From IMG/VR virus record IMGVR_UViG_3300025132_000138, positions 1-34,524 of that record: 34,524 nt of DNA; one strand, written 5' to 3'. Made by a program: the position numbers and the translations under genes. The notes under the pieces were generated by a model that ran no database searches, was not told the origin of the DNA, and was given only the letters and a program-made list of their open reading frames with translations. Positions 1-34,524 of this stretch are shown here, piece by piece. Within the stretch, counting starts at the first letter, position 1; each line of letters begins with the position of its first letter. This DNA comes from a virus.

Positions 1-256
1 CAAGAAACTTCCTTGCCATATCCATTCCAATGAAGTCCTGTTGCTCCTTATAGTCACAAAACATGGAGTAGATTTTATCAGCAGATTTGCGAGCAATATC
101 TTCATTTACAAATCTCCAATAAGAGCATATATCGTTAGTGTAAGGCCGTACCAGTAGCACTCCTTGTTCTCCCCTTCCAATACGATAAAGTTTGCGATTT
201 CTTTCAACTTTAAAATCAATGTTTTTGTAATCGAGTTCATAATTAAATTCTTTCAC
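1..256 (-). CDS. DUF4385 family protein, partial at its C-terminus
   Basis: The 85 codons visible read from a GTG start at 256 off the left edge of the window, so the C-terminus is missing. The protein opens KEFNYELDYKNIDF and continues with YRIGRGEQGVLLVRPY, YWRF and FIGMDMARKFL. I recognise these as the conserved blocks of the small DUF4385 family, found in bacteria and T4-like phages; its biochemical function is unknown. The GTG start is chosen because it overlaps the TGA stop of the preceding small gene as GTGA, and an in-frame TAG lies just upstream with no ATG between. It is the last visible gene of the early operon that begins at gp55. Family assignment is from remembered sequence pattern, not a search. 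Confidence 0.75.
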   Translation of the reverse strand, partial: MKEFNYELDYKNIDFKVERNRKLYRIGRGEQGVLLVRPYTNDICSYWRFVNEDIARKSADKIYSMFCDYKEQQDFIGMDMARKFL

Positions 257-414
257 AGTAAAAATAAGATAAGACCTCTAATAAACATTATAGCAAATAT
301 AATCAAATAAATCCACAATATAGTCATACTAATCTTATTCTCCTTATTACCCCTCATATATCCTTTATAAGGTCTTTCCTCATAAATGTCATAATATCTT
401 GTATATCGTTTCAT
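253..414 (-). CDS. small single-pass membrane protein, 53 aa
   Basis: A 53-codon frame starts ATG at 414, 12 bases after the stop of the CobT-like gene, and ends in TGA at 255-253, overlapping the GTG start of the DUF4385 gene. The first 28 residues are basic, tyrosine-rich and soluble (MKRYTRYYDIYEERPY at the start). Residues about 30-53 form one hydrophobic segment (ILWIYLIIFAIMF, then LILFLL), so this looks like a C-terminally anchored membrane peptide. No family is recognised. The coupled junctions on both sides are the main support for it being real. Confidence 0.55.
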   Translation of the reverse strand: MKRYTRYYDIYEERPYKGYMRGNKENKISMTILWIYLIIFAIMFIRGLILFLL

Positions 415-426
415 AATCAAATTCCT

Positions 427-2601
427 TTATGCTACCAATTCAATAAATTCACCAAGAATTTTTTTATTCATCTTCTTATTTTTCAAACTCTTTACAAAAG
501 CTCTCTTGATTTGTGCCTTTGTAGCATCTTCTTGAACTTCAAACTCATCATCATTTGATAATGCAGATGATGATAATCCAAAGTAAGAATGATAACCAGA
601 AGTCTTAATAGAAAATGCTTTTTCTTTTTTCCAATTTTTCATTAATTTTTCATAACTACTATCTCCTTCTTCGATATAACTTTTAATAAAATGACTAGCA
701 TCTCTACCACCTAAAATACGTATTCCTATAAAATTAACATCAATAAATGTTTCACGTAAATCTTTTAACAATAAATTTGTAACATCTGCCCATCTACCTA
801 ATCCATCACATGAATATGTATAACCTGTTTTACGATTACGCAAAATACATCTATCACCAATATAATTACTTCCCATCCATGAACTATCTTCATAATCATT
901 TTTCTTATATTCTCTAGTATATTTTAATGGAGAACCCTCACCATCAGTAAGAATTACACATTGAACTTTTTCAATATTATATTCTGATTTAAACTGTGGA
1001 ATAATTTGATGAAGAGCAATTAAACTCTCATTCAAAGGAGTTCCAGAAAGTCTCATTCCAAAAGGAACATTATAAGATAAACTCATTGACCTATCAAATA
1101 AACAACTTAAACGAAATATTGTTTTCATCTGATTTTCTAGTTCTTTAGTTTTAACCTTACTTGTAAATAAATTCATCAATGAAAATGTTTCCTCAACAAC
1201 AGCTAAACCTTCTTTCTTCTCATAGGCAAGAGTAAGACGATCACCACCAGCATGTGGATATTCACATGTAAAAGCATAAACTTCAAATGGAATATTAACT
1301 TTATTACAGAACCATAATAAGTTAAATAATTGCTTAACAGTATCATGAAGAATATGTTGCATAGATCCACTCCAATCTAGAATGAATACTAATCCATGAT
1401 TTTTACCATCAGGAATAACGGTTACCTTCTTAAATAAATCCTCATTAAATTTATAGGTATGAAGTTTTGCTGTATCAAGAACCCCAGTTCTTGCAGTGGA
1501 AGAACGAGCATAAGCACTGGCAGCTTTCTTACATTCAAACTCTTTTACTAAATAATTGACTTCTTTCTGAGCACTTCTCTTAAACTTCATATACTCACAA
1601 TCAGCTTCTTCAAACAAATTTTTATTTGAAAATTTTAAATTGTTTTCTTTATAATAAGTATTCCAACGTTCTTGATCATCTTTCCATGATTTCTCAATGT
1701 TATCATGTATTGTTTTATTATTAATAATAATTTTTTTTAAATTTAATTTTGGCAATTCAAAATAAGTATCTTCAAGATTATTTGATGTGTTTGTCAGATG
1801 TTTAATAGCGTTTTCTAAAGCATCAGCAGTTTGAATTTCTGGTTCAATTTCTATTTTGTGATCAACACCTATATTACCACCGCTAGAAAAAGGCTGATAA
1901 TCAGGATCAACATCATCCTCCATGTCAGAGTTATCAGAATCATCAGAATTGGTATCATCACCATCACTATTAATACTAGAGTTACCCAACCTAGTATCTT
2001 CACCATCAGAAATATCGTCTTCATCAAGATTGATTTCTTCTTTTTGATTTTCAAGTTCTTGCTTGCAGAGATTATATAACGCTTCTGCTGCGGATAAGGT
2101 GTCATCAAACGTTTCGACATTTGCAATTAAATCGACAATCGGAGTTTCATTATCTGAAAAAGATATATCATTCCACGCACCAACTTTGAAATATAAATTA
2201 ACCCTATCAGCAATATTAAAAGAAGTAAGATCTTGATCATTTATATCAAAGAAATCATCATCATTAAGTTCATTATATCCTTTATAGAAACATTTAGCAA
2301 GTCCATCATATCTTCTCTTCATCAACTTTTCAATTCTTACATCCTCTACAATGTTTACAAAACTTGGAGGTACCTTTAAATCTTTTGACCAATCTATATC
2401 TGGAGTATAGAGTGCATGGCCAACTTCATGAGCAACTAATGTATCATATACATTATTACTTGCCCTATCCCACTTTGGTAAAATCAATACTCTTGTATGA
2501 ACATTGAATGTAGCAGTCTTAACTTTCTTGTGTTCCACTATAAGATCTTCTGTGGCAAGAAGTTTAGCGAGTTGGGATTTGATTTCGTGTTTAACTGTCA
2601 T
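427..2601 (-). CDS. cobT-like: CobT-like protein: N-terminal zinc-metallopeptidase motif plus C-terminal VWA (MIDAS) domain
   Basis: A 724-residue protein with three parts. Near the N-terminus is HEVGH (residues 58-62), a zincin-type HExxH motif, followed by NIVEDVRIEKLMKRR (83-97), which could carry a further ligand. Residues about 190-235 are a very acidic D/E/S/N linker like those of CobT and ChlD/BchD. The C-terminal VWA domain has a complete MIDAS: DWSGS (D409, S411, S413), T521 in GTPLNES and D553 in LTDGEGS. In aerobic cobalamin synthesis CobT works with the AAA+ ATPase CobS in the cobaltochelatase. Cyanophages carry cobS and a peptidase/VWA gene like this one. No cobS lies in this window. 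Whether the phage protein acts in metal chelation, as a protease adaptor or in virion remodelling is not shown here. Its start overlaps the upstream small frame by 11 bases. Confidence 0.75.
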   Translation of the reverse strand: MTVKHEIKSQLAKLLATEDLIVEHKKVKTATFNVHTRVLILPKWDRASNNVYDTLVAHEVGHALYTPDIDWSKDLKVPPSFVNIVEDVRIEKLMKRRYDGLAKCFYKGYNELNDDDFFDINDQDLTSFNIADRVNLYFKVGAWNDISFSDNETPIVDLIANVETFDDTLSAAEALYNLCKQELENQKEEINLDEDDISDGEDTRLGNSSINSDGDDTNSDDSDNSDMEDDVDPDYQPFSSGGNIGVDHKIEIEPEIQTADALENAIKHLTNTSNNLEDTYFELPKLNLKKIIINNKTIHDNIEKSWKDDQERWNTYYKENNLKFSNKNLFEEADCEYMKFKRSAQKEVNYLVKEFECKKAASAYARSSTARTGVLDTAKLHTYKFNEDLFKKVTVIPDGKNHGLVFILDWSGSMQHILHDTVKQLFNLLWFCNKVNIPFEVYAFTCEYPHAGGDRLTLAYEKKEGLAVVEETFSLMNLFTSKVKTKELENQMKTIFRLSCLFDRSMSLSYNVPFGMRLSGTPLNESLIALHQIIPQFKSEYNIEKVQCVILTDGEGSPLKYTREYKKNDYEDSSWMGSNYIGDRCILRNRKTGYTYSCDGLGRWADVTNLLLKDLRETFIDVNFIGIRILGGRDASHFIKSYIEEGDSSYEKLMKNWKKEKAFSIKTSGYHSYFGLSSSALSNDDEFEVQEDATKAQIKRAFVKSLKNKKMNKKILGEFIELVA

Positions 2602-2770
2602 CTGTATTTTTACTTATGAACCTATTATACGACGAAACCCCACGCTTGGTGGGGTTTAGTAGACGGTTTATCAACTGTCTACGTCTGGCTTTTGCAGAAC
2701 GCAGTGCTTGTGGTTTAAGGTGACGTTTCTTTTCCTTTTTGGAATGATGCTGCCAGTTAGGTAGTTTCAT
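2591..2770 (-). CDS. small basic protein, 59 aa
   Basis: A frame starting ATG at 2770 overlaps the TGA of the preceding 51-aa gene (ATGA) and stops at TAA 2593-2591, inside the start of the CobT-like gene. The product is strongly basic (KKEKKRHLKP, SAKARRRQL) with no membrane segment. No family is recognised. The perfect hairpin at 2635-2657 lies within its 3' third, so the end of this frame might instead be a regulatory intergenic region. The coupled start supports translation but not necessarily function. Confidence 0.4.
   Translation of the reverse strand: MKLPNWQHHSKKEKKRHLKPQALRSAKARRRQLINRLLNPTKRGVSSYNRFISKNTDDS
2635..2657. other. perfect 9-bp inverted repeat (possible attenuator or RNA processing hairpin)
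   Basis: AAACCCCAC, a five-base loop, then GTGGGGTTT: a perfect GC-containing stem in an AT-rich genome. It lies 34 bases before the ATG of the CobT-like gene. On the minus strand it is not followed by a U-tract but by a TATAAT-like hexamer (about 2622-2627), so it is not a canonical intrinsic terminator. It could be an attenuator, a processing site or an mRNA-stabilising 5' hairpin. Confidence 0.5.
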
Positions 2771-2922
2771 TTCTTTTTGGGGTAGAGTGATTCAATCTTT
2801 TTTTTACGAAGTTCCTCCTTCTTACGTTTTGCTTCTACTTTTTCATCCCACCATGTTACTGGCCAACGTTGAAGACGTAGAGCATAAACATATAACTTTC
2901 TTTTAGGAAATCGGAATTTCAT
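2767..2922 (-). CDS. small basic protein, 51 aa
   Basis: ATG at 2922 overlaps the TGA of gp46 as ATGA, and the frame ends in a TGA that again overlaps the next start at 2770. The product is rich in K, R, W and Y (starts MKFRFPKRKLYVYALRLQRW, ends YPKKK). No transmembrane segment and no recognised family. The double coupling and basic composition suggest a small nucleic-acid-associated or RNA-polymerase-modifying phage peptide, but that is only an inference. Confidence 0.55.
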   Translation of the reverse strand: MKFRFPKRKLYVYALRLQRWPVTWWDEKVEAKRKKEELRKKKIESLYPKKK

Positions 2923-4631
2923 TTTACTATACTACTAAATCCTTTAATTTTATCAAAGGTTATGACACTTTCAAATTTGTCATGTAGATCTGACTTATGA
3001 GATATAATAAAAATATTAGCATCTTTTATTATATATCTAATAATCTTAAGAAATTCTTCTGTTCCAAATCCATCAAGAGAACTATCAAATACCTCATCCA
3101 TAATTAACAAATTTGTATTGACAGAATTTTTTACCCTAGCAACCTCTCTCCATGTAAAAAGTAGTGCTAGATCAATTCTCATCTTTTCACCTTCACTAAA
3201 TGAAGCGTATGAAAAATCCTCATGAATTGGTGATTTTACAGTTTCGCTAAAAGCTTCATCTAAAGTAAAATTAATATAAAAATCCATTTTCTGTAGATAA
3301 CGATTTACCTGTTGATTGATAAATGGAAGATATTTTTTAATTATTTTTGTTTTTACTCCATCATCTTTTAAAAGAGAATATGCAAAATCATAATTGATCA
3401 TTTCTTCTCTTATAGAAGATAAATTTTCTAGTGTTTTTTGAAGATTTATTTTAAACTCTGCTAATTTCTCATGTTCAGTATTTCTGTTTTTAAACTGTTC
3501 GGTAATAATTTGAACTTCATTTTCCAGATCTCTGATTTGTCGTTGATTGAGACTAATCCTAGTATTGTTTTGAGAAATATCATGGTTGAGTTTAGTAATC
3601 TCCTTTGTCAATTTGGTAAAATGACGTTCTCGGTCTTGTTCGGTTTTGATGGAATTTTCAAGGTCTTTAAAACCTTCTTTCAATTCCTTTGCCTTAGTTT
3701 GAACGTCATCAATTTTATTTAACCTAAACGATTCTTCTATATTTTGGGTACATGTAGGGCATGTTACATTTTCACTGAAGAACTTATGTTCCTTTGTAAT
3801 CGACGCTACCTTTTGAGTAATTTTACCTTTAAGGTTGTTAAGTTTTGCTAATTTTTTACCTACACCAGTTAGTTTTTCTTGTTCGTTTGTCAAAGTAAAA
3901 ACATTATTTTCCAATGTTTGGTTTATCAAACTATAATTATCAGACTCTTTAAGTAATAAATTAATTTTATTCATATTTGTTTCTATATTACTTTTACCTC
4001 TATCTTCAAGTTCTTTAATAAAGTTATTTTGCATTGACATTTTATCTTTAAGATTATCTTTTTTAAAGTCTAAAGATTTTATCTGTTCTCTTTGTAGACG
4101 CATTTTATCTTTAAGAATATTATTCATAGCGGAGAAAATACGAATATCCAAAAGATCTTCAATGACTTCTCTACGATTATTAGTAGATAATTGCATAAAA
4201 GGAACAAAACTACTACTACCCAATATTACAATTTGAGTAAAAGATTTATAATTTACTTTTAATATATTTTCTTCTAATATTTTTTGATTATTTCGATCAT
4301 CAGCTTGTTTATTAAGTGGGTTACCATTAACTTCAATATCAAATAAGTTTGGTTTAATTGATCTTCTAACTAGATATTCTCTACCACTAATATCAAATTC
4401 AACTTCAACACAACAATCCTTTTCATTTGTTGCATTTATTAATTGGGACTTATTAATTTTACGGAATGGTTTATTGAATAACACAAACGTAAGTGCATCC
4501 AACATAGTTGATTTGCCAGCACCATTTACACCAATAATTAAATTGGTATTAGATTTTAAAAAATCTATTTCAGTCCAGTGTTGTCCAGTGCTTAAGAAAT
4601 TTTTATATTTAATTTTCTTAAATTTTATCAT
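2919..4631 (-). CDS. 46: recombination nuclease ATPase subunit gp46 (Rad50/SbcC-like)
   Basis: A 570-residue SMC-type ATPase. Walker A is GVNGAGKST (34-42); a long coiled coil is interrupted by a CPTC zinc hook (291-294); the signature motif is FSEGEK (478-483); Walker B is LLIMDE (508-513), followed by an SSLD D-loop and a switch histidine in ISHK. The length fits T4 gp46 (560 aa). With gp47 it forms the Mre11/Rad50-type complex that resects DNA ends for recombination-dependent replication and takes part in host DNA degradation. Its start overlaps the end of the DUF3110 gene by 14 bases, within the gp55-led early operon. Identification is secure. Confidence 0.96.
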   Translation of the reverse strand: MIKFKKIKYKNFLSTGQHWTEIDFLKSNTNLIIGVNGAGKSTMLDALTFVLFNKPFRKINKSQLINATNEKDCCVEVEFDISGREYLVRRSIKPNLFDIEVNGNPLNKQADDRNNQKILEENILKVNYKSFTQIVILGSSSFVPFMQLSTNNRREVIEDLLDIRIFSAMNNILKDKMRLQREQIKSLDFKKDNLKDKMSMQNNFIKELEDRGKSNIETNMNKINLLLKESDNYSLINQTLENNVFTLTNEQEKLTGVGKKLAKLNNLKGKITQKVASITKEHKFFSENVTCPTCTQNIEESFRLNKIDDVQTKAKELKEGFKDLENSIKTEQDRERHFTKLTKEITKLNHDISQNNTRISLNQRQIRDLENEVQIITEQFKNRNTEHEKLAEFKINLQKTLENLSSIREEMINYDFAYSLLKDDGVKTKIIKKYLPFINQQVNRYLQKMDFYINFTLDEAFSETVKSPIHEDFSYASFSEGEKMRIDLALLFTWREVARVKNSVNTNLLIMDEVFDSSLDGFGTEEFLKIIRYIIKDANIFIISHKSDLHDKFESVITFDKIKGFSSIVK

Positions 4632-4899
4632 TTTTAGGAGGAATTACAATATCATTTGGAGTAATTACAGCGTATTTGTAATTATGCATTTTACATGTGT
4701 TTATAGCCAACTTATCATCAACTTCAATAACATCCATGGTTTTAGAAGTAATATCAGGGCTATTGTCAACTTCTAACATCATAGCATATCTTTGGGCATC
4801 GTCCTTATGTTCAAAAAGAAATAATACTTTATCCCCATCAGAATCCTGAACTGCATAAGCACCTTCATTTTTGCTATCTGTAAGAGTAAGAAGAAACAT
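4618..4899 (-). CDS. DUF3110-like protein, 93 aa, cyanobacterial type
   Basis: The central block KVLFLFEHKDDAQRYAMMLE followed by a short acidic region matches the pattern I know for DUF3110, a small family found in cyanobacteria, chloroplast-bearing eukaryotes and cyanophages. The function is unknown. It is inserted between gp47 and gp46, which act as one complex. Its start overlaps the gp47 stop (TAATG) and its end overlaps the gp46 start by 14 bases, so the three are translationally coupled. Its presence is one reason to suspect a cyanobacterial host. The family call is from memory of the pattern. Confidence 0.7.
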   Translation of the reverse strand: MFLLTLTDSKNEGAYAVQDSDGDKVLFLFEHKDDAQRYAMMLEVDNSPDITSKTMDVIEVDDKLAINTCKMHNYKYAVITPNDIVIPPKNDKI

Positions 4900-5933
4900 T
4901 ATTCTACTTCACAAGCCTCCCTGTAAATATTTTGAAATATATTTTTAATTATATTTTTATCTAGATTAAATTCAGATTCTTCAATATAACGATTTAAAAT
5001 TGAAAGAGTATTCTCCTCCTCATTAACTTCAAAATTTTCACTTTCTTGAATTTGAAAATTTTCAACAATTTTTAAATCCTGAACACCAGAAGTATAAAGT
5101 TTATCAATAAATTTCTCAAATTCTTTTGGTTTTGATTTTTTACGAACAATTACCTTTACAATTTTATTTTTATATTCGGTAGTATTAAATAATTTAGGAT
5201 TAGTATCTTCATAATATATGTTATAAAATAATTTATAAGGATTATCAATTGGGATATGAGTCAAAGTCTCTGTATCAAATATATGAAAACCTCTAGGATC
5301 ATTGACATCATTCCAAAACATCTCATAAGGATTACCTAAGTAATATATTTTTCCATCATTTGATCTAGTATGAAAATGACCAGAATATACTCTAGTAAAC
5401 TTATCAAAAAGACTAACATCCGTGCCATTTTCCATAATATGTCCACGAGTTGCTTGAAAACCATTCATCTCAAGATGTCCCATAGCAACCTTTGCTTTTG
5501 TATTAGAAATTACTTTTTCAGTATCATCAATATTTTGAGAGTTGATCCATGGTAAAAGTAAAATATCTAATCCATCTACATTTATTTCTGAAGGAGATGA
5601 ATACATTTTAATATTAGAATAATCATTTAAAAGTAATTCTGGAGAATTTACAAAATTAGTATTTTTATAGTAACAATCATGATTACCTACAATCGCATGA
5701 ACATTATATTTTTTTAATGGCTCAAACACAACTCTTTTTGACCACTCTAAACTTTGCAAATCAATTGCCTTACGACTATCAAATATATCACCCATATGAA
5801 TAACAGTATCTATCTGATGCTCTTCTAAAGATGGAAAGAAAACATCACGATAGAATAGTTCAAAGTAATCATGAAAATGCTTTGAACCCTTTCTGGCACC
5901 ATAATGAGTATCCGTTATTATAGCGACTTTCAT
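4899..5933 (-). CDS. 47: recombination nuclease subunit gp47 (Mre11/SbcD-like)
   Basis: A 344-residue calcineurin-like phosphoesterase, close to T4 gp47 (339 aa). Metal-binding motifs in order: D8 and H10 (TDTHYG), GDIFD (48-52), GNHD (83-86), GHLE (152-155) and GHFH (185-188). It is the nuclease partner of gp46 in DNA end resection and recombination-dependent replication. It starts at an ATGA overlap with a 38-aa membrane peptide gene and ends at a TAATG overlap with the DUF3110 gene. Confidence 0.96.
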   Translation of the reverse strand: MKVAIITDTHYGARKGSKHFHDYFELFYRDVFFPSLEEHQIDTVIHMGDIFDSRKAIDLQSLEWSKRVVFEPLKKYNVHAIVGNHDCYYKNTNFVNSPELLLNDYSNIKMYSSPSEINVDGLDILLLPWINSQNIDDTEKVISNTKAKVAMGHLEMNGFQATRGHIMENGTDVSLFDKFTRVYSGHFHTRSNDGKIYYLGNPYEMFWNDVNDPRGFHIFDTETLTHIPIDNPYKLFYNIYYEDTNPKLFNTTEYKNKIVKVIVRKKSKPKEFEKFIDKLYTSGVQDLKIVENFQIQESENFEVNEEENTLSILNRYIEESEFNLDKNIIKNIFQNIYREACEVE

Positions 5934-6046
5934 TCATCTCTCCATAAAATTTCATTATTATTTGAGTTTGTGTAAAATTCTGACACAGATATACCTATTA
6001 AATGTAAAAATACAATAAAAATAATTGCCACTAATCCTAATTTCAT
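5930..6046 (-). CDS. very small membrane peptide, 38 aa
   Basis: ATG at 6046 overlaps the TGA of the NdhS-like gene (ATGA), and the TGA at 5932-5930 overlaps the ATG of gp47 (ATGA). The first 20 residues are hydrophobic (MKLGLVAIIFIVFLHLIGIS), either a transmembrane helix or a signal sequence. The remainder is short, polar and ends WRDE. No family is recognised. Perfect coupling at both ends is the evidence that it is translated. Confidence 0.55.
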   Translation of the reverse strand: MKLGLVAIIFIVFLHLIGISVSEFYTNSNNNEILWRDE

Positions 6047-6249
6047 TTTTTCTTTTTAGGATAATATTGGAAACCCTCTGTCACTTCATCAAGTGAAGAA
6101 AGTCTAAATGTAATCATCTTGTCCCAAGGGGTATGACTATCCATTAAAACTGCTGCTTTCTTACCTTGTATTCTTTGAACACATCCAACATACCCTCTGT
6201 ATATTGAATTTTCATCAGTTACTTTAACTGTGGAACCTGGTAAAATCAT
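6043..6249 (-). CDS. ndhS-like: NdhS-like small SH3/KOW-type protein, 68 aa
   Basis: It opens MILPGSTVKVTDENSIY, has GYVGCVQRIQGKKAAVL in the middle, and then WDKMITFRLSSLDEV. This order matches, from memory, cyanobacterial NdhS (CRR31), whose hallmark is an SH3-like barrel with VQR...AAVLFE...NWDKLVTFRLSELE. NdhS forms the ferredoxin-docking site of photosynthetic NDH-1 used in cyclic electron flow. If homologous, this would be a photosynthesis-related auxiliary gene in an early operon; alternatively it is a KOW-like barrel with an unrelated role. The glycine-glycine before NWDK in the host form is replaced here by a DSHTP stretch. Coupled by ATGA to both neighbours. Confidence 0.6.
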   Translation of the reverse strand: MILPGSTVKVTDENSIYRGYVGCVQRIQGKKAAVLMDSHTPWDKMITFRLSSLDEVTEGFQYYPKKKK

Positions 6250-6410
6250 ACTCTTTTCCTCCTTCTTCTTTTAAATTTACTCTTTATAAACCTAGCAGGC
6301 CCTCTTATAAGTAAATGCTCTACCATAAAAATTAAAAACATAACTCCAAGAAAAGCAACCATTCCAACTAAAGCAATAGGTTCTAATATTTTCAAAAGTA
6401 TTTTTTTCAT
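6246..6410 (-). CDS. small membrane protein with basic tail, 54 aa
   Basis: ATG at 6410 overlaps the TGA of the 82-aa gene and the frame ends in a TGA that overlaps the ATG of the NdhS-like gene. Residues about 9-36 are hydrophobic (LEPIALVGMVAFLGVMFLIF), and the last 15 are very basic (KSKFKRRRRKRV). This fits a single-pass inner-membrane peptide with the basic end in the cytoplasm. No family is recognised. Confidence 0.6.
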   Translation of the reverse strand: MKKILLKILEPIALVGMVAFLGVMFLIFMVEHLLIRGPARFIKSKFKRRRRKRV

Positions 6411-6655
6411 TTTTTTGTTGGGTCTGGTAATATAAATGGTGGTGCATCATTACAAGATGACTTTCCATATTCTTCATATTCTTTATATCCTGTCATCTTA
6501 CCACTAGTTTTCATAAGTGCCGACATAAATGAAATAATTAGAAACACTACAGGTGCACCAATGATAAGTGCTGCAGCGAAAATATAACCCACAATAAACT
6601 CAGGAATAGAATGATTGCCAAGGAATTCATGATTTTCCAGTAAAAAATTAATCAT
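6407..6655 (-). CDS. small membrane protein, 82 aa
   Basis: ATG at 6655 overlaps the gp55 stop as ATGA. One long hydrophobic segment lies at about residues 20-47 (FIVGYIFAAALIIGAPVVFL). A polar C-terminal tail follows, containing YKEYEEYG, one Cys and a proline-rich end. Similar small membrane proteins sit after gp55 in related cyanophages as far as I recall, without known function. It could modify the host membrane early in infection, but nothing in the sequence fixes a role. Confidence 0.65.
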   Translation of the reverse strand: MINFLLENHEFLGNHSIPEFIVGYIFAAALIIGAPVVFLIISFMSALMKTSGKMTGYKEYEEYGKSSCNDAPPFILPDPTKK

Positions 6656-7188
6656 CTGTTATTATTTCTATATTGAATATTATCTTTAATTGTATTATAA
6701 TCAGAAGCACTTCCAGATAATGCTGTATCATCAACATTCATAACTTCATCAAATCCACTTTTTTCAATAATCTTTGTTTTAATATCTAATTGTTTTTTCT
6801 CTTTTTGTATTCTTCTGAGAAATGCATAATGTATAATTTGCGTAAAGTAAGCAAAAGGATTTTTGGATTTTTCAGGATCAAAATTATGTATGTACTGAAC
6901 GCAATTTTCGATTCCATCTGATATCATGTCCTCCCGAAACATATAGTTAACAAAATTTGGTTTATAAGAAAGATGAGTTGCTATTTTTAAAAAACACTCT
7001 CCAAGATAATTCGGTATGGGCGGTTTACCTTCCCATGGCCCAGATTTTTTGTTAATCCAAGGAGGTTCTTTATCAGGATATTTTTTAATAAATTTTTCTT
7101 TTGCAACAGAAACCTTTGCCCTATAAACAATCATAGCTTCTAACAATTGTTTGTTATTTACATAGTGTTCGGACTTTTTTCTTGGCAT
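6652..7188 (-). CDS. 55: late-transcription sigma factor gp55
   Basis: 178 residues (T4 gp55 is 185). The conserved middle carries YKPNFVNYMFREDMISDGIE, then CVQYIHNFDPEKSKNPFAYF and a basic FLRRIQKEKKQ helix. This is the sigma region-2-like core of gp55, which binds host RNA polymerase and recognises TATAAATA late promoters. The N-terminal NKQL...YP and the PPWINKK block fit cyanophage versions. It is the first gene after the sigma-70 promoter at 7221-7249 and heads a long coupled operon. Candidate target promoters lie before gp18, gp20, gp67, gp22 and a fibre gene in this window. Confidence 0.93.
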   Translation of the reverse strand: MPRKKSEHYVNNKQLLEAMIVYRAKVSVAKEKFIKKYPDKEPPWINKKSGPWEGKPPIPNYLGECFLKIATHLSYKPNFVNYMFREDMISDGIENCVQYIHNFDPEKSKNPFAYFTQIIHYAFLRRIQKEKKQLDIKTKIIEKSGFDEVMNVDDTALSGSASDYNTIKDNIQYRNNNR

Positions 7189-7220
7189 GACATTTTAGTT
7201 TTTATATCTAAACTGTTTTT

Positions 7221-7249
7221 ATTATAACACAAAAGCATAAGCTTGACAA
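7221..7249 (-). promoter_or_regulatory. sigma-70-type promoter for the gp55 early operon
   Basis: On the minus strand TTGTCA (7249-7244), exactly 17 bases, then TATAAT (7226-7221). The -10 is perfect, the -35 matches 5 of 6 positions and the spacer is ideal. It ends 32 bases before the gp55 ATG, in a 109-base non-coding gap that is otherwise rare in this window. It should be used by the unmodified host polymerase early in infection. Confidence 0.85.
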
Positions 7250-7297
7250 GATGGTCAAATTTGAGTACAATAACCTTTGTAGAGGTTCAGAGATATA

Positions 7298-7720
7298 TTA
7301 GCTTTCTTTAGATTCTGGTTTAATCTTAAATATTTCTTCAAGTATTTTACGAGCATCCTCTACTGAGGATACATATCCCATTTTAGAATTGGGTTTTACT
7401 TTACCATCAATTGGTGGTATTTTAATTTGTTCATCACTAGTTTCGATAAAATTATCATATATTGATATTAATTTTTTATTTGTGGTTTCAGACATTGTAA
7501 TAACTTTATCAAGTTTTATAATATGCATATCTTCATCGTTTAAATCCATCCATGGTTTTACTTTTATATAATGGCCAACTCCATTTTGACACATTTGCAT
7601 AATTACTGGATTTTGTAAAATTAAAATAACTTCATCATTATTATCGTCTGCCATGACAACAGACATGATTTCCTCACCAGATACTAATTTAATTATTGCG
7701 TAAAATTCTTCTCCCATCAT
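7298..7720 (-). CDS. conserved T4-like cyanophage protein, 140 aa, N-terminal beta-barrel-like
   Basis: The start overlaps the uvsW stop as ATGA; a second in-frame ATG follows immediately, so the first residue is uncertain by one. The N-terminus (FYAIIKLVSGEEIMSVVM, then EVILILQNPVIM) has the alternating beta pattern of small Sm-like or SH3-like barrels. The C-terminal part is charged and helical (SVEDARKILEEIF). Proteins of this kind sit between uvsW and gp55 in related cyanophages as far as I recall, without an assigned function. It is followed by the gap holding the gp55 promoter. Confidence 0.7.
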   Translation of the reverse strand: MMGEEFYAIIKLVSGEEIMSVVMADDNNDEVILILQNPVIMQMCQNGVGHYIKVKPWMDLNDEDMHIIKLDKVITMSETTNKKLISIYDNFIETSDEQIKIPPIDGKVKPNSKMGYVSSVEDARKILEEIFKIKPESKES

Positions 7721-9183
7721 TTTTTAAGTGGTATGTTTACTATATCATAATCAAAATTTTCTTCATTATAAACTTTAATTCTTTCTATTAAATGGTTTAA
7801 AGTGTAATTCCTCCTTGATTTGTAACTAATATCATCAGCAATATCATATAGAGTTGCTCTATTTTTTTGATCTCCTTTTCTTAAGACTCTTCCAATTGAT
7901 TGTAAATTTCTAATTCTAGACTTAGACGGAGAAGCAAAAATGACGTTGTGAAGGTTTTTAATATTAATACCTGTGGAGAAAGTTCCATATGAAGCTATAA
8001 TAATTGCGTTTTTTTCTTGTTCAGTAATTTCACGAACCTGTTCTCTTTCTTCAGTATCTACTCCACCATGTATAAAAAATACACGACGATTTTCAATAAT
8101 GTTATTATTATTTATTAATTCGTATAAGGGTTCACCATGTCCCTCTACTCTAGCATATAATATAAGTGTATTGCCCTTTAAATCTAAAGCAAGATTTTTA
8201 ATAAAATTATTTCTACGATCATGACCAATAATATATTGAATTTCATCTTCAAAAGTTTCAAATTTATTTGGCGGGTGTTTTAATAGAAGTACATTAATAT
8301 CTAATGTAGCTAAATGACCCTTCTTCATAAGTTCATCTGTTTTAATAATTTTATAAGAAGGTCCAAATAATCCCTCAAGAACCCATTTGTGTGTTTGTGT
8401 TCCGTCAAGAGTTCCTGTAAATCCATAACGATACTTAGCATCTGATAACTTAGTCATTATAGATATAAGTGATTTTGATTTAAATTGGTGAGCCTCATCC
8501 CCAACTACAACAGAAAATCTTTCAAAATACTTTCTGGGGAGTTTGTAGATGGATTGCCAAGTAGTAATAATGACCTGAGAGTCTGTCTCTCTTTCTTTAC
8601 CTGCATATATTTTGTGGCAAAATGAACCAACGTCCCATCCATAATCTGAAAAGTCTTTATACATTTGCTCTACTAGCGAAGTCGTCGGAACAACTATCAG
8701 AGTATTTTTCTGTTTCTCAACAAAATATCTCACAATCGAATATATCATCAGAGACTTTCCTGAAGCAGTTGGGGATATCAACAACTTTCTATTATGTCTT
8801 AGAGCGTCGTATACTCCATCTATTTGATAATCTCTAGGTTTATGTCTAGAAATGGCAGTCATATAATCTTTCACACCTTCATTTGAAATCATTTCATTGA
8901 CTTCAAATGGTAATCCGTAATGTTTATTATCTACAAACTCGTAAGTATATTCATGATCTTTACAAAATTGAATTATTCTATCTAACAGTCCAACATAAAT
9001 TTCTTTTTTTTGAATATTAAATAAACGAATTTTTCCATCCCAATATTTATTTTTATATGCTGGCGAAAAAGTGGCACCAGGAACCTCAAAAGTAAACTGA
9101 TCTGCTAACTCATAGTATACGTGCACATCAGCTTCTACATAAAGATAAACTTCATTTTTCTTTGATATGACCAAATGTGACAT
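7717..9183 (-). CDS. uvsW: recombination DNA/RNA helicase UvsW
   Basis: 488 residues, close to T4 UvsW (about 500). An N-terminal substrate-binding domain carries the YWDGKIRLF block (48-56). It is followed by superfamily 2 motifs: Walker A SPTASGKS (137-144), VVPTTSLVEQM (motif Ia), DEAH (229-232), GFTGTLDG (motif III), and the C-terminal SYGTFSTGINIKNLH and QSIGRVLRKGDQ (motifs V and VI). UvsW unwinds branched DNA and R-loops and helps switch from origin-dependent to recombination-dependent replication. The gap to uvsY contains TTGACA, but no convincing -10. Identification is secure. Confidence 0.96.
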   Translation of the reverse strand: MSHLVISKKNEVYLYVEADVHVYYELADQFTFEVPGATFSPAYKNKYWDGKIRLFNIQKKEIYVGLLDRIIQFCKDHEYTYEFVDNKHYGLPFEVNEMISNEGVKDYMTAISRHKPRDYQIDGVYDALRHNRKLLISPTASGKSLMIYSIVRYFVEKQKNTLIVVPTTSLVEQMYKDFSDYGWDVGSFCHKIYAGKERETDSQVIITTWQSIYKLPRKYFERFSVVVGDEAHQFKSKSLISIMTKLSDAKYRYGFTGTLDGTQTHKWVLEGLFGPSYKIIKTDELMKKGHLATLDINVLLLKHPPNKFETFEDEIQYIIGHDRRNNFIKNLALDLKGNTLILYARVEGHGEPLYELINNNNIIENRRVFFIHGGVDTEEREQVREITEQEKNAIIIASYGTFSTGINIKNLHNVIFASPSKSRIRNLQSIGRVLRKGDQKNRATLYDIADDISYKSRRNYTLNHLIERIKVYNEENFDYDIVNIPLKK

Positions 9184-9230
9184 AAAATAATCTTCATCTG
9201 AAAATATTTAGCACCCTTTGTCAAGTTATA

Positions 9231-9659
9231 TTACATACCTGCCTGAAATCTATTCCATTCAATTGCGTTTTTAATTTGAAATGTTCTATTAGAAATGTTT
9301 TTAATTATTTCTTCAAGGAATTTTAATGTGGCATCATAGTATCTTATCTTAAGATCAATCTTAGTTAACCTCTCATCTGCCTCTAAATGCCTCTGTATTG
9401 CATCCTTTTCCCTTACCTTATACGGAAATGGTTCTTCAGCATACACCTCTGCTGTTGCCTTTCCTGTGTAATAATTATATCTTTCTAATTTTATTTTATT
9501 GTATTGATCTTTTGCTTTTTCACGCAAAAGAGTAATCGTATTATAAACTGTATAATACTTTGAGTGTAATTGAGGAATTTTTAGTGATTCATCATGTAGG
9601 TTATCAGGATCTATAACAGAATCATTCTGCCACATATCCTGAATTTGTTCAAGATTCAT
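9231..9659 (-). CDS. uvsY: recombination mediator protein UvsY
   Basis: 142 residues (T4 UvsY is 137). The pattern LEQIQDMWQNDSVIDPDNL at the start, the central LERYNYYTGKATAE, YPYKVREKDAIQRHLEAD-like charged block and the C-terminal YDATLKFLEEIIK...FQIKNAIEWNRFQAG follow T4 UvsY residue order. UvsY loads the RecA-like UvsX onto gp32-coated single-stranded DNA. The start overlaps the stop of the tube-like gene as ATGA. UvsX is not in the window. Confidence 0.93.
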   Translation of the reverse strand: MNLEQIQDMWQNDSVIDPDNLHDESLKIPQLHSKYYTVYNTITLLREKAKDQYNKIKLERYNYYTGKATAEVYAEEPFPYKVREKDAIQRHLEADERLTKIDLKIRYYDATLKFLEEIIKNISNRTFQIKNAIEWNRFQAGM

Positions 9660-10207
9660 AAAGGAGTTCTACCGTCAGCTGCTACTATATTATACACAGT
9701 ATACTTGAAAACTACCTCTGCTGTAAAGTAGTTGATATCCATATCTGTTGCTTCAAATTCTAATGAACTTAAAGATGTTGGAAACATATCATTAAATTTT
9801 ACAATAGCAATATCTCTATAATTACTATTTAATATATGAAGACTACCATCACTGAATGCTTCTTTACCATCTCTTATGTTATCACTATCTGTTGTTAAAT
9901 CTTTAAATTGTTGTGTTGTTTCTGGAAATCCTAATCCAGTTAACCAATTATGAATAGACATATAATTTTCTAACTCTTCATCAACCAAAAATCTTAATGA
10001 AAAATCACCATATTGTAACTTATCACCAGGCACTTCAATATCTTTTAGATATGATGGTTGCACTGAAGTTCCTAAAAGAATTTCTGGTATTCTAGCAGAA
10101 TTACTAAAAAAATTAACTTTTGGAGTTTTAGATATATTAAATTTAAATCCTACAGGTGATAGAAAATTTCTATTATCTATTTGATTATCTAATGGATTTC
10201 GAGCCAT
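9656..10207 (-). CDS. tail-tube-like structural protein (position of T4 gp3 in related phages)
   Basis: 183 residues. The N-terminal part has FLSPVGFKFNISKTPKV, FFSNSARIPEILLG and LQYGDFSLRFLVDEELENY. The C-terminal strand region IVKFNDMFPTSLSSLEFEA then DINYFTAEVVFKYTVYNI lines up with gp19 of this same phage (YKFWDIFPTNISAIDMSYET, EEFTVEMQVHWWEAF), so a tail-tube fold is supported from within the window. Cyanophage maps place the tail completion protein gp3 immediately before uvsY, so this may be the gene annotated gp3 there; a baseplate-to-tube adaptor (gp54/gp48 role) is the other option. Its stop overlaps the uvsY start. Confidence 0.65.
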   Translation of the reverse strand: MARNPLDNQIDNRNFLSPVGFKFNISKTPKVNFFSNSARIPEILLGTSVQPSYLKDIEVPGDKLQYGDFSLRFLVDEELENYMSIHNWLTGLGFPETTQQFKDLTTDSDNIRDGKEAFSDGSLHILNSNYRDIAIVKFNDMFPTSLSSLEFEATDMDINYFTAEVVFKYTVYNIVAADGRTPL

Positions 10208-10209
10208 TT

Positions 10210-10485
10210 CTAACCTCCATTACCTCCACCATTACCTCCACCATTTCCACCATTTGAACCGTTACCACTGCCACCATTACCAGAACCGTTACCATTAGAA
10301 TTGCCACTAGAGTTGTTTCCATTCTGGCCATTTTTATTATCCTCATCTGGTTCAAGGTATCCTCTACCACCTAAATGATATCCTCTTGGAATTTTTTTAC
10401 ATTTTTCATCATTAAAACACCAATATTGTCCACTTGGACATCTTTTTGATGCTGCCTCCTCAATAAATTTATTAAAATCTTTCAT
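10210..10485 (-). CDS. small protein with CPSG...C motif and Gly/Asn repeat tail, 91 aa
   Basis: I choose ATG 10485, which shares one base with the TGA of the preceding gene (TGATG), over the in-frame TTG one codon upstream. The N-terminus is helical (DFNKFIEEAASKR), followed by CPSGQYWCFNDEKCKKIP, a compact three-cysteine motif, and then about 40 residues of almost pure G/N/S repeats. Glycine-rich tails of this kind are common in phage virion and fibre proteins. No family is firmly recognised. It lies two bases before the tail-tube-like gene and could be a virion accessory. Confidence 0.6.
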   Translation of the reverse strand: MKDFNKFIEEAASKRCPSGQYWCFNDEKCKKIPRGYHLGGRGYLEPDEDNKNGQNGNNSSGNSNGNGSGNGGSGNGSNGGNGGGNGGGNGG

Positions 10486-10640
10486 CAATCAATAATTAAA
10501 TTGTACCACTGTTCACTCATACCCATTATAATGTTATCTGCAGATTCTGCATTTTCGGCATAACCTTCATCAATAAGATGCTTTACAATCTTATTATGAC
10601 GTTCAACTGCCTCTTTGTATTGTTTAGGAGTGGGTTTCAT
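10485..10640 (-). CDS. small helical protein, 51 aa
   Basis: ATG at 10640 follows a TATAAATA-like motif (10661-10668) by 20 bases, and the TGA overlaps the next start (TGATG). The sequence begins MKPTPKQYKEAVERHNKIVK and ends with SEQWYNLIID. It looks wholly alpha-helical and charged, without membrane segments. No family is recognised. Coupling and the upstream motif support a real late gene. Confidence 0.6.
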   Translation of the reverse strand: MKPTPKQYKEAVERHNKIVKHLIDEGYAENAESADNIIMGMSEQWYNLIID

Positions 10641-10660
10641 GGTAATACTACTTTTATTTT

Positions 10661-10668
10661 TATTTATT
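10661..10668 (-). promoter_or_regulatory. candidate late promoter (AATAAATA)
   Basis: Minus-strand AATAAATA, 20 bases before the ATG of the 51-aa gene and overlapping the stop of the 74-aa gene. It differs at one position from the T4 late consensus TATAAATA. It would drive the 51-aa, 91-aa, tube-like and uvsY genes after the gp23 terminator. Confidence 0.45.
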
Positions 10669-10888
10669 CACTTACAACCGTGGCATTAGCCCACCACTTA
10701 GGTTGATAGGTAATTCCTAAATTCGTTGTTACAGTTGTATTTTTTTGAGCGTTTGCATCTGCTTCATTAGAATATACTTTTCTTTTATCATATTCATTAG
10801 TCCACTGATTATTACCAACATAATATTCAACACCATTTGTTGGTATAGCAGAACCTAAAATACTTTCTTTTTTAATGTGCCAAGGCAT
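10664..10888 (-). CDS. conserved small protein, 74 aa
   Basis: I choose ATG 10888 (starts MPWHIKKESILGSAIP), preceded by GGAGAT; the same frame stays open further upstream into gp23, but that part is only a shadow of gp23. The protein has EYYVGNNQWTNEYDKRKVYS and ends WWANATVVSE, a layout (YY.G...W..D..KRKVY... ending ATVVSE) that I recall from several small cyanophage proteins of unknown function. It lies just after the gp23 terminator. A mostly beta fold is likely. Confidence 0.65.
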   Translation of the reverse strand: MPWHIKKESILGSAIPTNGVEYYVGNNQWTNEYDKRKVYSNEADANAQKNTTVTTNLGITYQPKWWANATVVSE

Positions 10889-10921
10889 AATAGAACACAG
10901 ATCTCCGATAATGTATTTAGA

Positions 10922-10953
10922 TAAAAAAAGAGACCCCTGTGAAGGAGTCTCTT
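10922..10953 (-). terminator. intrinsic terminator after gp23
   Basis: On the minus strand AAGAGACTCC, a short TTCACA loop region and then GGGGTCTCTT followed by a run of T: a GC-containing stem plus U-tract 27 bases after the gp23 stop. It should end the highly expressed capsid transcript. Confidence 0.88.
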
Positions 10954-10979
10954 GATTAAAGGAAATATATCCTTCTATC

Positions 10980-12380
10980 TTACATAAGGTTTGCAACCTT
11001 AACACGACGATAGTACTCATTAGAGTTTCTACGTAGAACGCCAAGACCAGCAGTAGCACCTTGAGCAAATGGATTCTGAACGATTCCATAACGAGTCTTA
11101 AACCCGATTTTTGGTTGGAATGTGTTCTCTCCAACTGCACGAACCATCTGTAGTGGAACGTATGGGCAGTAGAATAATCCAGCATCATAAGGTGATGTAC
11201 CTTTGTAACCAATAGTGTAGTACTGGTTAGCTTGTGCTCCACCTGCAGCAGCATAAGGATCGATGTATACTTTATACTTACCTTGTAAAGTACCAGCAAA
11301 TGTATTACCAGTATCATCAACGTTAAGGTTAGCATTAAGTGCAGGAGTGTAGTCAAGTACACCAGCCATTGTTAGTGCAGATGCAACATCAGCAGAACAA
11401 AGGATCATGTTACCCTTTCCTCTACGAGTGTTTTGTGCGATAGCATTGGCATCTCTTTCCATCTGGAAAATGAGACCTTTGAACTTCTCAACTGACCATC
11501 TACCATTAGAGTCGATGTCTAAGTCGAAAGTACCTGCAGCTGCAGTGTTTGCTTGAGCACCAGGAACAGCAACGTTATAGATTGTTCTGATAACTTCTCT
11601 GTTGATTTCAGCAAGTATCTCTGTTGAAAGGATATTTGCTAATTCAGCCTCAGCATTCAATCCATGGATTGCCTTAAGGTCTTGAGCAAGTTCTAAACTG
11701 TACTCTGCCTTTAGTGCTCTGGATTTCGCTGTAACGGTGACTTTCTCGATTGAGAATGCCATCTCGTTAAAGTTATCACTAGATGTACCTAGATCTTCAG
11801 CGTCATCTGTACGCATACCTTGACCTACGTTGTAGGTAGTACCATCACCAGTTTGTGGGAATGTACCGTCTAGAGCACTAGGATTAGAACCACTCTGTGC
11901 AGTAGTACCTAAACCAACAGCTGTTTGAGTTTGACCACTAGTAAGGTCGAAACCTTCATTCTGTCCTGAGAAAGCAGAATCTACTTCATTGTAGAATGTT
12001 TCTGTGCCACTATTTGAAGAGTAGCGTGAACGCATTGCGAAAATAAGTCCAGTAGGACCACTCATTGGTTGAACACCAGCAAGGTCATATGCGACCAAGT
12101 TTGGCATTGAACGACGAATAAGTGAAATTAGTACAGGGTCGAAACCTTGCATTGCACCTGTTGTGGCAGCACCTAAACCTGGATCGGAACCAGATGTAGT
12201 ACTGTTAGTTGGTGTTTCAGAAAGAAATTCTCTTTCCTCTCTGAGTGCTTGTTCTTGATTCTCCAGGAGTTGAGCAGTTACCAATCTACGATGGTGATCT
12301 TTGATATCACCCATACCGTCATGATCTAGGATGGGTGCCCATTTCTCCTGCAGAGCCTCTGAATTAATAGGGGCTTGCAT
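10980..12380 (-). CDS. 23: major capsid protein gp23
   Basis: 466 residues. The N-terminal part (residues 1-55, charged and helical, ending EFLSE) resembles the T4 delta piece; L-x-E at 53-55 is a likely gp21 cleavage site, leaving a mature protein of about 411 residues. LIRRSMPNLVAYDLAGVQPM, FAMRSRY and the C-terminal GYKGTSPYDAGLFYCPYVPL are gp23 hallmarks. It builds the HK97-fold capsid shell. Ribosome site AGAGG lies 7-8 bases before ATG. No gp24 vertex paralogue follows, as is usual for cyanomyoviruses. Codons and spacing suit very high expression, and a strong terminator follows. Confidence 0.97.
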   Translation of the reverse strand: MQAPINSEALQEKWAPILDHDGMGDIKDHHRRLVTAQLLENQEQALREEREFLSETPTNSTTSGSDPGLGAATTGAMQGFDPVLISLIRRSMPNLVAYDLAGVQPMSGPTGLIFAMRSRYSSNSGTETFYNEVDSAFSGQNEGFDLTSGQTQTAVGLGTTAQSGSNPSALDGTFPQTGDGTTYNVGQGMRTDDAEDLGTSSDNFNEMAFSIEKVTVTAKSRALKAEYSLELAQDLKAIHGLNAEAELANILSTEILAEINREVIRTIYNVAVPGAQANTAAAGTFDLDIDSNGRWSVEKFKGLIFQMERDANAIAQNTRRGKGNMILCSADVASALTMAGVLDYTPALNANLNVDDTGNTFAGTLQGKYKVYIDPYAAAGGAQANQYYTIGYKGTSPYDAGLFYCPYVPLQMVRAVGENTFQPKIGFKTRYGIVQNPFAQGATAGLGVLRRNSNEYYRRVKVANLM

Positions 12381-12427
12381 TTAAAATTACCTCTTTAAAA
12401 GTTTTAGTTTGATCAATAATTTAAAAA

Positions 12428-13540
12428 TTATTTTTTAGAGACTCTTCCCAATGTCTGTAAGTAGGTTTCCATAAGACTTGAATTTGTCTTAGGTGCCTCT
12501 GCCGTACCTTCTGAAATTGTTTCTGTCTTGTCTCTCTGAGTGCCAGGATTAGCTGGGAAATAAGATTCCCTTAATGTTCCTAGTTTCTCACGATAGGATT
12601 GTTCACTATCAAACTCAACATTTTCAGCAAGAGAAGCAAGTTTTTCCTTTTGGGAAAGTGCAAGACCTTCAGATACATCTGCAAGAATTACATCGGAAGT
12701 TGATTCCGCTAGTCTCTTTGTTAGAGCAACATTTTTATTAATTTGCTCGTTGAGTTTATCTTCCATTTCATCTAATTTCTCAACCATATTGTTGAGAACA
12801 TCATATTTTTCTTCAGGGATTGTTACATAATGATTTTCAAAAAGACTCTTCATTCCGACTAAGAATGATTCGGTCATTTCTGTTTTAAGTCCATGTTCTA
12901 CTGCGAGTTGATTTTCTTCAATCCACTCATCAGCAACGTACTCAAGATAAGCATCAGTTCTATCAGTAATTTCTTCCTTGATAGCCTCAACCTGTTCGGT
13001 TAATGATTGCTCATACTCCTTCTCAAGTTCTTCCTTAATTTCTGAAACCTTAGACTTAATTGCAGTTTCAAAAATTGTTCTTGCCCTTTCTTCAAATTCT
13101 TCAGAAAGTTTTTCGCCAGCAATAAGAGCATTGATATCTTCTTCAACATCAATCTTATCTTCGGCAGTCTCTTCTTCAGCAACTACTTCTTCTTCAGTAG
13201 TTTCTTCTTCGGCAACGATCTCCTCTTCCGTAGTCTCCTCTTCAGAAACAACCTGATCTTCAGGTTTTTCTTCTTCCTCCTTAACACCACTAGGTACAGG
13301 ATCTGCTTTACCTGCTTTTTTGTTAACTACATCCCTAACTTGCGATAAAGTTTTTCCAGGTGTATTTAATTTTGCTGAATTGTCATCAGCTTTATAATTT
13401 TGTGGAGTAGGGCCGCCTAGATCTTCAACAGCACCAGTTTGACCAGGTGTTACCCCAGTTAGACTTGGCATTGGTTCTCCAGCTGCAGCATTTTTAGTTA
13501 CTACGTTTTCCATTTCTTGTAAATCGGTACCAACGGACAT
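12428..13540 (-). CDS. 22: prohead core scaffold protein gp22
   Basis: 370 residues, longer than T4 gp22 (269). It lies between protease gp21 and capsid gp23, is highly acidic and mostly helical, and has long coiled-coil stretches (residues about 135-290). A low-complexity E-rich region with tandem TTEEE.VAEEE units occupies residues about 95-135. The C-terminus (SLMETYLQTLGRVSKK) is typical of cyanophage gp22. The protein forms the internal scaffold of the prohead and is then degraded by gp21. A TATAAATA late promoter lies 27 bases before the start. Confidence 0.92.
   Translation of the reverse strand: MSVGTDLQEMENVVTKNAAAGEPMPSLTGVTPGQTGAVEDLGGPTPQNYKADDNSAKLNTPGKTLSQVRDVVNKKAGKADPVPSGVKEEEEKPEDQVVSEEETTEEEIVAEEETTEEEVVAEEETAEDKIDVEEDINALIAGEKLSEEFEERARTIFETAIKSKVSEIKEELEKEYEQSLTEQVEAIKEEITDRTDAYLEYVADEWIEENQLAVEHGLKTEMTESFLVGMKSLFENHYVTIPEEKYDVLNNMVEKLDEMEDKLNEQINKNVALTKRLAESTSDVILADVSEGLALSQKEKLASLAENVEFDSEQSYREKLGTLRESYFPANPGTQRDKTETISEGTAEAPKTNSSLMETYLQTLGRVSKK
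13136..13255 (-). repeat. acidic 11-residue tandem repeats in gp22
   Basis: About three imperfect copies of a 33-base unit encoding TTEEE(I/V)VAEEE. It is low-complexity, variable-length coding sequence in the scaffold protein. It also creates long spurious frames on the other strand. Confidence 0.75.
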
Positions 13541-13567
13541 TTAGATATTTTTAATTTAATCTGTATT

Positions 13568-13575
13568 TATTTATA
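13568..13575 (-). promoter_or_regulatory. late promoter before gp22 (TATAAATA)
   Basis: Exact T4 late consensus TATAAATA on the minus strand, 27 bases before the gp22 ATG, in the short gap after gp21. It probably drives gp22 and gp23. Confidence 0.8.
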
Positions 13576-13579
13576 GAAC

Positions 13580-14230
13580 TTAAAGATTCAAGAGGAAATT
13601 ATTAAATAAATCCAACTTATGTTCTTCTAATCTTTTCTGATCAACTAATGTATTAATTGTTTTTTGAGTTTTTTCAACAAGTTCTTCACGAAGTGAACCA
13701 CCTTCCCAAATCCATTCTTTTCCCTCCATAATACCATTCACAAAAGCATCTGGTGCACTAGGATCTGCAACAATGTCTGCAGCAGTTGCTAACTGAAAAT
13801 CTTCACCAACAACCTTACAACCATCTCGATCTTCTTTTAGTGATCCAACTCCACGAGAAGATACTCCAAGAGTAACACCTTCATTGATTAAAGATTTTGC
13901 AATCTTACCCATGGGTGTTTCAAGTAATTGTGCCTTACCAATAAAATTATTTCCCTCTTGTTTTAGTGAAGTAATTTTATGAGAAACCCTATCAAGATTT
14001 ACAGTTGGGCCTTCTGGATGACCAAGTTCTCCAAGAGCACGACCCTTACCAATAAAGGATTCAGTATACCTTCCAACTTCTCTTGCAAGAGTTGCTACTG
14101 GGTACATTCTACCATTACGATTTTTGAGATCTCCTTGTAGAAAAACTCCTTCAATATACATTTTCTTTTTAGCACCCTTTCCTTCGGTGATAAATTTAAC
14201 GCTTGAAATTTCTTCTGTAATAAGTTTCAT
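13580..14230 (-). CDS. 21: prohead core protein protease gp21
   Basis: 216 residues (T4 gp21 is 212). The motifs NRNGRMYP (38-44), GELGHPE with probable catalytic His71, and GVSSRG with probable catalytic Ser124 or Ser125 are those of the herpesvirus-assemblin-like phage prohead proteases. It matures the prohead by cutting gp22, gp67 and the gp23 N-terminus after L/I-x-E. It follows the 88-aa gene closely. Confidence 0.95.
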   Translation of the reverse strand: MKLITEEISSVKFITEGKGAKKKMYIEGVFLQGDLKNRNGRMYPVATLAREVGRYTESFIGKGRALGELGHPEGPTVNLDRVSHKITSLKQEGNNFIGKAQLLETPMGKIAKSLINEGVTLGVSSRGVGSLKEDRDGCKVVGEDFQLATAADIVADPSAPDAFVNGIMEGKEWIWEGGSLREELVEKTQKTINTLVDQKRLEEHKLDLFNNFLLNL

Positions 14231-14234
14231 TTTC

Positions 14235-14501
14235 TTAGTTTGTAAATCCTACTTTAGTACCCAAGCAATCAGTGCCTCCAGCAACGAAAACTACATGGGT
14301 AGGTTCTTTTTCTAAAAATTCGGTAGAGTCTGCCAAAAGAGTGAAGGTGCCAACAGTAGATCCACCTCTAGTCTCAGTAACAGTAATAACTCGATCAGTA
14401 GTGCTTGGATTAGCAAGACGAACAACAGTTGCCTCACTAAAACTGGATGCAGCAGCTACTAAAGGTACAGTTGCCTCACTTCCTTTAAGTAATATGTTCA
14501 T
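14235..14501 (-). CDS. conserved beta-rich protein between gp67 and gp21, 88 aa
   Basis: It occupies the place of T4 gp68 but does not resemble a helical core protein: it is strand-rich (ATVVRLANPSTTDRVITVTE, GTFTLLADSTEFLEKEPT) and ends GTKVGFTN. Similar 80-95 aa proteins are found at this site in cyanomyoviruses as far as I recall. The place in the head gene cluster suggests a head component, perhaps decoration or stabilisation. The start overlaps the gp67 stop. Confidence 0.7.
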   Translation of the reverse strand: MNILLKGSEATVPLVAAASSFSEATVVRLANPSTTDRVITVTETRGGSTVGTFTLLADSTEFLEKEPTHVVFVAGGTDCLGTKVGFTN

Positions 14502-14710
14502 TATTCCTCCTCTGTTGTTTCTTCTTCTGGTTCCTCAATATCAGTTTCTGGTTCTTCGTTTGAAGCACCAGCATCAAACATAGAAAGTGCTATATTTGGT
14601 TTTTGGGCATCAATTTTTGATGCTGCTTTTGTAAATAATGTATTTTTAATACCATCACTAATTTCAGCTGCAGATGCATCATTAGCTATCAAATTAACAA
14701 GTTCTTCCAT
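14501..14710 (-). CDS. 67: prohead core protein gp67
   Basis: 69 residues with a helical N-terminal half (MEELVNLIANDASAAEISDG, then AASKIDAQKPNIALSMF) and an extremely acidic C-terminal tail (EEPETDIEEPEEETTEEE), the same plan as T4 gp67 (80 aa). It lies after portal gp20 as in T4. It is a minor component of the prohead core and a gp21 substrate. A TATAAATA motif lies 26 bases before the start. Confidence 0.88.
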   Translation of the reverse strand: MEELVNLIANDASAAEISDGIKNTLFTKAASKIDAQKPNIALSMFDAGASNEEPETDIEEPEEETTEEE

Positions 14711-14736
14711 TGAAAAATAAATATAATCCTATTCTT

Positions 14737-14744
14737 TATTTATA
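14737..14744 (-). promoter_or_regulatory. late promoter before gp67 (TATAAATA)
   Basis: Exact TATAAATA on the minus strand, 26 bases before the gp67 ATG. It overlaps the last codons of gp20. Probably drives gp67, the 88-aa gene and gp21. Confidence 0.8.
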
Positions 14745-16404
14745 TCTCCGCTTTCTTAGTGTCCTTTCCTAACTGCCCATTAGTAATAGCACCATCTGTT
14801 TCTAATGGAACATCTCCTAATGTATCCATCTCGCCTTCTGCTGGTAATGGTTCACCAGTTATAGGATCAATTGCATCTGGATCTGGTATAATACCATCTT
14901 TAATTTCCTGTTCGATTTGTTCATCCATTTCCACCATTTCACTATCAGTTTGACGAAGAACATTTCTACGAACCCATTCATTAGAATAAAATTTTCCAAT
15001 ATATGGTTCAATGGTTGCAAGTGAGCCTAAACGCTCATTTAACATTTCAGTTTGTTTTAATTCTGCAAATTGATTATCATATAAGAAATCATATTGGATA
15101 TGTTCACTAATTACTTCCCAATCTTCTGGAGTAACAATATTCTTAAGAATTAATTGTGTCTTAAGCATATCCGTAAACATGTGTGCAAAACGTTTTCTTA
15201 AACGTCCTACAAACTTAGAAAACTTAAGTTCATCTCTTAAAATTTCTGATGAACGTCCTAAATTAAATCCACCTTCTGCAGCAATTCTTGATTCGGGAAC
15301 ACCAAGTGCTCTATAAAGTTTCTTTTGAAAATACTCAATATCAGAAAGTTCCCCAAGGTTTTGTCCACCAGGTAATGTTGTAATTTCAGTTCCTCTTCCA
15401 CCTTCTCTTCTTGGTAACCAAAAATCTTCCATCATAGACATGAACTTTCTGTCATCTCTAACTTCACCAGTATTAGCATCATATACTAGTTTATTTCTAT
15501 AACGACTCATTACTTCTCTAAGGTACTGCTCTGCCTTTACTTTTGGTAGATTACCAACATCAATATAAAATATTCTTCTTTCTGGTGCTCTTGATAATCT
15601 GTAAATAACAAGACTATCCTCAATCATACGAAGTTGATTAAGTGCCTTAATTGCTTTATGAAGATATGAAAGAACTGTTCCTTTATTTCTATCTACAAGA
15701 CCAGAGGTTACATAAGTGATAGAATCTTTTGCAATTTTAACACCTTTATTTCCACCACTACCAGTTATCATTCCTGATGGATAACTTGGTTTTTGTGTGT
15801 AAATAAAATATTCTTCTATTTCTGGTTCTACATACTTCGCAGCACTATCAGAACCTCTGTTCATATCTAAGACTTGTTGAGATTTAGATTTCTTCTTTTC
15901 TTGACGAACATATTTCATTTTCATAGGATCAATATATCTTAGATCCTTAATCCCCTCTTGGGGTTTTTTCATATCAATTACTTTTAGATAATATATCCTA
16001 CCATCAACATACCAATTTCTCAGTATCTCATGAGATTTTTTATCAAAATCTAATATTTCTTTTATATTTTTAAACTCTTCTCTAATTACTTTTTTTAATT
16101 TATCACTAGCATTTAGATTTGATAATTCAATTTCTATTGGAGAATCATATAAATCACTAACAATTGCTTCATTAATAACATCTTCAATGGCACCATCACA
16201 CTCTGGATGTAATGCCATCTCACGATATCGTTTTATTAAATCAAATTCGGTTCTATAAACACCTTCTATATCAACATAGGAACCATAAAATCCACTACTA
16301 ATATAATTATCAACCCCGTCCTCATTATTTTGAGGAACTGGAGATATCACAGAAGGGGATTTTTTTTCCTTGTCACCAATTGAAAATCCAAAAAGTCTTG
16401 CCAT
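14740..16404 (-). CDS. 20: portal vertex protein gp20
   Basis: 554 residues (T4 gp20 is 524). Conserved blocks include YREMALHPECDGAIEDVINE, WYVDGRIYYLKVID, LRYIDPMKMKYVRQ, SYLHKAIKALNQLRMIEDS, YRLSRAPERRIFYIDVGNLP and LGVPESRIA. These are the gp20 marker regions used for cyanophage surveys. The dodecamer at one capsid vertex starts head assembly, conducts DNA and docks the neck. It has an acidic and proline-rich C-terminus. A GATAAATA motif lies 30 bases upstream. Confidence 0.97.
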   Translation of the reverse strand: MARLFGFSIGDKEKKSPSVISPVPQNNEDGVDNYISSGFYGSYVDIEGVYRTEFDLIKRYREMALHPECDGAIEDVINEAIVSDLYDSPIEIELSNLNASDKLKKVIREEFKNIKEILDFDKKSHEILRNWYVDGRIYYLKVIDMKKPQEGIKDLRYIDPMKMKYVRQEKKKSKSQQVLDMNRGSDSAAKYVEPEIEEYFIYTQKPSYPSGMITGSGGNKGVKIAKDSITYVTSGLVDRNKGTVLSYLHKAIKALNQLRMIEDSLVIYRLSRAPERRIFYIDVGNLPKVKAEQYLREVMSRYRNKLVYDANTGEVRDDRKFMSMMEDFWLPRREGGRGTEITTLPGGQNLGELSDIEYFQKKLYRALGVPESRIAAEGGFNLGRSSEILRDELKFSKFVGRLRKRFAHMFTDMLKTQLILKNIVTPEDWEVISEHIQYDFLYDNQFAELKQTEMLNERLGSLATIEPYIGKFYSNEWVRRNVLRQTDSEMVEMDEQIEQEIKDGIIPDPDAIDPITGEPLPAEGEMDTLGDVPLETDGAITNGQLGKDTKKAEI

Positions 16405-16434
16405 TGTATAATTGTTTTACTACTATTATAGCAC

Positions 16435-16442
16435 TATTTATC
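16435..16442 (-). promoter_or_regulatory. candidate late promoter before gp20 (GATAAATA)
   Basis: Minus-strand GATAAATA, 30 bases before the gp20 ATG and overlapping the gp19 stop. One mismatch from the T4 late consensus. Confidence 0.6.
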
Positions 16443-17031
16443 GTATATTTTCACCACCAGCTGAAGAACTGGTTCCTTTAAATGCTTCCCACCAATGAAC
16501 TTGCATTTCTACAGTGAATTCTTCTAAGGTATCAGTTGTTTCATAACTCATATCAATAGCAGAAATATTAGTTGGAAAAATATCCCAGAACTTATAAGAT
16601 CTAAGAACACCTCCATCACGATCTAATTGATGAACTATGGCATCTTTTTGATAATCAGCAGGGTTAGTAATACCTGTGGCATCATCCAATTTGTTGATAG
16701 TGTTCATCCACTTTTCAAAAGCTGAACGAATTATGAAATCAGTATCATTAATTACTGTGATAGTCCATGTTTCAAATGTTCTATCTCCAGCAATTTTTAA
16801 TATCCTACCTCTAAATGGAATTTCGATAGGAGCAATCGATGATGCTGGAAGTGCTGCTGCTTTAACTAAAATTCTAGCTTTTGCTAAAACTTCACTGTCT
16901 ACTGCAACCGCATCTGGAAATGCTAACTCTACTTCAAATAGATTAGGTCTAGCACCACCACCGATTAATCTACTCTTAAAATCACTAATTTTTCTTAGTG
17001 GAATACTGTTCTGTTGAACTCTACTTGGCAT
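16438..17031 (-). CDS. 19: tail tube protein gp19
   Basis: 197 residues, with FKSRLIGGGARPNLFEVELAF at the N-terminus, IEIPFRGRILKIAGDRTFETW in the middle and YKFWDIFPTNISAIDMSYET then EFTVEMQVHWWEAF near the end, all typical of T4-like gp19 (163 aa in T4). It polymerises inside the sheath to form the DNA conduit. It follows gp18 by 22 bases and has no late motif of its own, so it is probably read from the gp18 transcript. Confidence 0.95.
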   Translation of the reverse strand: MPSRVQQNSIPLRKISDFKSRLIGGGARPNLFEVELAFPDAVAVDSEVLAKARILVKAAALPASSIAPIEIPFRGRILKIAGDRTFETWTITVINDTDFIIRSAFEKWMNTINKLDDATGITNPADYQKDAIVHQLDRDGGVLRSYKFWDIFPTNISAIDMSYETTDTLEEFTVEMQVHWWEAFKGTSSSAGGENIR

Positions 17032-17053
17032 TGTCTTTAAACCTCTTAATTAC

Positions 17054-19273
17054 TTAAACGCTACCGATTACTTCTTCAAATGAAACGCCAGTTCTAGTGG
17101 CAACGAATGTTAGACCAATGAAGTTAATTGATCTTGCAGGCTTAATGTATATATCTGCAATGAATTCATTTGCATCAATCACAGCACCAGTGTTATTGGT
17201 TTCATCACAGATAACCACATAATCTGTAATTCCTCGTTTAGCCTGAACATCACGTAGGAATGGTTCAACAATGTTTACGAAGTTAGTTCTTGTAATCTCA
17301 TCGTTAAACTCAAAGAGTTGATCTCTTGCAGCAGCAGAAATTGCATCTTCAAGGAAAATAAACAATCTACGAACGTTAATTCTATCAAAGGCAGATGCCT
17401 TAGCAAATCCAGTCTTATCACCAAATAAGATTATTCCTGCTCCAGGTTGGAAAACGACAGGATTTATTCTTGAGGAATAAAGACGATCTCTTTGTAATTT
17501 AGTTGGGTTGTATGCTAATTTAACAGCATTAAGAATTGAACCTCTTGCTGTTCCAGCAGGTGAGAACCAAGGGAATTGATTGATATCAGTTCTAGCACAA
17601 GTTCCAGCAACATCAGCGTTGAGTGGGATGTATCTGAATGTATTAGTAAATCTATCAAACATATACTTATATCCAGTATCAAATACTGCATATGAAGAAG
17701 ATGTTATTGGGTCAAAGAAATTAATTACATTATCAGTAATTGTTTCATCATCTAAAATAGTTGCAGCACTTTGATCTGAAGTATCAGATATCATTGCTGC
17801 TCTATAAGGAGATATGAATGCAATCGCATCCTTTCTCTTCTCAGCAATAGCAATTAATTTAGTAGCAAGTGCTCTTGTTTCATTTTCTCCACCTTTAGAA
17901 GATCCTTGAATAAGGAAATCTACATCTACTACAGTATCATTTTCAAATAAACCATATCCATTGACACCAACAATATCATCCAGTCCAGAATCAAGTGCTC
18001 CTGTAGTGGTAAGATTCGTCTTTCCACCATAATTTAAACCACCTGCTAATTCAGAATTCAATGTACCAATACTATTAAAAATAACTCCCTCTGCATCTTT
18101 ATCCCATCCACCATCACCATCAAGTGTAAATGCACCGCTATATCCAGTGGTTACAACTCCTGCTGGTTCACTTAAACCAAAAATATACTCAGAACCAGTT
18201 TGAAGATATTTTCTCCAATAAGAAGGAGAACCTACAGAGAATTCTGCATCTTTTGCTTTTGAAAGATTTAAATGTTTTTCAAGAATTGTTCCTGCATTAC
18301 CAGAAATTGTTCCTTTAGCATCAATTATAACCACATGAACTTCATCAAATCTAGCACCTCTAGCACTCGCATAATCAGAGGTTCCTGGTTTCTCAGATAA
18401 TGTATTCCATTTTACAGTGTTATAAGTGGTTGATGCGGCTCCACTAGTTGCAGTAGAAATTTCAAGTTCTTGTTGATCAAACCAATCCTTGGAAGATGTA
18501 TAAGATGTTGAAGCATATGATGCTTCTTGACCATTAGTATGAATAGCAACACTTCCTGATGAACTAAATTTGTAAATGCTATTATAATCTTTTTGAGTTT
18601 CGGTTCCTGCAGAGGATACATGACTAAGAAATTTAACATCTATAGTAGTAGTACCTACTTTAGTTACAATACCCTTAAAGTAACCATCTATTAATTCTGT
18701 TGATCCAGCACCAACTCCAGTTTTTGAAACAACAGTACCGTCTGAAACTGCTTGAGTTACTCCATAACCAACGGCAATTGCTGCTTTAGCTTCTGGACTT
18801 GCAACATCTATTCCATCTAATATTTGATCTGCTGCACCATCAATAATTCCAATTTTAATTCCATTTGCCCAAGTTCCTGGATTTTTTGCAGCAACGGTTA
18901 CTGTTGAAAGAACATTAGTATCATATCCCAATTCTTCATAATGTTCGACACTCTTAATTTTTACATTCGCAGCCTCTCCAACAAATCCATTTTTTAAACC
19001 ACTATCATCTGCTCTAACAACATTTAATTGCCCACCATATGCTAGGTATGATGATGCACTATACCATGTTTCGTAGTGTTTATCTACATCATATGGTTGC
19101 CCAAATGTATTAAGCAAATCATTTTCGTTGGCAATAAGTGTAGGTTCTGCTACTGGGCCTTGTGAAAAAGGTCCTACAATTCCACCAATTTTATCTGTTG
19201 TGGGATCCACTCTTCCTATGGTTAGGTCAACTTCCCTTACCAGAATTCCAGGAGACGCTAAGTTTAACGGCAT
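17054..19273 (-). CDS. 18: contractile tail sheath protein gp18
   Basis: 739 residues (T4 gp18 is 659). The N-terminus LASPGILVREVDLTIGR and the C-terminus PARSINFIGLTFVATRTGVSFEE are the classic sheath core. RINVRRLFIFLEDAI and ERKRDAIAFISPYRA-like blocks are also present (EKRKDAIAFISPYRA). The middle (residues about 90-430) is the variable surface domain and is serine/threonine-rich. It forms the contractile sheath around gp19. It is preceded by an AATAAATA motif. Confidence 0.96.
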   Translation of the reverse strand: MPLNLASPGILVREVDLTIGRVDPTTDKIGGIVGPFSQGPVAEPTLIANENDLLNTFGQPYDVDKHYETWYSASSYLAYGGQLNVVRADDSGLKNGFVGEAANVKIKSVEHYEELGYDTNVLSTVTVAAKNPGTWANGIKIGIIDGAADQILDGIDVASPEAKAAIAVGYGVTQAVSDGTVVSKTGVGAGSTELIDGYFKGIVTKVGTTTIDVKFLSHVSSAGTETQKDYNSIYKFSSSGSVAIHTNGQEASYASTSYTSSKDWFDQQELEISTATSGAASTTYNTVKWNTLSEKPGTSDYASARGARFDEVHVVIIDAKGTISGNAGTILEKHLNLSKAKDAEFSVGSPSYWRKYLQTGSEYIFGLSEPAGVVTTGYSGAFTLDGDGGWDKDAEGVIFNSIGTLNSELAGGLNYGGKTNLTTTGALDSGLDDIVGVNGYGLFENDTVVDVDFLIQGSSKGGENETRALATKLIAIAEKRKDAIAFISPYRAAMISDTSDQSAATILDDETITDNVINFFDPITSSSYAVFDTGYKYMFDRFTNTFRYIPLNADVAGTCARTDINQFPWFSPAGTARGSILNAVKLAYNPTKLQRDRLYSSRINPVVFQPGAGIILFGDKTGFAKASAFDRINVRRLFIFLEDAISAAARDQLFEFNDEITRTNFVNIVEPFLRDVQAKRGITDYVVICDETNNTGAVIDANEFIADIYIKPARSINFIGLTFVATRTGVSFEEVIGSV

Positions 19274-19310
19274 CTTAATTTACTCTCGCAATCCAAATTT
19301 ATTCTAGAAA

Positions 19311-19318
19311 TATTTATT
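19311..19318 (-). promoter_or_regulatory. candidate late promoter before gp18 (AATAAATA)
   Basis: Minus-strand AATAAATA, 37 bases before the gp18 ATG in the gap after gp17. One mismatch from the T4 late consensus. Confidence 0.55.
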
Positions 19319-19343
19319 ATTTCCTTTATTTACATGCATTTTT

Positions 19344-20996
19344 TCATCGATAGTCCCACATATAAGAACTATCTCCATATTCATCTGTATGCCATCTATC
19401 CCCATCCTTATCAACAAAACTATCCATATCATCAAATCCATCTGAAATAAAACCAAAAGGTGCCATGTCTTGTTCTATGGCATTTTTTTGTTCTTCATAT
19501 ATTCTCTTTCTTACATCTTGATCAGTCATCTCTTTGAAATAATCTTGTGCGACTAACCAAGCAAATATAACTAAGCACATTGCCAAATCATCATTACATC
19601 CTTCTTCTGCCTCAAATGAATTATGTTTTTGGGAAAATGTGGTTAATTCTGAAATAATATCATAATCGCAAGTTAATATTTTATCATCCTCTAATAGAGT
19701 TTTTAAATTAGAACATCCTAATTTTTTAACAGCAGATGTCATTCTTACACCCAGCTGAGTTTTTTTACCAGAAAATCCTTGACCTACTACTTGACCATTT
19801 CTTCCCCTCATTGTAGCCATAAGAATATTATCATATTCTAAATCGTATTGAAGAATACTTGCAACCTGATCACCAATATCATTAACCTCTATTAATAAAA
19901 ATGCTTGATTATACGCCTTAGCAATATCATGAATAATATTTGGGTACAACATAGGTTTTATCTCATTGTTTCTATATTTTGCTACGATTTTGTATGGAAA
20001 CTCTGTTGTATCAAAAACTATAAATGCCGAATAATCATTACCAAGTCCTCGTGCAACATCAACCGTAATTATATAATTATGGTCTTTAACTGGATTTTCG
20101 TAAATATCAAGACCAGCATTTCGTTGAATGGGATTTTCATATACTAAATTTTTGAGTTTTGTTGGACTAATAAGAGTATTAACGGATCCTAAAAATTCAC
20201 ACTCAAACTCAATTTTAAATTGTTGTTCTGATGTGTTTGCAATTGTTTGTTCTTTCCATACAGCATCTCTACCAGGAACTTCAGACCAATGAACATCAGT
20301 GGGAACATATTCATTTTTACCCCTTTCACTATCGTGCCACATGCGATAAAAGTGATTCATACCCCTTGGGGTTGAAACTATAATAACTTTGGTTGACTGT
20401 CCAGATGTAATCGTAGGATAAACTGATGCAAAGAAATCATCGGCAATATGATTTGGAATGAATGCAAACTCATCAAGGAATATTACGTTATAAGAACCAC
20501 CACGAACAGCAGATGATGAGGTGGAGTTTGCTGATATCTTAGAACCGTTCTCCAATTCTAAAGAACCTTTGTTCCAAGATATTATACCTTGTTGCATCCA
20601 TGTAGGTAAATTTTCATATGCGAGTTGTAATCTACCAAGTAAATCTCTAGCCGTGGATGCTTTGTTTGCCAGAACAGCAATATTGACATTATCATTAAAA
20701 ACTGCATAGTGTAAAAGATATGATATACAAGTTGTAGATTTACCTGTCTGACGAGGCATCTTACATATATTAAATCTATTTTCATGAAATCTTTTAATCA
20801 ACTTCTCTTGAAAATCATACATATCAAAAGGAACTAGTCCTTCATCAAGAGAGACAATTTTTATATATTTTCTAGTAAAATATATCGGATCTGCTTTACA
20901 TTTCAAAAATTCACGGATATTATCTTCCGTAAATTCTATTTGAGTATTTGCTTTTTTTAAATTAGGATTACCTAAGTAAACATCATTAGCAGACAT
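19344..20996 (-). CDS. 17: terminase large subunit gp17 (packaging ATPase/nuclease)
   Basis: 550 residues (T4 gp17 is 610). ATPase motifs: Walker A MPRQTGKST (80-88), Walker B VIFLDE (171-176), and the coupling motif STPRG. RNase-H-like nuclease residues: D313 in IITVDVARG, E370 in LLIEVND and D469/D470 in GCNDDLA. It cuts concatemers and drives DNA into the prohead through gp20. In most T4-like phages it directly follows gp16; here a 10.3-kb fibre cassette separates them. Identification is secure. Confidence 0.97.
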   Translation of the reverse strand: MSANDVYLGNPNLKKANTQIEFTEDNIREFLKCKADPIYFTRKYIKIVSLDEGLVPFDMYDFQEKLIKRFHENRFNICKMPRQTGKSTTCISYLLHYAVFNDNVNIAVLANKASTARDLLGRLQLAYENLPTWMQQGIISWNKGSLELENGSKISANSTSSSAVRGGSYNVIFLDEFAFIPNHIADDFFASVYPTITSGQSTKVIIVSTPRGMNHFYRMWHDSERGKNEYVPTDVHWSEVPGRDAVWKEQTIANTSEQQFKIEFECEFLGSVNTLISPTKLKNLVYENPIQRNAGLDIYENPVKDHNYIITVDVARGLGNDYSAFIVFDTTEFPYKIVAKYRNNEIKPMLYPNIIHDIAKAYNQAFLLIEVNDIGDQVASILQYDLEYDNILMATMRGRNGQVVGQGFSGKKTQLGVRMTSAVKKLGCSNLKTLLEDDKILTCDYDIISELTTFSQKHNSFEAEEGCNDDLAMCLVIFAWLVAQDYFKEMTDQDVRKRIYEEQKNAIEQDMAPFGFISDGFDDMDSFVDKDGDRWHTDEYGDSSYMWDYR

Positions 20997-21020
20997 AATT
21001 TTAATATCTAATTGATAGAA

Positions 21021-21782
21021 TCATGATAACGTATATGTGTTATTAGTTACAAGAAAACAATATCTATTTGCACCACTTTGCATTCCTTGATTTGAAGAAG
21101 TTTCAACGTAAATGTAATGTTCTCCACTGTCACTCCCACTAGGACCAGTGCTACCAGAACTAGTGTAACCATCCCATTTGAACCAAGTTCCAGAGGAAGA
21201 GAAGGAATACACAGCTCCTCTGTCTATAACCTGATACAAAGACATTCCATTTTCAAAATCTGTAACGGCATTTGCAACACTACTGTAGCTACCAACTGCT
21301 GAATACGTTGTGCTCCACCATAATGTAGATGTACTACTACCTACTTCAACTAAACTCGTAGAACTTCCATTTATTGTCAAGCTCATATTATCTATGGCAG
21401 CATCGCCTCTAAATCCACTTACAGTTTTGTAATACAAAAATACTAGTCTTCCAGTTTCTCCAGCATAAGATGATAAATCTGCACTAGCACTTTTCCATGC
21501 ACTTGTTTCATCTGATTGTTGTTGTCCAGATAAACCCATTACACCACTACCATCCGCAGTAAAAGCTAATTCATTAAGAGTGCCTCCACTTTTAGCAGTA
21601 GCATCATCAGCCTGCTGAGTCTTCCAATATACTTTCAATGCTCCCATAGTATTACCATGCATATGATATTTCCAAGTAAAAGTAGCTGTTGTAGATCCAC
21701 CACCACCTCCTCCTCCACCACTCGAAACAGTAAAGGGTGGAATAGGTCCTGACATTCCAAGTAGTGATGAGATAGGAGTCAT
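21021..21782 (-). CDS. MAM-like domain protein with halves in permuted order
   Basis: 253 residues. After a short N-terminus and an eight-glycine linker (22-29), residues 34-139 read like the second half of a MAM domain: FTWKYHMHGNTMGALKVYW, then AWKSASADLSSYAG, LVFLYYKTVSGFRGDAAIDNMSL. Residues 175-235 read like the first half: DFENGMSLYQV, WFKWDGYTS, STGPSGSDSGEHYIYVETSS. The usual order is the reverse. MAM domains are beta-sandwich adhesion modules; here it most likely binds a cell-surface ligand as a fibre or tip protein. The start is six bases after the large fibre gene, so they share a transcript. Family call rests on motif memory. Confidence 0.65.
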   Translation of the reverse strand: MTPISSLLGMSGPIPPFTVSSGGGGGGGGSTTATFTWKYHMHGNTMGALKVYWKTQQADDATAKSGGTLNELAFTADGSGVMGLSGQQQSDETSAWKSASADLSSYAGETGRLVFLYYKTVSGFRGDAAIDNMSLTINGSSTSLVEVGSSTSTLWWSTTYSAVGSYSSVANAVTDFENGMSLYQVIDRGAVYSFSSSGTWFKWDGYTSSGSTGPSGSDSGEHYIYVETSSNQGMQSGANRYCFLVTNNTYTLS

Positions 21783-21788
21783 AATATC

Positions 21789-24700
21789 TTATGCGTAATT
21801 AACTTTATTACAAAGAGGAAGGAAAGTTGCATCGGCAGTTTTAAGTATGAAAAATGTGTATACATCATAACTACCACTTGCACCACCATCAGGAGCACTT
21901 CCCCCTAACCATTCTTCTGTAGCTGCACTACCATCTATCGTAATATTAGTAATCTTATCAGAAGTACTATCTGGTTTTATAATAACAACAACGGTGACAG
22001 AATCTCCTATTGCTAAATCATTATTAAGTCCATTAGTTGATGTAATATCGGGTGTTAAAGTACCACCATCTTCAGCAACACTATAGTATTGTACATTTCC
22101 ATCATCAATATTAATTCTATCTGATGCTATATCAGATAATTCATCATTTACTACATAAACTCTTTCAGATATACTTCCCTTAACACCTAGTTTTGTTCCA
22201 CTACTGGTTTGTCCTATTGCAATATGATCAGTAGAATTAAAAGGTCCTAATTGAATATCCCCATTAGCACTAACATCTATAGATGGTACACCTGATATAT
22301 CATTAACAGAAAATATAGAACCTGATGTAAGATTGTTAGTTACAGAGAATAATTGTCCTTCTGAACCCTGAATTACTAGTGCTGTAGATGCTGCACCAAC
22401 ATCAACAGTAAGAGTCGCATCAGATGCAGTAGTAGTTCCTATTCCAACATTAGTGGATGTATTAATACCAGTAGTATTAGTTTCCCAAACTCCAGAGGCA
22501 CCACCTCCTCCTCCACCACCAGTCGCATCTTCCCATTGTACAACTCCAGCTCCATCACTAGTTAATACTTGACCATCACTACCATTAGCGGATGGAAAAG
22601 TTAAATTATTAAGTTTACCACTGAATGAAGTTGCAGTAACAATTCCAGTAACATTAATACCATCACTGCTTATTGTTGTTCCACCACCAATTATTGCATC
22701 ACCAATAACATGAAGTTTTGCTGTAGGATTAGTAGTTCCAAAGCCCACATATTCAGTAGAACCAAAAGGTGCTAACTGAATTGTTCCATCAGCATCAACA
22801 TCTATTGATGGTACACCTGATATATCATTAACAGAAAATATAGAACCTGATGAAAGACTATTGGTTACGGAAAATAATTGTCCTTCTGAACCCTGAATTA
22901 CTAGTGCTGTAGATGCTGTACCAACATCAACAGTAAGAGTCGCATCAGATGCCGTGGTGGTTCCAATACCCACATTTGTTGATGTATTAATACCAGTAGT
23001 ATTAGTTTCCCAAACTCCAGAGGCTCCTCCTCCTCCACCACCAGAAATAGAAATATTACTAATTCCAGTAATCTTACCATCACTATTAACAACAATTTGA
23101 GCTACATTAGATGCATCACCATAAGTAGCCTCAGATGCACCAGTTAATCCTGTTAAGTTTGCACCAGAACCATAGAAAGTAGTGGCAGTAACTGCACCAG
23201 AAACCCATACATCAGTAGCAGTTAAAAATCCAACAGTAGAAATGCCAGTAACTTTTAAGTCACGAGTAAATGAAGAATTTGTGGTTACAATCCCAACTGC
23301 TAATGTTGATGTATTGCTAACAAGAGCATTACCTCCAGTTGGATTATTGGTTCCAATACCAACATCCCCACTTGACATGATGCGAACTCTTTCATCATTT
23401 GCTGTTCCAAATACTAAGTAATTAGAAGCAGCATTAGCAGTGATATATTGATCGTAATCACTTGTTAAAAATATTTTTTTGTCTGTGGAATTTAAGTGAA
23501 TATCTCCTGTTGTCGTTGTTGTACCAGAAACCCATACATCAGTAGCAGTTAAAAATCCAACAGTAGTAATACCAGAAGTTACCTCTAATCCACCAGCAGC
23601 AATACTAGCACCACCGCCAACCACCACAACACCACTTCGTGCAGTAACTACTCCTAATGAATCAACGTTTGTTACATCCTCATATGTAAGAACTCCAGTG
23701 AAGGTGGCACCAACTCCTACCAAATTACGTATTGTAATATCAGGAGTACCACTTAATCCAGTAGCAGTACCAGTTAAAGTTCCACTTAAGGTTGTAGCAG
23801 ATACAGAATTAATATTAGTTATATCTGTTGAATTATCTCCAACAATATTCCCATTCGCAGTTATATTATTTGTAACCGTTAATGAATCTAGAGTTCCAAC
23901 AGAAGTTATGTTAGGTTGTGCTGCAGTGGTAATAATACCACTATAAACACTAGAAGTTAATATTCCAGTAGATGGATTATACATTAATCCAGTATCAGAT
24001 TCTGGGCCTTGAACTCCAGTTGCCCCATCTACAAAGATTGGATATACTGTTTCATCTGTAGAATTATTTGCCTGAACTGTAATATTATTGGCATTTGTTA
24101 CATTGGTATCAGAAAAATAATGACCTAATAATGATCCTTCAACAACTTCTATTTGGAAAGAACCAGACCAATCTATTGATGATCCACCTGTTGAAGTAGT
24201 AGAAACATTATATACAAGTTGAAAATAATCATTTTCTTCACATGATAATATACCAGTGATAGCACCACTTCCAACATTAGTATATCCAGAACTCTCAAAT
24301 TCATGAAATATACCACCCTCGTTAGTATAGATTTGGGTTCCATTTTTCCTTATAAGCCAAACATTATTAACAGTACCTGAATCTTTACTAAGAGTTATTG
24401 TAAATCTAACTTTTGATACACCTGCTGGTATAACAAATCTACCATTAGTGGAATTATAGAAGGAATTTGTATCTATAGTAATACCATCATAATCATTTTG
24501 ATCTACATTATAATAAGAACCCGCTCCTGCAGGAGTCATATCACTGAAATATATTCTGGCACCAACAAATCTAATTGAGGATCCAACAGAGACTGTAGCA
24601 ATTTCATCATCGGAAACTGTGACATTGTTTGCAGAGGCAAAATCTATAGTTTTTGCATATCCAACAAATACTCCACCAGATTGAATACCAACACTTCCTA

Positions 24701-25322
24701 TTCCACTACCACCACCAGATGATTGTTCTACCCAAGATAAACCAGTTCCAGTAGAACTTAATACTGAACCTGCAGCACCTACTTGACTATTACCATCGGC
24801 AATTTGGGTGGCAGTTAGAACACCGACACTGTAAATACTCTTACTATTACCATCTAAGTCTCCACCTAACTGAGGTGTAGTGTCACCAACTATATGAGTT
24901 ACGATACCAGTTAAAGATGTATAAGGATAATTTGTGGCGTTTGTTAGATTAAAAGCTGGGGTTGCACTAGTCCCACCTAAATCTAATGTTATTCCACCAT
25001 AAGAAACACTCTTATTATCTAAAGCAGCATTAGGAATAGAGTTTAGTGTTGCACCAGAACCACTAAAACTAGTTGCAGTTATGATACCACCACTAGCAGT
25101 GATAGCAGTTCCTACTTTTAATATATCTCCACTAAAACTAGTCGCAGTTATGATACCACCACTAGCAGTGATAGCAGTTCCTACTTTTAATGTATCCCCT
25201 ACTGTTCCGATACCACTTATACTTAATGCGGTTCCGACTATTTTTGTTGCAGTTATGATACCTGCATTAACTACTTGTCTACTATCATCAATAATAGTGG
25301 AATTTGAAATCTTAATTGCCAT
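21789..25322 (-). CDS. large repeat-type fibre/adhesin with C1q-like domain, 1177 aa
   Basis: Begins MAIKISNSTIIDDSRQVVNA, a start typical of cyanophage fibre-like proteins, then a 23-residue unit (DTLKVGTAITASGGIITATS...) in tandem. A SLTGIVTHIVGDTTPQLGG block follows. Residues about 250-396 (RFVGARIYFSD to FQIEVVEG) have the strand pattern of a C1q/TNF-like trimeric domain. The rest consists of beta-repeat stalk modules of the NVGIGTT and LTVTNNITANGN kind, glycine linkers, and a distinct C-terminal domain (1040-1177). No S74 chaperone is present, unlike the neighbouring fibre. It is probably a trimeric tail or capsid fibre. A GATAAATA motif precedes it. Confidence 0.8.
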   Translation of the reverse strand: MAIKISNSTIIDDSRQVVNAGIITATKIVGTALSISGIGTVGDTLKVGTAITASGGIITATSFSGDILKVGTAITASGGIITATSFSGSGATLNSIPNAALDNKSVSYGGITLDLGGTSATPAFNLTNATNYPYTSLTGIVTHIVGDTTPQLGGDLDGNSKSIYSVGVLTATQIADGNSQVGAAGSVLSSTGTGLSWVEQSSGGGSGIGSVGIQSGGVFVGYAKTIDFASANNVTVSDDEIATVSVGSSIRFVGARIYFSDMTPAGAGSYYNVDQNDYDGITIDTNSFYNSTNGRFVIPAGVSKVRFTITLSKDSGTVNNVWLIRKNGTQIYTNEGGIFHEFESSGYTNVGSGAITGILSCEENDYFQLVYNVSTTSTGGSSIDWSGSFQIEVVEGSLLGHYFSDTNVTNANNITVQANNSTDETVYPIFVDGATGVQGPESDTGLMYNPSTGILTSSVYSGIITTAAQPNITSVGTLDSLTVTNNITANGNIVGDNSTDITNINSVSATTLSGTLTGTATGLSGTPDITIRNLVGVGATFTGVLTYEDVTNVDSLGVVTARSGVVVVGGGASIAAGGLEVTSGITTVGFLTATDVWVSGTTTTTGDIHLNSTDKKIFLTSDYDQYITANAASNYLVFGTANDERVRIMSSGDVGIGTNNPTGGNALVSNTSTLAVGIVTTNSSFTRDLKVTGISTVGFLTATDVWVSGAVTATTFYGSGANLTGLTGASEATYGDASNVAQIVVNSDGKITGISNISISGGGGGGASGVWETNTTGINTSTNVGIGTTTASDATLTVDVGTASTALVIQGSEGQLFSVTNSLSSGSIFSVNDISGVPSIDVDADGTIQLAPFGSTEYVGFGTTNPTAKLHVIGDAIIGGGTTISSDGINVTGIVTATSFSGKLNNLTFPSANGSDGQVLTSDGAGVVQWEDATGGGGGGGASGVWETNTTGINTSTNVGIGTTTASDATLTVDVGAASTALVIQGSEGQLFSVTNNLTSGSIFSVNDISGVPSIDVSANGDIQLGPFNSTDHIAIGQTSSGTKLGVKGSISERVYVVNDELSDIASDRINIDDGNVQYYSVAEDGGTLTPDITSTNGLNNDLAIGDSVTVVVIIKPDSTSDKITNITIDGSAATEEWLGGSAPDGGASGSYDVYTFFILKTADATFLPLCNKVNYA
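22270..23037 (-). repeat. duplicated ~240-bp stalk module inside the 1177-aa fibre gene
   Basis: Positions about 22270-22512 and 22795-23037 are nearly identical direct copies, 525 bases apart. Both encode SGVWETNTTGINTSTNVGIG, then DATLTVDVG, STALVIQGSEGQLFSVTN and NDISGVPSIDV. The few differences are mostly silent, which suggests a recent duplication or gene conversion. Confidence 0.85.
25059..25196 (-). repeat. two-copy 69-bp tandem repeat in the fibre N-terminus
   Basis: Copies at 25128-25196 and 25059-25127 encode 23-residue units of the form D(T/I)LKVGTAITASGGIITATS plus FSG. The 3' parts of the units are almost identical at DNA level, so slippage or recombination could change the copy number. 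Confidence 0.85.
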
Positions 25323-25358
25323 CTTACCGTCTTCGTGAAGTCACTAGGTATTTTTTAA

Positions 25359-25366
25359 TATTTATC
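25359..25366 (-). promoter_or_regulatory. candidate late promoter before the 1177-aa fibre gene (GATAAATA)
   Basis: Minus-strand GATAAATA, 36 bases before the ATG, overlapping the end of the fourth LamG-like gene. It sits in the only real gap of the fibre cassette. Confidence 0.6.
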
Positions 25367-26081
25367 ATTCATACCTCTGTTTAGTTGCATCAAAGTTTAG
25401 TTTCAATTCTGCTTGTGATAGTGCTCTACTATAAACTAAACCCATAGAAACATCTCCATCAAAATATCTACTTCCACCATTATTATCTTGACCAATGGTA
25501 AATTCTCCAGCAGCATCATATGGAAAAGTTCCTGAATTATGAGTCGTTGTATTAGTTCCTGATGAAATTGTTCCATCCAATTTAAACATATAAAGAGTTG
25601 CTGCAGATGAAGTTACACTAACAGCACACATAACCCATTCATTATTAGGAATGGTAATACTTGCATCAAAATTCCAAGAAGCACTCTGATCTTCCCAATT
25701 ATATCTTAATTCATCACCACTATATACATTAAAATTAAAACACTGACTTGCTGGACTAGTTTGTCTACCAGATATTGGAGAAGCCCAAGTATCTTGAGTT
25801 CCATCTCTCTTTATCCACGCACTTATTGTGAGAGGTGGTATACTTACTTTTGCACTACCAGAAAAACTTACTGACTCATTACTTCCATCAAAAGTAAAAT
25901 AACCAGATACACCAGAAGTATGATTGGAAGCAGTCATATTTGTTAATGTTCCAGTAAAACGCTTACCACTTAAATCATTCCAAGTGGTTCCACTACCAGA
26001 ATAACTTTTGGTATTTGCTGCATCTGTACAGAAAAAAAGACTATCAGTAACTATTTTAGAAATATTATATTCTGTTGCCAT
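25365..26081 (-). CDS. LamG/concanavalin-like protein, fourth tandem copy, 238 aa
   Basis: It shares the frame of its three neighbours: N-terminal KIVTDSLFFCTDAANTKSYS, TWNDLSG, FDGSNESV; a central SAWIKRD and NNEWVMCAVSV; and a C-terminal YFDGDVSMGLVYSRALSQAE ending FDATKQRYE. This is the layout of laminin-G-like (LamG_3/ConA-type) lectin jelly rolls. Its likely role is sugar or surface binding as a receptor-binding module. The start overlaps the upstream paralogue by one base (TAATG). Confidence 0.8.
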   Translation of the reverse strand: MATEYNISKIVTDSLFFCTDAANTKSYSGSGTTWNDLSGKRFTGTLTNMTASNHTSGVSGYFTFDGSNESVSFSGSAKVSIPPLTISAWIKRDGTQDTWASPISGRQTSPASQCFNFNVYSGDELRYNWEDQSASWNFDASITIPNNEWVMCAVSVTSSAATLYMFKLDGTISSGTNTTTHNSGTFPYDAAGEFTIGQDNNGGSRYFDGDVSMGLVYSRALSQAELKLNFDATKQRYE

Positions 26082-26785
26082 TATAATCCATACCTCCCTT
26101 TAAGTGCATCAAAATTTTGTTTTATTTCTGCTGCTGATAATCCTCTATTATATACATTACATACTGAAATATTTCCTTTATATGCTTCACCACCTGTGCC
26201 ACTATCCGCATTTCCAATAGTAAAATCTCTTGCTTGTATACTTGCACTACCAACAGAAGGATTAGACACAAATATACCATCAAAATATGCTGAACATGTT
26301 GATCCATCCCATGCAATAACAACTTCATGCCATTCAGATGTTAATGTTCCATCAACAATACTATCAGCATCCCAACTTCCTCTTATTGATGTTCCTAAAT
26401 TAGTTCCCTCATAAGCAACCCATAGATTACCAGAACCACCAAATCCCCCTGCTTTTGAAAAAAGAGCATTTTTACCAGTATCAGATACATCAGGTTTAAA
26501 CCAACATGAAACTGTATAATAATAATTAGCAGCTGCATAAAATTCATATGCAGATGAATTTAAACTTGTTGGAAACACAACATCATCATTACTACCATCA
26601 AATACAATACTTCCACCATTATCAGAAGAAAAACTAGGAGACCCATATATTGTTCCATTAAAACCATTACCACTTCTATCAGTCCAAGTTGCTCCAGTAC
26701 CAGGATAACTCTTAGTATTTCCTGCATCTAAACACAATACAAGATTATCAGTAACTATTTTAGAACTATTATATTCTGTTGTCAT
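26081..26785 (-). CDS. LamG/concanavalin-like protein, third tandem copy, 234 aa
   Basis: N-terminal KIVTDNLVLCLDAGNTKSY, TWTDRSGNGFNGTI and VFDGSNDDVVF; central YYTVSCWFKPD and SEWHEVVIAWDGSTCSAYFD; C-terminal YKGNISVCNVYNRGLSAAE ending FDALKGRYGL. Same jelly-roll plan as its neighbours, but with divergent surface segments. A binding-head function is inferred. It starts by TAATG coupling to the second copy and ends by TAATG coupling to the fourth. Confidence 0.82.
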   Translation of the reverse strand: MTTEYNSSKIVTDNLVLCLDAGNTKSYPGTGATWTDRSGNGFNGTIYGSPSFSSDNGGSIVFDGSNDDVVFPTSLNSSAYEFYAAANYYYTVSCWFKPDVSDTGKNALFSKAGGFGGSGNLWVAYEGTNLGTSIRGSWDADSIVDGTLTSEWHEVVIAWDGSTCSAYFDGIFVSNPSVGSASIQARDFTIGNADSGTGGEAYKGNISVCNVYNRGLSAAEIKQNFDALKGRYGL

Positions 26786-27540
26786 TATAAGTTATACCTC
26801 CATTTCATAGCATCATAATTTTGTTTAGCTTCTGATGCGGTTAAAACTTTATTATAAATTCTACATATTGCTATTTTACCATCAAAAAATCTATCATTAT
26901 ATGATGACGATGATGTATTATCAACTAAACAACCTAAAAGTCTATAACTACTATCATAACCATAGTTACTAAAAGTTCCTGTTGATGAGTCAGTTTCTTT
27001 TTGAAGTCCATTTAAATACAAAACAAATCCATCACTAGTATCATAAGTTGCTATCACATTATACCACCTATTATTTTCAATACTATCGGCACCACTTCCA
27101 ACTGGACTATCCCAAGAACCCCCTATATTAATCCGTATACTCACTTCTTTATCATCATCAGTATCACCAAACAATACAAAAAAGGCACGATCTCCACCAC
27201 CAAAAAGCGTTTGAGAATACTGAGAGGTTGCTCCATTAGCAGGTAAATTATCAGCCTTAAACCAAAACTCTATAGTAAAATTGCTAGATCCATTGAATAA
27301 AGTATCATTAATATCACTATCTCCTGTGTAGGCAATTTTGGCATTATCATTCGTTCCATCAAAATCAAAAAATCCTTCACTATCAAAAGTAGCACCATCT
27401 ATTGTTGCATTATCACTATTTCCGAAACCACTTAAATCATTCCAAGTTCCACTACCAGAATAACTTTCAGTATTTTTTGCATCCAAATAAAATATAAGAC
27501 TATTATCTTTTACAATATTTGGTCCTGAATGACAAGCCAT
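26785..27540 (-). CDS. LamG/concanavalin-like protein, second tandem copy, 251 aa
   Basis: N-terminal NIVKDNSLIFYLDAKNTESY, TWNDLSGFGN and FDFDGTNDNA; central FTIEFWFKAD and NNRWYNVIATYDTSDGFVLY; C-terminal FFDGKIAICRIYNKVLTASE ending YDAMKWRYNL. The canonical LamG_3 pattern (D-G-x-N-D, W-Y-N-V-x-x-T-Y-D, L-Y-x-N-G) is clearest in this copy. TAATG junctions join it to both neighbours. Confidence 0.85.
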   Translation of the reverse strand: MACHSGPNIVKDNSLIFYLDAKNTESYSGSGTWNDLSGFGNSDNATIDGATFDSEGFFDFDGTNDNAKIAYTGDSDINDTLFNGSSNFTIEFWFKADNLPANGATSQYSQTLFGGGDRAFFVLFGDTDDDKEVSIRINIGGSWDSPVGSGADSIENNRWYNVIATYDTSDGFVLYLNGLQKETDSSTGTFSNYGYDSSYRLLGCLVDNTSSSSYNDRFFDGKIAICRIYNKVLTASEAKQNYDAMKWRYNL

Positions 27541-28241
27541 TATAATCCATACCTCCCTTTGTGTGCATCATAGTTTTGTTTTACTTCTGCTGCTGATAAT
27601 GCTTTTCCACCATATACTCTTACTTGGGAAAGTTTACCACCAGCAACCGCAGAAGCTAAATTATCAGGCTTCATTAATTCAAATGAATTATTAGTCCCTA
27701 TAGCACCAACAGTGCTTGAAGAAGTCTCCACCAAAGAACCATTTAAATATAATCTAGTTTTATTATCACTTCGGTCTAAAGTAAGCACTACACAATTCCA
27801 GTTATCTGCCCAAAATGAAGTGCTATAATTAGGAGTAAGATCTACATTAGTGCTACCATAAGTTGTTCTTGCTTCCACATTTCCACTATCAAATAACAAT
27901 AATATGAAAAATGATTCACTGTTGCTTCTCCAACCACCAATATGTCTGTAACCAGTAGTATCAGTAATCTTACACCATATTTCAAGACTACCACCATTAT
28001 CATCTATATTATCAATACTAAAAGAATCATTAGTTCCTTGATCATTTGAACCATCAAAAACTATACTTCCACCACCATCAGTGGAATCAAAAGAAGGTCC
28101 ACCTGTAAGTGTTATATCATTACCACCAAGCATATCGCTCCAAGTGGTATCACCATCAGAATAACTCTTGGGATTTGCTGCATCTAGGTATAATACAAGA
28201 TTATCAGAAACTATAGGTAAAGAAGAATGTATGAGTGCCAT
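27540..28241 (-). CDS. LamG/concanavalin-like protein, first tandem copy, 233 aa
   Basis: I choose ATG 28241 (MALIHSSLPIVSDNLVLYLD), which comes just after the stop of the coiled-coil fibre, over an in-frame TTG at 28274 lying inside that gene. Motifs follow the paralogues: TWSDMLGGNDITL, VFDGSNDQG, LEIWCKITD, WNCVVLTLDRSDNKTRLYLN, and C-terminal LSQVRVYGGKALSAAEVKQN ending HKGRYGL. A jelly-roll lectin-like receptor-binding role is inferred. The stop overlaps the next start. Confidence 0.82.
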   Translation of the reverse strand: MALIHSSLPIVSDNLVLYLDAANPKSYSDGDTTWSDMLGGNDITLTGGPSFDSTDGGGSIVFDGSNDQGTNDSFSIDNIDDNGGSLEIWCKITDTTGYRHIGGWRSNSESFFILLLFDSGNVEARTTYGSTNVDLTPNYSTSFWADNWNCVVLTLDRSDNKTRLYLNGSLVETSSSTVGAIGTNNSFELMKPDNLASAVAGGKLSQVRVYGGKALSAAEVKQNYDAHKGRYGL

Positions 28242-28245
28242 AATG

Positions 28246-31200
28246 TTATTCCAATTTAGAAATTCTTTCTTCAAGATTATCTATATGAGTTTGTTGTTCC
28301 TTAACTGCTTCTATTAATAAACCAATTAATCCATTATAATTAACCGTTTTTGGATCATCTCCCTGAACTAATTCTGGTAAAATATTTTCTATTTGATCGG
28401 CAACAACACCAAGTGCTGGTTTATTATCATGTTTCCAATTAAATGATACACCCTCAATCTGTACAACCTTGGCAAGTGGATCATCAATGGGTTGAATATT
28501 AATCTTGAGTTTTATATCAGATGTGGAGTTAAAGTCAGTTGCAGTTATGACACCAACACCATGTATTCCTTTAGAATTAAGATCTAAATATCCTCCTAAC
28601 TGAGGTGTAGTATCACCGACTATATGAGTTACAATGCCTGTTAAAGATGTATAAGGATAATTTGTAGCATCTGCCAAATCAAAAGCTGGTGTTGCATCAC
28701 TTTCACCTAATGCTAGACTTATACCACCATAAGATACTGTACTGTTTGTTAACTTACCATTTTCGATAGACCCTGCTAGTTGTGCATTAGTTATCTGTCC
28801 TGATAAATTAGTGGTGGCTAAATCACCGTAAAAAGTAGTTGCAGTAACGGCACCAGAAACCCATACATCAGTAGCAGTGGCAAATCCAACTGTTGTAATA
28901 CCCGAAGTTACATTTAATCCACCAGCAGCAATACTAACACCACCACCAACCACCACAACACCACTTCGTGCAGTGACTAAACCAACTGAATCTATATTAG
29001 TTACATCATCATAAGTTAGTGTACCACCGATTGATACATCACCACTTACACTTAGAGAAGTTAATGTACCTAATGAGGTGATATTAGTTTGAGCAGCAGT
29101 TGTCACTGTTCCTGCAGTCGTTGCAGTATCAGCATTACCAGTTAAGTTACCAGTAACATTACCAGTTAAACCACCTACAAATGTAGTTGCAGTTATAACA
29201 CCAGCATGAGCAGTGATAGCAGTTCCTACTTTAAGAGTGTCGGTTACGGTAGTAATACCACTTACTGATAGTGCGGTACCAACTATATTTCCTACTATAA
29301 TATCTGGAGAATTAATTAAACCTTTTGCATTTGTGGATGTTGATATAGTACCCGTTACAGTAGTACCATCAAATGTTAAATTAACACTTCCACCAAAAGA
29401 ACCACTATTATTAAACTGTATTTGAGTATTAGAACCTCCAGGTGTTCCTCCAGATGATTGTTCTATCCAAGATAAACCAGTTCCAGTAGAACTTAATACT
29501 GAACTTGCAGCACCAACCGATCCATTACCATCGGCAATTTGAGTAGCAGTTAGAATACCAACACCATAGATACTCTTATTATTACCATCTAAGTCTCCAC
29601 CAAGTTGTGGTGTAGTGTCACCTACTATGTGAGTTACAATACCAGTTAAAGATGTATAAGGATAGTTAATAGCATCTACCAAATCAAAAGCTGGTGTTGT
29701 ATCTTCTCCACCTAGTGCTAGAGTTATATCACCAAAAGATACGGTGTTGTTTACTAACTTATTATTTTCGATAGATCCTGCTAGTTGTGCATTAGTTATG
29801 CTTCCTGATAAATTACTGGTTGCTAAACTACCATCAAATGTGGTGGCAGTTATAATACCAGCATGAGCAGTGATAGCAGTCCCTACCTTTAAGGTATCTG
29901 ATATAGTTGCAATACCAGAAGCTACCTCTAATCCACCAGCAGCAATACTAATACCAGCACCAGCAATAACGTGTATTCCTTCTCTGGCAGTTATAATACC
30001 AATAGAATCTACATTCTTTACATCATCATATGTTAATGTTCCACCAATAGTCACATTTCCATTAAAATTGGCACCAGCAGCAGTTACAATACCTGTAAAG
30101 TTAGCACCACCACCAGCACTTACAACTTCAACATCACCTGAAGAAATTGAACCAGTATCAGCATTTAAAGTAATAGAAGCAGTACCAATAGTAAGAATAC
30201 CAGTAATTCTAGCATTTCCTTCAACAACCAATGCATTATCAGGATATAAACCACTTTGAATAATAGTTGTTCCAATACCAACTCTTCCTAAACTATATGG
30301 GCCATCAACACCTTGTATCCATGAATTTCCATCAGCATTTGATCCAAATGTAAATTTCTTTAAACTATCGTCATATCTTAAATATCCACCATCATAAGTT
30401 GATGCATTAGTAGCAATACCAACAATATCATCAAGATACTTTAACCGTGTTTCACCACTACCACCCAGTGTTGCTAATTGTTGTTGAACACGACTTACAA
30501 ATATTCTATAATGATCTTGTAATTGATCAAGAGTAACATATTTTTTATTAAGTGGGGTTAATGGATCTGAATTATCGGAATCTGGTGTTATGTTAATAAG
30601 ACCTTCATTTAAAAATTCTTTCTCATTAAATTTCTCAAATATTTCTTCAAGATATTTAACTTTCTTAGAAAGTTGAATATTTTTTTCTTCTAATTCATCT
30701 AAATTTAATTTATTAACTACTGTTTTAAATTCTTCATGAAAATAATAAAAATCATTTCTAATATCTTTTTTAACCTGTAAAAATTCTTGATTTTGTTCTT
30801 CTAAATTTTCTTTTAAATTTTTCTTACTTTTAGTAATTTCAATTTCTAAATCAGAAATTTTATTCTCTATATTATTTTTATGATCTTCATAAACTTCTAA
30901 ATCTTCATTAATAGATATCTTTAGATTTTTAACTTCTTCTGCATCAATTGATGATTTTATTTCAGATTCTAAAATATATTTTTTATATTTTGGTGCCTCT
31001 ACATCAACAAAATTATTAATTTTTTCTGCTAGATTAGAAACATTAGATTTTATAGTGGTAAGAGTTTTTTCATTAATACCAGTTACATCATTTTTTAATT
31101 TAATAATACTCTCTTCAAGTAAAAAAGTATATCCCATCATTGAATTATCAAGATCTTCTTTTTTAATAAAATCTTGTATTTCAGACTTAATATCTTCTAC

Positions 31201-31365
31201 ATATTTTATAGTATCTGTTAAATTATCTAATTTATCTAAATTATTTTTATAAGCACTAAAAGCTTCAGAAAAAGACTGTAATTCTGGTCTTTTTACTAAT
31301 TCGTGAATAGTATCATCTGATTTATCATCCTCACGAAAAAAATCTGAAGGTTTCTTTAGTGCCAT
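28246..31365 (-). CDS. coiled-coil fibre with C-terminal S74 intramolecular chaperone, 1039 aa
   Basis: Starts MALKKPSDFFRED. Residues about 35-262 are a charged coiled coil that probably forms the attachment stalk, followed by a YVTLDQLQDHYRIFVSRVQQ segment. Residues about 320-940 are beta-repeat modules, several nearly identical to modules of the 1177-aa fibre. The last 92 residues (TSDIKLKINIQPIDD, GVSFNWKHDNKPALGVVADQ, a final coiled coil ending ISKLE) are the peptidase S74 / endosialidase chaperone domain, which trimerises the fibre and then cuts itself off, here probably at or next to S949. This is a trimeric virion fibre, lying directly after gp16. Confidence 0.88.
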   Translation of the reverse strand: MALKKPSDFFREDDKSDDTIHELVKRPELQSFSEAFSAYKNNLDKLDNLTDTIKYVEDIKSEIQDFIKKEDLDNSMMGYTFLLEESIIKLKNDVTGINEKTLTTIKSNVSNLAEKINNFVDVEAPKYKKYILESEIKSSIDAEEVKNLKISINEDLEVYEDHKNNIENKISDLEIEITKSKKNLKENLEEQNQEFLQVKKDIRNDFYYFHEEFKTVVNKLNLDELEEKNIQLSKKVKYLEEIFEKFNEKEFLNEGLINITPDSDNSDPLTPLNKKYVTLDQLQDHYRIFVSRVQQQLATLGGSGETRLKYLDDIVGIATNASTYDGGYLRYDDSLKKFTFGSNADGNSWIQGVDGPYSLGRVGIGTTIIQSGLYPDNALVVEGNARITGILTIGTASITLNADTGSISSGDVEVVSAGGGANFTGIVTAAGANFNGNVTIGGTLTYDDVKNVDSIGIITAREGIHVIAGAGISIAAGGLEVASGIATISDTLKVGTAITAHAGIITATTFDGSLATSNLSGSITNAQLAGSIENNKLVNNTVSFGDITLALGGEDTTPAFDLVDAINYPYTSLTGIVTHIVGDTTPQLGGDLDGNNKSIYGVGILTATQIADGNGSVGAASSVLSSTGTGLSWIEQSSGGTPGGSNTQIQFNNSGSFGGSVNLTFDGTTVTGTISTSTNAKGLINSPDIIVGNIVGTALSVSGITTVTDTLKVGTAITAHAGVITATTFVGGLTGNVTGNLTGNADTATTAGTVTTAAQTNITSLGTLTSLSVSGDVSIGGTLTYDDVTNIDSVGLVTARSGVVVVGGGVSIAAGGLNVTSGITTVGFATATDVWVSGAVTATTFYGDLATTNLSGQITNAQLAGSIENGKLTNSTVSYGGISLALGESDATPAFDLADATNYPYTSLTGIVTHIVGDTTPQLGGYLDLNSKGIHGVGVITATDFNSTSDIKLKINIQPIDDPLAKVVQIEGVSFNWKHDNKPALGVVADQIENILPELVQGDDPKTVNYNGLIGLLIEAVKEQQTHIDNLEERISKLE
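28561..29700 (-). repeat. two direct copies of the THIVGDTTPQLGG fibre module
   Basis: A block encoding NYPYTSLTGIVTHIVGDTTP and flanking sequence appears at about 28561-28700 and about 29560-29700. A third copy lies at about 24810-24932 in the separate 1177-aa gene. DNA identity is high over roughly 100 bases, including silent positions. Confidence 0.8.
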
Positions 31366-31368
31366 TAT

Positions 31369-31821
31369 TTAATTTTTTTTATTATCAGTCTGTGTATTAT
31401 TATTTAGAAACCCTTTTTTAAGTAATTTTGAGAGTTCTGATGTAGAACCAACAAATAAAGAATTATTAGTTACATTATTTGGTTGTTTATTTATTTGATC
31501 ATCAACATCCTTTATTTTCTTTTGAAGTTCCATTAATTTATCAGTTGTATCAGCAACTGATTTAATGATTTGACCTGCAACTTCATATGCTCTTGGACTT
31601 GCACTTTCACCTGCAAGTTCCATTATACCATTAAGAGATTCTTGGCCTTTTTCAATTAAGGAATATAAGTTAGCACGAGTATAATCATAATCTTTTTTAA
31701 CATCATCACTTGTATTTTTTAATTTATCTTGTTTTTTAACACAATCATTTTCAGGTATATTGCTAACCTCAATAGCATTAGTTGTATTTAATGCTTCATC
31801 AATGGGATCATAATTAGACAT
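31369..31821 (-). CDS. 16: terminase small subunit gp16
   Basis: 150 residues (T4 gp16 is 164). The central helical core DYDYTRANLYSLIEKGQESL, SPRAYEVAGQIIKSVADTTD and KLMELQKK is diagnostic. The C-terminus (NNSLFVGSTSELSKLLKKGF) probably contacts the large subunit. It recognises concatemeric DNA and stimulates gp17. It lies directly after gp15 but is separated from gp17 by the fibre cassette. Confidence 0.93.
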   Translation of the reverse strand: MSNYDPIDEALNTTNAIEVSNIPENDCVKKQDKLKNTSDDVKKDYDYTRANLYSLIEKGQESLNGIMELAGESASPRAYEVAGQIIKSVADTTDKLMELQKKIKDVDDQINKQPNNVTNNSLFVGSTSELSKLLKKGFLNNNTQTDNKKN

Positions 31822-31824
31822 AAT

Positions 31825-32625
31825 TTAAATATCCTTTCCTTGTGTTGGACTATAAGTTTTATTATCTGAAAATTGCTCCCAAGTCTCACTAAAACCAAAA
31901 TCATCAGCAGGGCCAGCATCAGCAGGAACTGGGGTTGCAGTATATCTCATTTCTCTTTTAGCTGTCTTAGTATTAGTATCTGTGTATAAATCAGTTTGAA
32001 CTTTCTTAATAAGACCACTTGTAGATTCTGCAATAGGACCAAATAGATATGTTTTTGCAGTAAAATTCAATGTATATATCAACGCTCTTCTTGTAGAAAA
32101 ATCTCCTTCATAATCATCTTGAAATGCTACATTATCTAAAATTAAAGGGATATCTCTTTTTTCTCCGATTGATTTTACCAAATCAACAGTTAATGTAAAT
32201 GCTGGTTGAAAATATGGTAAAATTTGTTCTACTATTTGTAATGCATCATCATTTAATTTAGTGAATATACTTAATTCAAACCCAATATTATAAGGAACAG
32301 GCATATAAACTTTCTTTAAATTGGTTCCATCAGATGCTTTAAACGTTTGAGTTACACCTGCTTTTCTACTAGGATCATAACTAACAGAATTCATTTCAAA
32401 TGACATTCTTGGTAATGTAGTTTGAACTGGTTTATTTAAATCTGCTTGTTGTTCTAATCTTGCAAGAAATTTTTGAGCAGGGCCATAAGACAGTGGAATA
32501 TTAAGTTCACTATAATCTTCACCAGAAGAATTTTGATGTTTAATACTTATATCGTTAAAAACAGTACCAAAGGAAATGATAGTTTTTCTAATTATTTCGT
32601 GATAGTAATAAGTTCCAAGCATCAA
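31825..32625 (-). CDS. 15: tail sheath stabiliser / tail terminator gp15
   Basis: 266 residues (T4 gp15 is 272). MLGTYYYHEIIRKTIISFGT, FNDISIKHQN, IPLSYGPAQKFLARLEQQ and LPRMSFEMNSVSYDPSRK are characteristic gp15 blocks. It caps the finished tail and provides the head-binding surface. Two ATGs are adjacent (MMLG); the second gives the usual MLGTYYYH start. The gene overlaps the end of gp14 by four bases. Confidence 0.95.
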   Translation of the reverse strand: MMLGTYYYHEIIRKTIISFGTVFNDISIKHQNSSGEDYSELNIPLSYGPAQKFLARLEQQADLNKPVQTTLPRMSFEMNSVSYDPSRKAGVTQTFKASDGTNLKKVYMPVPYNIGFELSIFTKLNDDALQIVEQILPYFQPAFTLTVDLVKSIGEKRDIPLILDNVAFQDDYEGDFSTRRALIYTLNFTAKTYLFGPIAESTSGLIKKVQTDLYTDTNTKTAKREMRYTATPVPADAGPADDFGFSETWEQFSDNKTYSPTQGKDI

Positions 32626-34049
32626 TATGTACCAAATGGATTTGATTCACTAAAGTCGAGAATTGCATCAGCCTCTGACTCTATATCATCGTTCTGTGCA
32701 TATTTATCTGCGAACTCAGCTGTCTCAATATAATCAACAGTGTATTTTGATTCAGAAGTAGATCCTATTGCAACATCTCCAGATACAAAATTACCATTAG
32801 TTGATCCTAATTTGAGAATATTAGTATCTTTATCCCAACTCTTAACTCTACCTTTAGCACCAGAAACAGATCCAGTAACAATTTCATTAAATTGATATGC
32901 ACCAGAACCAGTTAATATTGGGGGTGGGGCAATTGTGGCAATTCCTGTTGCAGAGGTATATCCAATACCTGCATCAGAAATAAGTATCTGGGAAACAGTA
33001 TTAGCAGTGCTGACAAGTGCTCTTCCTACAGCAGTACCAATACCAGACGTTGGTGTATTGAAGTATACTATAGGTTCTGTAGGATATCCACTACCACCAT
33101 CAGTAATTGTTATTGTTCCAATACCAGAACCAGAAGTAACTAATAATGCAGTTGCTGCTGCTCCAACACCATGAGTAGTTGTTACTCCATTTGTTTGAGT
33201 TGTTGTTGCACTCACTATGGTAACAGTTGGAGTTTCAGTGTAACCAGAACCTGAATTTGTTAATAAAATTTCTTTGACAGAATATACGTTACTTACATTT
33301 GTGGTTATTGCAACAGCAGTGGCATTTACTCCTCCTGCAGGTGCAGTACTAATTGAAACAGTTGGAGTTTGTGTATAATCATAACCATCTTGATTTAAAA
33401 TAATATTTCTAAGATATCCTGACGTTGTAGTTACACCAAGAGTTGCTGTAGATCCTACGGAAATTAACTGTAATGATGTTATATAACCTTGATCTACTAA
33501 TAGATCATCAATCTCATTACTTGTGGTACTAAGTTGATCCCAACCACCCATTTCATCTTCAAGTTCAAAGAGTTCACACTGTAATTGATAAACATAATTC
33601 TTACCTAATTGATAAAAAGGTTTTTCATGCTCTACAAATTTAACCTCAAAAATTCTTTTACCTAATGGAAAATATATTAAATCTCCTTCACGAGGTCTAG
33701 ATGAAACCTCTATTTCACTAGAAGGTTGTGCCAAAAAAGGTGCAATAAAATCTTCAAATCTTTCTTTTGATATAGTTACTACTAATTCATCTTTTAAACT
33801 CATTCCAAACTTGGTCATGATATCACCAGCACCAGTATAACCTTCATAGGTGTTGACATATGCTTCTATGGCAAAATTATCATTGAAAGTTGAAGATTCA
33901 AGTTCTCTAAAAATTGTATCTTTTTTAACTATTTTTCTTGGAAGGTATGTTACTTCCACACCAAAAATTTTTAACTGTTCATTGATTAAATCTTGAACTA
34001 GTCTTTGTTCACTTTGAGACCCTTGTAGAAAATAAGAATTAAGAGCCAT
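32622..34049 (-). CDS. 14: neck protein gp14 with a repeat-domain insertion
   Basis: 475 residues, against 256 in T4. Residues 1-195 (MALNSYFLQGSQSEQRLVQD, VTYLPRKIVKKDTIFRE, KFGMSLKDELVVTISKERFE, YFPLGKRIFEVKFVEH) and the end (ESEADAILDFSESNPFGTY) are standard gp14. Between them, residues about 195-380 hold repeats of the GSGYT..PTV.I type, followed by a GAKGRVKSWD module. gp14 and gp13 close the filled head and connect the tail. The insertion may extend from the neck as a collar or whisker-like binding element. Coupled to gp15 by ATGA. Confidence 0.92.
   Translation of the reverse strand: MALNSYFLQGSQSEQRLVQDLINEQLKIFGVEVTYLPRKIVKKDTIFRELESSTFNDNFAIEAYVNTYEGYTGAGDIMTKFGMSLKDELVVTISKERFEDFIAPFLAQPSSEIEVSSRPREGDLIYFPLGKRIFEVKFVEHEKPFYQLGKNYVYQLQCELFELEDEMGGWDQLSTTSNEIDDLLVDQGYITSLQLISVGSTATLGVTTTSGYLRNIILNQDGYDYTQTPTVSISTAPAGGVNATAVAITTNVSNVYSVKEILLTNSGSGYTETPTVTIVSATTTQTNGVTTTHGVGAAATALLVTSGSGIGTITITDGGSGYPTEPIVYFNTPTSGIGTAVGRALVSTANTVSQILISDAGIGYTSATGIATIAPPPILTGSGAYQFNEIVTGSVSGAKGRVKSWDKDTNILKLGSTNGNFVSGDVAIGSTSESKYTVDYIETAEFADKYAQNDDIESEADAILDFSESNPFGTY
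32910..33467 (-). repeat. degenerate GSGYT..PTV beta-repeats in gp14
   Basis: About four or five imperfect units of 35-50 residues, each built as GxGYTxxPTVxI, a G/A-rich turn, then an I/V-rich strand (ILLTNSGSGYTETPTVTI, ITITDGGSGYPTEPIVYF, ILISDAGIGYTSATGIAT). They occupy the part of gp14 that T4 lacks. Confidence 0.75.
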
Positions 34050-34053
34050 AATA

Positions 34054-34524
34054 CTATCCTATCATATCTAGAGGTGGTAACTCATATTCAGAAGACATTT
34101 TTTCCCTGATACTTTGAATTTCACGTTCAGCATCTTCATATATTTCTCTTCCATTTAATTCAATACCACCAGGAAGTTTAACACCTCTAAATTTAATTAA
34201 ATTTTGACCCCATTGACGTTTTATTAATTGTGTGAGATATCTTTTAAGAAAACTGTCATTAAATACACCACTAAATTGATTAGGATCTAATGCCCTATGA
34301 CAATCAATGACAAAATAAGTATCAACAGATTGTGCTGACCAGTCAATATCCAAATATAATCTATCTTGTCTTTTATTAAACCTTATTTGTTTATCAGTTG
34401 TTAGTAAAAAATCAATATCTTCTAAGTATGATTTTACCATAGAATATTGAAGAAGTTCTATTGAATTAAAATAATACAAATCATTTAAAAATAATTGATA
34501 TTTAATACTAAACATACTACCAGA
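34054..34524 (-). CDS. 13: neck protein gp13, partial at its N-terminus
   Basis: The frame is open through the right edge (codons S-G-S precede the first visible ATG at 34515), so the N-terminal half lies outside the window. T4 gp13 is 309 residues; about 156 are visible here. FNDSFLKRYLTQLIKRQWGQ, FRGVKLPGGIELNGREIYED and the end YELPPLDMIG are the conserved C-terminal gp13 blocks. With gp14 it forms the neck that seals the packaged head. The stop is four bases before gp14. Confidence 0.93.
   Translation of the reverse strand, partial: SGSMFSIKYQLFLNDLYYFNSIELLQYSMVKSYLEDIDFLLTTDKQIRFNKRQDRLYLDIDWSAQSVDTYFVIDCHRALDPNQFSGVFNDSFLKRYLTQLIKRQWGQNLIKFRGVKLPGGIELNGREIYEDAEREIQSIREKMSSEYELPPLDMIG

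Follow-up and report, generated by a model that had tools for sequence, protein, structure and literature searches.

The window analyzed here comprises the whole viral DNA stretch of 34,524 nucleotides, and the open reading frame under study, which lies on its minus strand, is present as described earlier (Table 1). It is flanked by gp17 (19344-20996) and by the gene for a fibre-like protein of 1177 residues, and as the gp17 product is 90% identical to that of the Prochlorococcus phage P-SSM2, the window can be assigned to a P-SSM2-like T4-type cyanophage. The fibre gene and its small neighbor belong to a run of recognition-type genes located between gp16 and gp17, and such genes are abundant in marine phage islands (PMC3909814). 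In P-SSM2, which is the closest isolated phage, the variable genes PSSM2_126 and PSSM2_127 likewise lie between gp16 and gp17, and PSSM2_126 is Gly-rich (AY939844), but neither of the two encodes a MAM domain, be it permuted or normal. The ortholog in the contig L001 is flanked by matching neighbors, and its glycine run consists of five residues instead of eight, so that the length of this linker is possibly variable.

Some further features of the region can be compared between these close relatives. Upstream of the fibre gene, the window contains four tandem paralogs of about 240 residues each (25365-28274), all of which match the same virion PHROGs, and the one that was tested matched the lectin-like family Laminin_G_3; three such genes are found in the available stretch of L001. 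The fibre-like protein itself has only 520 residues in the very similar L001 (L001:2179-3741), with ends alike, which represents a large internal repeat contraction or expansion.

Table 1. Features of the permuted MAM gene and of the adjoining fibre gene
Feature	Position	Strand	Basis or remark
Permuted MAM protein, 253 aa	21021..21782	(-)	open frame; 82% identical ortholog in L001
N-terminal leader, residues 1-21 (MTPISSLLGMSGPIPPFTVSS)	21720..21782	(-)	leader recurs with other kinds of head
Poly-Gly linker, residues 22-29, 8 Gly	21696..21719	(-)	sequence, alignment
MAM second half (H2), residues 33-137, comes first	21372..21686	(-)	Pfam columns 75-153; local H2 profile 46 bits
Linker of about 35 residues, residues 138-172	21267..21371	(-)	unaligned between H2 and H1 matches
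MAM first half (H1), residues 173-253, comes last	21024..21266	(-)	local H1 profile about 30 bits; strand map
Repetitive fibre-like protein, 1177 aa, presumed partner	21789..25322	(-)	directly upstream, 6-nt gap
Fibre C-terminal motif WLGGSAP...ILKT...CNKVNYA, mark of pairing	21792..21911	(-)	tip gene directly next in 85 of 89 cases examined

Order of the two MAM halves

MAM domains are adhesion domains of animal cell-surface proteins such as meprin, A5/neuropilin and RPTP-mu. The Pfam model of this domain (PF00629, 158 columns, cut-off 26.4 bits) gives no full-length match above the cut-off to the window protein in its native order; only columns 75-153 are matched, by residues 35-136, with 24.5 bits (E 2.7e-5). 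A local profile of 165 columns was built from 21 normal-order viral MAM domains collected by the motif YHM[HY]GxxMG, and this profile detects H2 with 46 bits at residues 32-135 (E 2.5e-13) and, C-terminal to it, H1 with about 30 bits at residues 173-234 (E 2.8e-8). This agrees closely with the sequence-only reading, which had placed the second MAM half at residues 34-139 and the first at 175-235, and the order H2 before H1 is found in all permuted members. When the protein is rotated at any point of the linker, the two matches fuse to a single one over columns 10-163 with 81 bits, and the Pfam model then spans columns 17-153 with 31.9 bits, which is above its cut-off; the profile search with rejoined halves that had been suggested earlier thus yields one continuous match. 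In 200 controls with a shuffled H1, the score reached 54 bits at most and the gain from rotation was lost, which rules out that the halves resemble MAM by chance.

The same behavior was observed throughout the family. The rotation test covered 14 members, namely the window protein and 13 of the 14 other contigs, as one of the nearly identical L157 and L159 was omitted, and with the local profile rotation fused the halves in all 14 (for example from 36 to 75 bits in L060 and from 24 to 53 in L161). The Pfam score increased in seven of eight members tested, six of which pass the curated cut-off (native and rotated bits: L024 37.7 and 48.1, L048 21.3 and 29.0, L049 16.0 and 21.9, L060 34.0 and 41.9, L062 21.0 and 28.3, L161 18.3 and 28.9). 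L006 has no Pfam MAM match in either order, but is matched by the local profile. Conversely, an unrotated profile of the permuted family aligns to solved MAM structures (SR-C 8yt7, MDGA1 5oj2) in two pieces of swapped order.

Compared with a typical MAM domain (PF00629), the window protein thus has both halves, carries the motifs YHM[HY]Gxx(M)G and TGP...YxYxE, and agrees in the strand pattern of its model. It differs in that the halves are swapped, the ends lie in a mid-domain loop, the old ends are linked and the animal cysteines are absent. The linker at residues 138-172 connects the ancestral MAM C-terminus to the ancestral N-terminus, with all rotation cut points in or near it, and H1 terminates at the strand that in normal MAM domains precedes FTWKYHMHG. 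An AlphaFold2 model computed from six permuted sequences has a moderate mean pLDDT of 70 and a pTM of 0.76, with a disordered leader and confident first and last strands. The normal-order viral relative L015, which was modelled as control, reaches a pLDDT of 87 and a pTM of 0.86 and matches MAM crystal structures over the full length, best 8yt7 with a TM-score of 0.83 (E 3e-11). Through the rotated alignment, the strand patterns of both models agree with an MCC of 0.72, the best of 153 registers, so that in the predicted structure the window protein has the jelly-roll strand pattern of MAM after rotation; the new termini map in the model to the loop between the last H1 strand and the FTWKYHMHG (FxxKYHMHG) strand. 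Foldseek searches of PDB and viral models returned only half-domain MAM matches of low TM-score for the permuted model (InhA2 4yu5, neuropilin 5l73), which is to be expected of a search bound to chain order. Neither a fold unlike MAM nor two unrelated domains, which had been named as outcomes against the permutation, emerged, since rotation brings the predicted strands into agreement with MAM and MAM halves are present on both sides of the linker. We therefore think that the window protein is almost certainly a MAM domain with circularly permuted halves.

Distribution and origin of the permuted unit

The permuted unit is found in the window and in 14 other viral contigs, in a set of loci that was collected via MAM motifs and whose frequencies are therefore biased. 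It follows a leader in the window, L001, L006, L024 and L048, whereas it is C-terminal in L049, L062 and L157-L162, being preceded by SWM or other Ig-like repeats in L049, L062, L157, L159, L161 and L162, and it starts at residue 1 ahead of Ig-like domains in L059 and L060. The occurrence in such differing architectures indicates a domain in its own right that is stable and heritable, and the earlier suggestion of a permuted jelly roll is supported by a self-contained unit whose junctions are identical in all 15 contigs. A truncation at the gene end is excluded by L059 and L060, in which about 570-660 residues of other sequence come after the unit, and a sequencing or assembly artefact by the fact that independent contigs have the arrangement in common. 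In another cyanophage contig (L061:5001-8850), a permuted-MAM gene lies directly ahead of genes that were read by eye as psbA and psbD.

When rotated and normal sequences are combined in a maximum-likelihood tree, the 14 permuted members fall together with weak support (UFBoot 78, aLRT 38), and a core of 11 is recovered with UFBoot 100 and aLRT 98.9. The nearest sequences in this tree are the viral MAM domains L014, L021, L039 and L052 (UFBoot 99), which by contrast have H1 before H2 and other architectures. As the permuted members group together beside normal-order viral MAM domains, the sequences suggest that the permutation likely has a single origin within viral MAMs, even if this is not firmly supported. 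Tandem proteins of the type H1H2H1H2 occur in 22 ORFs among related loci, and the permuted unit may have originated by such a tandem duplication and subsequent loss of the outer halves; intermediate forms were not found among the gathered loci. The sequence-only reading had offered tandem units without their outer halves as an alternative to a permuted jelly roll, and this part may hold as a possible history, but not as a rival description of the protein.

Among 80 motif-selected bacterial loci, a clearly permuted MAM was found only in L069, which apparently represents the same phage as L048, and a cellular origin of the permutation was on the basis of this sample rejected. Normal-order MAM domains are not as uncommon in phages as had been assumed, since a strict motif scan alone yields about 45 viral cases. 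Four family members that were used as queries found no counterpart among the proteins of cultured phages in the collection searched, and the permuted protein matches no PHROG. More generally, ordinary profile and fold searches detect only half of most permuted MAM proteins, which therefore remain unannotated. Natural permutation is known from other beta-sandwiches such as concanavalin A; a permuted MAM is not described in the literature searched, which covered few subscription papers and no bioRxiv preprints. The coexistence of permuted and normal relatives makes direct tests of the effect of permutation on an adhesion domain possible.

Fibre pairing and possible function

The leader MTPISSLLGMSGP and close variants of it are also found on a propeller-like protein (L150) and on a Gly-rich protein (L151), and in L150 and L151 the leader-bearing gene lies at most 10 nt behind a fibre gene that ends in WLGGSAP...IIKT...NFA. 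A scan of IMG/VR for this fibre C-terminus gave at least 120 matches, and 89 readable cases were examined (retrieved loci and nine others). Among the matches listed, an ATG-started ORF follows directly behind the fibre motif in 85 of the 89 cases (82 distinct), mostly with gaps of -4 to 22 nt, and these tip genes commonly carry a leader of the type MPxLxxxGAASARGFG. By a motif that was defined after inspection of the sequences, a leader-like segment occurs in 60 of the 82 tip genes among the matches listed, compared with 15 of 527 control ORFs. The permuted members L024, L049, L059, L060 and L062 have no such fibre partner. In the loci L163-L242 and in the window, the gene directly behind a fibre C-terminus of the form WxGG[ST]AP-14aa-I[IL]KT combines a short leader, MPxLxxxGAASARGFG or a variant of it, with a head that varies greatly.

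From the conserved pair of fibre and leader-tagged gene with variable heads, a fibre with an exchangeable tip may be proposed that resembles the plan of gp37/gp38, and in environmental phages such pairs might represent a generic receptor-binding-tip system. As in T-even gp37/gp38, a small gene lies right behind the fibre gene and Gly-rich versions occur, and the adhesin of the PP01 gp38 type is thought to be located at the fibre tip (PMC12892980). The system of the window differs in that a common leader is combined with wholly different heads, and homology of its protein to gp38 is not indicated by any PHROG or Pfam tail-adhesin match. The window protein is predicted to be a fibre-tip adhesin, a role that we regard as rather probable.

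Other explanations concern either the fold or the function. The animal MAM cysteines are missing, with C242 as the single cysteine among the 253 residues, and InhA-like_MAM and choice_anch_J are weakly matched, which could point to a different jelly roll (an InhA-like MAM, a choice-of-anchor J or another Gly/Ser-rich beta-sandwich) that is MAM-like only in pieces. This is highly improbable, as rotation renders the MAM matches collinear, in six of eight members above the Pfam cut-off, and as the nearest relatives have a predicted MAM fold. Improbable as well, albeit not to that degree, is a domain-swapped oligomer, in which terminal half-domains, as relics of tandem MAM units, would complete MAM folds between neighboring subunits. 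The existing tandem proteins make duplication with outer-half loss a natural route to such half-domains, and trimeric fibres would bring the chains together, but the first and last strands are confidently placed already in the single-chain model, the unit is maintained in three architectures with no half-filled intermediates seen, and the linker appears ample to close the ring.

A permuted MAM domain could also serve as a capsid or neck decoration or as a fibre-assembly chaperone instead of a tip adhesin. The location between fibre genes and gp17 would be compatible with this, and small genes behind fibre genes can indeed encode chaperones, as is the case for T4 gp38. We nevertheless consider such a role rather unlikely, because the heads behind the leader vary from Gly-rich to propeller-like and MAM and look like adhesins, while conservation would be expected of a chaperone, and because the neighboring genes appear to be of the lectin-like Laminin_G_3 type.

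We thus hold with reasonable confidence that this P-SSM2-like T4-type cyanophage has a fibre-tip adhesin whose exchangeable head is a naturally permuted MAM jelly roll. The leader would dock on the C-terminal knob of the fibre, the Gly run would act as flexible spacer, and the MAM head may bind a glycan or protein of the host surface. The permutation would bring both ends to one loop, and by moving the anchoring N-terminus it could present another side of the jelly roll to the host; that such a reorientation of the binding face is the reason for the permutation is speculative. Only tentatively can the findings be extended to a virus-borne MAM permutation that arose once, was kept across unrelated architectures for its changed outward face and is one of many interchangeable heads in a two-gene fibre-tip system that is leader-tagged and widespread among environmental phages. 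If the leader-tagged tip pairing is true, it offers a route to the receptor-binding tips of many uncultured environmental phages.

Elsewhere in the window, an ORF of 475 residues (32622-34049) encodes a gp14-like head-closure protein, the C-terminal part of which matches tail-fibre and baseplate PHROGs, as though an adhesion-like domain had been fused to a neck protein.
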